From: Nitrospira sp. | GTDB lineage: Bacteria > Nitrospirota > Nitrospiria > Nitrospirales > Nitrospiraceae | Reading direction: 5' to 3' | DNA length: 57,177 bases | Assembly (NCBI GenBank): GCA_016788885.1 | Contig: JAEURX010000026.1 | Coordinates: 1 to 57,177 of the forward strand | Shown: piece after piece, positions 1-57,177 of the stretch | How the letters are laid out: every line of letters begins with the position of its first letter | How positions within the stretch are numbered: position 1 is the stretch's first letter | Made by a program: the position numbers and the translations under genes | Notes under the pieces: model-generated | Seen by the model: only the letters and a program-made list of their open reading frames with translations | What the model was told of the DNA's origin: nothing | Database searches by the model: none

Positions 1-73
1 GAATACTCACGACCAACGCGACGCGTCGTTTGGCCGTCCACCGTTCAATGGGTTCTGGTGATTCGGATGCCAT
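1..73 (-). CDS. N-terminus of a transposase-type HTH protein, cut by the window edge
   Basis: On the minus strand an ATG at 73 follows an AGGAGG box (85-80) with a 6-base spacer. The 24 visible codons include an ERWTAKRRVALVVSI stretch. That resembles the start of small helix-turn-helix orfA-like proteins of IS3-related elements (DUF1153-like), which open with a 'RWTAKRK.ALV' segment. Only the N-terminus is in the window, so whether the gene is intact cannot be judged. It diverges from the next transposase remnant, which suggests two elements meeting here. Confidence 0.5.
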   Translation of the reverse strand, partial: MASESPEPIERWTAKRRVALVVSI

Positions 74-106
74 TGTCCACCTCCTCGGTCCGCTCAGGAC
101 CATGTC

Positions 107-437
107 GTGAAGGTGGTCTCAATTGCAAGGGGAGCACGATATCTGCGCACAATTGAAATTGAGACGGGCAAAGGGCTTGGCATCGCAGAAGCCTGTCGCA
201 AGCTGAACATCACCGAACAGACGTACTACCGGTGGAAGAAAGAGTACGGCGGCTTGCGCGTCGATCAGGCGAAACGCCTGAAGGAGTTAGATCAGGAAAA
301 TGTACGCCTGAAATGCCTGATGCGGATCTCTCCCTCGACAATAGCATCTTAAAAGACGTAGCGGTGGGAAGCTTCTAAGCCCGGCCCGACGCCGAGAAGC
401 AGTCTGCCGGGTGCAGGCGGCGCTGACGGCTAGTCCT
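107..437 (+). pseudogene. IS3-family transposase remnant (orfA frameshifted, orfB start only)
   Basis: The frame from a GTG at 107 encodes an IS3 OrfA body: helix-turn-helix with TEQTYYRWKKEYGGLR, then the leucine-zipper-like KRLKELDQENVRLK. After position ~318 the familiar continuation (ADLSLDNSILKDVA) is found in another frame, which indicates loss of one base near 318-325. Shortly after comes SPARRREAVCRVQAALTAS, the expected start of OrfB. Similarity then stops at about 437 and no DDE catalytic core follows. The N-terminus is also atypical. The copy is therefore dead. No terminal inverted repeats or target duplication are recognisable. Confidence 0.8.
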
Positions 438-581
438 TTTCTTCTTCTTGAGTAGCTATCCCCACCAATTCCCAAACTCGTGTCGATAGCCGTTTTTCCC
501 TCGCCGAGCCATCAATGGCAAACCGTGATGATTGGTCCAGTCGGATTTCCGGCAATGGATTCAGCAAATCTCACGGGAGAA

Positions 582-1799
582 ATGATCTTGCGCAAACTGC
601 GACATCTCATGCCCGCTCCACACTATCTGCTTCTGGGTTGGCTACTCATCAATCAGACCGGCTGCCTCACAGTCACCGATCGAGTGATCCCTGGTACCAC
701 CCTCCGGCAGGAAGCCGCCGTTTCGCAGCAGGGACCACCAGAAGCGCACATGTTGATCCATCCTGAACATCAAGGGTGGACCATCACTCTCACTCAACCC
801 ATTACTCGTCATGTCGAAGTTATTCGGTCAGAACGGAAGGAGCAGCATTCGTATTATCCCAATCCCTTTGCAGTTCCCGCCGGCGTGTTCGCCTGCCCGT
901 CGTCAGCGTGGGGTTGGTTTTGGAATGCCGTTGCCACCGTCCCAGATGCAGCGCGACAACTTGAACAACGAAAGGCGCTGCTGGATTTCACGTTCACGAG
1001 TTGCTTGATGGCCTTGTCGATTGTCCGTACGGACCGACAACTGACTGACGTCGAGACGGTCGTCGAGCGCAAGCTGGAGCCTGATTCGCGACCTTTCAGC
1101 GAAGGGCGTGTCACTCTGTCGTGGCAAGGGACACGTGACGTCACCGTGCCCTACCCCATCAATGCAGACGGACGAACGATCGTTCGCTTAAGCCATCTCG
1201 CGACTGCAGTACGCCAGCAAGGACTCCCGATCACAACCGTCCCGGGTGGTCGCCTCGAACTGATCGCTTGGCATGGAGCACAGGTCCTCCGTCGATGGAC
1301 GATTGAGGTAACAGCCGACCAACTGGAGGCCGCAGTTCGACTAGAGACGCCCATCATGGCTTCACGCAGCCGATGGCCACGCGCATTGGCTTTCAAGATC
1401 GTGAACGAAGCCCTTCCGCCCAATCTTCCCGATCCTCTCAAGACCCTACAAGGGCTGCTCGTCCAGCAGGGGCTGACCGTTGTGGCGTCGGATATTCAGC
1501 AGATGCTCGTCCGGCAGGAACTCGCACAGAATCTCAGTGGCCTTGTTGAAGATGACCTGGCGATGGGACCGGGTCACTGGCGAGCGGCGACCGTGCTGGT
1601 CTTGCTCAATGGGTACCAGGGAGCCGACCGCTCTGGCGTGAGCCTGTCTTGTCTCAACATCCAGACGCGTGAACTCTTGGCGCGGATCGACGTGACCGCC
1701 GGGCCGGAAGGACTGTCGGGCGCTCTGGACGTCCTTGCCGCACGTTTTCAGGACTTGCTTCGTCACCTACCCGCTCCGACAGCTTCCTCAGGCCGATAG
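582..1799 (+). CDS. Putative exported lipoprotein of unknown function
   Basis: I place the start at the ATG at 582 because a GGGAGA box lies just upstream and the product then begins with a signal peptide: basic MILRKLRHL, a hydrophobic LLLGWLL stretch, and a Cys near residue 28 in NQTGC, an imperfect lipobox. The open frame extends up to a GTG at 480, but that would bury the signal. The mature part (about 375 residues) has no motif I recognise. It contains beta-rich segments and a late GYQGADRSGVSLSCLNI stretch, in the style of outer-membrane-associated lipoproteins. The gene lies in the island between the IS remnant and an SSB-like gene. Function unknown. Confidence 0.6.
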   Translation: MILRKLRHLMPAPHYLLLGWLLINQTGCLTVTDRVIPGTTLRQEAAVSQQGPPEAHMLIHPEHQGWTITLTQPITRHVEVIRSERKEQHSYYPNPFAVPAGVFACPSSAWGWFWNAVATVPDAARQLEQRKALLDFTFTSCLMALSIVRTDRQLTDVETVVERKLEPDSRPFSEGRVTLSWQGTRDVTVPYPINADGRTIVRLSHLATAVRQQGLPITTVPGGRLELIAWHGAQVLRRWTIEVTADQLEAAVRLETPIMASRSRWPRALAFKIVNEALPPNLPDPLKTLQGLLVQQGLTVVASDIQQMLVRQELAQNLSGLVEDDLAMGPGHWRAATVLVLLNGYQGADRSGVSLSCLNIQTRELLARIDVTAGPEGLSGALDVLAARFQDLLRHLPAPTASSGR

Positions 1800-1871
1800 C
1801 TCCTCTCTGACCGGCAGAACGGGCCAACTTCGGATCGTTGGTCATCGTTCATCTTTTCAGAGGAGGTTGTC

Positions 1872-2243
1872 ATGGATGCACATCTGAGTTTTGACCCGAC
1901 CAATACCCCACCCGTGGCCGATCTCAACGCCGTCTCTGTGACCGGGATGCTGGTCCAGGAGCCGGAGTTTATGGTCGGAGCCGCCGGCGAACTCGTCGCG
2001 ATCGTCGTGCTTGCCGTCGAAGGCAGGGATCAAGCGAGCGCCTGGGGCACCACGATTCGCCAGACCTATTTCATTCACGCCTGGAGCGTCGGTCCCGTCG
2101 CGGAGTGGTTGGCCACGATGCCCGCAGGAACGCGCGTCCGCATTTTGGGGTCGCTGGACTATCTCTATCGCAGCGATGCCCCGACCGTGGCAGAACGAGT
2201 TGTCCTCTCGATCCGCATTGACGAACTCGCATTACACGCGTGA
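1872..2243 (+). CDS. Single-stranded DNA-binding protein-like OB-fold protein
   Basis: This 123-residue product has the layout of a short SSB. It opens with a strand NAVSVTGMLVQEPEF, continues with a VAIVVLAVEG strand, then TYFIHAWSVGPVAEWLATM (matching the 'F..v..wgk.Ae.....kG' region of SSB) and PAGTRVRILGSLDY. It lacks the long acidic tail with a terminal DDDIPF-type peptide that recruits partners in housekeeping SSBs. The start is fixed by AGAGGAGG upstream of the ATG. In an island this could be an accessory or plasmid-type SSB. DNA binding is inferred from the fold only. Confidence 0.55.
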   Translation: MDAHLSFDPTNTPPVADLNAVSVTGMLVQEPEFMVGAAGELVAIVVLAVEGRDQASAWGTTIRQTYFIHAWSVGPVAEWLATMPAGTRVRILGSLDYLYRSDAPTVAERVVLSIRIDELALHA

Positions 2244-2342
2244 GCCAACGGTCTGTTTCGGTTCCGCAACACTAGCATGCTCGAGCCACGGAAGGCTTGA
2301 GCTCCCTCAAGACTTATTGAACCCGATATCTGGAGGTATTTG

Positions 2343-2804
2343 ATGACGATGTATCCGCCGTTTGACGCGTTGCGTGCTTGCATCCGTGAAGCTCGCGCCC
2401 ACGGACAATTCGAGACTTCACCGGCCCTCGCGAAACCGCGTTTTCATGTGATGGCTGAGACGATACTCGGGCCGATGGTCCGCCATGCGGCCCACGTCCT
2501 CTGGCTGGAAGGCGTGCCAGCCTCGGCAATGATTGAGTTGGATGCGGATCCGCCGCATGTCGCAATCTGCATGGATGACTATGCTATGGGCATCTATTTT
2601 TGGCCCTCCTCTGATCCTGACGCTGTTCAGTGGGCGATTCAGACCTCTGGAGAATATGGCCAGATCCACACCGTGGCGTACCATGCCCTGCCTCCCTCCA
2701 GACTGGCATCACTCCTCGAACGGTCCATCGAAGAGCTCTTCCTTCGGTCTGTGAAGGGACAACAGTCGTCCACAGGCGAGCAAAACAGCCTGCGAGCCAT
2801 CTAA
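2343..2804 (+). CDS. Hypothetical protein of the island
   Basis: A GGAGGT box at 2332-2337 selects the ATG at 2343 over the TTG three bases earlier. The 153-residue product is soluble, with a mixed alpha/beta look and no signal peptide. It has a helical N-terminus, a central DPPHVAICMDDYAMGIYFW segment and a C-terminal helix ending in a polar tail. I do not recognise a family. It lies about 100 bases after the SSB-like gene and could share its transcript. It ends well before the recombinase. Confidence 0.6.
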   Translation: MTMYPPFDALRACIREARAHGQFETSPALAKPRFHVMAETILGPMVRHAAHVLWLEGVPASAMIELDADPPHVAICMDDYAMGIYFWPSSDPDAVQWAIQTSGEYGQIHTVAYHALPPSRLASLLERSIEELFLRSVKGQQSSTGEQNSLRAI

Positions 2805-3080
2805 GTACGCATCAGTAAATGGAAAAATGCAGTAGCGGGATGGAGGCTGTCGTAGAGCCATGAGACAAGGTCGGAGCGTACAGGGAAGCAATGTCAACAT
2901 GGGATCTGCACCCACGAAGGTGCGGAAAATCTCTGCCGTTCCGAGAGGCTTTCCCGCTCTGATACAATGCCTCCGGTTGTACGTCGCGGCGCACCCAGAG
3001 AAATTTCGACGGCAAACCCGTCGAGAGGGCCAACGCCGTGTCTGCACCGTCACGGTATGTGAGGATGGAAAGAGGTCATC
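2805..3080 (+). promoter_or_regulatory. Leader region of the serine recombinase
   Basis: No convincing gene lies in these 276 bases. A possible promoter has TTCCGA at 2939-2944 and TACAAT at 2963-2968 with an 18-base spacer. Downstream is a dyad CGACGG-caaac-CCGTCG (3007-3023), followed by repeated GTC/CACGGT-type words. This could be a recombinase operator or a recombination site, but nothing proves it. Confidence 0.3.
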
Positions 3081-4826
<1,746 letters not shown>

Positions 4827-4831
4827 ACCGG

Positions 4832-4861
4832 ATACTAACAGGCAGGTGAAACGAGAGTCAA
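4832..4861 (-). promoter_or_regulatory. Promoter of tRNA-fMet
   Basis: Minus-strand hexamers TTGACT (4861-4856) and TAGTAT (4837-4832) are separated by 18 bases, just ahead of the mature 5' end at 4826. Both are close to sigma-70 consensus. Confidence 0.6.
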
Positions 4862-4907
4862 GAAAGGCTCAGCGAGAATTGCATTCGCTGGGGGAGAATG
4901 ATAAAGC

Positions 4908-5864
4908 GTGGGCATGCGCATTGTATTCATGGGAACACCAGACTTTGCCGTGCCGTCCTTGGAGGCGTTGATCAAGTCGGGTGACGAAGTCGTTGGTGTC
5001 GTTACCCAGCCGGATCGGCCGAAGGGCCGTGGGCAGGAGGTGATTTCATCCCCGGTGAAAGTCGTCTGCCAGCGTGAGGGCATCCCTGTGTTACAGCCCC
5101 TCAAGATGAAGGATCCCGCGTTTCTGGACGCATTGCGCCAGTGGGCTCCGGATGTGATCGCGGTCACTGCCTTCGGTCGGATTTTGCCGCCGGTGATACT
5201 GACGCTTCCGCCGCATGGCTGTATCAACGTGCATGGGTCGTTGCTGCCAAAGTATCGCGGGGCGGGTCCCGTTCAATGGGCCATCATTCGAGGGGAGCGG
5301 GAAACCGGCATCACGACGATGTTCATGGCCGAGGGCATGGATACCGGCGACATGTTGTTGCGTGAAACGGTGGAAATTCGTCCGGATGACACGGCGGGTA
5401 CGCTGGCTCCTCGACTGGCCGAGGTGGGAGGGCGGTTGCTGGTCGAGACCCTGCGCCGGCTGAAGGCGGGCACGCTGGTTCCTCAGCCGCAAGACGATAC
5501 GCAGGCTACGCTGGCACCGTTGCTCAAAAAGGAAGATGGATCAATCGACTGGACGATGACGGCCGTCGATATTGCCAATCGCGCGCGTGGGTTGTCTCCC
5601 TGGCCTGGGGCCTATACCTTTGTGAACGGCGAGCGGTGGACTTTGTGGCGTGTTCAGGCCAGCGACGAGTCGAGCGGCGCCGCTCCGGGGACCGTGACGA
5701 AGGTGGGCAAAGACCGGGTTGAGGTCGCCACCGGTCGCGGGACGATTCACATCATGGACATTCAACCTTCCAACAGTCGGCGTATGACGATGGCGCAGTA
5801 TCTGGCCGGACATCGGTTCGCAGAGGGCCTCCGCCTCCAAGCTGTCCCGCCGCCGGCGGAGTGA
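4908..5864 (+). CDS. fmt: Methionyl-tRNA formyltransferase
   Basis: Fmt transfers a formyl group from 10-formyl-THF to Met-tRNA(fMet). The N-terminal formyltransferase domain shows MRIVFMGTPDFAVPSLEAL, the HGSLLPKYRGAGPVQWAI segment with the catalytic region, and GITTMFMAEGMDTGD. The C-terminal OB-like domain includes ARGLSPWPGAYTF. Its 318 residues are the usual length. The start could be the GTG at 4908, nearer the GGGGGAG box, or the ATG at 4914 that begins the family-typical MRI. Its substrate tRNA gene is immediately upstream and divergent. def, often the partner of fmt, is not next to it here. Confidence 0.97.
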   Translation: MGMRIVFMGTPDFAVPSLEALIKSGDEVVGVVTQPDRPKGRGQEVISSPVKVVCQREGIPVLQPLKMKDPAFLDALRQWAPDVIAVTAFGRILPPVILTLPPHGCINVHGSLLPKYRGAGPVQWAIIRGERETGITTMFMAEGMDTGDMLLRETVEIRPDDTAGTLAPRLAEVGGRLLVETLRRLKAGTLVPQPQDDTQATLAPLLKKEDGSIDWTMTAVDIANRARGLSPWPGAYTFVNGERWTLWRVQASDESSGAAPGTVTKVGKDRVEVATGRGTIHIMDIQPSNSRRMTMAQYLAGHRFAEGLRLQAVPPPAE

Positions 5865-5929
5865 CTCTCGTACCCGCTCCCTGCTGACCATCTTCCAGCT
5901 GCGATCGAAGGTCTCAATCCGTTCACACC

Positions 5930-7372
5930 ATGGTGTCTGACCCGCAACCACTCCAATCGGTTAATGCCGCGTCTGCGGGGCGTCGTGCCGCCATGAACGC
6001 GTTGCTGGCGATCGAGAAGGCCGGGCTGTTGAGCGACGACCTGTTCGATGACGTCTCTGCCGCTGCCTCGTTGGATCAGCGTGACCGGGGTTTCATGGTC
6101 GAACTGGTGCGTGGCGTCTTGCGGTATCGGGCGACGCTCGATTGGCGGTTGGGGCTGCTCTCGGATCGACGAATTGCGAAACTGCCCACGCTGGTGCAGA
6201 TGGTGTTGCGCCTGGGGGCGTATCAAGTGTTGTATCTCGATCGCGTGCCGGACGCAGCCGCCGTCAACGAATCAGTCCGCTTGATCAAGCAACAGAGCCG
6301 TCGCCTTGGGCGCGATTGGAGTGGGTTTGTGAATGCGGTGCTCAGGGCTCTGCTCCGATCGCCTGAACCCACCTGGCCGGAGGTCGCGCAGGACCCGGCG
6401 TTCGCCCTCAGTGTCCGATATTCCTGTCCGGGCTGGTTGGCTGAACGATGGTGTCGTGACTGGGGCGTCGCACGGGCCGAGGCGCTGTGCCGCGCGACGG
6501 TCGAGCTGCCCCCACTGACCCTTCGTGTGAATACCCTGAAAACCTCTCGGACTGCGTTGTTGGCGGAACTGGCTGCGGCGAATGTCGATGCCAGCCCGAC
6601 GATGATCAGCGAAGTGGGCATTCAACTGGCGCACCCCACCTCCGTGACCGATCTCCCCGGATTCGCCGCGGGCCATTTTTATGTCGAAGATGAAGCGGGT
6701 CAACTCATTCCGCCGCTCTTGGACGCACAGCCTGGGCAGCGGGTACTCGATGCCTGTGCGGCGCCGGGGGGAAAGACGACGCAGGTGGCGGCGCTGATGC
6801 ACAATCGAGGCACTATCGTCGCGGTAGATCGGCTGGCCTCACGACTGCAGCTGGTCACGGAGAACTGTCGGCGCCTCGGTGTGAATACGGTCATGCCACT
6901 GGTGGGGGATCTGCGTGCGTTGATTCAAGGCGTGACGCAATCGGGAGCGGGGAGGTCGGCTGGTGCGATGTCCGAGTCGGCGCTCTCCCGGCCGTTTGAC
7001 CGCATTCTGCTCGATGCACCCTGCAGCGGACTGGGAGTGTTACGGCGTCATCCTGACGGCAAATGGTACAAAACGCCGAATGACATTACGCAGCATCGAC
7101 TGTTGCAGCGGGAGTTGCTTGCCGAGACGAGTCGTCTCTTGCGGCCTGGAGGGGTGTTGGTCTATAGTACCTGCTCGATTGAGCCTGAGGAAACCGAATC
7201 GATTATCGACGAGTTTTGTCAGTCTCATCGCGAGTTTCAGCGTGAGTCGATCGCGCCTTGGTTGCCCCCAGCCGGTCTGCCGTTCGTGACCCCTCGAGGG
7301 GACCTATCTACGATGGCGAACATGAACAGGATGGATGCGTTTTTTGCCGCTCGCGTGCGGAGGAGCGAATGA
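5930..7372 (+). CDS. rsmB: 16S rRNA (cytosine-967-C5)-methyltransferase RsmB
   Basis: This 480-residue enzyme methylates C967 of 16S rRNA using SAM. An N-terminal NusB-like RNA-binding domain (about 1-150) precedes the methyltransferase domain. The latter has DACAAPGGKTTQVAALM (SAM motif I), DRILLDAPCSGLGVLRRHPD with the PCS cysteine, and VYSTCSIEPEE with the catalytic TCS cysteine. The stop overlaps the rpe start region (ATGA), so translational coupling is likely. The fmt-rsmB-rpe order is common in bacteria. Confidence 0.95.
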   Translation: MVSDPQPLQSVNAASAGRRAAMNALLAIEKAGLLSDDLFDDVSAAASLDQRDRGFMVELVRGVLRYRATLDWRLGLLSDRRIAKLPTLVQMVLRLGAYQVLYLDRVPDAAAVNESVRLIKQQSRRLGRDWSGFVNAVLRALLRSPEPTWPEVAQDPAFALSVRYSCPGWLAERWCRDWGVARAEALCRATVELPPLTLRVNTLKTSRTALLAELAAANVDASPTMISEVGIQLAHPTSVTDLPGFAAGHFYVEDEAGQLIPPLLDAQPGQRVLDACAAPGGKTTQVAALMHNRGTIVAVDRLASRLQLVTENCRRLGVNTVMPLVGDLRALIQGVTQSGAGRSAGAMSESALSRPFDRILLDAPCSGLGVLRRHPDGKWYKTPNDITQHRLLQRELLAETSRLLRPGGVLVYSTCSIEPEETESIIDEFCQSHREFQRESIAPWLPPAGLPFVTPRGDLSTMANMNRMDAFFAARVRRSE

Positions 7373-8073
7373 TGGTCGGTCGGACCGTACGTATTGCCCC
7401 CTCTATTCTCTCGGCTGATTTTGCCCGTTTGGCCGAGGAGGTCTCGCGGGTGGAGAAGGCAGGGGCCGACTGGCTCCACATCGATGTGATGGACGGCCAC
7501 TTTGTGCCAAACCTGACCGTCGGGCCTCCCATTGTGGACGCGCTGCGAAAAGTGACGACCCTGCCTTTGGACGTGCATCTCATGATGACAAATCCGGATG
7601 CGTTCATCGCCGAATTCGCCGAGGCAGGGGCGGACTATCTCACGGTTCATGTCGAGGCGTGCCCTCACCTGCATCGTACGGTCCAATCGATCAAGGAGCG
7701 GGGGGTGAAGGCCGGCGTCACGTTGAATCCCGCCACACCTGCCGTAGCCCTGTCGGAAATCGTTCGTGATGCCGATCTGATCCTCATCATGTCCGTGAAT
7801 CCCGGCTTTGGCGGACAAAAGTTTATTCCGTCGTCGCTTGAGAAAATTGCCGAGGTGCGCACGTTGATCGACCGCACCCGTAGTCACGCACTCCTGGAGG
7901 TTGATGGCGGCATCAAGCCGGACAATGCCGACGCGATTCTTTCGGCAGGGGCAGACGTGTTGGTGGCGGGTTCCGCCGTATTTTCCGGTGGCGATTATGC
8001 GGCCGCCATTACGGCGTTGAGGGCCGGCCACGAACCTGCCGCTCGCACCACGAGGATTGCTGCTGCCCGATGA
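7372..8073 (+). CDS. rpe: Ribulose-phosphate 3-epimerase
   Basis: Rpe interconverts ribulose-5-phosphate and xylulose-5-phosphate in the pentose phosphate and Calvin pathways. Family signatures are present in order: IAPSILSADFARL, HIDVMDGHFVPNLTVGP (metal-binding His and Asp), VHLMMTNPD, VNPGFGGQKF, and EVDGGIKPDNA near the phosphate site. Two tandem ATGs occur (7369 and 7372). AGGAG at 7361-7365 favours the second. The product is 233 residues, slightly longer than the usual 220-225 because of a C-terminal Ala/Arg tail. Confidence 0.95.
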   Translation: MVGRTVRIAPSILSADFARLAEEVSRVEKAGADWLHIDVMDGHFVPNLTVGPPIVDALRKVTTLPLDVHLMMTNPDAFIAEFAEAGADYLTVHVEACPHLHRTVQSIKERGVKAGVTLNPATPAVALSEIVRDADLILIMSVNPGFGGQKFIPSSLEKIAEVRTLIDRTRSHALLEVDGGIKPDNADAILSAGADVLVAGSAVFSGGDYAAAITALRAGHEPAARTTRIAAAR

Positions 8074-8103
8074 CCGAAGCGGCGCGAGGCCGCACTCCTA
8101 TTC

Positions 8104-9648
8104 ATGGATAATCTTCATCCCCTTGAAAGCAAAGTGCTGCTGGCCTTAGCCCCGCAGCAGAGTTCCCCTCCGACACTTGATCAGCTTGCCTCGTCTACCG
8201 GGTTGGAGCCGTCTCAGTTGAGCATGGCGGTGGAATGGCTCTTGGCGAAATCGCTGATTGCCGTGCATGCCGAAACGGTGGCGCACATCGCCTCGCTGAC
8301 TCCGACCGGGGACGCATTTTTCGAGCAGTCTGCGCCGATCGAGCGTGTCCTCTCGTCGGCTCGAGAGGCTGGGCAGATCGGGAAGCGCCTGACGATTCAG
8401 GATATTCAATCGAAGGAACAACTTGAGCCGTCCGATGTGAGCAAGGCGGTCGGGACCCTCAAGAAAGAAGGCGCGATTCTCATCGTGCAGGGCGGGTGCA
8501 TCGAAAGTACCGGTCGCAACAGCCCCACCGCGGAAGCCATACGAACCCTGCTGCAAGAATTGCGAGGTGGGCCACGGGATTTGGATTCATTTGTCGAGCC
8601 GCTTAAGGCTGTGCTTCAGCAGCATGCAGTCAAGCGCGGCAATGCCCGCGAGCCCTTCCGTGTCGACGAGCGCGTGACGCGCTCGTTTGTCCTGACCGCT
8701 GCCGGGGAGGAGGTCGCCGAGCAGTTGTCTCGAGACGGCGTGGCGGAGGAAGTCTCGCAGTTGACGCCGGAACTCCTCAAGGAAGGTGCCTGGCGGACGA
8801 AGCGGTTCCGGAAGTATACGATCAGTTTGCGGGCCCCGCGGATTGCGGCAGGCAAACGACATCCATATCGGGAGTTTCTGGACCTGGTCAAGCTCAAGCT
8901 GGTCAGTATGGGTTTCCAAGAAATGCGCGGGACGCTCGTGGAGACCGAGTTTTGGAACATGGACGCGTTGTTCATGCCCCAATTCCATCCGGCTCGCGAC
9001 ATTCATGATGTGTATTTTGTGAAGAACCCCACGCATGCCCGTGGCATCGCCGAGCCGTATCTGACGAACGTGACACAGGTTCATGAAAAGGGGACAGGGG
9101 CGGGATCCACCGGTTGGGGGTATCAGTTCAATGCGGAACGAGCCAAGCGATTGGTGCTCCGCAGTCAGGGAACCGCGGTATCCGCGCGCAGGCTGGCAGC
9201 TACTCCTTCAGTGCCCGGAAAATATTTCTCCATCGCCCGCTGCTTTCGCTACGATCAGGTCGATGCCACCCATGCCACGGACTTTTTTCAGGTGGAAGGG
9301 ATCGTGCTGGGGTCGGATATCAATTTCCGCACGCTACTCGGCCTGCTGAACCTGTTTGCGCGGGAAGTGGCACAAGCCAAGGAAGTGAAATTCCTCCCCG
9401 CCTATTTCCCCTTCACGGAGCCTTCGGTGGAAATGCATGTGCGCCATCCGAAGCTGGGCTGGATGGAGCTCGGCGGGGCGGGACTGTTCCGCCCCGAAGT
9501 CACGACACCGCTCGGTGTATCGGTGCCGGTGATTGCCTGGGGTCTCGGGTTGGATCGCATGGCGATGGTGGCGTTGGGCATCCATGACATTCGTGACCTG
9601 TTTTCTGCGGATTTGGAGTTCATTCGCACCATGCGGGGAAGTTTTTAG
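8104..9648 (+). CDS. pheS: Phenylalanyl-tRNA synthetase alpha subunit, archaeal/eukaryotic type
   Basis: PheS carries the catalytic core of the alpha2beta2 synthetase that charges tRNA-Phe. At 514 residues it is far longer than the usual bacterial PheS (about 330-350). Its N-terminal ~200 residues look like winged-helix modules (HPLESKVLLAL, LTPTGDAFFE), as in archaeal and cytosolic eukaryotic enzymes. The catalytic domain has DFFQVEGIVLG (motif 2 region), a TAVSARRLA segment and WGLGLDRMAM (motif 3). The pair with the short pheT 12 bases downstream confirms the archaeal-type arrangement. Acquisition by horizontal transfer is an inference. Confidence 0.93.
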   Translation: MDNLHPLESKVLLALAPQQSSPPTLDQLASSTGLEPSQLSMAVEWLLAKSLIAVHAETVAHIASLTPTGDAFFEQSAPIERVLSSAREAGQIGKRLTIQDIQSKEQLEPSDVSKAVGTLKKEGAILIVQGGCIESTGRNSPTAEAIRTLLQELRGGPRDLDSFVEPLKAVLQQHAVKRGNAREPFRVDERVTRSFVLTAAGEEVAEQLSRDGVAEEVSQLTPELLKEGAWRTKRFRKYTISLRAPRIAAGKRHPYREFLDLVKLKLVSMGFQEMRGTLVETEFWNMDALFMPQFHPARDIHDVYFVKNPTHARGIAEPYLTNVTQVHEKGTGAGSTGWGYQFNAERAKRLVLRSQGTAVSARRLAATPSVPGKYFSIARCFRYDQVDATHATDFFQVEGIVLGSDINFRTLLGLLNLFAREVAQAKEVKFLPAYFPFTEPSVEMHVRHPKLGWMELGGAGLFRPEVTTPLGVSVPVIAWGLGLDRMAMVALGIHDIRDLFSADLEFIRTMRGSF

Positions 9649-9660
9649 GACGACGACATC

Positions 9661-11379
9661 ATGCCCACTATTTCCCTACAGCGAGACGATCTGGAAGCCC
9701 TGATCGCAGGGCCGGATGAAACCCCATCGCGTATTCCGCTCGATCAGCTTGAGCAGTGGCTGATGTTAGTGAAGGGCGAGTTGAAGGGGCACAACAGTGA
9801 AACGGGTGAGCTGCGGATCGAACTGCAGGACAGCAACCGGCCGGATTTGTGGTGCTGCGAAGGGATCGCCCGGCAAATCCGTATCAAGCAACGGGGCGCG
9901 TCCATTTCTTATCCCTTCTTCAAAAAACAACAACGCGTGGCGAGGAAAGTGCTCGTCGCGCCAGGGTTGGATCGGATTCGCCCCTACGTGGCGGCATGCA
10001 CGGCAGTTGGGTATCGCGTGACGGCTTCCGGGCTCACACAGTTAATCCAGACCCAGGAAAAGCTGGCGGATATCTTTGGGCGTAAACGGCGGACGGTCTC
10101 CATTGGTTTGTATCGGCTGGCGCCCATCGTGTTTCCCGTGTCCTATGATTTGGTGAAGCCGGACGAAGTGCGGTTTACGCCATTGGGTATGGAAACGGTG
10201 ATGACCCTGCGCGAAATCCTCATGGTGCATCCCAAGGGCGTGGAGTATGGCGGCATTCTCGGTGGTCACGACCAGCTTCCTGTGTTGCGTGATGCGAAGG
10301 GGCAGGTGCTCTCCTTCCCACCGATCATTAACAGCCGGGAAATCGGAGAGGTTCAGATCGGTGACGACCAGTTGTTTGTCGAAGTGACCGGTACCGATTT
10401 GCCCATGGTAGCGCTGACCCTGAATATTTTTGCCGCCAACCTTGCCGATCGAGGGGCGGTGATTGCCCCGGTTGAAATTCAGTCCCCGGTAAAAACTGCA
10501 TTCGGGCGTCGTTGGAGCACCCCGATTGATTTCGGCGCGCCGCGGACGATTCCGCTGAAGGCCATCGAAACCGCTCTGGGTGAGCCGCTGGGCGGTCGAG
10601 AAGTCACGACGGCGTTGAAATCGTATGGATACACGGTAAAAGCCGCCGGCCAGAAGGTGGCCGTGCAGTTGCCTCCGTACCGTAACGATTTGTTGCACAC
10701 GGTGGACGTTGTGGAAGATGTGGCGATCAGCCAGGGCTATGCCAGGTTCGCGCCGGTGATGCCGTCGCAGTTCACCGTCGGCGGACTCTCACGTCTCGAG
10801 CAAATGGCTGACCGGGTCCGGCATCTCATGGTGGGCATGGAGTTTCAGGAGATCATCTCCAACATCATGGGATCGCACCAGGATTTTTGCACGCGCATGC
10901 GATTGGACGGCACCGAGTGGGCGCAGGTGGTGGAGGTGGACAACGTCATGTCCCTCAGCTATTCCTGCTTGCGTCAGTGGATCACGCCGTCATTGTTGCA
11001 GGTGGAGACGAATTCGAGCCGCGCGTTTTATCCGCATCGCATGTTTGAAGTAGGAGAAGTGGCGGTTCCGGATGCGAGCGCCGATATCGGATCCCGCACG
11101 GTGACGAAGCTGGGCGCCGTGATCGCGCATGCCGGCGCCCACTTTTCGGAAATTCACTCCTGCCTGGATCTGTTGCTGTACTATCTGGACCAACCCTTTG
11201 CCTTGGAGCCGGTGCCTCACCCTTCGTTCCTCGATGGACGAGCAGGAGCCATCGTCGCGGGTGGACGCGTCATCGGGCTGCTCGGGGAGTTGCACCCGGA
11301 GGTGCTGGAGCAGTGGCAGATCGGTGTGCCGGCAGTGGCGCTGGAGTTGGAGATCGATCGGCTGCTTGAGGAAGGATGA
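9661..11379 (+). CDS. pheT: Phenylalanyl-tRNA synthetase beta subunit, archaeal/eukaryotic type
   Basis: This beta subunit has 572 residues, against about 800 for bacterial PheT. It lacks the N-terminal EMAP-like tRNA-binding domain and the C-terminal anticodon-binding (FDX-ACB) domain of the bacterial form. The remaining parts are recognisable: a B3/4 editing region (about 90-270), a B5 domain (about 300-375, ending in VQLPPYRNDLLHTVDVVEDV) and a degenerate synthetase-like fold. It follows pheS closely and certainly shares its transcript. A dyad overlapping the stop separates it from convergent rplT. Confidence 0.93.
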   Translation: MPTISLQRDDLEALIAGPDETPSRIPLDQLEQWLMLVKGELKGHNSETGELRIELQDSNRPDLWCCEGIARQIRIKQRGASISYPFFKKQQRVARKVLVAPGLDRIRPYVAACTAVGYRVTASGLTQLIQTQEKLADIFGRKRRTVSIGLYRLAPIVFPVSYDLVKPDEVRFTPLGMETVMTLREILMVHPKGVEYGGILGGHDQLPVLRDAKGQVLSFPPIINSREIGEVQIGDDQLFVEVTGTDLPMVALTLNIFAANLADRGAVIAPVEIQSPVKTAFGRRWSTPIDFGAPRTIPLKAIETALGEPLGGREVTTALKSYGYTVKAAGQKVAVQLPPYRNDLLHTVDVVEDVAISQGYARFAPVMPSQFTVGGLSRLEQMADRVRHLMVGMEFQEIISNIMGSHQDFCTRMRLDGTEWAQVVEVDNVMSLSYSCLRQWITPSLLQVETNSSRAFYPHRMFEVGEVAVPDASADIGSRTVTKLGAVIAHAGAHFSEIHSCLDLLLYYLDQPFALEPVPHPSFLDGRAGAIVAGGRVIGLLGELHPEVLEQWQIGVPAVALELEIDRLLEEG

Positions 11380-11412
11380 CGGGAAAGCCGCTGGAGCAAG
11401 ACTTTCCCGTCA
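11377..11412. terminator. Hairpin between convergent pheT and rplT
   Basis: TGACGGGAAAG (11377-11387) pairs perfectly with CTTTCCCGTCA (11402-11412) across a 14-base loop. It overlaps the pheT stop and lies 20 bases before the rplT stop on the other strand. No long T-run follows on either strand, so it may act as a weak bidirectional terminator. Confidence 0.5.
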
Positions 11413-11432
11413 CAGATGCTGATACGTTTCGC

Positions 11433-11801
11433 TTAGCTCGCGGCGGTCGCGAGCTGCTGCTTGGCCACCCCGACGAGTTTCTCAAATCCCGCCATATCCC
11501 GGATCGCCATATCGGAGAGCACTTTCCGATCCAGGAGAATATTCGCCTTCTTCAGGGCATTCATGAAACGGCCGTACGCGATGCCATGCATACGGGTCGC
11601 GGCGCTGATGCGCGCGATCCACAGTTGGCGGAAGTCGCGTTTCCGCTGCTTCCGTCCTGAGTAGGCGTATGCCTGGCCCTTATCGACGGACTCCGTTGCG
11701 CTTCGGAACAAGCGGCTCTTCGCACCATACTGACCTTTCGCCAGTTTCAGGCGCTTCTTTCGCCGCTGTCTGGTTTTCGGACCACCTTTTGTACGAGGCA
11801 T
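11433..11801 (-). CDS. rplT: 50S ribosomal protein L20
   Basis: L20 binds 23S rRNA early in large-subunit assembly and in many bacteria represses its own operon. The 122-residue product starts MPRTKGGPKTRQRRKKRLKLA and has the typical LWIARISAATRMHGIAYGRF segment. It is the last gene of the minus-strand thrS-infC-rpmI-rplT operon. In many bacteria pheST follows rplT on the same strand. Here an archaeal-type pheST faces it instead. Confidence 0.97.
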   Translation of the reverse strand: MPRTKGGPKTRQRRKKRLKLAKGQYGAKSRLFRSATESVDKGQAYAYSGRKQRKRDFRQLWIARISAATRMHGIAYGRFMNALKKANILLDRKVLSDMAIRDMAGFEKLVGVAKQQLATAAS

Positions 11802-11844
11802 GGGGAACGACTCCTTTCAGATCCTGTTCACGGCACTATCGTGA

Positions 11845-12042
11845 TTACTGTGGGAGCAATCGGTTCAGCGCGGGAGTTGAAGTGGAAGCAACTTCCACGG
11901 CTCCCTTCAGCCGCCGTTTGCGATCGCGCGCCTTCCCGGTCAACAAATGCCGTCCTCCGGCCTTGCGGCGAACTAGCTTGCCCGTTCCCGTGCGTTTAAA
12001 GCGCTTTTTGGCGCCGCTGTGCGTTTTCGTTTTCAACTTCAT
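11845..12042 (-). CDS. rpmI: 50S ribosomal protein L35
   Basis: This basic protein of 65 residues begins MKLKTKTHSGAKKRFKRTGTGK and has the conserved RRKAGGRHLLTGK segment of L35, a late-assembling large-subunit protein. It lies between infC and rplT, the standard order. Its ATG follows a GGAAAGAGA stretch. Confidence 0.97.
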   Translation of the reverse strand: MKLKTKTHSGAKKRFKRTGTGKLVRRKAGGRHLLTGKARDRKRRLKGAVEVASTSTPALNRLLPQ

Positions 12043-12075
12043 GGTCTCTTTCCTTCCTTGTGTGCGTCGGGCACA

Positions 12076-12582
12076 CTACTTGGGAGCCAGGATCATGATC
12101 AGGCTCCGCCCTTCCATCCTCGGCGCGAACTCGACAGTTCCCACCTCCGTACATTGTTGAATTACGCTGGTCATCATGGTGCGGCCCATTTCCTGATTGG
12201 CCATTTCACGACCACGATACGTCAGCGTCACCTTGGTCTTGTTGCCGTCAGTCAAGAACTCCTTGATCTGGCGGATCTTGATCTCAAGATCGTGCTTGTC
12301 CGTACGGGGACGTAGCTTGATCTCCTTCACCTGCGTGGACTTCTGGTGTCGACGGCTCTGGTGATCCTTTTTGCTGAGCTCAAACTTGTACTTCCCATAG
12401 TCCATGATGCGGCAAACCGGCGGCTGGGAAGTCGGGGCCACCTCGACGAGGTCGTACCCACCTTCCTGTGCCTTATTGTATGCCTCTACGGTCGGCAGGA
12501 TGCCCAATTGCTCGCCGTCAGGACCGATGACTCGAACTTCCCGAATCCTGATTTCCCGGTTTACGCGTAATTTAGGGACGAT
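12076..12582 (-). CDS. infC: Translation initiation factor IF-3, with an ATC start codon
   Basis: IF-3 binds the 30S subunit, prevents early 50S joining and checks the start codon. The family N-terminus (LRVNREIRIREVRVIGPDGEQLGI) lies upstream of the first conventional start (TTG at 12507). It can be reached only from an ATC at 12582-12580, because an in-frame TGA, the thrS stop, is just two codons above. A GAGGTG box lies about 4 bases ahead. infC classically uses rare AUU/AUC/AUA starts so that IF-3 limits its own synthesis. The product is 168 residues, with VCRIMDYGKYKFE and the C-terminal domain intact. Confidence 0.93.
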   Translation of the reverse strand: MVPKLRVNREIRIREVRVIGPDGEQLGILPTVEAYNKAQEGGYDLVEVAPTSQPPVCRIMDYGKYKFELSKKDHQSRRHQKSTQVKEIKLRPRTDKHDLEIKIRQIKEFLTDGNKTKVTLTYRGREMANQEMGRTMMTSVIQQCTEVGTVEFAPRMEGRSLIMILAPK

Positions 12583-12585
12583 AGG

Positions 12586-14541
12586 TCACCTCGTTTGTGA
12601 GTGGGTTGCTGTGCCGCGTAATGTGTGATTTGTGTCCGTGCGAATGAGCTCCAAGAACTGTTCGATCGGCATGCTCCCATGGTTGGTGCCGCTGCGTCCG
12701 CGGACCGCAACCATGCCGCTTTGCACTTCCTTGTCGCCCACCACAAGCATGTACGGAATTTTGAGCTTCTCCGCTTCGCGGATCTTAAAACCGATTTTCT
12801 CGTTCCGGAGATCGGCCTCGACTCTGAACCCATGGCTCTTGAGGGTTGAGACGATCTTGGCGGCGAACTCCTGCTGGTTATCGGTGATGGTAAGCACCGC
12901 AGCCTGCACGGGAGCCAGCCACGTGGGAAACGCGCCGGCAAAGTGCTCGATCAGGATTCCGAAGAAGCGTTCGATGGAACCCATGAGCGCCCGGTGAATC
13001 ATGATCGGTTGATGGTGCTTGCCGTCCTCGCCGGTATAGGCGAGTTTAAACCGTTCCGGATTGTTGAAGTCGACCTGCACGGTGGAACATTGCCAGGACC
13101 GGCCGAGCACATCCTTGATCTTGATGTCGATCTTAGGGCCGTAGAAGACGCCTTCGCCGGGATCCACCTGATAGGCCACGTTGCGGCTCTTGAGTGCTGC
13201 CTCCAGGGCATTGGTGGCGACGGCCCAGTTTTCATCGGAGCCGACGGATTTCTCGGGACGCGTGGAGAGATAAATCTCGAATTCGTGAAAACCGAAGGTT
13301 CCGAGGACGAAAAACGTGAAGTCGAGCACACGACTGACTTCGGCTTCGATCTGATCGGGTCGGCAGAATAAATGTGCGTCATCCTGAGTAAAGCCACGGA
13401 CGCGCAGCAGACCGTGCAGCACGCCGGTTCGTTCATAACGATAGACGGTGCCCAATTCTCCATAGCGGATCGGCAAGTCTCGGTAGCTCCGCAAGTGAGA
13501 CTTGTAGATCATGATGTGGAAAGGGCAGTTCATCGGCTTGAGCTGGTACTCGCTGCCCTCCAGCTTCATGGAGGCGAACATGTTTTCGCGGTAGTAATCC
13601 ACGTGGCCGCTGGTCTTCCACAGATCCAGCCTGGCGACGTGAGGCGAATAGACCAAGTCGTAGCCGTCTTTGATGTGCTGTTCACGCCAGAAATTCTCGA
13701 TGAGCAGGCGGATCAGCGAGCCCTTGGGGTGCCAGAGCACTAAGCCGGGACCGATTTCGTCTTGAATCGTGATCAGATCAAGTTCTTTCCCGAGCTTTCG
13801 ATGGTCGCGACGTTTGATTTCCTCAAGTTTCGCGAGATGCGCATCGAGTTCCTTCTTGGTCGGGAAGGAGGTCCCATAGATTCGCTGCAACATCGGGTTG
13901 CGTTCGTCTCCGCGCCAGTAGGCCCCTCCGGTGGAGAGCAGTTTGAAGGCCCCGACATGACCGGTGGTCGGAAGGTGCGGTCCGCGGCAGAGGTCGACGA
14001 ACTCACCCTGCTGATAGAGGGAGATGGGAGAGGCGCTGTCGAAGCTGTTGATCAATTCGACTTTATAGCCTTCTCCGCGGTCTTGAAAAAACTTGACCGC
14101 CTCTTCTTTGGACAGTTCGCTTCGGCTGACAGTCAGGCCCCGTTTGGTGATCTCAATGGCGCGCGCTTCGATCTTTTCCAGATCTTCCGGCGTGAATGGG
14201 CGGTCGAAGGCGAAATCATAGTAGAACCCGTCTTCGAGCGCCGGGCCGATGGTGAGCTGGGCCGACGGAAACACTTCCTTCACGGCTTGCGCCATGATGT
14301 GAGTGCTGCTGTGACGATAGACTTCGCGTCCTTCGGCTGACTCGAAGGTCAGGGGTTCAACGGTCGCGTCCTGCTCCAATGGATAAAATAAATCCACCGG
14401 CATTCCGTTGACCTTGGCTGCCAAGATCTTCTGGTCGAGGCGCTTGCCCTCCGGAGTCAGTGCCTCACGAACAGGGCATCCTGCTGGTACTTGTTTTCGA
14501 GTTCCGTCAGGAAGGGTAATCTGAATGAACTGTGAGGCCAC
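12586..14541 (-). CDS. thrS: Threonyl-tRNA synthetase
   Basis: ThrS charges tRNA-Thr. An N-terminal TGS domain is followed by the editing domain with HSSTHIMAQAV (zinc-site-like HxxxH) and the class II core: GPGLVLWHPKGSLIR (motif 1 region), RYERTGVLHGLLRVRGFTQD (motif 2) and HRALMGSIERFFGIL (motif 3). An anticodon-binding domain ends the protein. The open frame extends to 14607, but the TGS domain begins at VASQFIQITLPDG, so I choose the GTG at 14541 (651 residues, close to the usual ~640). Its stop is followed after three bases by the infC ATC start, so the two are tightly coupled. Confidence 0.95.
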   Translation of the reverse strand: MASQFIQITLPDGTRKQVPAGCPVREALTPEGKRLDQKILAAKVNGMPVDLFYPLEQDATVEPLTFESAEGREVYRHSSTHIMAQAVKEVFPSAQLTIGPALEDGFYYDFAFDRPFTPEDLEKIEARAIEITKRGLTVSRSELSKEEAVKFFQDRGEGYKVELINSFDSASPISLYQQGEFVDLCRGPHLPTTGHVGAFKLLSTGGAYWRGDERNPMLQRIYGTSFPTKKELDAHLAKLEEIKRRDHRKLGKELDLITIQDEIGPGLVLWHPKGSLIRLLIENFWREQHIKDGYDLVYSPHVARLDLWKTSGHVDYYRENMFASMKLEGSEYQLKPMNCPFHIMIYKSHLRSYRDLPIRYGELGTVYRYERTGVLHGLLRVRGFTQDDAHLFCRPDQIEAEVSRVLDFTFFVLGTFGFHEFEIYLSTRPEKSVGSDENWAVATNALEAALKSRNVAYQVDPGEGVFYGPKIDIKIKDVLGRSWQCSTVQVDFNNPERFKLAYTGEDGKHHQPIMIHRALMGSIERFFGILIEHFAGAFPTWLAPVQAAVLTITDNQQEFAAKIVSTLKSHGFRVEADLRNEKIGFKIREAEKLKIPYMLVVGDKEVQSGMVAVRGRSGTNHGSMPIEQFLELIRTDTNHTLRGTATHSQTR

Positions 14542-14630
14542 TCCGGTCAATCCTGCCAAAAAAATACAGCATCGTGCCGACCGCCCTGCTCCAGGCAGTC
14601 GGATCACACACGCGTTGCATCAACGATAAA

Positions 14631-14705
14631 TGGTAGGCGCGGACGGTCTTGAACCGTCGACCTCTACCGTGTCAAGGTAGCGCTCTCCCCCTGAGCTACG
14701 CGCCT
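14631..14705 (-). tRNA. tRNA-Val (GAC)
   Basis: A 75-base cloverleaf with encoded CCA. The acceptor pairs AGGCGCG with CGCGCCT, and the anticodon stem CTACC/GGTAG closes the loop TTGACAC, giving anticodon GAC. It is oriented like thrS and lies about 90 bases upstream of its start. Confidence 0.95.
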
Positions 14706-14717
14706 ATCGATCGGCGA

Positions 14718-14746
14718 TGCTAATACAGCCTTGCCAAAGGTGTCAA
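14718..14746 (-). promoter_or_regulatory. Promoter of tRNA-Val, possibly also of the thrS operon
   Basis: A perfect TTGACA (14746-14741) is followed after 17 bases by TTAGCA (14723-14718). TATTAG lies at a 15-base spacing as an alternative. This places initiation a few bases before the tRNA 5' end at 14705. Confidence 0.5.
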
Positions 14747-14841
14747 GGAAACGCCTGAGTAAAACCGGCTTTTCTCCGTGGTCTGGTCGCAGGACCGCCG
14801 TGTTTCCCGTGCGCCTCTTTCTCTCAACCGTCGGCGGCGGG

Positions 14842-15114
14842 TTACTTGACTGCAGCCTTGAGTTCCTTGCCTGCTGAAAATTTCGGAATGCGGGCTGCGG
14901 GGATTTTGAGGGCTTCGCCGGTCCGCGGATTGCGGCCCATCCTGGCCTTCCGCTTCGAAATGGTAAAGGTGCCGAAATTGACCAACGTCACGCGCTTTCC
15001 CTTCTTGAGTGACGTGGTGACGGCTCCGGTGAAGGCTTCAAGTGCGACGGTCGCGGCGACCTTGGTGATTCCTGCGCTGCTGGCCATTTTCGCGATCAAC
15101 TCTTCCTTGGTCAT
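14842..15114 (-). CDS. hup: HU-family DNA-binding protein
   Basis: The 90-residue product matches HU across its length: MTKEELIAKMA at the start, the beta-arm segment RVTLVNFGTFTISKRKARMGRNPRTGE and the closing FSAGKELKAAVK. HU dimers bend and compact DNA. The frame stays open far upstream (to 15447), but the ATG at 15114 has a GGAGG box 7 bases away and gives the exact family length. The Fis-type regulator gene lies 89 bases upstream on the same strand. Confidence 0.95.
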   Translation of the reverse strand: MTKEELIAKMASSAGITKVAATVALEAFTGAVTTSLKKGKRVTLVNFGTFTISKRKARMGRNPRTGEALKIPAARIPKFSAGKELKAAVK

Positions 15115-15203
15115 TGCATGCCTCCGTGAGTGGTTGGCGACCTGTGGACGTGATGAACGGACTGACGGGTCTGAGTTCCGAGTGAGGTGCTGACGGTACG
15201 AAC

Positions 15204-15788
15204 CTAATTCGCCCTGGCTCGCTTGACCGGGATATCCAGATCGAGAATTTTCTTTCTCAACGTGTTGCGGTTTAGCCCGAGCAGCTCGGCGGCTTGAATT
15301 TGGTTGCCCTTGGTCTCTCGTAGGGTCAGGAGTATCAGTGGGCGCTCGACCGCGGCGATGAGCATCGGATGAAGATTTTTCCCTGAGCCGTTCCGCATGC
15401 CTTTGACGAAATCTCCCACCTTGTGCTCCAGATAGGTGTCCAAGCATAAGGGCTGGCTCTTGCCATTGGGCAAGGAGGCTTCTGCCTTTGCTGGTTTTCC
15501 TACCTGCAGGGAGTTCGCGGCGCGCTTCAGTACGGTTCGAGATCCGACGATCAGCAGTGTGTGTGCCGGATCGATCCCAGCCAGAAGTTTGGACATGTCC
15601 GGAGAGGTGGTCGTCTTGGATTCCACGATCACGGCGTCGTATCCACGTTTGGCGAAGTCTTTCGGCAGCGCAAATCCTTCTCGGCCGATTGTGATGGATT
15701 GATCGCCGAACAGATCGTTGTAGTGTGCCTGGACCTCGCTGTCCGAGCTGAACAGCAGAATGTTGAATGATGATGAACGCAGCGTCAT
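15204..15788 (-). CDS. Fis-type regulator with an N-terminal receiver-like domain
   Basis: The last ~45 residues are a Fis/NtrC C-terminal helix-turn-helix: ERPLILLTLRETKGNQIQAA, then ELLGLNRNTLRKKI. The first ~120 residues (ILLFSSDSEVQAHYNDLFG, YDAVIVESKTT, TLLIVGSR) read like a response-regulator receiver, but I see no clear phospho-acceptor Asp pocket. No AAA+ sigma-54 activator domain separates the two parts. I start at the ATG at 15788 because a near-consensus promoter overlaps the longer TTG-started frame. The product is 194 residues. Targets are unknown. Proximity to HU suggests nucleoid-level or global control. Confidence 0.75.
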   Translation of the reverse strand: MTLRSSSFNILLFSSDSEVQAHYNDLFGDQSITIGREGFALPKDFAKRGYDAVIVESKTTTSPDMSKLLAGIDPAHTLLIVGSRTVLKRAANSLQVGKPAKAEASLPNGKSQPLCLDTYLEHKVGDFVKGMRNGSGKNLHPMLIAAVERPLILLTLRETKGNQIQAAELLGLNRNTLRKKILDLDIPVKRARAN

Positions 15789-15816
15789 GAACGGTACCGA
15801 GGAAGAAGAGGGCGGG

Positions 15817-15845
15817 ATTATTGCGCAGGCCCTACATGATGTCAA
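15817..15845 (-). promoter_or_regulatory. Promoter of the Fis-type regulator gene
   Basis: TTGACA (15845-15840) and AATAAT (15822-15817) are separated by 17 bases: a consensus -35 and a one-mismatch -10. Transcription would start near 15810, which excludes translation from the TTG at 15845 and supports the ATG at 15788. Confidence 0.7.
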
Positions 15846-16069
15846 TCACGAAAAATACGTTGAAAACGTGTAAGGACAGGCCATACGGGCGATGTCCGAT
15901 CATGTTGTATGACCGTGTAAGTGTGCCTTGCTCCGGGGCTTCCTTCGGATCGTGGTAGGTCCGCCGAAGAAGGTTAGGTGTCTGCTGACGCGAAAGGGAA
16001 ATGTGCCGTAATCGAGGAGTGAGTTGTGCAAACGGTTTGAGGATGAGCTGTGAAGTGGGCGCGCTGCGC

Positions 16070-16099
16070 TTGACAGCGCGGGCGCGTGGCAGGTATAGA
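16070..16099 (+). promoter_or_regulatory. Promoter of the Rrf2 regulator and sulfur operon
   Basis: TTGACA (16070-16075) and TATAGA (16094-16099) are 18 bases apart, about 30 bases before the ATG at 16131. Both hexamers are near consensus. Confidence 0.6.
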
Positions 16100-16130
16100 G
16101 ATGCATGAATCCCCATCGGAATAGTCGCAA

Positions 16131-16583
16131 ATGAAAGTGAGCCTTCGAGCCACCTACGGGATCATTGCTGCCGTAGACCTTGCGCTCCACGATGCCGAGC
16201 AGCCGGTGTGTGCGAAGTCCATTGCCAAGCGCCAGGCAATTCCGGCTCGGTTCCTCGAGCAGGTGTTGCATGCGATGAAGAAAGCCGGGGTGGTGACGAG
16301 CCAACGCGGGGCTCAGGGGGGCTACGTGTTAAGCCGGAAGCCGTCCGAGTTGTCCGTTGCGGACATTCTTGATGCACTGGAAGGTCCGCTGTTGTCGGGA
16401 AATGGGGATGCGGGGTCCAAAAGCGCCCCCTCTCGAGCCGCGAAGCAAGAGGCCCTGCTGGCGCACATTTGGGATCGCGTGAAACGAGCGGAACTGAGTG
16501 TGTTATCGGAAGTGACCGTCGAAGAATTGGCCAAGCGGCAACGCGCCCTCGAGGCCCAGCATACACTGATGTATCACATTTGA
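16131..16583 (+). CDS. Rrf2-family transcriptional regulator, probably of sulfur assimilation
   Basis: The 150-residue product has the Rrf2 winged helix: MKVSLRATYGIIAAVDLAL at the start, PARFLEQVLHAMKKAGVVTS (recognition helix region) and RGAQGGYVLSRKP (wing). The three-cysteine cluster site of IscR/NsrR is missing; the only Cys is near residue 27. It is therefore more like the cluster-free CymR, which controls cysteine metabolism. It precedes the sulfate-assimilation genes on the same strand, and a perfect dyad lies between it and the sulfite reductase gene. A role as their repressor or sensor is inferred from position. Confidence 0.82.
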   Translation: MKVSLRATYGIIAAVDLALHDAEQPVCAKSIAKRQAIPARFLEQVLHAMKKAGVVTSQRGAQGGYVLSRKPSELSVADILDALEGPLLSGNGDAGSKSAPSRAAKQEALLAHIWDRVKRAELSVLSEVTVEELAKRQRALEAQHTLMYHI

Positions 16584-16593
16584 ATCATGCCCA

Positions 16594-16613
16594 GTCATGT
16601 GGAGTGACATGAC
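16594..16613. promoter_or_regulatory. Perfect 7-bp inverted repeat, candidate Rrf2 operator
   Basis: GTCATGT at 16594-16600 and ACATGAC at 16607-16613 are exact inverted repeats with a 6-base centre. The dyad lies after the Rrf2 stop and 21 bases before the sulfite reductase ATG. The size and symmetry suit an Rrf2 dimer site. It has no T-run, so it is not an obvious terminator. Confidence 0.5.
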
Positions 16614-16634
16614 AATCCAACAGACGAGGTCGTT

Positions 16635-19139
16635 ATGACAAGTTCTCATACAGTGGCGCTCCGTCCTGCCATCAAAACAGAGCCTATTCCTCCTCATATC
16701 GTGGAGGAGATTGAGACATTCGAAGCCGAGGCGCATCGTGTCCTCGCAGGGGACCTCTCCACGGATATTTTCAAACCGTTCCGGCTGCAGTACGGCATTT
16801 ACGGTCAGCGCCAGCCGGGCGTCCAGATGTTCCGCATCAAAATTCCGTTCGGTGGCCTGACGGCCAATCAAGTGCGGCGGGTTGCCGAGTTGACCGACCA
16901 ATTTGCCACCGGTGTGGGCCACGTGACCACGCGGCAGGATATCCAGTTGCATTTTGTGGAACTCACGCACGTGTCCGAAATGATGCGATTGCTGGCTGCC
17001 GTGGGGCTCACGACGCGCGAGGCCTGTGCCAATACGGTCCGGAATGTCACTGCGTGTCACCTGGCCGGGGTTTGCCAGGGAGAGGTATTCGATGTGACGC
17101 CGTATGCAAAGACGGTGGCCTATCATCTGTTGCGTAATCCGCTGAACCAGAGTATGCCGCGGAAATTCAAGATTGCGCTCTCCGGCTGTCGCCAGGATTG
17201 TGCGTTGACCCCCATTCACGACATCGGCCTGCTGGCTGCCAAACGGGCGGACGGCACGCTCGGCTTTCGAATGGTGGTGGGCGGAGGACTGGGTTCGACC
17301 CCGCGGATGGCCCAGGTGCTCAGAGAGTTTACGCCGATGGAGGAACTGTTGCCGAGCATCGAGGCGGTCATCAAGGTGTTCGACACCCTCGGCAACCGGA
17401 AGAATCGTAACAAAGCGCGGATGAAGTTCGTGATTGAGAAGCTCGGCTTCGAGGAGTTCAAGCGTCGGTGGGAAGCGGCATACGCGGCTATGGGGTACGC
17501 GGTGCCGACACATGAGCCGATCAAGTTATTGGAGTATGCCGATGCACCGCCATTGATTATGCCGACCAAGGCGCCGGTTGGTTCAGCCGGAAACGGCAAT
17601 GGAAACGGAAATGGCAATGGACACGGTTCGGTGGGAAGCTCGCGCAATGGGCAGGAGACTGCTTTCCATGCCTGGAAGCGGACCAATGTGGTGCCGCAAC
17701 GTCAGGCAGGATTTTCCACCGCGGCCATCAAGCTTCCGATGGGTGACCTCACGGCCGATCAAATGTGGGCGGTCGCTGATCTGGCTGAGCGCTACTCCAA
17801 TGGAAATATCCGCACCACCATCAATCAGAACATGGTGATCCGCTGGATCCCCGAGTCCCGCTTGGAAGCCTTTCATGGTGAGCTCGTGGCGCACAGCCTG
17901 GGCGATCCCGGTGCCGAGTTGGTCGAAGACATCATTGCCTGCCCTGGGACGGACACCTGCGGATTGGGCATCACCTCGTCAAAGGGCATGGCCCGCGCAC
18001 TGGCAGAAGTGTTTCCCGCCGGTCAGGTGCCGGAAGATTTGCGCGATGTCAGCGTCAAGATCAGCGGCTGCCACAATTCATGCGCGCAGCACCACATTGC
18101 GACCATCGGGTTGCACGGGGTCGGGAAGCGTCTCGGGGAGCATACGGCGCCGCACTACGAACTGCACCTCGGCGGGCACGTGGATGGTACGCCGAAGATC
18201 GGGCAGTTGGCCGTCAAGTTGCCCGCGAAAAGCGTCCCTGCAGCCGTGCGCCATCTTGTGGACGTGTATCGCCGTGATCGTACGACCGGCGAGAGTCTGC
18301 AATCGTTTATCGGCCGGGTGGGGAAACATGTGCTCAAGGACGAGCTGATTCCTTACACCTTCGTGCCGCCCTATGAGCAGGATCCGACCTATTACTATGA
18401 TTGGGAAGGTGAGGCGGAATTCGTGCTCGAGGATCTGGGCCCCGGCGAGTGCGCGGGTGGTGCCCTGGAAATGATCGATGACCGCATGCTGGAGGCCGAT
18501 CAGGAGCTCTATCAGGCGAAATTGCTGGTCGAGAAGCATCAATACGCCTTGTCGGTCAACAAGTCGTATCGAGCCGTGCTGGCTGCGGCCAAGGGGCTGT
18601 TGGTGACCGAGGGACTGGACCCCGCAACCGATGCGGAAACGTTCCAGGAATTTGATCAGCGGTTGGCGAGCAAGGGCATCGTGCCGGCCACGTACGCCAA
18701 CCTTGGCGCACAAGTCGGAGATCTGGGTTCCAAAGATGCCAGCGCCGCGGAGGCCACAGAGAAGATGGCCTTTGCCAAGAGATTCCTCGCGGTCTGCCGG
18801 GCGGCCACGGAGCAAATGGGAAAGGATCTCAAATTAGCTCAAGTCAAAGAGGAAGTGTTGCCGACTCCGCCTCCAAGCGTTGCGCCGGCCGCGCCGGTGT
18901 CGACGGCACCGGTGTACGACTTGCGCGGCGTCGCGTGTCCGATGAATTATGTGAAGACCAAACTCAAGCTCGAGATGATGGATAACGGCGAGCGACTCGA
19001 AGTGTGGCTCGACGCCGGAGAGCCGATTCGGAATGTGCCCATGAGTTTGCGGAACGATGGGCACAAGATTCTCGAAGAAGGGCCGTTGGAGGCCGAGGCC
19101 AAGCATTTCAAAATTCTCGTGGAAAAAGTCGAGGGGTAA
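16635..19139 (+). CDS. Ferredoxin-type sulfite (nitrite) reductase fused to a TusA-like domain
   Basis: Residues 1-590 are a siroheme/4Fe-4S reductase built of two homologous halves. The C-terminal half has the cluster ligands C436-x5-C442 and C479-x3-C483. The N-terminal half also keeps cysteines at both places (C141-x5-C147, C185-x3-C189), which canonical assimilatory enzymes usually lose. A low-complexity Gly/Asn linker (about 316-330) joins the halves. Residues ~600-740 are helical and HEPN-like. Residues ~760-834 are a TusA/SirA-like sulfur-carrier domain (YDLRGVACPMNYVKTKLKLE, Cys768). The enzyme should reduce sulfite to sulfide in the cytoplasm; context favours sulfite over nitrite. 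The TusA domain could accept the product sulfur. Confidence 0.85.
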   Translation: MTSSHTVALRPAIKTEPIPPHIVEEIETFEAEAHRVLAGDLSTDIFKPFRLQYGIYGQRQPGVQMFRIKIPFGGLTANQVRRVAELTDQFATGVGHVTTRQDIQLHFVELTHVSEMMRLLAAVGLTTREACANTVRNVTACHLAGVCQGEVFDVTPYAKTVAYHLLRNPLNQSMPRKFKIALSGCRQDCALTPIHDIGLLAAKRADGTLGFRMVVGGGLGSTPRMAQVLREFTPMEELLPSIEAVIKVFDTLGNRKNRNKARMKFVIEKLGFEEFKRRWEAAYAAMGYAVPTHEPIKLLEYADAPPLIMPTKAPVGSAGNGNGNGNGNGHGSVGSSRNGQETAFHAWKRTNVVPQRQAGFSTAAIKLPMGDLTADQMWAVADLAERYSNGNIRTTINQNMVIRWIPESRLEAFHGELVAHSLGDPGAELVEDIIACPGTDTCGLGITSSKGMARALAEVFPAGQVPEDLRDVSVKISGCHNSCAQHHIATIGLHGVGKRLGEHTAPHYELHLGGHVDGTPKIGQLAVKLPAKSVPAAVRHLVDVYRRDRTTGESLQSFIGRVGKHVLKDELIPYTFVPPYEQDPTYYYDWEGEAEFVLEDLGPGECAGGALEMIDDRMLEADQELYQAKLLVEKHQYALSVNKSYRAVLAAAKGLLVTEGLDPATDAETFQEFDQRLASKGIVPATYANLGAQVGDLGSKDASAAEATEKMAFAKRFLAVCRAATEQMGKDLKLAQVKEEVLPTPPPSVAPAAPVSTAPVYDLRGVACPMNYVKTKLKLEMMDNGERLEVWLDAGEPIRNVPMSLRNDGHKILEEGPLEAEAKHFKILVEKVEG

Positions 19140-19148
19140 GGAAACACC

Positions 19149-19880
19149 GTGGCGGAATTAGGGAGCGGCCAACGCGCCATCGATCGTCCGACGGACGAGG
19201 CGCTGAAATCACTGAGCGATTCGTTCGAGGCCAAGCAGCCGTGGGAGGTGCTGGAGTACGCATTGAACACGTATCGGCACCGGATCGTGTTGGCGTGTAG
19301 TTTCGGAGCGGAGGACGTCGCGCTCGTGGATATGGTGCATCGCATCGATCCCGAGGCGCCGCTGTTTTACCTCGATACTGATTTTCTGTTTCCCGAAACA
19401 CTCGAGGTGCGCGACCGCATTGTGGCGCGCTATGGGTTGAAGCCCGCTCAGGTGGTTCGCATGAAACCGCTGTTGACGCCGGAGCAGCAGGTCGAGCAGC
19501 ACGGCGAGGCCCTCTGGGCCAGCAAGCCCGATCAGTGTTGTGAGATCAGGAAGATTGAACCGTTGACCCGCGTGTTGTCTCGGTACAGTGCCTGGATCAC
19601 CGGGATCAGAAGGGATCAGGCTCCGACGCGGGCCAATGCCGGGTTGATCGAGTGGGACAAGAAGTTCAATTTAATCAAGGTCAATCCATTGGCGCGCTGG
19701 ACCAGCGAGCAAGTCTGGATGTATCTCCAGCTCCACGAAGTCCCGTATAACCAGCTGCACGACCGCAACTACCCCAGCATCGGGTGCACACATTGCACCG
19801 CGCCGGTCCTTCCGGGCGACGATCCGCGTTCTGGTCGGTGGAAGAATTTCGGCAAGACCGAGTGCGGGCTGCACAAATAA
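19149..19880 (+). CDS. cysH: Adenylylsulfate (APS) reductase
   Basis: This 243-residue enzyme reduces APS to sulfite with thioredoxin. It has CSFGAEDVAL and LDTDFLFPET of the nucleotide-binding fold, PDQCCEIRKIEPL, and IGCTHCTAPV. The paired cysteines CC and CxxC are the 4Fe-4S ligands that mark APS-using reductases rather than PAPS reductases. The catalytic cysteine is in the C-terminal ECGLH. The GTG start at 19149 is preceded by AAGGA. It lies 9 bases after the sulfite reductase, so product and consumer are encoded together. Confidence 0.93.
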   Translation: MAELGSGQRAIDRPTDEALKSLSDSFEAKQPWEVLEYALNTYRHRIVLACSFGAEDVALVDMVHRIDPEAPLFYLDTDFLFPETLEVRDRIVARYGLKPAQVVRMKPLLTPEQQVEQHGEALWASKPDQCCEIRKIEPLTRVLSRYSAWITGIRRDQAPTRANAGLIEWDKKFNLIKVNPLARWTSEQVWMYLQLHEVPYNQLHDRNYPSIGCTHCTAPVLPGDDPRSGRWKNFGKTECGLHK

Positions 19881-19921
19881 CATCATCGTCACCCTGACAT
19901 CGAGAAGGTTACCAACGATCC

Positions 19922-20977
19922 ATGCAACATCTGCTCGCTAAAGTCGCCAAGGGCCAAAAAACGTCCAAAGATCTGACCTGGGAAGAAGCCAAGCAGGCCA
20001 TGCGTTTGATGATTGAAGGGACAGCAACGTCGGCGCAGGTCGGTGCGTTCCTCACGGCTATGCGGTTCAAGTCCGAGTCCGTCACGGAGCTGGCGGCGTT
20101 TACCGCCACCGCGCGGCAATATGTCCCGCCCGTGCCGGTGCGTGCCGGGCTGGGGGTCGTGGATGTGCCGGTCTATGCCGGCAAGCGCGAAACGTTTCAC
20201 GCCATCGTGCCTGCTGCGATTGTCGCGGCTGCAGCCGGGGCGGTGTTGTTGCTCCATGGCGTGGACGGCCCGCCTGACCGACAGGGTGTGTCGTCGGTGT
20301 TGAAGCTGCTGGGCATTCCGGTTGATCTCACCGCCAAGCTGGTCGGGCTGGAATTGGAGAAGAAGGGCGTGGCCTACCTGGATCTGGCCCTGTATCACCC
20401 GCCCGTCAGCCGGTTTCTGGAAATGCGGCAGGAATTAGGAGTGCGCAACTTTTTCCACCCGGTGGCGCGGATGCTCAACCCTACTCGGGCCGGTTCCCAG
20501 GTGATCGGTTTGTCGCATCCGCCGTATTTTGAAAAGACGGTTGAGGCCTTGCGCATGCTGAGCTGTCCGCGTGCGCTGGTCATTCGCGGGGTCGAGGGCG
20601 ACCCGGAACTGTCGATCGGGAACACGACACGGCTGTTGGAGCTCAAGGGGGAGCGCATCACGCCCTTCACGTTCCAACCCAAGGATGCGGGACTGACGAT
20701 GGCGACGTTTCGGGAAATGGCCGGGTTCCCGGCCGAACAGCGTGACCGTGAGGCTGACCTGATCAAGCGAATCATCGCCAACGACATACAGGGCGGGCAA
20801 CGAGACTGGGTGTTGCTCAATGCGGCCATGCTGCTGTATGCGGCAGGCAAGGGGACCTCGATTGCGGGAAATCTGGCCACCGCTCGGCAGGCGCTCGAGT
20901 CCGGGCAGGCCAAGGCCAAACTGGCCGAGCTGAGTGCAGGCGCCGGAACGGTGCCCAAAGTCGGTCTTTCGGCATAA
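19922..20977 (+). CDS. TrpD-like (anthranilate phosphoribosyltransferase family) protein in the sulfur operon
   Basis: The 351-residue product has the fold of glycosyltransferase family 3: an N-terminal helical domain ([22 protein letters not shown]) and a phosphoribosyl-binding core. The TrpD Gly-rich loop region (GTGGD) is replaced by [10 protein letters not shown], and NxxG-type motifs are altered. It therefore belongs to the TrpD2/YbiB-like branch, whose members bind nucleic acids or have unknown activity, rather than to tryptophan synthesis. No other trp gene is nearby. It sits between cysH and cysD with short gaps. A role in sulfur assimilation is suggested only by that position. Confidence 0.8.
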
Positions 20978-20993
20978 TGAGAAGAGTGGAATT

Positions 20994-21791
20994 ATGAAGC
21001 ATCTACGTCAACTGGAAGACCAAAGCGTCTATATCCTTCGCGAAGCCTATAAGCATTTCAATCACCTCGCCATGCTGTGGTCGATGGGGAAGGATTCCAC
21101 CGTGCTGCTGTGGCTGGCCCGCAAGGCCTTTTTCGGGCATGTGCCGTTTCCGTTGTTGCATGTGGACACGAGCTACAAAATTCCGGCCATGATCGAGTAT
21201 CGCGACCGGATTGCCCGCGAATGGCGATTGAATCTGGTGGTGGGGCAGAATAAGGAAGCGCTGGCCGCCGGCATGAATCACACGCTGGGGCGAGACGTAT
21301 GCTGTACGGCCTTGAAGACCACGGCGATGAAGAATCTGGTCGAAGAAAAAGGGTACACCGGCATCATCCTCGGTGTGCGTGCGGATGAAGACAGTACCCG
21401 AGCCAAGGAACGGTACTTTTCGCCGCGAGACAAGCACGGGGATTGGGATTTTCGCGATCAGCCGCCGGAATTGTGGGACCAGTTCAAGACGACTTTTCCG
21501 CCGGGGACGCACATCCGCATTCATCCGCTCCTGGATTGGACCGAGATCAACATCTGGGAGTACATCAAGCACGAAAACATTCCCTTCATGGATCTGTACC
21601 TCGACCGTGGCGACGGGACCCGCTATCGCAGTCTGGGTTGCGCGCCCTGTACCACGCCGATCCGGTCGACGGCGAAGACGGTCGATGAGATCATCGATGA
21701 ACTCCGTGCGACCAATGTGGCGGAACGGGCCGGTCGCGCGCAGGATGCGGGGCGAGGCATGGAGATGCTTCGTAAGAAGGGATACATGTAA
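20994..21791 (+). CDS. cysD: Sulfate adenylyltransferase subunit 2
   Basis: CysD is the ATP-sulfurylase catalytic subunit that forms APS from ATP and sulfate, driven by the CysN GTPase. Family signatures include the N-type ATP-pyrophosphatase loop [48 protein letters not shown] and [11 protein letters not shown] start at the ATG at 20994, which begins the usual [18 protein letters not shown]. The frame opens earlier inside the previous gene. The 265-residue length is slightly short of the usual ~300. Confidence 0.95.
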
Positions 21792-21873
21792 GGCACGTGC
21801 GAACGCTGGAGTTCCGCGGGCACGCGCAGCCATGACCATTGAGCAACCGAAGGTGTGTTGAACGAGTAACGCT

Positions 21874-23721
21874 ATGACACAGCACGATCAACGTAAGTCG
21901 CAGGAAAGTTTGAATATCGTCATCGTGGGGCATGTCGACCATGGAAAATCCACGCTGGTGGGCCGGCTCTATGCCGATACCGGTTCGTTGCCTGAAGGCA
22001 AATTGGAAAAGGTGCAGGCGATCTGCCGCCAACAGGGCAAGGAATTCGAGTATGCGTTCCTCTTCGACGCCTTTCTGGAAGAGCAAGAGCAGGGGATTAC
22101 GATCGACACGGCCCGCACGTTTTTTATTTGGAACGAGCGGCAGTACATCATCATCGACGCCCCGGGGCATAAAGAGTTCCTGAAAAACATGATCTCGGGA
22201 GCGGCTCGCGCCGAAGCGGCCTTGTTGCTGATCGATGCCGTGGAAGGCGTGCGTGAGCAATCCAAGAAGCACGGGTATCTGCTGTCCCTGTTGGGCGTGA
22301 CGCAGTTTGCGGTCGTCGTCAACAAGATGGATCTGGTCGGTTATCGACAGGATGTGTTTGACGGCATCGAAAAAGAATATCGGGAGTTTCTGGGGCAGTT
22401 CCGGGCCGTGCCGCAGCAGATGATCCCGGTCAGTGCCAAGATGGGCGACAATATCGCGGTTCGCAGCCGCCACATGAATTGGTATCAGGGGCCCACGGTG
22501 CTGGACACACTCGCGCTCTTCAAGAAGGAGCAAGTGCGTTCCGAGCAACCCCTTCGATTCCCGTTGCAGGATGTGTACAAGTTCGATGCCCGGCGGATCT
22601 TGGCCGGCCGCATTACCGCCGGTCGGCTGAAGGTCGGTGACCACCTGGTGTTTTCTCCATCCAACAAAACGGCGATTGTGCAATCGATCGAGGGATTCAA
22701 CGTCGATCCGCCATCGAGTGAGGCCCAGGCCGGACAATCGGTCGGGATCACGCTCGACGAACAAATTTTTGTGGAGCGCGGAGAGATCGCGTCGCACCGG
22801 GATTCGGTGCCGCTGGTTTCTACCGTGGTCCGGGTGAACTTGTTCTGGATGGGACGGCGTCCGCTGGAGAAGGGACGCAAATACACCCTTCGATTGGCCA
22901 CGAGGGAGGTTGCCTGTGAGGTGGCCACAATCCATCGGATTATCGATACGGCAGATTTGGCCCAACTTCAGGAGAGCCAGTCGGTAGCCAAGAACCAGGT
23001 GGCTGAGGTGACTCTGCGGGTCAAGTCGCCGATCGCGTTCGACCTTTCGTCTTCTTTCGAATCGACCGGTCGGTTCGTGTTGGTGGATGAGTATGACATT
23101 TCCGGCGGCGGCATCATCACCGAATTGCTACACGATGAACAGGAGGGACTTCGCGAGGAGGCACGTCAGCGGGAATACGCCTGGCTCACGGGAGACGTCC
23201 GTCCAGAAGATCGAGCCCTGCAGTATGGGCACCGGGCCGCTATTGTGCTCTTCACCGGATCGGCCCAGACAGGCAAGACCTTTCTGGCCCGTCGAGTCGA
23301 GGCCCTGCTGGTGGCCGATAGCCGGCATGCCTATCTGTTGGAGGGCGAGAACCTCTTGCAGGGATTGGATGCGGATTTGTCGGCGGCCGATCCTTCGTTC
23401 GCCTCCGAGCGAGTGCGTCGGTACGGTGAGGTTGCCAGGCTGTTGATTGATACGGGGCTCATTGTGGTGTCGACCAGCAAAACGTTCGGCATCAACTATC
23501 AACGCATGGCAGACATGATTCGGACCCTGGTCCAACCTGCTCCAGTGATCGCGGTGCACATGAGTCGAGTCGGAGAAGAGCCGCCGCCGAATACGGATCT
23601 GCATTTTGCGGGACCACAGGATTTCGATGCAGCCGCCCGGCAGATTGTTGAGGAACTGAAGCGGAAGGGTGTGTTGATTGAGCCCTCCGGGACCAGGTCC
23701 ACGATCCAGTATTCCATCTGA
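21874..23721 (+). CDS. cysNC: Sulfate adenylyltransferase subunit 1 fused to a divergent APS kinase domain
   Basis: Residues 1-~430 are the CysN GTPase, with [15 protein letters not shown] (G1), DAPGHKEF (G3) and NKMDLVG (G4), followed by EF-Tu-like beta barrels. Residues ~450-615 resemble APS kinase CysC. It keeps a P-loop ([13 protein letters not shown]) and an [14 protein letters not shown] segment, where typical kinases have LDGDNVRHGL. The RxENIRR stretch is reduced to [10 protein letters not shown] and the usual ITAFISPY is VSTSKTFG. Because the nearby CysH is of the APS type, PAPS is not needed for reduction. The kinase domain may be weak, regulatory or used for sulfation. Confidence 0.9.
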
Positions 23722-23865
23722 GGAGAGAGGGTGACTCCAGGCCTGGTTGGTTCCGGCGACAGGCCGGGGCGTCGCTGCCGAGTTGTGCAGGGTCATCCCG
23801 AGGCTGTTTGACTCCATTCAAATCCCTGTGGTAGCGTCCTTCACCAACAATTTCGAGGACTTTTC

Positions 23866-24792
23866 ATGGCCATGGCTGCCGGCAAGGATCTCAAATCGAT
23901 CCTGACAAAACTCCAGTACTCCGACGACGCGAAAGTCGTGCAACAGATTACCGCGCAGATGAAGCAGGTGCAGGCTCGAATGGCCGGCATCAAGCGGAAG
24001 CTGGTGGTGATGAGCGGGAAAGGCGGAGTCGGAAAAAGCATGACCACCGTGAATCTCGCGTTGGCGTTCGCGCGACAGGGCGCGAAGGTCGGATTGCTCG
24101 ATGTGGATTTGAACGGGCCTTGCGTGCCGCGGATGATGGGCTTACATGGTCAATCACTGACCATGACCGCCGACGGGGCGTTGCCCCCGGTGGGGCCGCT
24201 CGGTATCAAGGTCGCTTCGATGGACTTCTTTCTCGGCGACGCCTCTCCTGTACGCTGGAAGGGACCGATGGATTTGAGTCCAGTCTGGCTGGGATTGATG
24301 GAAATGAACGTAATCCGTGAGTTCCTCGCCGACGTGGCGTGGGGCGAACTGGATTATCTGCTGGCCGACTTGCCGCCGGGGGCAGCGGCGGACAAACCGC
24401 CCGTCATTGCGGGGTTCATTCCCGATTTAGCCGGGGCCATTGTCGTGACGACACCGTCTGAGGTGGCGTCGGATGTGGTGCAGAAATCAGTCACCTACGC
24501 CCGGGACATGGGAATCCGGGTGCTGGGTATTGTGGAAAATATGAGCGAGTATCGGTGTCCTTCCTGCGGCGCCGAAAATGAGTTGTTCGAGGGAAATACC
24601 GAGGCCATGTGCGAGGTGCTGGACCTGCCGCTCCTCGGTCGTATTCCCTTCGATCGTACGCTCGCCAAGACATTCGACAAGGGGCAACCGCTTCTTGACC
24701 CCGACTATCCGACCATTCGGAAATATCAAGACATCGTTGGGCGGATTCAAGCGTTACTGGATTATAAAAAAGTCCTGGCGGAGAAGCTGTAG
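23866..24792 (+). CDS. mrp: Mrp/NBP35-family P-loop ATPase (Fe-S carrier)
   Basis: The 308-residue product has the deviant Walker A MSGKGGVGKSMTTVNLAL, the DVDLNGPCVPRMMG switch and DYLLADLPPGAAADK. VENMSEYRCPSCG carries the CxxC pair that holds a bridging 4Fe-4S cluster in ApbC/Mrp dimers. It lacks the N-terminal DUF59 domain of many bacterial Mrp proteins and has only a ~45-residue helical lead. The ATG at 23866 follows GAGGA. It is 25 bases from a zinc-ribbon/PCP_red gene, which suggests a joint role in cluster delivery (inference). Confidence 0.9.
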   Translation: MAMAAGKDLKSILTKLQYSDDAKVVQQITAQMKQVQARMAGIKRKLVVMSGKGGVGKSMTTVNLALAFARQGAKVGLLDVDLNGPCVPRMMGLHGQSLTMTADGALPPVGPLGIKVASMDFFLGDASPVRWKGPMDLSPVWLGLMEMNVIREFLADVAWGELDYLLADLPPGAAADKPPVIAGFIPDLAGAIVVTTPSEVASDVVQKSVTYARDMGIRVLGIVENMSEYRCPSCGAENELFEGNTEAMCEVLDLPLLGRIPFDRTLAKTFDKGQPLLDPDYPTIRKYQDIVGRIQALLDYKKVLAEKL

Positions 24793-24817
24793 CACACCGA
24801 CCTGGAAGGGGGATCTT

Positions 24818-25567
24818 ATGAAGTTCGTTTGCCTGAACTGCGAGACCTACATGACGTTTCAGAAGGTCGAAAAACCCGGTGAGGGCTCACTCGGTGTGTT
24901 CTTCGGCTGTCCATCCTGCGAAGCCAAGTTTTCGATGGTGACGAACCCCGGTGAGACCCAAATGGTCGCGTCCCTTGGCGTCAAGCTTGGAGGTCGAACA
25001 GAGACCGCAGAGCCATTCGAGATGACTCGGGGAACTCTGAAGGACGAGGCTCAGGCGGGTGCAGGTCAAATGGCGGCGTATCTCAATGAGAAGATCCAGG
25101 GTGGTCAACCGGCGACGGCAAAGCCTGCCGCCCCGGCGGCCAGCGGAGAGAAGACCAGCGGAGGATGCCCGTTCTCAGCCATGGTGGCTGAGATGGGGTT
25201 GACCTCGGGCGGGAAGCCGCAAAATGGAACCGGCGCCAGCGAATTTACCTGGACCCCGGATGCGACAGAAAAGCTGGAGCGTCTCCCGTCTTTTGTGAAG
25301 CCGATGGTGCAAAGTAGCGTGGAAGCCTTTGCGCGCAAGCATGGATACAAGACAATTACGCTGCAAGTCATGGATGACTCTAAGAACGATTCGCCAAACG
25401 GCATTGCCTGGACAAAGGATGCCGAGCAGCGCATGGATAATATCCCTGACTTTATCCGTCCTATGGCCAGACGGGAAATCGAGCGGATTGCCAAGGAGCG
25501 GGGCCTGGCCGAGATCACCGCGCAGGTGATGGACGAGGCCAAAGAGAAGTTTATGAAATTCATGTAG
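24818..25567 (+). CDS. Zinc-ribbon protein with two PCP_red-type domains
   Basis: The ATG at 24818 follows GAAGGGGG and gives 249 residues. The N-terminus has two CxxC pairs (C5-x2-C8, C31-x2-C34), a probable zinc ribbon. After a flexible Ala/Pro-rich linker come two copies of a ~45-residue helical unit: FTWTPDATEKLERLPSFVKP and IAWTKDAEQRMDNIPDFIRP, each continuing into E..A...G..xIT..V. This pattern matches the PCP_red domain found at the C-terminus of protochlorophyllide reductase subunit B. No chlorophyll genes are seen, so its role is unknown. It is coupled to the Mrp-type ATPase upstream and has a multi-repeat paralogue at 39682. Confidence 0.75.
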   Translation: MKFVCLNCETYMTFQKVEKPGEGSLGVFFGCPSCEAKFSMVTNPGETQMVASLGVKLGGRTETAEPFEMTRGTLKDEAQAGAGQMAAYLNEKIQGGQPATAKPAAPAASGEKTSGGCPFSAMVAEMGLTSGGKPQNGTGASEFTWTPDATEKLERLPSFVKPMVQSSVEAFARKHGYKTITLQVMDDSKNDSPNGIAWTKDAEQRMDNIPDFIRPMARREIERIAKERGLAEITAQVMDEAKEKFMKFM

Positions 25568-25576
25568 TGGGCATGC

Positions 25577-26425
25577 ATGCCTGAGACGAGTTTCTGGCCC
25601 ATCCGGATTGTCGGATGGGCCGTTCGATTCCTGCCGAAGTCGCTCCTCTCACCAAGACAGTGCGTGAGCCTGCTGCAATCAGGGCTCCTGCTGCTGGGTC
25701 TTTTTGTTCTGTTGCTCTCAGTCGTCGCGGTTTCCCATTCCACAGCGCAGTCTGCCGATCAGAGCTCGGCGCATGCATTGGCGGAGCAGGGGACGCATCA
25801 TAGTCACGCCTCTTCTTCCAACCACGAATGGGAAGGATCCCGCCAGGGTGTGGCCTATTCCGAGTTCAATCACCACCTTGCCGGCGTCTTTCTCCTGTTG
25901 ATCGGTCTCGGTGAGGTCCGGCAAGCACTGGGCTGGGCATCTCTGGCGTGGAGCAGGGTGTTGTTGCCGAGTGCGTTGATCGTTGCGGGGATGTTTCTCC
26001 TTATCTGGAGCGATCATGATGCGTGGCCCGTCGGGTCCATGACCATTGCGCAGACCTTTGGGGGAGACGATCCGGAAGTGCTTCAGCACAAGGTGTACGG
26101 GATCCTGGCGCTTGCCGTCGGTGCAGTGGAGTTTGCGCGACGGGTCGGCTGGTTCGATCATACCCTCTGGGCAGCACCGTTGCCGCTCTTTGCCATTGTG
26201 GGGGGGCTGATGTTGTTTGCTCACTCGCACGGGGACCATCCGGCCGCGCATAAAATTGCCTTGCATCATGCGATGATGGGGACGATGGCCATCACGGCTG
26301 GATCATCGAAGCTGATCTCCGGTTGGCGATCTCGGCAACTGATCGCGGAGCGGTCGTACTGGGAAATCGTGTGGGCCTGCCTTGTCGTTGCGATCGGGCT
26401 GCAGCTGCTGATCTACTCTGAATAA
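25577..26425 (+). CDS. Histidine-rich polytopic membrane protein
   Basis: The 282-residue product has about seven hydrophobic segments, the first near residues 33-53 (LLQSGLLLLGLFVLLLSVV). A periplasmic His/Ser-rich stretch follows (GTHHSHASSSNHEW). Paired histidines sit at helix ends (FNHHLAG, SDHDAWP, LQHKVYG, AHSHGDH, HKIALHHAM). Such His placement resembles copper- or heme-handling membrane proteins, but I recognise no family. The ATG at 25577 lacks a strong ribosome site, so the start is tentative. It is 9 bases from the PCP_red gene and probably cotranscribed with it. Confidence 0.65.
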   Translation: MPETSFWPIRIVGWAVRFLPKSLLSPRQCVSLLQSGLLLLGLFVLLLSVVAVSHSTAQSADQSSAHALAEQGTHHSHASSSNHEWEGSRQGVAYSEFNHHLAGVFLLLIGLGEVRQALGWASLAWSRVLLPSALIVAGMFLLIWSDHDAWPVGSMTIAQTFGGDDPEVLQHKVYGILALAVGAVEFARRVGWFDHTLWAAPLPLFAIVGGLMLFAHSHGDHPAAHKIALHHAMMGTMAITAGSSKLISGWRSRQLIAERSYWEIVWACLVVAIGLQLLIYSE

Positions 26426-26566
26426 GTGCATCAGGCGGATCGAGCCGATCGGGCACCGCGTTGACACCCCTGTCAGGACTATGTTAGCTCTTCATTTTTA
26501 CTTCACGTAAGCCTGCACGCAGGGACCCCTAGAGAGTGGGGTTCGCGCGCGGCCGGAGGAGTCGCC

Positions 26567-27322
26567 ATGGGTGGCCATAGTCATTGGGCAACAATCAAGC
26601 GGCATAAGTCAGCGGTGGATGCCAAGCGGGGAAAAATCTTCACCCGTATCATCCGAGAATTGACCATTGCAGCCCGATCAGGCGGCGACCCTGATGGCAA
26701 CCCGCGGTTGCGACTGGCCATTGCCAAGGCCAAAGAAGCCAACATGCCCGGCGACACTATGAAGAAGGCGATTCAGCGCGGCACCGGCGAGTTGCCCGGC
26801 GTGACCTATGAAGAATTCACGCTGGAAGGCTACGGCCCTGGTGGAACGGCGGTGCTGTTGGAAATCACCTCCGACAATCGGAATCGTACGGTGGCGGAGA
26901 TCCGTAGCCTCTTGACGAAGAACGGCGGCAATATGGCCGAGGCCGGGGCCGTGGCCTGGCAGTTTCACAAGAAAGGCGTCTTGGTCGTCGAAAAGGGGAA
27001 GGTCGAAGAAGATGCGCTCCTCACCGTAGCGTTGGAGGCTGGGGCCGAAGATGTGAAGGTGGGCGACAAGGCCTTCGAAGTGCTGACCAGCCCGCAGGAT
27101 TTCGAAGCCGTGAAGAAGGCCCTGAGCGACGCGAAGATTGACTATACGCTTGCCGAATTGAACTTCATTCCCCAGAATACGATTGCGTTGGAGGAGAAAG
27201 CGGCGGAGCACATGTTGAAGCTCATGGAAATTCTGGACGAGCACGACGACGTTCAGAAGGTGCATGCCAACTTCGATATTTCCGATGAAGTGATGGAAAA
27301 GGTTGCCGCTGCCACCGCGTGA
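26567..27322 (+). CDS. yebC: YebC/PmpR-family regulatory protein
   Basis: The 251-residue product begins MGGHSHWATIKRHKSAVDAK and has GPGGTAVLLEITSDNRNRT and GGNMAEAGAVAWQF, the hallmarks of YebC (TACO1-like). Family members act as DNA-binding regulators or help ribosomes at proline-rich stretches. It lies just before ruvA, the common arrangement, but the ruvC gene that usually intervenes is absent here. A CCGGAGGAG box precedes the ATG. Confidence 0.96.
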   Translation: MGGHSHWATIKRHKSAVDAKRGKIFTRIIRELTIAARSGGDPDGNPRLRLAIAKAKEANMPGDTMKKAIQRGTGELPGVTYEEFTLEGYGPGGTAVLLEITSDNRNRTVAEIRSLLTKNGGNMAEAGAVAWQFHKKGVLVVEKGKVEEDALLTVALEAGAEDVKVGDKAFEVLTSPQDFEAVKKALSDAKIDYTLAELNFIPQNTIALEEKAAEHMLKLMEILDEHDDVQKVHANFDISDEVMEKVAAATA

Positions 27323-27402
27323 TTCGTGAATCGCAAGACCATCTTTCGATGCGACTGTAGTCTGTTCACCAGGTCCTTCGCACTGTACCCACAGCGACCC
27401 GC

Positions 27403-28011
27403 ATGATCGCCTTACTGACGGGCCAGTTGGCCTTCAAGGCGCCTTCGCACGTGACGCTCGATGTTCACGGCGTCGGCTACGAAGTCTTGATTCCCCTCAG
27501 TACCTATTATTCTCTGCCCAATCAGCATGAGTCCGTCACGCTGAGCATCCACACCCACGTGCGTGAAGATGCCATTCAGCTGTTTGGTTTTCTGACGGGG
27601 GCGGAGAAGGAAGCGTTTCTTCTCCTGACCAGCATTTCCGGTATCGGACCCAAATTAGGGTTGAGCGTCCTGTCCACGCTTTCCGTTCAGGACCTCTTCT
27701 CGGCCATTCAAGCCGGCGATACCGAAACGCTCGGCACGGTGTCGGGGATCGGAAAAAAGTCGGCCGCCAGAATTGCCTTGGAACTCAAGGATAAGGTGGC
27801 ACGACTCCACCCGGTGGGCGCCTCGATCGGGAGTGAGAGCGGGCAACCGCAGAGCGCCTTGTCCGAAGACGCCCTCTCAGCCCTCGTGAATCTGGGGTAC
27901 CGACAGCCGGATGTGAAAGAGGCGTTGAAGCGGGTGGAAAAGTCCGGCGCGATGACGCAGGGATTGGAGCAGGTGATTCGAGAGGCCCTCAAAGACCTTG
28001 CCAAGGGGTGA
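27403..28011 (+). CDS. ruvA: Holliday junction DNA helicase subunit RuvA
   Basis: RuvA tetramers bind four-way junctions and load RuvB. The 202-residue product has the N-terminal OB domain (MIALLTGQLAFKAPSHVTLD, HTHVREDAIQLFGF), a double helix-hairpin-helix region (ISGIGPKLGLSVLS, GTVSGIGKKSAARIALELKD) and a C-terminal RuvB-binding domain (ALSALVNLGYRQPDVKEAL). It is separated from ruvB by one small gene. Confidence 0.96.
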   Translation: MIALLTGQLAFKAPSHVTLDVHGVGYEVLIPLSTYYSLPNQHESVTLSIHTHVREDAIQLFGFLTGAEKEAFLLLTSISGIGPKLGLSVLSTLSVQDLFSAIQAGDTETLGTVSGIGKKSAARIALELKDKVARLHPVGASIGSESGQPQSALSEDALSALVNLGYRQPDVKEALKRVEKSGAMTQGLEQVIREALKDLAKG

Positions 28012-28014
28012 CCG

Positions 28015-28512
28015 ATGATGACAGGAGTTGCGCAATCGACAACGGAACGATGGAGTCTTCAGGTGGTGCTGGTTCTGGCGCTGCTGTCCACCGGTATCCC
28101 GGCACCGGCCGTGGCGGCTGACGGCCAGGACGATACCAAAAGTATTCGTAAAACCTGCGGGGCCTGTCCCGAAGGGTATGCCACCACCGGAAGAACCCAC
28201 GCGCCGGAACTCTGTAAGGACGGTGATCCTGTCCTCGTGCAGTGCGTACCCTTGGGCAGCAACATGCTTTCGGTCTGCGGTTCCTGTCCAGAGGGCTATA
28301 GTGAGGTCGGCCGGTCCAATGTGCCTTCGCGCTGCGGTTCCATCGATGGGGGGCTGGTGTCACAATGTCAGTCCCAGCAAATGGGGTCGAGCCTGCCTGA
28401 TCCATCGCAGGGCGGTGTTCGCTGTCCGCCGAATTGCGGCAGCACCGCGGCGCCAGGCCAGGGGGCGGCGCCGCCGCCACCGAAATTCAGACCGTCGCCG
28501 GAGCCTCGGTAA
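28015..28512 (+). CDS. Small secreted protein with two Cys-rich repeats, inserted between ruvA and ruvB
   Basis: A 165-residue product starts 3 bases after ruvA (tandem ATGs at 28015 and 28018, AGGGG upstream). It has a signal peptide (VVLVLALLSTGIPAPAVAA) and then two similar units: CGACPEGYATTGRTHAPELC and CGSCPEGYSEVGRSNVPSRC, each followed by a further Cys in VQC or SQC. The equal cysteine spacing suggests disulfide-bonded or metal-binding modules in the periplasm. The C-terminus is Pro-rich. I recognise no family. A periplasmic protein has no obvious link to branch migration, so its position is notable. Confidence 0.7.
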   Translation: MMTGVAQSTTERWSLQVVLVLALLSTGIPAPAVAADGQDDTKSIRKTCGACPEGYATTGRTHAPELCKDGDPVLVQCVPLGSNMLSVCGSCPEGYSEVGRSNVPSRCGSIDGGLVSQCQSQQMGSSLPDPSQGGVRCPPNCGSTAAPGQGAAPPPPKFRPSPEPR

Positions 28513-28542
28513 ACGAAAATTCCTCTGGAGCAACCCTGTCCC

Positions 28543-29580
28543 ATGACCGAGCGCACGGTGAGCAGCCAACTGACAGACGATGAACGCGGGCTCGAAGCGG
28601 CCTTACGTCCGCAGAGCCTGCAGGAGTATGTCGGTCAGCCACGGATGAAAGAGTCCCTGGAGATTTGTATCGAGGCCGCCAAGCGGCGAGGCGAGGCCTT
28701 GGACCATGCCATTTTTTACGGCCCGCCGGGATTGGGCAAGACGACGATCGCGCATATTATCGCACGGGAGATGGGATCGGCCATCCGTTCCACCTCCGGC
28801 CTGGTGTTGAGTCACGCCGGGGATCTTGCGGCGATTTTGACGAATTTGCAGGAGCGGGATGTCCTCTTCATCGATGAGATCCATCGCCTGCCGGCTTCGG
28901 TTGAGGAAGCCCTCTACCCGGCGATGGAAGACTACCAGCTCGATCTGGTCGTGGGGCAGGGAGCGTCGACCAGGACCGTGAAGCTGGAATTGCCGAGGTT
29001 TACGCTTGTCGGGGCCACGACGAGAGCCGGCGCCTTGACTTCACCGCTCAGAGATCGGTTCGGGTTGGTGCACCGGCTGGAATTTTATTCTCCCCAGGAA
29101 CTCACCTCCATTGTGACGCGCTCAGCCGGATTGCTGCATATCCCCATCGACGAAGCCGGGGCAGCCGAGATTGCCAGACGGGCTCGCGGCACACCCCGCA
29201 TTGTGAACCGGCTGATCAAGCGCATCAGGGACTATGCTGAGATCAAGGCTCAGGGGCGTATCACCAAATCGGTGGCGCAGGACGCGCTGGTGTGGCTGGC
29301 GGTCGATGCGGCCGGCCTGGACGAGATGGACCGGCGCATTCTGTTGACGGTGATCGACAAGTTTAACGGGGGACCGGTCGGGGTGGATTCCTTAGCGGCC
29401 GCAGTGCAGGAGGATAGAGGCACGCTCGAGGATGTCTATGAACCCTATCTGATCCAGGCGGGCTTTCTGGAGCGAACCGGCCGTGGCCGCCAGGCAACCA
29501 GGTTGGCGTACGACCATTTCAAGAAACAGAAGGATCTGCTGCCTTTCTCCAGCAACTCCGATTCCAGCGCAACTCCTTGA
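28543..29580 (+). CDS. ruvB: Holliday junction DNA helicase subunit RuvB
   Basis: RuvB is the hexameric AAA+ motor that drives branch migration with RuvA. The 345-residue product has [20 protein letters not shown], Walker [16 protein letters not shown], Walker [11 protein letters not shown], sensor 1 [18 protein letters not shown], and a C-terminal winged helix ([21 protein letters not shown]). It follows the Cys-repeat gene by 30 bases. Confidence 0.97.
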
Positions 29581-29719
29581 ATCACCAGACCTATCCTTGC
29601 AATGCCCAGAGCGGCTCCTGTAGGATACCCACTTGTCCAACTGCGCCTTGTGGCGCGGACTCGTTTCGCGGCGGCCCGCCTTTTTGCCGACGCGTGCCGT
29701 GAGGAGGGAAGCCCCCGCC

Positions 29720-30796
29720 ATGTCTGATGACTTGCAAGTCCATCGGGAAGAAATCGACCGGCTCGACGATCAGATCTTGCGCCTCCTGAACGAGCGCTCG
29801 AAATCGGTGATCGAGATCGGCCGGCTGAAAAAGCTGAAGGATGCCGAGGCGAATTTGCATACCCCGGCGCGCGAAGCGGCGATTTTCGAACGTCTCAGCA
29901 AGCAAAACACCGGGCCGTTTCCCACCGAAGCTATCCGGGCAGTGTACCGCGAAATCATGTCGGCGTCGTTATCCCTGGAGGGGCCTCAAAAGGTCGCCTA
30001 CCTCGGACCGAGGGCCACGTTTACCCATATGGCCTGCATGCAAAAGTTCGGGGCGTCCGCCCAGTATATTCCCGTCAACAGCATTAAAGACGTCTTCAGC
30101 GAAGTGGAACGCGGGCGTGCCAATTTCGGAGTGGTGCCCATCGAGAACACGACCGAGGGCGTGGTGAATCACACGCTGGACATGTTTGTTGACTCCAACC
30201 TGTTGATTTACGGCGAAGTATTGCAGGAAGTGGCGCATCATCTCATGTCGAAGAGCGGGGTGGCGGGAGACATCAAGCGCATCTATTCGCATCCTCATGC
30301 CATTGCGCAATGCCGCAATTGGCTGGAAACGAATTTGCCACACGTGCCGGTGTCTGAAGTCGCGAGTACCGCGCGGGCTGCGGAAATGTCGGTGGATGAT
30401 CCCTCAGCCGCCGCGATCGCGTCGGAATTGGCGTCTCAGCTCTATGGCTTAAAGGTCGTCACGGCGCGGATCGAAGACAATATCAATAACTTCACCCGGT
30501 TTCTCGTGCTGTCGCAGAAGGCGCCGCAGCGGACCGGGCGCGACAAGACGTCATTGATGCTGTCGGTCAAAGACAAAGTCGGCGCGCTCTACGATTTGTT
30601 GCGACCGTTTGCCTCCCATGGCCTGAACATGACGAAGATCGAATCGCGCCCCTCACGTCGCAAGGCCTGGGAATACATTTTCTTTGTCGATATCGAAGGG
30701 CACATCGACGAAGAGCGGGTGAAAAAGGCGGCTGAAGAAGTCAAGAGCCGCTGCCTGTTCATGAAGATTCTCGGGTCGTATCCCGCCTATACCTAG
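29720..30796 (+). CDS. pheA: Chorismate mutase/prephenate dehydratase (P-protein)
   Basis: PheA converts chorismate to prephenate and then phenylpyruvate. Residues 1-~85 are an AroQ-type mutase (EIDRLDDQILRLLNERS). Residues ~95-275 are the dehydratase (VAYLGPRATFTHMAC, GVVPIENTTEGVVNHTLDM, NNFTRFLVL with the TRF motif). Residues ~285-358 are an ACT domain (SLMLSVKDKVGALYDLLRPF, ESRPSRRKAWEYIFFVD) for phenylalanine feedback. I start at the ATG at 29720, which has AGGAGGG upstream and matches the family start. It opens the aromatic supraoperon. Confidence 0.95.
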   Translation: MSDDLQVHREEIDRLDDQILRLLNERSKSVIEIGRLKKLKDAEANLHTPAREAAIFERLSKQNTGPFPTEAIRAVYREIMSASLSLEGPQKVAYLGPRATFTHMACMQKFGASAQYIPVNSIKDVFSEVERGRANFGVVPIENTTEGVVNHTLDMFVDSNLLIYGEVLQEVAHHLMSKSGVAGDIKRIYSHPHAIAQCRNWLETNLPHVPVSEVASTARAAEMSVDDPSAAAIASELASQLYGLKVVTARIEDNINNFTRFLVLSQKAPQRTGRDKTSLMLSVKDKVGALYDLLRPFASHGLNMTKIESRPSRRKAWEYIFFVDIEGHIDEERVKKAAEEVKSRCLFMKILGSYPAYT

Positions 30797-30812
30797 AGGT
30801 CCGAGTCACGCC

Positions 30813-31898
30813 ATGCCATTGAAGGTGCATCCCGATATCGCCTCCCTTGTGCCGTACGTTCCCGGAAAACCGATTGAAGAACTGCAACGGGAGCTGGGCC
30901 TACCGCGTGCCGTGAAGTTGGCCTCCAATGAAAACCCCATCGGCCCTTCGCCGAAAGCGCTCGCCGTGTTGGCCGAGACCGCATCCACGCTGCATCGGTA
31001 CCCCGACGGGGGAGCGTTCCGCTTACGAGGGGCGCTGGCAGAACGGTGGAAGGTCACGCCAGATCACGTTATTCTGGGTAACGGTTCGGATGAAATCCTC
31101 GGACTTCTTGCGCGCACGTTTTTGGCGCCGGGAGATGAGGCGGTCATGGCCGAACATACGTTCGTGATCTACAAGATGGAGGTGAAGGCTGCGCACGGAG
31201 TGGTGGTGGAAGTACCCCAGAAGGCCTGGCACCACGATTTGTCGGCGATGGCGGCGGCCATTACCGACAAGACGCGATTGCTCTTTGTGTGTAATCCCAA
31301 CAACCCGACCGGTACCATGGCCACCAAAACCGAAGTGGCGGCATTGATGGCTCGTGTGCCTGAGCACGTCGTGGTGGTGTTCGACGAGGCCTATTACGAG
31401 TATGTCCGGCATCCGGAATTTCCCGACTCGATCGGATATGTGAAGGCCGGGCGGAATGCCATTGTGCTGCGGACCTTCTCCAAGATTTATGGGCTGGCCG
31501 GTCTGCGGATCGGGTACGGTATCACGACGCCGGAGATGACCAATTACCTGAATCGAATCCGTCCGCCCTTCAACGCCAACAGTATGGCGCAACGTGCGGC
31601 GTTGGCAGCGCTGGATGATGAGGCCCACGTGGCCGCGAGTCGATCGCTCAACCATGCGGAAATGGATCACGTACGGGCAGGCCTGCAGCGACTTGGGTTT
31701 GAGGCGTTGCCGAGCGAAACGAATTTTCTCTATTTCGATGTGGGACGGGATGGGCGTGTCGTGTTCGATGCGCTGCTCCGCAAGGGGATCATTGTGCGTC
31801 ATATTGACGGCTCAATGTTGCGAGTGACCATCGGCCTTCCGGAAGAAAATCAACTGTTCCTGAGCGCGCTGCAAGACGTGTTGGGCGCGTCGCGATAA
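30813..31898 (+). CDS. hisC: Histidinol-phosphate/aromatic aminotransferase
   Basis: This 361-residue class II PLP aminotransferase has KLASNENPIGPSPKAL, GNGSDEIL, VCNPNNPTGT, DEAYYEY and RTFSKIYGLAGLRIGYG with the Schiff-base lysine. Sequence places it in the HisC family. Its location inside an aromatic operon, next to pheA and tyrA and away from other his genes, suggests it also or mainly transaminates phenylpyruvate and hydroxyphenylpyruvate, as known for hisC paralogues in aro supraoperons. It lies 16 bases after pheA. Confidence 0.92.
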   Translation: MPLKVHPDIASLVPYVPGKPIEELQRELGLPRAVKLASNENPIGPSPKALAVLAETASTLHRYPDGGAFRLRGALAERWKVTPDHVILGNGSDEILGLLARTFLAPGDEAVMAEHTFVIYKMEVKAAHGVVVEVPQKAWHHDLSAMAAAITDKTRLLFVCNPNNPTGTMATKTEVAALMARVPEHVVVVFDEAYYEYVRHPEFPDSIGYVKAGRNAIVLRTFSKIYGLAGLRIGYGITTPEMTNYLNRIRPPFNANSMAQRAALAALDDEAHVAASRSLNHAEMDHVRAGLQRLGFEALPSETNFLYFDVGRDGRVVFDALLRKGIIVRHIDGSMLRVTIGLPEENQLFLSALQDVLGASR

Positions 31899-31916
31899 GG
31901 AAAGCGAGACGAGATC

Positions 31917-32930
31917 ATGATTATTGTCTTGAAGCCTGACGCTTCGGAGCGGGAAGTCGATCACATCATCGACCGGCTCCGTGAACTGGGGTTGAAGTCG
32001 CACATTTCGACGGGGCAGGAACGCACCATTATCGGGGTGATTGGGGACGACCGGATTTTGCACAATCAGCCGTTGACGGCGTTGGCCGGTGTTGAGAGTG
32101 TGTTGCCGATCTTGGCGCCCTGGAAACTGGTCAGCCGGGAATTCAAGAAAGAGAACACCATCATCGACGTCAACGGAGTCAAGATCGGCGATAAAAAGAT
32201 CACGATCATGGCCGGCCCCTGTGCGGTCGAACGGTTGGAGTTGACGGTCGGGATCGCGCATGAAGTCAAATCCTCCGGTGCCACGGTGTTGCGCGGTGGA
32301 GCGTACAAGCCTCGAACGTCTCCCTATTCGTTCCAGGGCCTGGGACGGGAGGGGCTGGATTATCTGGTGGAGGCCAAGAAGCAGACGGGGCTTCCTGTCG
32401 TGAGCGAGATTCTGGATACCCGCGACATCGAGTTGTTCCTCGAAAAAGCCGACATCATTCAAGTCGGCGCCCGCAACATGCAGAACTTTGAGTTGCTCAA
32501 GGAAGTCGGGGCCTATGACAAGCCGGTGTTATTGAAGCGGGGCCTTTCAGCGACGATCAAGGAATTTCTGTTGTCCGCGGAGTACATCATGTCCCGCGGC
32601 AATCGTAACGTGATGTTGTGCGAGCGCGGCATCCGCACCTTCGAAACGCAGTATCGGAACACGCTGGATCTTGCGGCCATCCCTACGCTGAAAGACCTGT
32701 CGCATCTACCGGTGATCGTCGATCCCAGCCACGCAACCGGCAAATGGGATTTGGTGGCGCCAATGTCGAAGGCGGCGATCGCGGCCGGGGCCGATGGGCT
32801 GCTGATCGAAGTGCATTCCAACCCCGAATGTGCCCTGTGTGACGGGGAGGAGTCGATTCCGCCATCGAAATTCAAGGAGTTGATGGGAGACTTGCGGAAG
32901 ATTGCGGCCGCAGTCGATCGTACACTGTAA
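31917..32930 (+). CDS. aroF: 3-deoxy-7-phosphoheptulonate (DAHP) synthase
   Basis: The enzyme condenses PEP and erythrose-4-phosphate in the first step of the shikimate pathway. This 337-residue type I-beta enzyme has an N-terminal ferredoxin-like regulatory domain (MIIVLKPDASEREVDHIIDR, about residues 1-70), as in Thermotoga-type enzymes. The barrel carries IMAGPCAVE, RGGAYKPRTSPYSFQG and VDPSHATGK. The N-terminal domain probably mediates feedback by Tyr or Phe. It lies 18 bases after hisC. Confidence 0.94.
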   Translation: MIIVLKPDASEREVDHIIDRLRELGLKSHISTGQERTIIGVIGDDRILHNQPLTALAGVESVLPILAPWKLVSREFKKENTIIDVNGVKIGDKKITIMAGPCAVERLELTVGIAHEVKSSGATVLRGGAYKPRTSPYSFQGLGREGLDYLVEAKKQTGLPVVSEILDTRDIELFLEKADIIQVGARNMQNFELLKEVGAYDKPVLLKRGLSATIKEFLLSAEYIMSRGNRNVMLCERGIRTFETQYRNTLDLAAIPTLKDLSHLPVIVDPSHATGKWDLVAPMSKAAIAAGADGLLIEVHSNPECALCDGEESIPPSKFKELMGDLRKIAAAVDRTL

Positions 32931-32986
32931 CCCTTCCCGCACGACCCTGATGAACGTCGAGGCGTGGAGAGGTCGGCAGGCATGTC

Positions 32987-33883
32987 ATGAAGACACCACA
33001 TTTTAAACAAGTGGCGATTATCGGCGTCGGGCTGATCGGCGGCTCGCTGGGCATGATCCTGCGTCGGCAGCAACTGGCCGATTCCGTAGTCGGCATCGGC
33101 CGGCGGCTGGAGAACCTGAAAACGGCGGTGGAAGTCGGTGCCATCGATCGGTACGTGTCCGATCCGCGGGAAGGCGTCGAAGGGGCCGACTTTGTCCTGC
33201 TGGCGACGCCCGTCGATACCTACGAGCGTCACCTTCAGGAATGGGCCGGTTGTCTCAAGCCGGGCACCATCGTGAGTGATGTGGGCAGTGTGAAGGGCGA
33301 CCTGGTGACACGCTCGGAAGCCTTACTGCCCGCCGCGGTGAGGTTTGTGGGCGCGCATCCCATTGCCGGGAAGGAGAAAACGGGGGTTGCCGCTGGCTCG
33401 GAGACGCTCTTCACGGGTGCACGTTGCATTCTGACTCCCACCACGAAGACCGACTCCGAGGCCTTGCAGATCGTTCGTGCAATCTGGGAACTGGCCGGAT
33501 CGATTGTCTTGGAGATGGATCCGTTCCTGCACGACAAGATCCTCGGCGCCGTCAGTCACCTCCCGCACGTCGCGGCCTTTGCGTTGATGACGGCATTGGC
33601 GGATGTGCGCGATCACGGCGTGCCGGAGTTGGATCTGGCCGGTCACTCTGGCGGAGGATTGCGGGATACGACGAGAATCGCCGCGAGTTCGCCGGAAATG
33701 TGGCGGGACATTTTCTTGTGGAACCGCGAAAATGTCGTGTCGTTGATCGAGACCTATGAGCGGCATCTCGGCGAGCTGAAGCGATTGATTGCCGCCGGTG
33801 ACGCGGCGGGCATCGAAAAACAGCTGGATAAGGCTAAGTATGAGCGGGACCAGCTCACACTCAAGACACCGAGGAGGACCTAG
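32987..33883 (+). CDS. tyrA: Prephenate dehydrogenase
   Basis: TyrA oxidises prephenate to 4-hydroxyphenylpyruvate on the way to tyrosine. The 298-residue product has VAIIGVGLIGGSLGMIL (NAD(P)-binding), VSDVGSVKGDLV, FVGAHPIAGKEKTG and the His-containing SHLPHVAAFAL. It has no C-terminal ACT domain. The second of two nearby ATGs (32987) fits the family start. aroA follows after 6 bases. Confidence 0.94.
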   Translation: MKTPHFKQVAIIGVGLIGGSLGMILRRQQLADSVVGIGRRLENLKTAVEVGAIDRYVSDPREGVEGADFVLLATPVDTYERHLQEWAGCLKPGTIVSDVGSVKGDLVTRSEALLPAAVRFVGAHPIAGKEKTGVAAGSETLFTGARCILTPTTKTDSEALQIVRAIWELAGSIVLEMDPFLHDKILGAVSHLPHVAAFALMTALADVRDHGVPELDLAGHSGGGLRDTTRIAASSPEMWRDIFLWNRENVVSLIETYERHLGELKRLIAAGDAAGIEKQLDKAKYERDQLTLKTPRRT

Positions 33884-33889
33884 GTCGCA

Positions 33890-35218
33890 ATGGCATCGTT
33901 GACGATTACTCCAGGGCGTCCGTTGAAGGGCACTCTTATCGTGCCGGGAGATAAGTCCGTCACCCATCGGGCCATCATCCTCACCGCCTTGGCCGAAGGG
34001 GCGAGCACCGTGAAGGCCTATTGTCGCGGCGAAGATTGTTTGAATACCATGCGTGCCTTCCAGTCGCTGGGCGTGCGGATCGAAGAGACGCCGGACTCGT
34101 TGACCGTCCATGGCAAAGGCATGTGGGGATTGACGGAACCGTTCGGTCCCATCGATTGCGGCAATTCCGGGACCGGTATCCGGTTGATGGCGGGGCTGCT
34201 GGCCGGGCAGGATTTTTTCACGGTCCTCACCGGAGACGAATCCATTCGGCGACGTCCCATGGGACGTGTGGTGAAGCCGCTACGAACGATGGGCGCGACC
34301 ATTGCTGGCCGGAAAGGTGGTGAACTTGCGCCTCTGGCCATCACCGGAAGCAGACTCAAGGGCATCTCCTATGTGTCGCCGGTCGCGAGTGCTCAGATCA
34401 AATCGTCACTCCTGTTTGCTGCGCTCTATGCCGACGGCCTCACGACGATCTCCGAGCCGCGACTCTCGCGGGACCACACCGAACGCATGTTTGCCTATTT
34501 CGGGATCCCGTTCCAACGAGAGGGCTGCACCGTCCGAATCGAAGGGCGCCCCTCTGTCCGCTGGGCCGGGAAGTCGGTGGTGGTGCCTGGGGATCTTTCG
34601 GCCGCGGCATTTTTCCTGGTCGGGGCTTCGATTGTGCCGGATTCCGATGTGACGATTCGTGGAGTGGGCATGAATCCGACCCGAACCGGATTGGTGGCGA
34701 TCCTTCAACAGATGGGTGCGCACATCGAGGTGCTCAGTCCTCGTGAGGAGGCCGGAGAGCCGGTGGCGGATTTGCGGGTGCGGTCCAGGCCGCTGCGCGG
34801 CGTGCGGATCGGGCCCGATCAAATTCCGCAGACCATCGATGAATTCCCTATCCTGTGTGTGGCTGCTGCCGTGGCGGAGGGGGAGACGGTGATCACCGGC
34901 GCCGAGGAATTGCGAGTGAAAGAAAGTGATCGAATCGCGACGATGGCCAAGGAACTGCGAGCCATGGGTGCGCGGATCGAAGAGCGGCCCGATGGCATGG
35001 TCATCCAGGGATTGGGGCGCCAGGGGAGCAATGGGGCGCTGACTGGAGCAACATGCGAAAGCCATGGAGACCATCGCGTCGCAATGTCCGTCGCCATCGG
35101 CGCGTTGACCGCCACGCAGACGACTCAGATTCACGATACCGCCTGCATTGAAACGTCGTTTCCGGGCTTTGACGGTAAGCTCTTGGAACTGTTGACTGAT
35201 TCTGGGAACCGTTTATAG
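33890..35218 (+). CDS. aroA: 3-phosphoshikimate 1-carboxyvinyltransferase (EPSP synthase)
   Basis: AroA joins shikimate-3-phosphate and PEP. The 442-residue product has GDKSVTHRAIILTALAEG, CGNSGTGIRLMAGLL, RRRPMGRVVKPL, SAQIKSSLLFAALYADG, KESDRIATMAKELRAMG and GDHRVAMSVA. The residue after NSGT is G, whereas many class I enzymes have the NAGTAMRP form, so it fits the class II-like group. A GAGGAGG box at 33871-33877 sets the ATG at 33890. Confidence 0.96.
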   Translation: MASLTITPGRPLKGTLIVPGDKSVTHRAIILTALAEGASTVKAYCRGEDCLNTMRAFQSLGVRIEETPDSLTVHGKGMWGLTEPFGPIDCGNSGTGIRLMAGLLAGQDFFTVLTGDESIRRRPMGRVVKPLRTMGATIAGRKGGELAPLAITGSRLKGISYVSPVASAQIKSSLLFAALYADGLTTISEPRLSRDHTERMFAYFGIPFQREGCTVRIEGRPSVRWAGKSVVVPGDLSAAAFFLVGASIVPDSDVTIRGVGMNPTRTGLVAILQQMGAHIEVLSPREEAGEPVADLRVRSRPLRGVRIGPDQIPQTIDEFPILCVAAAVAEGETVITGAEELRVKESDRIATMAKELRAMGARIEERPDGMVIQGLGRQGSNGALTGATCESHGDHRVAMSVAIGALTATQTTQIHDTACIETSFPGFDGKLLELLTDSGNRL

Positions 35219-35230
35219 TGCGAGGAACGA

Positions 35231-35929
35231 GTGTCTGAGCGTGGGGACGCGGACCGGACAAAACGCGGATTGATCATCGCGATCGATGGTCCGGCAGGAG
35301 TGGGCAAGAGTACGGTGGCACGGCTCCTTGCCAGACAACTCGGATACCTCTATTTGGATACCGGGGCATTATACCGGGCAATTGCCTGGAAGGTGCGGGA
35401 TATGGGCGTGAGTCCCGATGATCCGCTCGCCATCGCGGCAGTGTTGCCGAAGACGACCTTGCAGATGGCTTGCGGACCGGAGCAGTCTCACGTGCTCTTG
35501 GATGGCCGCGACATTACTGGTGAATTACGCACCCCCGGCGTGACGGCGCTGGCGTCCATGGTCTCAGCCATTCCAGCCGTTCGCGAATGGTTGTTGCCGG
35601 TGCAGCGGAAGATCGGCGCCGAGGGGTGTGTGGTCGCCGAAGGCCGGGATATCGGAACCAAGGTCTTTCCTCAAGCCGACGTGAAGTTTTTTCTGGAAGC
35701 CGATGCCGAGGTTCGCGCGACCAGACGGCATCTCGAATTGGTGGCGGCCGGTCACTCGGTGCAGTTTGATCAGACCAAGCGCGACCTGACCGGGCGGGAT
35801 GATCGGGATCGTTCTCGTGCGGTGGCGCCCTTGATACCGGCGCCCGATGCGGAACACATCGATACCTCGAGTCTGCCGGTGGACGCGGTTGTGGCTCATA
35901 TGATGGCAGTAGTTGCGGCGCGATTGTGA
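35231..35929 (+). CDS. cmk: Cytidylate kinase
   Basis: Cmk phosphorylates CMP and dCMP. The 232-residue product has IAIDGPAGVGKSTVARLLA (P-loop), YLDTGALYRAIAWKV, VAEGRDIGTKVFPQADVKFFLEA split by normal spacing, and RDDRDRSRAVAPL. It starts at GTG 35231, 12 bases after aroA, and its stop overlaps the plsC start. cmk next to aroA and rpsA is the classical supraoperon order. Confidence 0.95.
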   Translation: MSERGDADRTKRGLIIAIDGPAGVGKSTVARLLARQLGYLYLDTGALYRAIAWKVRDMGVSPDDPLAIAAVLPKTTLQMACGPEQSHVLLDGRDITGELRTPGVTALASMVSAIPAVREWLLPVQRKIGAEGCVVAEGRDIGTKVFPQADVKFFLEADAEVRATRRHLELVAAGHSVQFDQTKRDLTGRDDRDRSRAVAPLIPAPDAEHIDTSSLPVDAVVAHMMAVVAARL

Positions 35930-36621
35930 GCTCCGCACTGTATGGCCTGTTGTGGGTCCTGTCTCGTACGATCGGATGGGTGTGTTTCCGGTATCGTACG
36001 GTCGGCACAGTGCCGCGGGATGGTGGATTTCTGATCGCGTCGAATCATGCCAGTTACCTGGATATTCCGCTGCTCGGCTGCGGCATTCCCAGGCGGGTGT
36101 GGTACATGGGGCGGCACGATCTGTTTCCGATTCCGTTGCTCAACGGGCTGTTGCAGGCATTAGGGTGGATTCCGTTGCGGATCGGGCGTCTGGATCGGGA
36201 GGCCTTTAGCAAGGCCGTTTCGCTGGTGCAGGAAGGCAAGGCGGTCGCCATTTTCCCCGAAGGGGGACGGACCATGACCGGTGCGTTGAAGCCCGGCAAG
36301 CCGGGTATCGGTGTGATTGTGTCGCAGACGGGCTGTCGGGTGATCCCCGCGCATATCGGCGGTACCTTTGACGTCCTCCCGCCTGGCGCCACGTGGCCGA
36401 GGTTCCGCCGGGTTACGGTGTCGTATGGAGCACCGTTGGATTTCTCTTCCGATGCCGCACGGTTGGAAGGGAAGGCATTTTATCAACATGTCAGTCGGAC
36501 GGTGATGGCGAAGATCGCAGAACTCGGACAGGTTCCGAATCCGGGGGACGGGCCGGCCCAAGCCGGAACATCTCAGGATACTGCCGCCACACCAAGAGCC
36601 CAGTCTTGCAACGCTGAGTAA
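35926..36621 (+). CDS. plsC: 1-acyl-sn-glycerol-3-phosphate acyltransferase
   Basis: PlsC acylates lysophosphatidic acid at the membrane. The 231-residue product has an N-terminal hydrophobic segment (LYGLLWVLSRTIGWVCF) and the catalytic NHASYLDIPLLG (HxxxxD). It also has WIPLRIGRLDREAF and FPEGGRTMTGALKPGKPG of the substrate-binding blocks. The GTG start at 35926 overlaps the cmk stop (GTGA), indicating translational coupling. The C-terminal ~25 residues are polar and unstructured. Confidence 0.92.
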   Translation: MSSALYGLLWVLSRTIGWVCFRYRTVGTVPRDGGFLIASNHASYLDIPLLGCGIPRRVWYMGRHDLFPIPLLNGLLQALGWIPLRIGRLDREAFSKAVSLVQEGKAVAIFPEGGRTMTGALKPGKPGIGVIVSQTGCRVIPAHIGGTFDVLPPGATWPRFRRVTVSYGAPLDFSSDAARLEGKAFYQHVSRTVMAKIAELGQVPNPGDGPAQAGTSQDTAATPRAQSCNAE

Positions 36622-36678
36622 GACTCGGGTGTATTCACGATCAGCACCCGGCGCGAGCCGGAAGACGAGGACCTTTTC

Positions 36679-38400
36679 ATGAGTACTGTCACACCGCAGA
36701 ACGAACCCAAACTCGATCGCGATGCCTTAGCGGCGATGTATGAGGAAACCTTCCGCAATTTTGAGGAAGGGACCATCACCGAAGGTATGGTGGTCGCCAT
36801 CGGCAAGGACAAGGTGGTGGTCGATATCGGCTACAAGTCCGAGGGTATGATCCCGGCCGACCAGTTCTCCCATGAGGAATTGGCGCAATTGAAGGTGGGC
36901 GATCGCCTCCAGGTGTATCTCGAAGAATGCGAAGATGCCGACGGCAATCTGGTGCTCTCCAAAGAAAAAGCCGACAAGATGAAAATCTGGGAGGAATTGG
37001 AGAAGCTCCACAAAGAAGAGAAAAGCATCGAAGGGAAAATTATTTCCCGTATCAAGGGCGGCATGATGGTCGATATCGGCGTCAAGGCGTTCTTGCCCGG
37101 CTCACAGATCGATCTGCACCCGGTTCGCGACTTGGACAGCCTGGTCGGGAAGACCTTCCCCCTCAAGATCATCAAGATCAACCATCGCCGCGGCAACGTA
37201 GTCGTGTCGCGACGCGTGCTGTTGGAAGAGACGCGCGATCGGCGCCGTCAGACCACCCTGTCCACGCTGAAGGAAGGGCAATTGATTCAAGGTACGGTCA
37301 AGAACATCACCGACTACGGAGCGTTCATCGACCTCGGCGGCATCGATGGTCTCTTGCACATCACCGATATGTCCTGGGGACGCGTGGGGCATCCTTCCGA
37401 ACTGTTCCAGGTCAGCGATAAAGTGGAAGTCACGGTGCTCAAGTATGATCGGGAGACCGGACGTATTTCGCTGGGCCTCAAGCAAAAGTCGGCCGATCCA
37501 TGGACCGGTGTGGCGGGGAAATACCCGGTGGGGACCCGTGTGCGCGGTCGTGTGGTCAGCCTGACCGACTACGGCGCCTTCGTGGAACTGGAGCCGGGAG
37601 TGGAAGGTCTGGTGCATGTGTCTGAGATGTCCTGGACGCACGAAGTGCGCCACCCGTCACGCGTCGTGTCGGTGGGCGATCAGGTCGAAGCGGCTGTGTT
37701 GAACATCGATCCGGGCAGCCGGAAGATTTCCTTGGGGATGAAGCAGACGGCTCCCAACCCCTGGGATATGATCGAAGCCAAGTATCCGGCCGGAACGCGC
37801 ATTGAAGGCAAGGTGAAAAGCCTGACCGATTTCGGTGCCTTCGTCGGCCTGGAAGAAGGCATCGATGGTTTGATTCACATCTCCGACATGTCCTGGACCA
37901 AGCACATCAAGCATCCGTCCGAGCTCTTCAAGAAGGGCCAGAAGGTGGATGCCGTGGTGATTCGCATCGACAAGGAAAAGGAGCGCCTCTCGCTGGGCTA
38001 CAAGCAATTGTCTCGTGACCCGTGGGAAGAGCAGATTCCGAACCGCTACCGCGTGGGTGACAGCATCACCGGCAAGGTCAGCAAGATTGCCGATTTCGGG
38101 CTCTTTATTGAGCTCGATGGCGATGTCGAGGGTCTGATTCATATCAGTGAAGTCGGTCTGGATTCGAACGTTCGCATGGAAGAGAAGTTCAAATTGCAGG
38201 ACGAAGTCACGGCGAAGATCATCAAGGTGGATCGCGAAGAGCGGAAGATCGCGCTCAGTCTGCGTGATCATCAGTTGGATTCGGATCGGCGTCAGGTGGA
38301 AGAATTCCACGCCTCCCAGGGTGGGATCGACCAGAGCCTGGGACGCGCGGCCAAGCAGAGCCGGAAGCGCAAAGACAACCAGGGCGATTCGGAAGCCTAA
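36679..38400 (+). CDS. rpsA: 30S ribosomal protein S1
   Basis: S1 captures mRNA on the small subunit. The 573-residue product has six S1/OB repeats. Repeats 1-2 are divergent and ribosome-anchoring (DKVVVDIGYKSEGMIP, GGMMVDIGVKAFLPGSQID). Repeats 3-6 are typical RNA-binding units (ITDYGAFIDLGGIDGLLHIT, LTDYGAFVELEPGVEGLVHV, LTDFGAFVGLEEGIDGLIHI, IADFGLFIELDGDVEGLIHI). The C-terminus is basic (KQSRKRKDN). The gene has its own leader of about 57 bases after plsC. Confidence 0.97.
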   Translation: MSTVTPQNEPKLDRDALAAMYEETFRNFEEGTITEGMVVAIGKDKVVVDIGYKSEGMIPADQFSHEELAQLKVGDRLQVYLEECEDADGNLVLSKEKADKMKIWEELEKLHKEEKSIEGKIISRIKGGMMVDIGVKAFLPGSQIDLHPVRDLDSLVGKTFPLKIIKINHRRGNVVVSRRVLLEETRDRRRQTTLSTLKEGQLIQGTVKNITDYGAFIDLGGIDGLLHITDMSWGRVGHPSELFQVSDKVEVTVLKYDRETGRISLGLKQKSADPWTGVAGKYPVGTRVRGRVVSLTDYGAFVELEPGVEGLVHVSEMSWTHEVRHPSRVVSVGDQVEAAVLNIDPGSRKISLGMKQTAPNPWDMIEAKYPAGTRIEGKVKSLTDFGAFVGLEEGIDGLIHISDMSWTKHIKHPSELFKKGQKVDAVVIRIDKEKERLSLGYKQLSRDPWEEQIPNRYRVGDSITGKVSKIADFGLFIELDGDVEGLIHISEVGLDSNVRMEEKFKLQDEVTAKIIKVDREERKIALSLRDHQLDSDRRQVEEFHASQGGIDQSLGRAAKQSRKRKDNQGDSEA

Positions 38401-38415
38401 AGACCCGGAGAGCGA

Positions 38416-39315
38416 ATGGGGCCACAAGCAGACACCGCGGTTCCATCCAAGCGGAGCATGCTGCGCCGGATTTTCTGGGCGATCATCATCGGGGTGGGCG
38501 CGTTGATGCTCATCAACGCGCTCCTCCCCGACCTCGATTTTTCGGGACAGGATCGGGTGGCCATCATTCGTATCGAAGGGGTTATCCTTGATGCCCAATC
38601 GACGATCAGCGAGTTGAAGCAATACAGCGAGAATCCGCTGGTCAAAGCCATCGTCTTGCGCATCGATAGTCCGGGGGGCGGAGTCGTGCCCTCGCAGGAA
38701 ATACACGATGCGGTGAAGCGGGTGAAGAATAAGAGTAACAAAGCGGTGATCGCCTCCATGGGGACGGTGGCCGCGTCCGGCGGATATTACATTGCCGCGG
38801 CCACCGACCGAATCATCGCTAATCCCGGGACCCTGACCGGGAGTATCGGTGTGATCATGGAGATGGCGAACTTCGAAGGCCTGATGAAAAAAGTCGGCGT
38901 CGAAGGGGTGGTCATCAAGAGCGGGCGCTTCAAGGATGTCGGCTCGCCCTTGCGCAAGATGAGCGATGAGGAACGCAAACTCCTGCAATCCGTGATGGAC
39001 GATGTGCATCACCAATTTATCCAAGCCGTGGCCGATGGCCGGGCATTGGAAGTATCCGATGTGGAGCCGCTGGCCGATGGGCGGATTTACACCGGGCGTC
39101 AGGCCAAAGAGGCGCGCCTGGTCGACGAATTGGGCGATCTCGATGACGCCATTCATATCGCGGCGGACATCGCCGGTATGGAAGGCGAGCCGAAAGTCGT
39201 GGAGCCGCGCAAGCGATTCTCATTTCGAGACATCATCGAATCACGGTGGGCGTCGGTCTTCCCGAAGTTGGAATTGGATACCGGCGTCAAACTGAAATAC
39301 CTGATGGCGTTCTGA
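38416..39315 (+). CDS. sppA: Signal peptide peptidase SppA (S49 family)
   Basis: A short-form SppA of 299 residues. An N-terminal anchor (RIFWAIIIGVGALMLINALL) is followed by one S49 domain with LRIDSPGGGVVPSQEI, ASMGTVAASGGYYIAAATD (nucleophile Ser in the ASGGYY turn) and LTGSIGVIMEM. The general-base lysine is expected in the IKSGRFKDVGSP segment. It degrades cleaved signal peptides in the membrane. It lies 15 bases after rpsA, an association seen in many bacteria. Confidence 0.94.
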   Translation: MGPQADTAVPSKRSMLRRIFWAIIIGVGALMLINALLPDLDFSGQDRVAIIRIEGVILDAQSTISELKQYSENPLVKAIVLRIDSPGGGVVPSQEIHDAVKRVKNKSNKAVIASMGTVAASGGYYIAAATDRIIANPGTLTGSIGVIMEMANFEGLMKKVGVEGVVIKSGRFKDVGSPLRKMSDEERKLLQSVMDDVHHQFIQAVADGRALEVSDVEPLADGRIYTGRQAKEARLVDELGDLDDAIHIAADIAGMEGEPKVVEPRKRFSFRDIIESRWASVFPKLELDTGVKLKYLMAF

Positions 39316-39389
39316 GCGGGCGGAGCACCAGGGTGACGATGATGCAGCAAGTCAGCCGCACGTAAGCCCACCTCACCAGGAGAGGGACG

Positions 39390-39668
39390 ATGACCAAAGC
39401 GCAGATTATCGAGCGGGTATCGGAACAGGTCACGACGTTGACGAAACGACAGGCGGAAATCGTGGTCAACACCATTTTCGATTGTATTCGGGACTCGCTG
39501 CGAAGCGGCAACAAGACGGAGATTCGGGGATTCGGAAGTTTTCGTCTCCGCGCAAGGCGGATGAAAGAAGGTCGCAACCCCAAGACCGGGGCGACGGTTG
39601 CGGTTCCGGCCAAGCGTGTGCCATTCTTCAAGGCAGGCAAGGAACTGAAGGAATTACTCAATAAGTAA
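39390..39668 (+). CDS. Integration host factor/HU-family DNA-bending protein
   Basis: This 92-residue HU/IHF fold protein has MTKAQIIERVSEQ, IRGFGSFRLRARRMKEGRNP (beta-arm) and FFKAGKELKELLNK. Its position downstream of rpsA matches ihfB (himD), which is next to rpsA in Proteobacteria, so an IHF-beta-like role is plausible. Family placement between HU and IHF cannot be settled by eye. A second HU is at 14842. GGAGAGGG precedes the ATG. Confidence 0.92.
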   Translation: MTKAQIIERVSEQVTTLTKRQAEIVVNTIFDCIRDSLRSGNKTEIRGFGSFRLRARRMKEGRNPKTGATVAVPAKRVPFFKAGKELKELLNK

Positions 39669-39681
39669 CGGGAGTGATACC

Positions 39682-40677
39682 GTGGCAGAGTCGTCAAATC
39701 TAGCAGCTCCTGAGGTCCGGTGGAGCGACGGCGCGCTCAAGCGAATGGAGCGTGCGCCCATGTTTTTGCGGGGAATGGTCCGTCGCTTGGCTGAGAAAAA
39801 GGCCCGAGAATTGGGCTACGCTGAAATCACCGAAGAGATTCTCGAACAGTTTAAGGGCCAAATGATGGGGACCATGGGCGGCGAAGGCGGCATGGCCGAG
39901 GCTGCCGACCAAATGGCCAAAGGTCAGTTGCCATGGACCGCTGCGGCGAAGGAGCGTCTGGCTGCGGTCCCGGAGTTTATGCGGGGAATGATCAAGCAGA
40001 TCGCCGATGAGATTGCCCGAAAGGGCGGTCACATGGAAGTGAACGTCGATTTGTTTGAAAAGGTCGAAGCCCTCGGCGAGATTCGCGAGCAAGAGGCGGC
40101 ACCCCTGGAATGGACCGAGGGGGCGTTGGCGTTGCTCCAGCAAAAAATCAAGGAGTCTCCGCCGATCGCGATGGATTTTGTGAGCGACATGATCAAGCAC
40201 GACACCGAGGAACTCGCGCGGGAAAAGGGCTTGACCAGGATTGATGAGGAAACCGCAGTACAACTTTGGGAAGCACCCCAGGAGCGTGTGGCCTGGAGCG
40301 ATGAAGCGTGGAAGCGGCTCCAAACCTCGCCGGATTTTGTTCGCAGTGGCATCCGTAAGGCAGCGGAACGCAGGGCCCGCAAGTTGGGGCTGAAAGAAGT
40401 CGATTCAGAACACCTGACCACGTTCCGCAATCAGGCGATGATGAAGGCAGTGAAGAGAATCAGGTCGTTTGGTTATAACGAGTTGACCTTCGATGCTTTC
40501 GACACCGCTCTGCAGAAAACGAAACGGCTGCAGGGAAACGATCAGGCGGAAAAGCGACTGCAAGAGATCCGATCGCATTTCAGCGATCCCGAGGTGAAGA
40601 AACCGGAAGGTGGTACCTTGGGCGCCGAACTCATGGGGCGGTTCAGAAAGTTTTTGAAGGGGGAAGGGTCGCTCTAG
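39682..40677 (+). CDS. Protein with about four tandem PCP_red-like domains
   Basis: The 331-residue soluble product starts at GTG 39682 (GGGAGTG upstream), 13 bases after the IHF/HU gene. The same helical unit occurs at VRWSDGALKRMERAPMFLRG, LPWTAAAKERLAAVPEFMRG, LEWTEGALALLQQKIKESPP (divergent) and VAWSDEAWKRLQTSPDFVRS. Each continues with an E..AR..G-type helix and an acidic turn. The unit is the PCP_red type also found at 24818, but without the zinc ribbon. The C-terminal ~90 residues are helical and charged. I know of no characterised function outside protochlorophyllide reductase. Confidence 0.75.
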   Translation: MAESSNLAAPEVRWSDGALKRMERAPMFLRGMVRRLAEKKARELGYAEITEEILEQFKGQMMGTMGGEGGMAEAADQMAKGQLPWTAAAKERLAAVPEFMRGMIKQIADEIARKGGHMEVNVDLFEKVEALGEIREQEAAPLEWTEGALALLQQKIKESPPIAMDFVSDMIKHDTEELAREKGLTRIDEETAVQLWEAPQERVAWSDEAWKRLQTSPDFVRSGIRKAAERRARKLGLKEVDSEHLTTFRNQAMMKAVKRIRSFGYNELTFDAFDTALQKTKRLQGNDQAEKRLQEIRSHFSDPEVKKPEGGTLGAELMGRFRKFLKGEGSL

Positions 40678-41033
40678 CTGGTCGTCCCGTGACGGCCCAC
40701 ACTCATCGCCCACAGTCTTTCACGTACGCGACCAGTCTTGCGCCAAGGCTGCAAGGCGGGTCGTGTGTTCTTCCTAACATCCCATCAGGCCGAACACGGC
40801 GCGTCTCTTTTCTTGGATGCCCGCGCACAGATGTCCAATTTCTGTCGGACATGCTGCAAAGACGGACTCCATCCGGGGGAAGCGTCGCGGCATCAGCTCG
40901 CGCGACGGATCGGGTCTGAACTTGGTTCCCCCAAAACCCCCATAGCCGACGCACGTCGCCAGCGACCCTGACAGGCGGGGGGATGCGGTCAAAGCAAATT
41001 GTCTCAGTGCCGACGGCAGGAGGACGCCCAACA
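40678..41033. other. Intergenic region with a dyad, no convincing gene
   Basis: These 356 bases carry short open frames on both strands, but none has a ribosome site or protein-like composition. The one structure I see is a dyad ATGTCC-N10-GGACAT at 40831-40852. Confidence 0.5.
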
Positions 41034-41071
41034 AAAGCCACCCGAGGGCGCAGGGCCCTACGGGTGGCTTT
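41034..41071 (-). terminator. Terminator of the minus-strand hypothetical gene
   Basis: AAAGCCACCCG (41034-41044) and CGGGTGGCTTT (41061-41071) form a perfect 11-bp stem. Read on the minus strand the second arm ends in CTTTTGT. It lies 31 bases after the stop of the gene at 41103-41429. Confidence 0.75.
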
Positions 41072-41102
41072 CACCATTGAGAGAGAAACCGAGAAAAATT
41101 GC

Positions 41103-41429
41103 TTAGTGAGAGGCGATACCGGCAGCTTGCGGCCAGAACTTATGGCGAATTTGCGGCAGCGGTTCGTTGTCGAAATTCGGAATGTCGTAGAGGCAACGGT
41201 CGATCGTCGAGACTTCGTCTTCCGTCAGTTCCAACGCAATCTGCTTCTTCCAGAACTGGTCGAGGGCCAAGTAATCATTGGTCGTCGGCTTCTCTGACAA
41301 CAGGGCCTGCATCTTCTTGAAGCCTTCTGTATCGACTCCGGTGACACGACCGTTGTTGCGGTCAATGCACCACTTCAACACTTCGGCTACACCGTACATC
41401 GTCAACGGGATCGTGACTTTATTGCTCAT
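41103..41429 (-). CDS. Conserved-looking hypothetical protein, 108 residues
   Basis: An ideal GGAGGTG box upstream of the ATG at 41429 and a strong terminator downstream mark this as a real single-gene transcript. The product is soluble and mostly helical, with KVTIPLTMYGVAEVLKWCID, LALDQFWKKQIALELTEDE and an aromatic C-terminus (PQIRHKFWPQAA). No signal peptide, metal motif or family is recognised. The expression signals suggest it may be abundant. Confidence 0.8.
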   Translation of the reverse strand: MSNKVTIPLTMYGVAEVLKWCIDRNNGRVTGVDTEGFKKMQALLSEKPTTNDYLALDQFWKKQIALELTEDEVSTIDRCLYDIPNFDNEPLPQIRHKFWPQAAGIASH

Positions 41430-41666
41430 AGGCACCTCCTCCACACTTGGGCCGCATTGTAGCCTAAGGCTTTCCGAGTTTTCAAAGGGGCGAAAGGCCT
41501 AGGTCAAAGAGGCCATTCGGGGGACTGATCAGGGGGGAAGCCGCTCCCTGGCCATGCGTGACTTCATTGCGAAGCGAAAAGGGGCTCTGTATACTCCGCT
41601 CAACACGTGGAAAGTGGAGGCGGCGAAGCATGGACTTGGCCGGAATGTCATGCCTTTTTCAACGAA

Positions 41667-42863
41667 ATGGATATGACCGTCGACAGTCTGGCCAGGAAGC
41701 TCCCGTTCAGATGCCGTCTCGCGCTCGTGCTTCTGACCTGCGTGCCGCTGCTATCTGCCTGTTCAAAGGGCGATTCCTACGTTCCTCCGGACCCCTTCTA
41801 CTATTTTGCCAGTTACCCCGTTGGGAAGAATCCGACAACGGTCACCACGGCGGATTTCAATCGCGATCAAATTACCGACCTGATCACCACAAACATCTCC
41901 AGTAACTCCATCTCGCTCCTGTTTGGCAACGGCGATGGAACCTTTCGCGACCAGGTGCAGGTCAAAGTCTGCCAGGAGCCGCGCTCCCTTGCGGTGAAGG
42001 ATTTCAATCACGACGATCAGCTCGATGTGGTCCTGGCCTGCTCCGGTGGCGATCAGGTCTCCATTCTATTGGGGCGTGGTAACGGAAAGTTCGAGGAGGG
42101 GCCACAGTATCCTGTGCATCGAGCGCCGGTCTCCGTATCGAGTGAAGACGTCAATGGCGACGGGCACCCTGATTTGGCTGTGGCCCTCCGCAACGACAAA
42201 GTGAAGATTTTTCTCGGTAACGGGCGGGGAGAATTTCGACCGGGGATGCAGTATGAATATGGGGATACGCCCACCTCCCTCGCACTGAAGGATCTCAATC
42301 AGGACGGCAAGCCTGATTTGGTCGTGACAAACGGGGGGCCGATGCTGAGCGCCGTGTCGGTGTGGATCGGCAACGGCGACGGGACGTTTCGGGACCCGAA
42401 AGATTACAAGACCGGAAAGCGGCCTCTGGGGGTCAGTTTTGCCGACTTCAATAATGACCACTTGCCGGACCTGCTCGTGATCAATGGAGAAGGGGACAGC
42501 TTCACCACGTTTCTGGGCAACGGCAACGGGACGTTTCAACCGGGGAAGGATTCTGGTGCGGATGCCAGCCCCAATTTCGGGGTGGCCCATGATTTCGACG
42601 GAGACCATATCGCGGATGTGGCCATCGTCAACTTGCAGTCTACCGACCTCTCCATCTTATTCGGGCGCGGCGACGGCACCTTCCATTACCCACCCCGCAA
42701 CTACCGAACAAAGAATGGGCCCTTCGCGGTAGCGAGTTATCGCGTCTCCGCTGACAATGCGGAAGAGCCGGGGTTAGTGACGGCGGACAACGGGGCCGGC
42801 AGCGTCTCCGTGTTTCTCCATCATGGGCGGATGCGGCCTGCCGCCTCCGGAACCGCGGAGTGA
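41667..42863 (+). CDS. Lipoprotein with FG-GAP/VCBS repeats
   Basis: I place the start at the ATG at 41667, ahead of a lipoprotein signal (LALVLLTCVPLLSACSKG, lipobox LSAC). The frame is open up to GTG 41607. The mature protein is a series of about six to seven ~55-residue units of the form DFN-D---DL-----..-S-LLGNG-GTF, for example FNHDDQLDVVLACSGGDQVS and VNGDGHPDLAVALRNDKVKI. These are integrin-alpha-like propeller blades with Ca-binding DxDxDG loops. It should be surface- or periplasm-exposed and tethered to a membrane. Ligand unknown. Confidence 0.85.
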   Translation: MDMTVDSLARKLPFRCRLALVLLTCVPLLSACSKGDSYVPPDPFYYFASYPVGKNPTTVTTADFNRDQITDLITTNISSNSISLLFGNGDGTFRDQVQVKVCQEPRSLAVKDFNHDDQLDVVLACSGGDQVSILLGRGNGKFEEGPQYPVHRAPVSVSSEDVNGDGHPDLAVALRNDKVKIFLGNGRGEFRPGMQYEYGDTPTSLALKDLNQDGKPDLVVTNGGPMLSAVSVWIGNGDGTFRDPKDYKTGKRPLGVSFADFNNDHLPDLLVINGEGDSFTTFLGNGNGTFQPGKDSGADASPNFGVAHDFDGDHIADVAIVNLQSTDLSILFGRGDGTFHYPPRNYRTKNGPFAVASYRVSADNAEEPGLVTADNGAGSVSVFLHHGRMRPAASGTAE

Positions 42864-43003
42864 TGGCCAATTCAGGTCTACGTCGGTTCAACCGATGAGA
42901 AGACTGGTGGTTTGCTTGACACCTCAATAGGGCTCGGATAGAGTTCGAACAGGTCGTCGGACACAGGTCCGCGCTCTTTTCAGCCACCAGACGGCGGGGG
43001 CTC

Positions 43004-43204
43004 GTGCGATCGTTTCTGTGGTGGTTCAGCATGGGCTGCCTGACGACACTGGCAGTCTTGATGGTTCAGGGCGGAATGCGCGATCTGGTCTCGGGCACCA
43101 ATCCGTCGGGGAGTTCAGGCGCGATTCTCTCCATCGGCACCACGATCTTCGGGGGTGGGTTGTTGGCTGGCTGCCTCGCCCTTATCCTTAATCGTCTCCG
43201 CTAA
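43004..43204 (+). CDS. Small two-helix membrane protein
   Basis: A GTG at 43004 opens a 66-residue product with two hydrophobic segments: FLWWFSMGCLTTLAVLMVQG and an IGTTIFGGGLLAGCLALIL stretch. They are separated by a short Gly/Ser loop, with a basic C-terminal NRLR. The start lacks a clear ribosome site. No family is recognised. The 'positive-inside' layout supports a real protein. Confidence 0.5.
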   Translation: MRSFLWWFSMGCLTTLAVLMVQGGMRDLVSGTNPSGSSGAILSIGTTIFGGGLLAGCLALILNRLR

Positions 43205-43282
43205 ACAGAGTGACGGTGCGTGTATCGGTGTGAGATGGGATGGCCCGTCCACGCAGTCAATGGAAAGGGGCGCGATCGGGCG

Positions 43283-43471
43283 ATGCATTGCCTGAAATGT
43301 AAAGGGTTCATGATGGTGGAGCGGCACTACACGCTCATGAATCGCCGTCTGTACGCGCGTTGCCTGAATTGCGGATTCTGGATCGACCTGGCCGACTTGC
43401 TCCGGTTTTTTCACAAGGTGATTGCCAGCAGCGTGCGTGGCACGAAGGTTCGAGAAACCTACACCCTGTGA
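43283..43471 (+). CDS. Small zinc-ribbon-like protein
   Basis: From the ATG at 43283 the 62-residue product starts MHCLKCKGFMMVERHY and has a second CLNC pair (RRLYARCLNCGFWIDLADLL). The two CxxC pairs about 25 residues apart form a plausible zinc ribbon, followed by a basic helix. The frame opens earlier (43220), but the zinc ribbon begins here. A function in RNA or protein binding would be a guess. Confidence 0.6.
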   Translation: MHCLKCKGFMMVERHYTLMNRRLYARCLNCGFWIDLADLLRFFHKVIASSVRGTKVRETYTL

Positions 43472-43517
43472 TCGCCAGCCGAAACCTGGCCATCACAAGA
43501 AAGCATAGACACTCAGT

Positions 43518-44447
43518 ATGAAGCGAGCATGGCAGACCTGGTCGATGGGTGGCTTCGCGATTCTTCTCTCTTTCTCCGCCTCATGGAGTGGTCAGGCTCT
43601 CGCCCTCGACAGTGACGTGGATGATGAAGTCATCACCGTCCCCTACGATCCCAGACCTGTGCCCACGGCCAAGCAAGCTCATCACAGCCTCCGGTGGCGC
43701 CACGTTCCTGCACACAGCATTTTGCTCAAAGAGTTGAAGACGGGCACCACGCTGTATCAGTTCGAAAGTGAAAAGCGATTGTCGCCGGCCAGCCTGACCA
43801 AGATCATGTCGGCGTTGGTCATTCTGGAGCACGGACATTTAGATGACGAGGTCACCGTCAGTCCAAAGGCAGCCCGCGCGCACAAGACACATCTGCGCCT
43901 GCGAACCGGCCAGATCTTCCGTTTGGAGGATCTGTTGAAGGCCATGTTGATCATGTCGGCCAATGATGCCTGTCTGGCGGCCAGTGAGCATGTGGGCGGG
44001 GACGAGGCGCGATTCGTCGACCTTATGAATGCCAAGGCGGTTGCGCTGGGGCTCACGAATACTCACTTCAGTAACGCCTGCGGCTTCGATGCGCCGGAAC
44101 ACTATTCGACGGCGGAAGACCTGGCGAAACTGAGCGAAATCGCCATGCACCATCCTGTTTTCAAAGAATTGGTCCGTGAAGAGCGCGAGATCATTATGCC
44201 GATCAACGAGCATCGAGCCTATGTGCTGCGTACGACGAACCGGCTGTTGGGCCGGATTCCTGGGGTGCAGGGGGTGAAGACGGGTTTCACGTCCAAGGCG
44301 GGTCGGTGTCTCATCGCGAAAGTCTCCCAGGATGGGAGCGATCTGCTCCTCGTGATTCTGAATTCCAAGCGTCGCTGGAATACGGCGACAAGCCTCATCA
44401 ATTACGGCTTGCGACTCAGCGACAGTCGCGCCGCGCTCACTCGATAG
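43518..44447 (+). CDS. dacA: D-alanyl-D-alanine carboxypeptidase (PBP5/6 family)
   Basis: This periplasmic enzyme trims terminal D-Ala from peptidoglycan stems. The 309-residue product has a signal peptide (GFAILLSFSASWSGQALA). The three active-site motifs are present: SLTK (in RLSPASLTKIMSAL), SAN (MLIMSANDACLAASE) and KTG (GVQGVKTGFTSKAGRC). It ends soon after the transpeptidase domain and lacks the C-terminal beta domain and amphipathic anchor of E. coli PBP5, as in the shorter S11 members. Confidence 0.92.
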   Translation: MKRAWQTWSMGGFAILLSFSASWSGQALALDSDVDDEVITVPYDPRPVPTAKQAHHSLRWRHVPAHSILLKELKTGTTLYQFESEKRLSPASLTKIMSALVILEHGHLDDEVTVSPKAARAHKTHLRLRTGQIFRLEDLLKAMLIMSANDACLAASEHVGGDEARFVDLMNAKAVALGLTNTHFSNACGFDAPEHYSTAEDLAKLSEIAMHHPVFKELVREEREIIMPINEHRAYVLRTTNRLLGRIPGVQGVKTGFTSKAGRCLIAKVSQDGSDLLLVILNSKRRWNTATSLINYGLRLSDSRAALTR

Positions 44448-44609
44448 TCTTCCATTTCGTTCAATGCGGGGAGAGATGTGCGCCGGTCTCGTGTTCACGG
44501 GATCGGCGAGGCGTTGTACTGTGCAGCGGGTGCGGGTTGGGGCTATCCAGCGCGGGGAAGCAAAAGAAGAGTCGGGGAGAATTCGAAGCCGGATGCGCCG
44601 GTTCGTGAC

Positions 44610-45140
44610 TTACCGGGGAATCGAAAATTCTACGTTGACGTCCTTGCCCAGATAATTCACCTGGAAGCCTTGCTTGTCGTAGGCCAGCATAGCGCCCATC
44701 ACATTTTCATCGCCGTAATCTTCCTTGCCCAGGATTTTGCGCACGTCGTCAGGGCTTTCGCTGTTGAGGACGTTGCGGAAAATGCCCCGCGTCTTAAAGG
44801 CGAAACGATTGTTGATGAAAATCAAATCCACTTTTCCATCCTGCACCCGAACCCCGGCCATCGGGCCGGTTGGCTTGCGTTGATCCAACAGAAAAATGAA
44901 GGTGGCTTCCTGCTCCGCCTTGATGCCGGGAATTTTTTCGTTCACGAGTCCGTCAAGGGCTTTGGCTTCATCATCCCCCAGCTTGATGCCGAACAGTGAG
45001 ACATCTTGACTCGCGATGCCCTTGGGATCGGTGAGGTCGTTCTTGCTGAGTTCATAGGGTTCGGCACTCACGACGGCAGCGAGGCACAGGGACCCCAGCG
45101 TGGCGATCAAGGCTGTGACTGTCCGCTTGCGCTGCATCAT
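44610..45140 (-). CDS. Exported hypothetical protein
   Basis: An AGGAGG box five bases ahead of the tandem ATGs at 45140 and 45137 and a signal peptide (ALIATLGSLCLAAVVSAE) mark a periplasmic protein of 176 residues. The mature part has a repeat-free alpha/beta pattern: FGIKLGDDEAKALDGLVNEK, VRVQDGKVDLIFINNRFAF and MLAYDKQGFQVNYLGKDVNV. This recalls small periplasmic 'SmpA/BamE-like' ligand-free folds, but the match is not firm. It is convergent with the carboxypeptidase and downstream of the LysR gene. Confidence 0.7.
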   Translation of the reverse strand: MMQRKRTVTALIATLGSLCLAAVVSAEPYELSKNDLTDPKGIASQDVSLFGIKLGDDEAKALDGLVNEKIPGIKAEQEATFIFLLDQRKPTGPMAGVRVQDGKVDLIFINNRFAFKTRGIFRNVLNSESPDDVRKILGKEDYGDENVMGAMLAYDKQGFQVNYLGKDVNVEFSIPR

Positions 45141-45231
45141 GAATGCCTCCTTACCAGGAATGTCGAGGAATCGACGTGTTTAAATAGTGTGTGCTGAATG
45201 AAAGAAGGAATGACCCAGGAAACAGGGCATT

Positions 45232-46266
45232 CTATCCAACGCGCTGTCTGACTTTCAAGGTCGTGCCCGTGACTGAGGCAAGCGTGGCGTTCCGAACCGA
45301 TCTTGGCGAACGTAACGCGGCCTTTCGGCCGGAGGCACGCTTCGCGGGTGTGATCGTGCGAGGAGGCGCAACGGTTGCCTGCAAATCCTGCATGGTGCTC
45401 TGACACAGAGTCGCAAATTCTTCGGCGGCAAGCCCGCGGTATCGTTTCGTGAGGTAGGCCAGCCCGACGGTGTGGCTCGGCGTGGGGTCGTACAGATCAA
45501 TCACCTGCAGTCGCGCCGCGGGCAGCCGAGAGCGGACATAGAGTTCCGGAAGAATGGTCGCTCCGGTACCTTCCGCCACCGCTTGCAGAATACCTTCCGG
45601 CGAACTCATCTCCAAGACCACCTGCGGATGTACGCCGGCTTTGGCGCATTCCGCTTCGACCATTTTGCGCAGGCAATAATCTACCGGCATCAACACCAAC
45701 GGCAGTCGTGCGAGATCCTGCATTCGGGCACGGGACTTTCCGATACTCATGCTCGTTGGGGCAATGAGGGCGAGCCGTTCTTGGAACAGGGGAACGGTGG
45801 TCATGTGGGGGTGCGTGAGCGGCAGGAGGCAGATTCCGATATCGAGGCGGTTGGCAAGGAGCCCGTTGACGATGTCGGAGGATGGCTGGGCGTGCACCTG
45901 CAGATGGATTTCGGGGAACCGCTGCTTGAAGCGGGAGACGAGCGGGGCGATCAGATAGGAGTTGACGGTCGACAAGGTGCCGACCACCAGGCGGCCGCGC
46001 TTGGCTCCGAGCAGCTCGTGGACCACTTGGGCGGCTTGATCCAATTCCCGGAGAGCTCGCTCTGCGTGCACGCGAAACAATTCGCCTGCCTGGGTTAAGA
46101 CCACCTTTCGTCCCAATCGGTCAAACAGACGGGTACCCAATTCCCGTTCGAGGCCGCCGATCTGAATCGACAGTGAGGGCTGTGAGACATGCACCTGTTC
46201 TGCGGCCCGACTGAAGTTCTGATGCGTGGCCACAGCCATGAAGTAGTGAATTTGCCGCAGTTCCAT
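45232..46266 (-). CDS. LysR-family regulator, OxyR-like
   Basis: The N-terminal helix-turn-helix (MELRQIHYFMAVATHQNFSR, VSQPSLSIQIGGLERELGTR) is typical LysR. In the effector domain, VDYCLRKMVEAEC places two cysteines eight residues apart, the spacing of the redox pair C199/C208 in OxyR (CLRDQAMGFC). The second position is often Cys or similar in other LysR proteins, so the sensor assignment is not certain. A ~40-residue basic tail extends beyond the usual end. It diverges from a hemoglobin-like lipoprotein, with an ATAG-N7-CTAT dyad between them. Peroxide or nitrosative sensing is an inference. Confidence 0.75.
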   Translation of the reverse strand: MELRQIHYFMAVATHQNFSRAAEQVHVSQPSLSIQIGGLERELGTRLFDRLGRKVVLTQAGELFRVHAERALRELDQAAQVVHELLGAKRGRLVVGTLSTVNSYLIAPLVSRFKQRFPEIHLQVHAQPSSDIVNGLLANRLDIGICLLPLTHPHMTTVPLFQERLALIAPTSMSIGKSRARMQDLARLPLVLMPVDYCLRKMVEAECAKAGVHPQVVLEMSSPEGILQAVAEGTGATILPELYVRSRLPAARLQVIDLYDPTPSHTVGLAYLTKRYRGLAAEEFATLCQSTMQDLQATVAPPRTITPAKRASGRKAALRSPRSVRNATLASVTGTTLKVRQRVG

Positions 46267-46284
46267 TCCGAGAATCCCATGGCT

Positions 46285-46299
46285 ATAGGTTTAAGCTAT
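46285..46299. promoter_or_regulatory. LysR/OxyR-type binding dyad
   Basis: ATAG-gtttaag-CTAT fits the OxyR half-site pair ATAGnTnnnAnCTAT at every fixed base. Seven bases downstream, 46307-46321 repeats the pattern imperfectly. It sits 19 bases upstream of the LysR start in an AT-rich stretch that also holds TATATT (46317-46322), a possible -10 for the divergent globin gene. Confidence 0.55.
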
Positions 46300-46438
46300 G
46301 GATTGTATGTAAACAATATATTAGACGAATGCATCTTAGAGCCCTTATGGTCTGAGGTCAACACGGGTGTTGCCGGTTGGATTCACGGTCCATGGGGGAA
46401 CGGGAGGCAGGCACCTGACAGGTCATAGGAGGGAAGCG

Positions 46439-46921
46439 ATGTCGGCAAGGAACTATTGTGGAATCGGACTGGTGGTGTTGGGCGTTGCGGGACTGCTCGG
46501 CGGCTGCGCGGACACCGGTGGGGTGAAGGGCTCAGCACCGTCAATGGCCGGTGCAACGGCGACGAAGTCGTTGTATGAACGCCTCGGGGGCAAGCCGGCC
46601 ATTGCTGCGGTCGTCGACCAATTTGTGGCGAACGTTGCCGCGGATGGGCGCATCAACAACCGGTTTGCCAGCACGGATATTCCCAAGCTGAAGGGGCATC
46701 TCGTCGATCAGGTGTGCCAGGCCACCGGAGGCCCGTGCCAGTATCAGGGGCGGGATATGAAGCGCACCCATCTTGGCATGCAGATCAGCTCTGCGGACTT
46801 CGGGGCGTTGGTCCAGGATCTCGTGGCGGCGCTGGATGCCTTTCATGTGCCGGCCGGTGAGAAGAGTGAGCTGTTGGGGATGCTTGGGTCGATGAAGGGC
46901 GACATCGTCGAATTGCCGTAA
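46439..46921 (+). CDS. Lipoprotein-anchored truncated hemoglobin
   Basis: AGGAGGG precedes the ATG at 46439. Residues 1-23 are a lipoprotein signal (GLVVLGVAGLLGGCAD, lipobox LGGC). Residues ~44-160 form a group I truncated globin: LYERLGGKPAIAAVVDQFV, NRF at the helix C region, GGPCQYQGRDMKRTHLG (the proximal His is expected in THLG) and FGALVQDLVAALDAF. Truncated globins bind O2 or NO and can act as NO dioxygenases, but most are cytoplasmic. Anchoring in the periplasm is unusual. The gene diverges from the OxyR-like regulator. Confidence 0.82.
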   Translation: MSARNYCGIGLVVLGVAGLLGGCADTGGVKGSAPSMAGATATKSLYERLGGKPAIAAVVDQFVANVAADGRINNRFASTDIPKLKGHLVDQVCQATGGPCQYQGRDMKRTHLGMQISSADFGALVQDLVAALDAFHVPAGEKSELLGMLGSMKGDIVELP

Positions 46922-46977
46922 GGGGCCATGCGAGGACCGGCCTGAGGGTCGGTCCTCGCACGGCGGCGGGGAGCCGC

Positions 46978-47271
46978 TCAGCGAGTCTGATTCACATCCA
47001 CGAGTGCAGCGGCGAGTCGACGGAGGCGTTGAAAGTAGCCTAGGCTGTCACCGGACAGGTCTTCCAGGAGCCCATCGAGGTCCGCAACGCAGTCCTGAAG
47101 AATGGCGAGACGCTGGTGATCCATTTCCGGTTGCCCGTCCAGGTAAAATACCGCGCACCCCCCGATGACTGTATCCAAGGTCATCAGTTGCCCTTCGTTC
47201 GGGCTGGAAAAGTCGGGCCAGCCCTCGCGGCTGTGTTCTTCCCAGAGTGTGGCGATGGATGGAGTGCTCAT
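46978..47271 (-). CDS. Hypothetical acidic protein, 97 residues
   Basis: The product is small, acidic and mainly helical (LAILQDCVADLDGLLEDLSG, LGYFQRLRRLAAALVDV). It has a central TVIGGCAVFYLDG strand and no signal peptide. There is no clear ribosome site before the ATG at 47271, but composition and codon use look coding. It is co-oriented with the membrane protein gene 37 bases upstream. No family recognised. Confidence 0.55.
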   Translation of the reverse strand: MSTPSIATLWEEHSREGWPDFSSPNEGQLMTLDTVIGGCAVFYLDGQPEMDHQRLAILQDCVADLDGLLEDLSGDSLGYFQRLRRLAAALVDVNQTR

Positions 47272-47308
47272 AGCAGTATGACAGGTACCGTTCGTTCGTC
47301 GCGAGTGG

Positions 47309-47695
47309 TTATGGGTGCAACAACCCTAACGCATGCAGGAGCAGGACGGCAAGCGTGCAGAGCCAGAGTGCAAAAAATCGGTAGTCCACGGCTTCGCGCG
47401 CAAAGCACCAGGTTAAGACAGACGTCCGCCAGGAGGCAGGGCCCCATGTCAGGAAGCACCCCTTGATGACCATGGCTACCCCGGTCATCCACGAGAGCGG
47501 TTGATACGGCAGCGAAGTCGACCAGAGGAGCAGGGTGAGCCCAAGGGCAATGCCGATGGTTTGCCATCGGAGCATCTGCGGGTTCTCTGCCAGCGAGTCC
47601 TGGAGTCGCCGCATCACTATGAGGGGAGCAATCAAGAGGGCAAGGCCGTCGGCCATCCAGATTCCGGCGATGGCCGCAAGGATGTATCGTGTCAT
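47309..47695 (-). CDS. Four-helix membrane protein, hypothetical
   Basis: The 128-residue product has four hydrophobic segments: IAGIWMADGLALLIAPLIVM, IGIALGLTLLLWST, WMTGVAMVIKGCFLTW and FFALWLCTLAVLLLHALGLL, with charged loops between. It resembles small DUF-type inner-membrane proteins with no known activity. It follows gdhA by 31 bases on the same strand. Confidence 0.65.
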   Translation of the reverse strand: MTRYILAAIAGIWMADGLALLIAPLIVMRRLQDSLAENPQMLRWQTIGIALGLTLLLWSTSLPYQPLSWMTGVAMVIKGCFLTWGPASWRTSVLTWCFAREAVDYRFFALWLCTLAVLLLHALGLLHP

Positions 47696-47726
47696 CGTAC
47701 GGGCAGCGAATCCGGCCGTGCGACCA

Positions 47727-48983
47727 TCATGGGTAGAGTCCGCGTTGGAGATGGGCTTGCGCGACCTTATCGATGCCTGACATCAAGGCCGCCATGCGCA
47801 TCGTCGTCCGTCGCTGAACCGAGAACTGGAGAGTGCGATGAAACGCGCTGGTGATGATGTCCTGGAGCCGATCCTGAATGTCCTTCGCTTTCCAGAAGAA
47901 CCGTTGCACATCCTGCACCCATTCAAAATACGAAACGATGACCCCGCCTGAATTCGCCAGAATGTCCGGGATGATGAAGATGCCTTTGTCGGTCAGGATA
48001 CGATCGGCTTCCAGCGTAGTCGGGCCATTGGCGCCCTCCGCCAGAATCCGGCAACGCAATTTGCCCGCGTTGGCACCGGTGATTTGCTCTGAAAGGGCGG
48101 CGGGAATCAGGACGGTGCAGTCCAATTGCAGCAGGTCCTCGTTGGTGATCGGCTCTCCGAGCTTGCTCTCGCTCAGTGGCTCCTGTTTCTCGCGATAACG
48201 GCGGAGGAGCTCCGGAATGTCCAAGCCCTTGGGGTTGTAGAGGCCTCCGCTTACGTCGCTCACGGCCACGATCCGTGCTCCTGCGTGTTGCATGATCAGG
48301 GCGGTGTGAGAACCGACGTTGCCGAACCCTTGGATCGCAACGGTGGCCTGGCTGACATCCAATTTCAGGTGCCGTAGGGCTTCGAGGGTGACATACACGA
48401 CCCCGCGGCCTGTGGCTTCTTCCCTGCCGAGGCTGCCGCCGATGGAGAGCGGTTTGCCCGTGACCACGCCTTGCACCGCATACCCGACCTGCTGGCTGTA
48501 GGTGTCCATAATCCACGCCATCACCTGTTGATCCGTGCCCACGTCCGGCGCAGGCACGTCTTTATCCGGGCCGATCAAGGGGAAAATCTCCGCGGCATAC
48601 CGGCGTGTCAGGCGTTGAAGTTCACCTCGGCTCAACTGTTTCGGATCCACCTTGACGCCGCCTTTCGCCCCGCCGTAAGGGAGGTCGGCGAGCGCGCATT
48701 TCCACGTCATCCACATGGAAAGGGCGGCGACTTCTCCCAAGCAGACTCCGGGATGATAGCGGATGCCGCCTTTGGACGGGCCTCTGGCCGTATCGTGCTG
48801 GACGCGATAACCGGTGAAGACCTCGACTCGGCCATCATCCATCCGTACGGGCACACTCACGATCAGCGACCGCTGCGGCAGTTTGAGCCGCTCGCGCAGG
48901 TTGGTATCCAGGTGCATCGCTTCGGCCGCCTCATTGAATTGGGCGACGGCCAGGCGGAACGTGTGGGTATCTAGTTCAGTCAT
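47727..48983 (-). CDS. gdhA: Glutamate dehydrogenase
   Basis: The enzyme interconverts glutamate and 2-oxoglutarate plus ammonia. I start at the ATG at 48983 (CAAGGAGCG upstream), giving 418 residues. Signatures are GPSKGGIRYHPGV, MTWKCALADLPYGGAKGGVK (catalytic lysines), DVPAPDVGTDQQVMAWIMDT, the Rossmann motif IQGFGNVGSHTALIM and ILAEGANGPTT. It belongs to the ~420-residue hexameric class common in thermophiles and Gram-positives. Its start overlaps the end of lipB by 8 bases. It is an ammonia-assimilation or glutamate-catabolism enzyme; direction and cofactor cannot be read. Confidence 0.95.
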   Translation of the reverse strand: MTELDTHTFRLAVAQFNEAAEAMHLDTNLRERLKLPQRSLIVSVPVRMDDGRVEVFTGYRVQHDTARGPSKGGIRYHPGVCLGEVAALSMWMTWKCALADLPYGGAKGGVKVDPKQLSRGELQRLTRRYAAEIFPLIGPDKDVPAPDVGTDQQVMAWIMDTYSQQVGYAVQGVVTGKPLSIGGSLGREEATGRGVVYVTLEALRHLKLDVSQATVAIQGFGNVGSHTALIMQHAGARIVAVSDVSGGLYNPKGLDIPELLRRYREKQEPLSESKLGEPITNEDLLQLDCTVLIPAALSEQITGANAGKLRCRILAEGANGPTTLEADRILTDKGIFIIPDILANSGGVIVSYFEWVQDVQRFFWKAKDIQDRLQDIITSAFHRTLQFSVQRRTTMRMAALMSGIDKVAQAHLQRGLYP

Positions 48984-49764
48984 GAAGGCGCTCCTTGGCA
49001 ATGAATGACGCAGCGATGGGCGCGGGGCCGAGGTCGTCGGGCGGTTCTCCGAGCATCTCGATGGAGTCAGCCCCCAAGGTGTCAACCCAGGTCAGATGAA
49101 ACCGTTCGGCAAAGTGGGCGGCAATGTGCTGTTGGACGGCGGCCATCTCGGGTGCGCAGCCCAAGAGGGCGGCCATCGACGTGACACGGCACCCGGCGAT
49201 GCCGCAGGGAATGATGGACGAGAACGGCGCGAGATCCAGACTGACATTCAGTGCAAATCCGTGCATGGTGACGCCCTGCGAGATCCGCACGCCGATGGAC
49301 GCAATCTTGAGCGGCTGGTCGTCACCGACCCACACACCGGGTAACCCTTCGCGTCGCCGACCCTGGATTGCCCACTCACCCAAGGTTGCGATCAACACGT
49401 CCTCCAGGCGGCGGACATAGGCTTTCGGTCCTGCGCAATAGTCTGTCAGGCGGAGAATAGGGTAACCGACTGCCTGCCCCGGTCCGTGGTAGGTGATCGA
49501 CCCACCCCGCTCAGTTCGCACGACCGGAATGCCGGTCTGCTGCATCAGTTGATCACCTGCCGGCCAATGATGGTCCTGAGTCGTGCGCCCAACGGTATAG
49601 ACGGGTGGATGCTCAACAAGGAGCAGCATGTCTCGGCATCGATCCGCCGCCCGAGCCGCATGGTAAGTCCGCTGTAGTTGCCAGGCCCGTTCATAGAGGA
49701 GCGGGGCGCAGCAGAGCAAGGTTGCGGGCCGCGCGGGCTCAAGCGAGTCGTGTGTCTCCGACAT
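48976..49764 (-). CDS. lipB: Octanoyltransferase LipB
   Basis: LipB moves octanoyl groups from ACP to lipoyl domains. The product has YERAWQLQRTYHAAR, LLLVEHPPVYTVGR, TERGGSITYHGPGQAVGYPI, KIASIGVRISQGVTMHGFALN and PCGIAGCRVTSM with the catalytic Cys/Lys pair. The frame extends to 49938, but the ATG at 49764 matches the family start (262 residues). Its ribosome site is weak. The gene overlaps gdhA, suggesting cotranscription. Confidence 0.94.
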   Translation of the reverse strand: MSETHDSLEPARPATLLCCAPLLYERAWQLQRTYHAARAADRCRDMLLLVEHPPVYTVGRTTQDHHWPAGDQLMQQTGIPVVRTERGGSITYHGPGQAVGYPILRLTDYCAGPKAYVRRLEDVLIATLGEWAIQGRRREGLPGVWVGDDQPLKIASIGVRISQGVTMHGFALNVSLDLAPFSSIIPCGIAGCRVTSMAALLGCAPEMAAVQQHIAAHFAERFHLTWVDTLGADSIEMLGEPPDDLGPAPIAASFIAKERLHD

Positions 49765-49819
49765 GGGGCCTGAACCACCGACCGATTCCGTTTGGCTAGG
49801 GTGGTGACGCGTCATAGGG

Positions 49820-50890
49820 TTATGGTCGAGGCTGGCTGGGGCGTGACACCGTGATGGTGGCTGTCCCAGATTTGCCTTGTGCGGAGATTTGAAACGCCAT
49901 GTGCTCATTGGCATGGGCGACGGCATGCCAGAAATCACCCATGTTGTACAGCGGTCGATTATCGATAGCTGTGACTACGTCGCCGGACTGCAGGCCGGCT
50001 TGTCCTGCCGGCTTGGACGGATCGACCTGTACGGCGAGGATTCCCCGATCACTTTCCAGATCGAAGCTGGCGGCAATGCTGGGAGTGATGGTGATCGGGA
50101 CCAGGCCCAGGTCAGGCCGCGACACAGATCCGCGGGCCATCATCGAGTCAAGATGCGGGGTCACAGCCTCAATGGCGATGGCATAACTGATGGCTTGGGC
50201 CGATGGCGCGATGGCGACGTTGATTCCGACGACCTGGCCGAAGCGGTCGACCAGCGGGCCGCCGCTATTGCCGGGGTTGATTGCTGCGTCGGTCTGAAGG
50301 AGATCGTAGAGTGTCTCGCCCTCCGGCGTGAGAACCGAACGATCGAGGGCACTGAGCACGCCCACCGTGACGGTGGAACCGCCTTTCAGGGCCAGCGGGT
50401 TGCCGATGGCGATGACGGTTTCCCCGATGTCGAAATTTGTCCGGTGGCTGAACTCCGCCGGGACCAAATCCGGGGCGGTGATACGCACGAGCGCAAGATC
50501 CAGCAGAAAGTCGCGGGCGACGACCCGCCCGGGCGTGAGCCGACCTGTCGACAAGCCGACGACTACGCTGGTCACGCCTTGCACCAAGTGATTGTTGGTG
50601 AGGATGTATCCGTTCGCGTCCAGAATGACGCCGGAACCGGATCCCGATGGCGCGCCATGCTGTGAGCCCGATGGCATCCCTCGGGTCAGGACTGTCACGA
50701 CGGAAGGCCGGACTTTGGTCACGACGGCTGGAACGGATAGTTCGGTGAGTGGGGTATCGCTGCCTGGACGGTCTGCGCCATAGGCGCTGCTGTTCAAGAG
50801 GATGAGGCAGAATACAAGGAGGCTCCAGATTCGCCGACCCTTCCTGTGTGACAGGAAGGCCGCATCACGACTATAGGCATCTGTCACCAT
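49820..50890 (-). CDS. HtrA/DegP-type periplasmic serine protease with one PDZ domain
   Basis: I choose the ATG at 50890 so that the 356-residue product begins with a signal sequence (RIWSLLVFCLILLNSSAYGA). The trypsin-like domain has ILTNNHLVQGV (His), DLALVRI (Asp) and INPGNSGGPLVD (Ser), with GSGSGVILDANGYI and IGNPLALKGGSTVTVG loops. One C-terminal PDZ domain follows (AGQAGLQSGDVVTAIDNRPL), as in DegS-like proteins. It handles misfolded envelope proteins. The signal may be uncleaved and act as an anchor. Confidence 0.92.
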   Translation of the reverse strand: MVTDAYSRDAAFLSHRKGRRIWSLLVFCLILLNSSAYGADRPGSDTPLTELSVPAVVTKVRPSVVTVLTRGMPSGSQHGAPSGSGSGVILDANGYILTNNHLVQGVTSVVVGLSTGRLTPGRVVARDFLLDLALVRITAPDLVPAEFSHRTNFDIGETVIAIGNPLALKGGSTVTVGVLSALDRSVLTPEGETLYDLLQTDAAINPGNSGGPLVDRFGQVVGINVAIAPSAQAISYAIAIEAVTPHLDSMMARGSVSRPDLGLVPITITPSIAASFDLESDRGILAVQVDPSKPAGQAGLQSGDVVTAIDNRPLYNMGDFWHAVAHANEHMAFQISAQGKSGTATITVSRPSQPRP

Positions 50891-50961
50891 AGGGGCCCGC
50901 CGTCCTCCATCACCGCATTCTCTCACAATGGACGGCATGGCGAAAGCGGACAGAACACAGC

Positions 50962-50987
50962 ACGGGCGAGGCAACTGCCTCGCCCGT
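50962..50987 (-). terminator. Hairpin downstream of the sigma factor gene
   Basis: ACGGGCGAGGCA and TGCCTCGCCCGT are perfect inverted repeats of 12 bases with a 2-base centre (loop of 4 when relaxed). The hairpin lies 33 bases after the sigma factor stop. The T-run is poor (GTGCTGTGTTCTG), so termination is likely but not certain. Confidence 0.6.
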
Positions 50988-51020
50988 TGCATCAACCTCG
51001 CTTCTCCGGTTCAAGGAGAA

Positions 51021-52274
51021 TTATTTCAGCGCCGCGAACATTTCCTTCACCACCGGGCTCTTGAGCTTCTTCAGCGCCTTGGCCTCGATCTGTCGAATTC
51101 GCTCACGCGTGACCGACAGTTGCTGCCCGACTTGCTCCAACGTCCGCGCCTGATCCTGGCCGATGCCGAACCGGAGTCGGATGACGGTCTGCTCCCTTGG
51201 GGTCAGCGTGCCAAGAATACGGTCCATCTCACGGGTCATTTCCGTGCGGTTCACATGAGCGTCCGGCGGTACTGCCTGCTGATCCGGAAGCAATTCGCCG
51301 AGTTCCGTCCCGCCATCACCGACCTGGTGCTCCAATGCGACCGGTTCCTGGAAGGCTTGGATGGTTTCCTGCAGCCGGTCAGGGCGCATCCGCATGGACA
51401 GCGCGACTTCCTCGAGCCGAGGTTGACGCCCTAATTGCTGCACCAGCCGTCGGGAAGCCCTCAGAATCCGGTTCGACGCTTCCGTCTGGTGCACAGGAAT
51501 TCTAATCGTCCGGGCCTGGTCGGCCAGGGCGCGAGTGATCCCCTGTCGAATCCACCAGGTTGCATACGTACTGAACTTAAATCCTTTGCGGTGTTGGTAG
51601 CGCTCGGCAGCCTTCATCAGCCCGATGTTGCCCTCCTGGACGAGATCGAGCAAGGTGAGGCCTCGGCCGGTGTAATGTTTAGCGACATTGACCACTAGAC
51701 GAAGATTGCAGCGGACCAACTCATCTTTTGCGGTCTCCAGGGTGACACGCGAGGTGCGCAACTGGGTGAGACAACTCTGTAGGTCCTTACGCACGGCCAC
51801 CGGTACCTTGGTGCCGATCGTGGTATCGCCTTGCAACTGCGTCAGTGCCTCTTCGGCCTCATTGAGTGCCGTGGCCGAGAGGCCGCTCAGCCGGCGTATG
51901 GTCTGGAGCGTCTGCAGATGTGCGGTGACCTGTTCGGTTCTCTTCAGGCGACCGCAGAGTTTGGCAGCCTGCTGGAGCACCTGGCGAATCTGCCTGGTGC
52001 CGAGGTCCAGCTGTTTGGCCAAGGCAATCTCTTCCTCCCGCTCCAAGAGCCCCCGCTCGCCGAACGAACGGAAATACAGGGATTCCAGCAGAAACGGGGA
52101 GGCCGCTGAACGGGCAGGCTGCTCAGGAGCCTGGGCTTCGGGGTCCACATCGGCCTGGTCATCCTGGGCGATGGTATCCAGCAACGTGCTGGCTTCAGGA
52201 TCATCAGCGTCCGGGTCGACCGGCACTGCCACAGACGGCTCTGTATCGTCGTGAATGACCGATGCGTCTTTCAT
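51021..52274 (-). CDS. RNA polymerase sigma-70 family factor (group 2-like)
   Basis: The 417-residue product has an acidic, disordered N-terminus (about 1-55) and region 1.2 (RGLLEREEEIALAKQLDLGT). Region 2 carries NLRLVVNVAKHYTGRGLTLL, DLVQEGNIGLMKAAERYQ and FSTYATWWIRQGITRA. Region 3 has IPVHQTEASNRILRASR. Region 4 has LTPREQTVIRLRFGIG and QLSVTRERIRQIEAKALKKL. It is shorter than RpoD and lacks the non-conserved region, so it looks like an RpoS/SigB-like group 2 factor. I start at the ATG at 52274 (GAGGGGTGA upstream). Confidence 0.88.
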   Translation of the reverse strand: MKDASVIHDDTEPSVAVPVDPDADDPEASTLLDTIAQDDQADVDPEAQAPEQPARSAASPFLLESLYFRSFGERGLLEREEEIALAKQLDLGTRQIRQVLQQAAKLCGRLKRTEQVTAHLQTLQTIRRLSGLSATALNEAEEALTQLQGDTTIGTKVPVAVRKDLQSCLTQLRTSRVTLETAKDELVRCNLRLVVNVAKHYTGRGLTLLDLVQEGNIGLMKAAERYQHRKGFKFSTYATWWIRQGITRALADQARTIRIPVHQTEASNRILRASRRLVQQLGRQPRLEEVALSMRMRPDRLQETIQAFQEPVALEHQVGDGGTELGELLPDQQAVPPDAHVNRTEMTREMDRILGTLTPREQTVIRLRFGIGQDQARTLEQVGQQLSVTRERIRQIEAKALKKLKSPVVKEMFAALK

Positions 52275-52555
52275 TATCGTCACCCCTCTTCCCCACAATT
52301 GGGGAGGTTGGTTAGCGGTCTATGAGAGAAACACATGCGTGCACTACTACGTTAGAGACCAGAGGGCGCAATAAGGATTCGACCGGGTGTAGGTCCCTCA
52401 GCGCTCCTCCTGGTACTACGGACGCAGGCAGTGCATGGATTTGCCACTCTAGGGAGATAGGGACCATCGCCGAACTGTCAAGTGGAGCAGGGCTGGATAT
52501 TCGGTCGTGGCGGTTTGGTTGAAAACCCGTCGGCAGTCCCATAGAATGCCCTCCC

Positions 52556-53434
52556 ATGTCACAACTGCAAAACGGCGAACGCATACATCTGGTGGATAAG
52601 AAGGGGCGGCAGTACGCCCTGACGTTAAAAGCCGGCGACACCTATCACTTCAGTGGCGAAACCATCCCGCACGATGAGTTGATCGGGAAGCCTGACGGCT
52701 CGATCGTGACCCTCTCGAAAGGGAAACGGTTTCTCGCCTTACGGCCGACCTTCGGTGAGTACGTCCTCAAGATGCCCCGTGGGGCGCAGGTGCTGTATCC
52801 CAAAGATCTCTCGTTGATTCCGATGTGGGCGGATGTTTATCCAGGGGCGCGGGTCTTCGAGGCCGGGACCGGATCGGGTGCTCTCACCATGGCCCTGCTG
52901 CGCGCGGTTGGTCCGACGGGACTGGTCGTGACCTATGAGGCGAGGGAAGATTTTGGCCGTACCGCCCTGACGAATATTGAACGGTACATGGGGGCGGTCC
53001 CCACGTTGATGCCGTTCAGGAAGAATGCCTACGAGGGGATCGATATCCTTGAAGACGGGCGCCCATTCGACCGGCTGGTGCTGGATTTGCCCGAGCCCTG
53101 GCAGGTGGTGCCCCATGCGGCCAAGGTGCTGCGCTCCGGCGGAATCTATTTGAGCTTTGTGCCTACGGTGCCGCAAGTGATGCAGACCGTTGAGGCGCTG
53201 GAACGCACGTCGGTATTCGGCATGATCGAAACGTTTGAGACCTTGTTGCGAACCTGGTCGATCCAGGGGCGAAGTGTTCGGCCTGACCATCGGATGGTCG
53301 CCCATTCGGGGTTTCTGACCGTCGCGCGAAAGGTCCAAGAAGGGTGGTGGACGCGCCCTCACCGGACGGGTGAGACGGAGGCTGCCGTGGAACAAGACCA
53401 AGATGAGCGCGAGGGGGAGGACGCAACGGCATGA
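52556..53434 (+). CDS. trmI: tRNA (adenine-N1)-methyltransferase TrmI
   Basis: TrmI makes m1A58 in the T-loop of tRNAs. The 292-residue product has an N-terminal beta domain (GERIHLVDKKGRQYALTL, SGETIPHDELIGKPDGSIV), RPTFGEYVLKMPRGAQVLYP, the SAM motif VFEAGTGSGALTMALLRAVG and FDRLVLDLPEPWQVVPHA. The C-terminus is extended and acidic (EQDQDEREGED). Its stop overlaps the start of the SDR gene (ATGA), a sign of coupling. Confidence 0.93.
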   Translation: MSQLQNGERIHLVDKKGRQYALTLKAGDTYHFSGETIPHDELIGKPDGSIVTLSKGKRFLALRPTFGEYVLKMPRGAQVLYPKDLSLIPMWADVYPGARVFEAGTGSGALTMALLRAVGPTGLVVTYEAREDFGRTALTNIERYMGAVPTLMPFRKNAYEGIDILEDGRPFDRLVLDLPEPWQVVPHAAKVLRSGGIYLSFVPTVPQVMQTVEALERTSVFGMIETFETLLRTWSIQGRSVRPDHRMVAHSGFLTVARKVQEGWWTRPHRTGETEAAVEQDQDEREGEDATA

Positions 53435-54192
53435 ATCGGTTACAGGGAAAAGTGGCCATCATCACCGGAGGCAACGCAGGGATCGGGGAAGCCATCGCCA
53501 AGTTGTTTGCGGATGAAGGGGCGCAGGTCGTCGTGACCGGCCGTCGAAAAGAAGAACTCGACCGGGTCGTGAAGGGGATCGGGGTGAACGGGGGCCGGGC
53601 CCTGGCCGTGGCCGGGTCCGTCACGGATGAAGCGCATGTGCGTGAGGTGGTCGCGCAGGCCACGCGCACCTTCGGCAAATTGCATATCGTAGTGAACAAT
53701 GCCGGGATCGGCGATTTCGGCAAGCGACTCCACGAAATAGATGATGCTACGTGGGCAAACGTTCTGGACATCAATCTCACGGGTGTGTTTCGCATGACGC
53801 GAGCCGCGATTCCCGAGCTGATCAAGAACGGCGGCGGGTCGATCGTCAACATTTCCACGGTTGCCAGTCTGGTCGGACTTCGCGGGTTGTCAGCCTATGC
53901 CGCGTCCAAGGGCGGGCTGGATGCGCTGACCCGGTCCCTGGCCGTCGACTATGCGCAAGACAACATTCGGTGTAATTCGGTCAATCCCGGGTTGGTCGAC
54001 ACGCCGATGGCCGCGCCCTTAATGGCGGACCCTGCCAGTTTGGAACCCATCATGGCGCAGTATGCCATCCGGCGGCCCGGCAAGCCGGAGGAAATCGCCA
54101 AGATGGTGCTGTACCTGGCTTCCGATGAGGCGACCTGGGTGACCGGCCAGACCTTCCCGATCGACGGAGGCATGACCATCAGCAAAGGATAG
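53431..54192 (+). CDS. Short-chain dehydrogenase/reductase
   Basis: A classical 253-residue SDR: VAIITGGNAGIGEAIAKLFA (TGxxxGxG), VVVTGRRKEELDR (Arg pair suggests NADPH), VNNAGIGDFG, SIVNISTVASLVGLRG (catalytic Ser), YAASKGGLDALTRSLAVDY (YxxxK) and NSVNPGLVDTPMAAP. The substrate cannot be predicted. Close relatives are annotated as FabG-like or glucose-1-dehydrogenase-like. It is translationally coupled to trmI, but no functional link is known. Confidence 0.92.
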   Translation: MNRLQGKVAIITGGNAGIGEAIAKLFADEGAQVVVTGRRKEELDRVVKGIGVNGGRALAVAGSVTDEAHVREVVAQATRTFGKLHIVVNNAGIGDFGKRLHEIDDATWANVLDINLTGVFRMTRAAIPELIKNGGGSIVNISTVASLVGLRGLSAYAASKGGLDALTRSLAVDYAQDNIRCNSVNPGLVDTPMAAPLMADPASLEPIMAQYAIRRPGKPEEIAKMVLYLASDEATWVTGQTFPIDGGMTISKG

Positions 54193-54254
54193 GTAGCAGT
54201 CTCTCGCGTTGCCCGGCGTCGGACTAATCGCGTAGCAAGCAGGATCATTCGCGT

Positions 54255-55109
54255 ATGGACATCACACCTCATACCCAATGGTGCGGCATTCTCGGAAATC
54301 CGGTGGAGCATTCCCTCTCGCCGGCGATTCACAATGCGGCGTTTCAAAAACTGGGGCTCGACCTCGTCTATCTGGCGTTTCGCGTGGAAGTGCTCGGCGA
54401 TGCGATTAAAGGCATCCGAGCTTTGGGAAACGCGCGTGGATTTAGTGTGACGATCCCGCACAAGGTGGCGGCGATTCCGTTCCTGGACGAGGTGGAACCG
54501 ACGGCCAAGCACATCGGGGCGATCAATACCATCGTGGTCGAGGATGGGCGGCTCAAGGGCTACAACACGGACGCGTCCGGCGCCCTACGCGCCTTGAAGG
54601 AAGGCGGCGCCCTGCTGGATGGTCATCGGGTGTTGATTCTCGGTTCCGGCGGCGCGGCGCGGGCCATCGCCTTCGCGTTGGCCACCGGGAGCAACATCGC
54701 CGGTCTCACGATCCTCGGGATCGAAGAGGGGGAACGGCAGCGATTGGTGCGCGATCTGCGGGACAAAACCGGCGTGCCGATCGAGGACGGCCCGCTGAGC
54801 TTGGACATGCTCCGCAATTGGGTGCCTCATGTTCGCACCCTGATTCATTGTACGCCGGTCGGCATGTCACCAAAAGTCGATGAATCGTGCGTGCCGGCCA
54901 ATCTGTTCAGGCCGGAACTCACGGTGATGGATATCGTCTACAATCCGCGCGAAACCAAGCTGCTCCAGGAAGCGAAGGCCGGCGGGTGCCGGACGATTTC
55001 AGGGCTGGAGATGTTTCTCAATCAGGCCGTGATGCAATTTGAGCTGTGGACGAAACAGCCGGCCCCTGTCGACATCATGCGGCATGTGCTGGAGGCGCGC
55101 TTTGTCTAG
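54255..55109 (+). CDS. aroE: Shikimate dehydrogenase
   Basis: AroE reduces 3-dehydroshikimate with NADPH. The 284-residue product has GILGNPVEHSLSPAIHNAAF, the catalytic Lys in GFSVTIPHKVAAIPF, GAINTIVVEDGRLKGYNTD, VLILGSGGAARAIAFAL (nucleotide-binding), VMDIVYNPRETKLL and the GLEMFLNQAVMQFELWT closing helix. With aroK just downstream it completes shikimate steps not encoded in the aromatic cluster at 29.7-35.2 kb. Confidence 0.96.
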   Translation: MDITPHTQWCGILGNPVEHSLSPAIHNAAFQKLGLDLVYLAFRVEVLGDAIKGIRALGNARGFSVTIPHKVAAIPFLDEVEPTAKHIGAINTIVVEDGRLKGYNTDASGALRALKEGGALLDGHRVLILGSGGAARAIAFALATGSNIAGLTILGIEEGERQRLVRDLRDKTGVPIEDGPLSLDMLRNWVPHVRTLIHCTPVGMSPKVDESCVPANLFRPELTVMDIVYNPRETKLLQEAKAGGCRTISGLEMFLNQAVMQFELWTKQPAPVDIMRHVLEARFV

Positions 55110-55175
55110 CAGGGTGGCACAACTTTCCCCCGTCGATGCCGCGGAGGATCTTGCCTATCCGGTGGGCAGCCTCGC

Positions 55176-55694
55176 ATGAACCTCGTCTTGATCGGCTATC
55201 GTGGAACCGGCAAGAGCACAGTCGGCAAACTGTTGGCACGGAAACTCGGACGTACCGTGGTCTCGACGGATGCTGAGATCGTCAGGCGAGCCAATCTCTC
55301 CATTCCTGAGATCGTGAAACAGTTCGGCTGGGATCACTTTCGCGATCTCGAATCGGCGGTGTGCCGTGATGTCGCCGCGCAGGATCAGCTGATCATCGAT
55401 ACCGGAGGTGGTGCTATCTTGCGGCCAGAGAACGTGGAAGCGTTGCGGAAGACCGGAACATTGATCTGGTTGACCGCGACCGTTGAGACCATCACCCGCC
55501 GGATCGGCGGCGATACACAGCGACCCTCGCTGACCGGGACAAAGTCGTTCACCGAAGAAATCCGTGACGTGTTGAGCGAGCGAACTCCGAAGTACCAGGC
55601 CGCCGCCACCCATGTGGTGCCGACGGATGGTGTCTCCACGGCGCAGGTCGTCGATCGGATTCTCCAATTGACAGCCGGCCAGTCCGGTCGGTGA
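55176..55694 (+). CDS. aroK: Shikimate kinase
   Basis: AroK phosphorylates shikimate to the AroA substrate. The 172-residue product has Walker A VLIGYRGTGKSTVGKLLA, STDAEIVRRANLSIPEIVKQ, the shikimate-binding FRDLESAV, IDTGGGAILRPENV and the lid arginine region RPSLTG. It is 66 bases after aroE. The ATG at 55176 has only a weak upstream purine stretch. Confidence 0.95.
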   Translation: MNLVLIGYRGTGKSTVGKLLARKLGRTVVSTDAEIVRRANLSIPEIVKQFGWDHFRDLESAVCRDVAAQDQLIIDTGGGAILRPENVEALRKTGTLIWLTATVETITRRIGGDTQRPSLTGTKSFTEEIRDVLSERTPKYQAAATHVVPTDGVSTAQVVDRILQLTAGQSGR

Positions 55695-55744
55695 ATCTCG
55701 CATCACGTCTCGGTACCAAGGGGCTTCGCGCGGTCCTGCCTTTC

Positions 55745-55776
55745 TTGACATCCCTGCAGTAACATGGTTCTTATAC
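55745..55776 (+). promoter_or_regulatory. Possible promoter of tRNA-Arg
   Basis: A perfect TTGACA (55745-55750) is followed by TTCTTATAC. TTCTTA at 17 bases (55768-55773) or TTATAC at 20 bases (55771-55776) could be the -10. The tRNA starts at 55783. Confidence 0.4.
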
Positions 55777-55782
55777 CGGCGC

Positions 55783-55859
55783 GCGCCCGTAGCTCAATTG
55801 GATAGAGCATCGGACTTCGGATCCGAGGGTTGGGGGTTCAAGTCCCTCCGGGCGCACCA
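55783..55859 (+). tRNA. tRNA-Arg (TCG)
   Basis: A 77-base cloverleaf with encoded CCA. The acceptor pairs GCGCCCG with CGGGCGC, and the anticodon stem TCGGA/TCCGA closes the loop CTTCGGA, giving anticodon TCG (reads CGA and related codons). Confidence 0.95.
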
Positions 55860-56183
55860 ACGGTTCCACGTCACCGTGATAACGTCTCCACCTTCCTGAA
55901 TTCTTAGGCTCTGGCTACATCACGATTGCTGCCTGCCGCCTTGAGTTGTGGACAGGCCAGGTGCGTCTCAGTACTCCTGCATCTCCCCCACACCGTCGGA
56001 ATCCCTTGAAATTGAAGCGAATCTGCCTCCAATCCTCGGCCGTCCCACTCGGCACGTCCAGCGTAACCGCATAGAATACATTGATGTTTTTGAGGTTGCC
56101 TCGCTGAAACCTGTGTAAATCGAGGCCGGTGCTATAGTTGTTACGTACAGCACAGGTTCCACCCCCTCCAAGGAGCAAGGTTC
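55860..56183. other. Intergenic region upstream of the Pal-like gene
   Basis: These 324 bases hold no gene I can support. An open minus-strand frame (about 55915-56178) reads as a plausible protein fragment (HRFQRGNLKNINVFYAVTLD), but it has no sensible start and overlaps the pal leader. TATAGT at 56133-56138 may be a -10 for pal. Confidence 0.4.
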
Positions 56184-56927
56184 ATGAAGTACCGTGGCGC
56201 GTCGCAGCTGATGTTGGGCGGAATGGCAATGGTTCTGTTAACGGCACCGGGCTGCAGCAACATGAAATGGTTCCAGTCCGGCTCGGAGGAGGCCTCCAAT
56301 TCGGAGTCGTCCCTGTCGGCTTCCTCGGGCGCGGGGGGTGGGTATGGACGCGGGGAGGGCGGGCGTGACGGACAGTATCCCTCGCTCGGACGCCAACAGG
56401 ACACGGCGTCACAGGACAGGGCTTCAGAGGCGGAAGGCGGCCGGTTGCGAGGGTTTTCTCCGCTGGTGAACGGCCAGATTGCCGGCGAAGAACGGTTGAG
56501 CCGGAACCCCATCGGCAATATGTTGATGTCGGCAGATATGGATGCGAAGTGGGCGGCCGAAATTCGGCGTGAAGAAGCGGCCGCGATGGAAGCCGGCCTC
56601 AAGGATGTGTTCTACGGGTATGACCGCTACAACGTATCGGAGAACGACGCCGTGGCCTCGTTGACCGTCAATGCCGACTGGCTCAAGGAGAATCCAAAGG
56701 CCCTCCTCAAGATCTCCGGGCACTGCGATGAACGCGGCACCCATGATTACAATCTCGTACTCGGCGAAAAACGCGCCAAGGCAGCCAGAAGCTTTTTGAT
56801 CGACATGGGCGTCAGCGCAAAGCAGGTGGCGGTCGTGTCCTACGGCAAAGACCGTCCCTTCTGTGCCGACCATGACGAAGTGTGTTATCAGCAGAATCGG
56901 CGCGGCCATATGTTGCTGCGCAAATAG
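56184..56927 (+). CDS. pal: Pal-like peptidoglycan-associated lipoprotein (OmpA C-terminal domain)
   Basis: CAAGGAGCAAGG precedes the ATG at 56184. Residues 1-24 are a lipoprotein signal (LGGMAMVLLTAPGCSN, lipobox APGC). A long Ser/Gly/Glu-rich linker (about 30-110) follows, then an OmpA domain: LKDVFYGYDRYNVSENDAVA, LKISGHCDERGTHDYNLVLG, EKRAKAARSFLIDMGVSAKQ and VVSYGKDRPFC, with the Asp and Arg that bind diaminopimelate (CDERGT, QNRRGHMLL). It anchors the outer membrane to peptidoglycan. The linker is longer than in E. coli Pal. tol genes are not in the window. Confidence 0.92.
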   Translation: MKYRGASQLMLGGMAMVLLTAPGCSNMKWFQSGSEEASNSESSLSASSGAGGGYGRGEGGRDGQYPSLGRQQDTASQDRASEAEGGRLRGFSPLVNGQIAGEERLSRNPIGNMLMSADMDAKWAAEIRREEAAAMEAGLKDVFYGYDRYNVSENDAVASLTVNADWLKENPKALLKISGHCDERGTHDYNLVLGEKRAKAARSFLIDMGVSAKQVAVVSYGKDRPFCADHDEVCYQQNRRGHMLLRK

Positions 56928-56937
56928 GCGAGAGTCT

Positions 56938-56962
56938 CCGGCGCCCGCCCGCGGGGCGCCGG
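56938..56962 (+). terminator. GC-rich hairpin after pal
   Basis: CCGGCGCCC (56938-56946) pairs with GGGCGCCGG (56954-56962) around a 7-base loop, 11 bases after the stop. There is no T-run, so intrinsic termination is uncertain. I see nothing else up to the window end at 57177. Confidence 0.35.
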
Positions 56963-57177
56963 GGCCAGGTTTCGGCGCGTCGGCTCCTTCCTCTACCACC
57001 TGCTTATCCCTCACATTGCTCATCGCACCATCTCTCCCGCTGCAGAGCGGCCCCTCGATCCCGATAGGCCTTGTGGCCCATTCCAGAAACGCCTTCCTGC
57101 TGGTTTTTTGACAGTTGTCTGGGTCGGTGAATCAGGTCCCGTTTTCCCGTCCTGCGACAGAGGGTGACAATACGCGG

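Follow-up and report, generated by a model that had tools for sequence, protein, structure and literature searches.

A two-CxxC ribbon protein with tandem PCP_red domains is paired with a distinct Mrp-type ATPase in Nitrospirota and may belong to a heme or iron-sulfur assembly system

A Nitrospira genome encodes, directly behind an Mrp-type ATPase, a protein composed of a two-CxxC ribbon and two PCP_red units, and this protein may contribute to an as yet undescribed system for heme or iron-sulfur assembly. The explanation that we favor, although we place it somewhat short of an even chance, is that the ribbon-PCP_red protein connects a dedicated Fe-S carrier Mrp with clients that bear the PCP_red tag, within a system related to tetrapyrroles. 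The domain content and fold of the protein, the clade of its Mrp partner, the gene clusters and fusions in which PCP_red recurs and the lack of a detectable DPOR are shown here. BchB is a protochlorophyllide enzyme, and PCP_red is its tail. We found no paper in the open literature on PCP_red outside phototrophs, and none of the papers found assigns a function to the domain, although its structures have been solved. The window, a stretch of 57,177 nucleotides from Nitrospira sp., and two further loci of the same genome (L009 and L010) contain the following features:

Window 23866–24792, + strand: Mrp/NBP35-type P-loop ATPase of the PCP_red-linked clade, 308 aa (PF10609, 248.8 bits)
Window 24818–25567, + strand: ribbon-(PCP_red)x2 protein P0001, 249 aa
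Window 24818–24967, + strand: two-CxxC ribbon, residues 1–50, predicted beta, with invariant C5, C8, C31 and C34
Window 25163–25201, + strand: GCPFSA(M/V)VAxMGL island in the variable linker, with a Cys-Pro motif; candidate heme-regulatory-type site
Window 25250–25381, + strand: PCP_red unit 1, residues 145–188 (PF08369, 56.9 bits)
Window 25409–25543, + strand: PCP_red unit 2, residues 198–242 (PF08369, 68.9 bits)
Window 25577–26425, + strand: His-rich multi-TM membrane protein with 7 invariant His, a facultative neighbor in family f1 only
Window 39682–40677, + strand: four-PCP_red-unit protein (PCP4), third unit weak, located after rpsA and sppA (PF08369, 154.4 bits)
L009 6585–8678: USP-PCP, with two universal-stress domains, a rubredoxin-like domain and three PCP_red units
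L009 8675–10081: AhbD-like-PCP, a radical-SAM/SPASM protein with a PCP_red tail
L010 8169–8663: two-unit PCP_red protein, adjoining a DUF420 protein; a cytochrome bd-like oxidase subunit is encoded nearby

The original prediction described a ribbon followed by two copies of a PCP_red-like unit and proposed an HMM search against PF08369. This search confirmed the architecture: P0001 contains two PF08369 matches (119.7 bits together against a cut-off of 32.5, E=5e-35); the separate unit scores given above were taken from the genome-wide PF08369 search. The PCP_red HMM matched none of 1000 shuffled versions of P0001, and the two units are identical at 17 of 44 positions. The four ribbon cysteines were invariant in 45 orthologues from families f1–f5, f7, f13 and f21, and no ribbon family in Pfam exceeded its cut-off. 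The predicted coordinates, reading frame and spacing were exact, with 25 bases between the Mrp and PCP_red genes and 9 bases between the latter and the membrane protein gene. A promoter and terminator scan revealed nothing above chance.

In the AlphaFold2 model, the PCP_red part was predicted with moderate confidence (pLDDT ~75–80), and its best fold matches were 2L09 (TM 0.78 on target, 1.0 Å) and then 2KRU (0.71); the solved chains nearest by sequence are the C-termini of BchB/ChlB. Residues ~50–140 were modeled at low confidence as short helices. Within this region, the GCPFSA(M/V)VAxMGL island is 90% conserved, whereas the linker stretches on either side reach 58% and 53%, and CPFS was present in 42 of 42 two-unit orthologues. 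Single-PCP_red orthologues of f7, f13 and f21 are devoid of the Cys-Pro linker. P0001 thus shares the PCP_red domain with BchB/ChlB (PF08369; 2KRU, 2L09, 2YNM) by HMM, sequence and predicted fold. However, its units are arranged in tandem behind a ribbon, lack the nitrogenase-like DPOR domains, and occur in genomes without detectable BchB.

Alignment of 257 distinct PCP_red units revealed nearly invariant Trp, Pro, Phe, Ala and Gly residues. Cys and His account for only 0.1% and 0.9% of residues, respectively, and no conserved ligand was found, which rules out PCP_red as a metal site and therefore suggests helical docking or ligand-clamping modules. Accordingly, the earlier idea of a metallocluster or redox module does not hold for the PCP_red units themselves. 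The predicted non-phototroph setting was upheld, since none of 31 genomes contained BchB over the cut-off, and a remnant of DPOR is ruled out on the same ground. Among the matches listed for the window genome, the BchB model was covered only at positions ~440–511, the C-terminal PCP_red part, and no full-length BchB with nitrogenase-like domains was found in that genome. Outside Nitrospirota, PCP_red was matched only in Synechococcus among 14 control genomes, and a plasmid search retrieved bchB tails only.

The window Mrp contains a GKGGVGKSM Walker A motif and CPSC, and therefore the KGGVGKS P-loop and CPxC pair of the Mrp/ApbC/NBP35 carriers (PF10609). The linked Mrp is probably a [4Fe-4S] carrier. 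In contrast to the known carriers, it is the third paralogue of its genome, gave no match to the MIP18 domain, remains below the curated equivalog cut-offs (255.6 of 450 for MrpORP, 179.7 of 348 for ApbC), reads GKSM in the P-loop and adjoins the ribbon-PCP_red gene. GKSM is found in nearly all linked Mrps, whereas other Mrps have GKST. In a tree of 60 Mrp sequences, a branch with 100/99 support separated all 35 PCP_red-linked proteins from the other Mrps of the same genomes, including two from the window genome; the sequence from L035 is a long branch of less certain placement.

The conserved Mrp neighborhood that had been predicted across related genomes was recovered. Among orthologous loci with enough upstream DNA, Mrp was located immediately upstream on the same strand in 79 of 79 named and 17 of 20 further loci, or 96 of 99, with a median gap of 26 bp. 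Among the three exceptions, L029 contains an assembly gap, seen as a run of X that breaks the frame, and G027 and G105 retain the ribbon-PCP_red gene and lack the linked Mrp. These two genomes have two Mrp genes, compared to three in most of their order, indicating that the linked copy was lost. Pairs of Mrp and a downstream ribbon protein with only one PCP_red unit are also present outside the class, in different contexts in f13 (L031, L046) and f7 (L035); the f13 pair is surrounded by cytochrome c and bd-like oxidase genes. In f21 (L033, L042, L043), the ribbon-PCP_red gene lies without Mrp between genes for a B12-binding radical-SAM protein and an isopropylmalate dehydratase small subunit-like protein.

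The His-rich membrane protein had been proposed to form, with Mrp and the PCP_red protein, a single metallocluster or redox-partner delivery module. Its 9-bp spacing in the window and seven invariant His residues are in keeping with this proposal. However, the neighborhood survey ruled out a conserved trio: the membrane gene adjoins the pair in 7 of 20 and 55 of 73 testable loci, patchily, and only in f1, where it runs in the same direction. It was not found adjoining the pair in the remaining 13 of 20 and 17 of 73 loci, including the sampled f2–f5, f7 and f13 loci, and its model gave no significant fold match. The membrane protein is therefore a late or optional neighbor, and a single metal or cluster delivery unit of all three proteins is highly improbable. 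Mrp plus the ribbon may still act as a metallocluster or redox delivery module.

The original prediction identified the PCP_red gene at 24818–25567 and its pairing with Mrp, and missed PCP4, three more genes of the genome and the links to the heme pathway. The open frames of the window genome contain 12 PCP_red units in five genes; the units of PCP4 start at 39721, 39934, 40111 and 40294. All sampled class members have 9 to 12 units per genome, and at least one unit was found in 78 of 148 Nitrospirota genomes. Some of the genomes are incomplete, and gene calls are simple longest-frame calls. In L009, the AhbD-like-PCP gene overlaps the USP-PCP gene by 4 bases. In L024, the Mrp pair, PCP4, USP-PCP and AhbD-like-PCP are all encoded within ~10 kb, in L210 USP-PCP, AhbD-like-PCP and PCP4 are consecutive, and in L046 Mrp and the ribbon-PCP_red gene are followed by USP-PCP. 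In f3–f5, a heme-oxygenase-like diiron protein gene follows the ribbon-PCP_red gene, and PCP4 comes next in f3 and f4; L011 and L024 have the order Mrp, ribbon-PCP_red, Haem_oxygenas_2, PCP4. Its presence in the cluster only in f3–f5 rules out the heme-oxygenase-like protein as a general component. Families f1 and f2 encode the AhbD-like protein away from the Mrp pair; here we connect the two because of the shared domain and the clusters in sister families. The window PCP4 gene is located 14.1 kb downstream of the ribbon-PCP_red gene on the same strand, and a similar distance was seen in several f1 genomes.

AhbD converts Fe-coproporphyrin to heme b. The fused radical-SAM protein of the window genome is closest to NirJ2 and AhbD (~320 bits), and PCP_red-fused AhbD-like proteins score ~285–345 bits, short of the curated TIGR04545 cut-off of 500. 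Of the 30 fused frames listed, which include cases of one gene represented in two loci, 28 contained CX3CX2C and the full eight-Cys SPASM spacing of AhbD, the latter published previously (PMC10452713). HemY follows the AhbD-like-PCP protein in 3 of 3 f13 genomes, where this protein also carries a PCP4-like tail; in several other families, AhbD-like genes without the fusion are located close to HemY. The likeness to the AhbD heme b synthase (TIGR04545; PMC10452713) thus consists of the two cysteine patterns and, in the three f13 genomes, of adjoining HemY; the PCP_red tail and the sub-cut-off score are differences, and heme b synthase activity of the fused protein is putative. The fused protein gave the sole AhbD-like match over 300 bits in G012 and G006, two genomes in which HemY, HemQ, HemN and HemF were not found; an operon of the hemA/cobA-hemD/ahbC type was identified in G012.

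The final conversion of coproheme to heme b can be carried out by either AhbD or ChdC/HemQ (review PMC7242693). The window genome encodes a chlorite-dismutase-family protein of the coproheme-decarboxylase (ChdC) type (203 bits), and HemF is present in G119 and G131; the fused enzyme is therefore not the sole last-step candidate there. Together with the occurrence of true HemN in G131, G008, G049 and f14, these findings rule out the fused AhbD-like protein as the class-wide sole heme synthase. Two HemY copies were observed in G008 and G049 of f13, which suggests two parallel heme routes: one copy adjoins the PCP_red-fused AhbD-like gene, and the other is close to HemN. In f14 (L040, L041, L214), PCP_red is fused to a domain with the fold of coproheme decarboxylase and chlorite dismutase (PF06778). 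In contrast to that family, the three aligned fused domains have all lost the axial His; they are therefore probably not the enzyme, and a role as coproheme decarboxylase is unlikely. The f14 fusion is possibly a porphyrin sensor or carrier.

In the mechanism that we propose, Mrp would hold a cluster on its CPxC pair, and the ribbon protein would act as an adaptor built of a four-Cys ribbon, a flexible linker with the Cys-Pro motif and two helical PCP_red docking domains, linking Mrp to PCP_red-tagged clients. The pair would operate within the Nitrospirota PCP_red set, whose enzyme member would be the AhbD-type radical-SAM/SPASM protein with its PCP_red tail, and the multi-PCP_red proteins may keep enzymes, and perhaps porphyrin, together. 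We infer cluster delivery, docking through PCP_red and a tetrapyrrole as the common substrate. This reading is favored by the conservation of the pair, which extends to f13 and f7, by the single Mrp clade, and by the clusters, the HemY adjacency, the AhbD SPASM Cys motif and the enzyme gaps in G012 and G006. Counting against it are the sub-cut-off AhbD scores, the ChdC-type protein of the window genome, HemF in G119 and G131, the missing linked Mrp in G027 and G105, and the separate location of the genes in f1 and f2.

Three other explanations were weighed. PCP_red could serve general protein docking with no tetrapyrrole link, the Mrp pair being an extra Fe-S carrier for Nitrospirota respiratory proteins, as the joining of PCP_red to universal-stress-protein and rubredoxin-like domains and the oxidase surroundings of the f13 pair would allow. 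The repeated joining of PCP_red to AhbD-like, HemQ-fold and BchB proteins and the HemY adjacency argue against this explanation, which we consider rather doubtful. The fusions to AhbD-like and chlorite-dismutase-fold domains, and the presence of PCP_red otherwise in BchB, would also fit a tetrapyrrole chaperone, in which the ribbon-PCP_red protein itself binds heme or coproheme through the Cys-Pro linker and a hydrophobic clamp of PCP_red, with Mrp driving handover by ATP or loading Fe-S clusters elsewhere. Proteins that bind heme transiently often contain Cys-Pro motifs (PMC10377097), and the GCPFS island is invariant within a variable linker, although its Cys-Pro (C117) is suggestive only. 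However, the linker is missing from the single-PCP_red orthologues, no Cys or His is conserved in the PCP_red units, and the axial His is lost in the f14 fusions, so that we regard a chaperone as unlikely. By analogy with BchL and BchNB, Mrp might instead donate electrons to a PCP_red-bearing acceptor as an ATP-driven reductase. Mrp and BchL are both P-loop proteins, with a weak match of the window Mrp to TIGR01281 (BchL), and PCP_red is the BchB tail; yet the best families of this Mrp are the Mrp/ApbC carriers, and PCP_red occurs in the window genome without a BchB-like catalytic domain, making such a reductase very unlikely.

Extending the preferred adaptor reading to the phylum, we suggest, still more tentatively, that PCP_red in Nitrospirota could be the common tag of a chlorophyll-independent tetrapyrrole system, composed of an AhbD-type enzyme, scaffolds and an Mrp plus ribbon-PCP_red loader, that makes, repairs or routes heme. 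If so, the phototroph BchB would be one member of a wider family of PCP_red tetrapyrrole proteins, one Mrp/NBP35 subfamily would gain a specific client, and the system would bear on how heme is made and loaded in the cytochrome-heavy Nitrospira. The presence of PCP_red in chlorophyll-free nitrite oxidizers, fused to relatives of last-heme-step enzymes and accompanied by a private Mrp, provides a testable hint at the role of the domain.

A gene pair for CysD and a CysNC-like protein, the latter with a low-scoring APS-kinase part, is located at window positions 20967–23721, and the same pair was observed upstream of the Mrp pair in many f1 loci.
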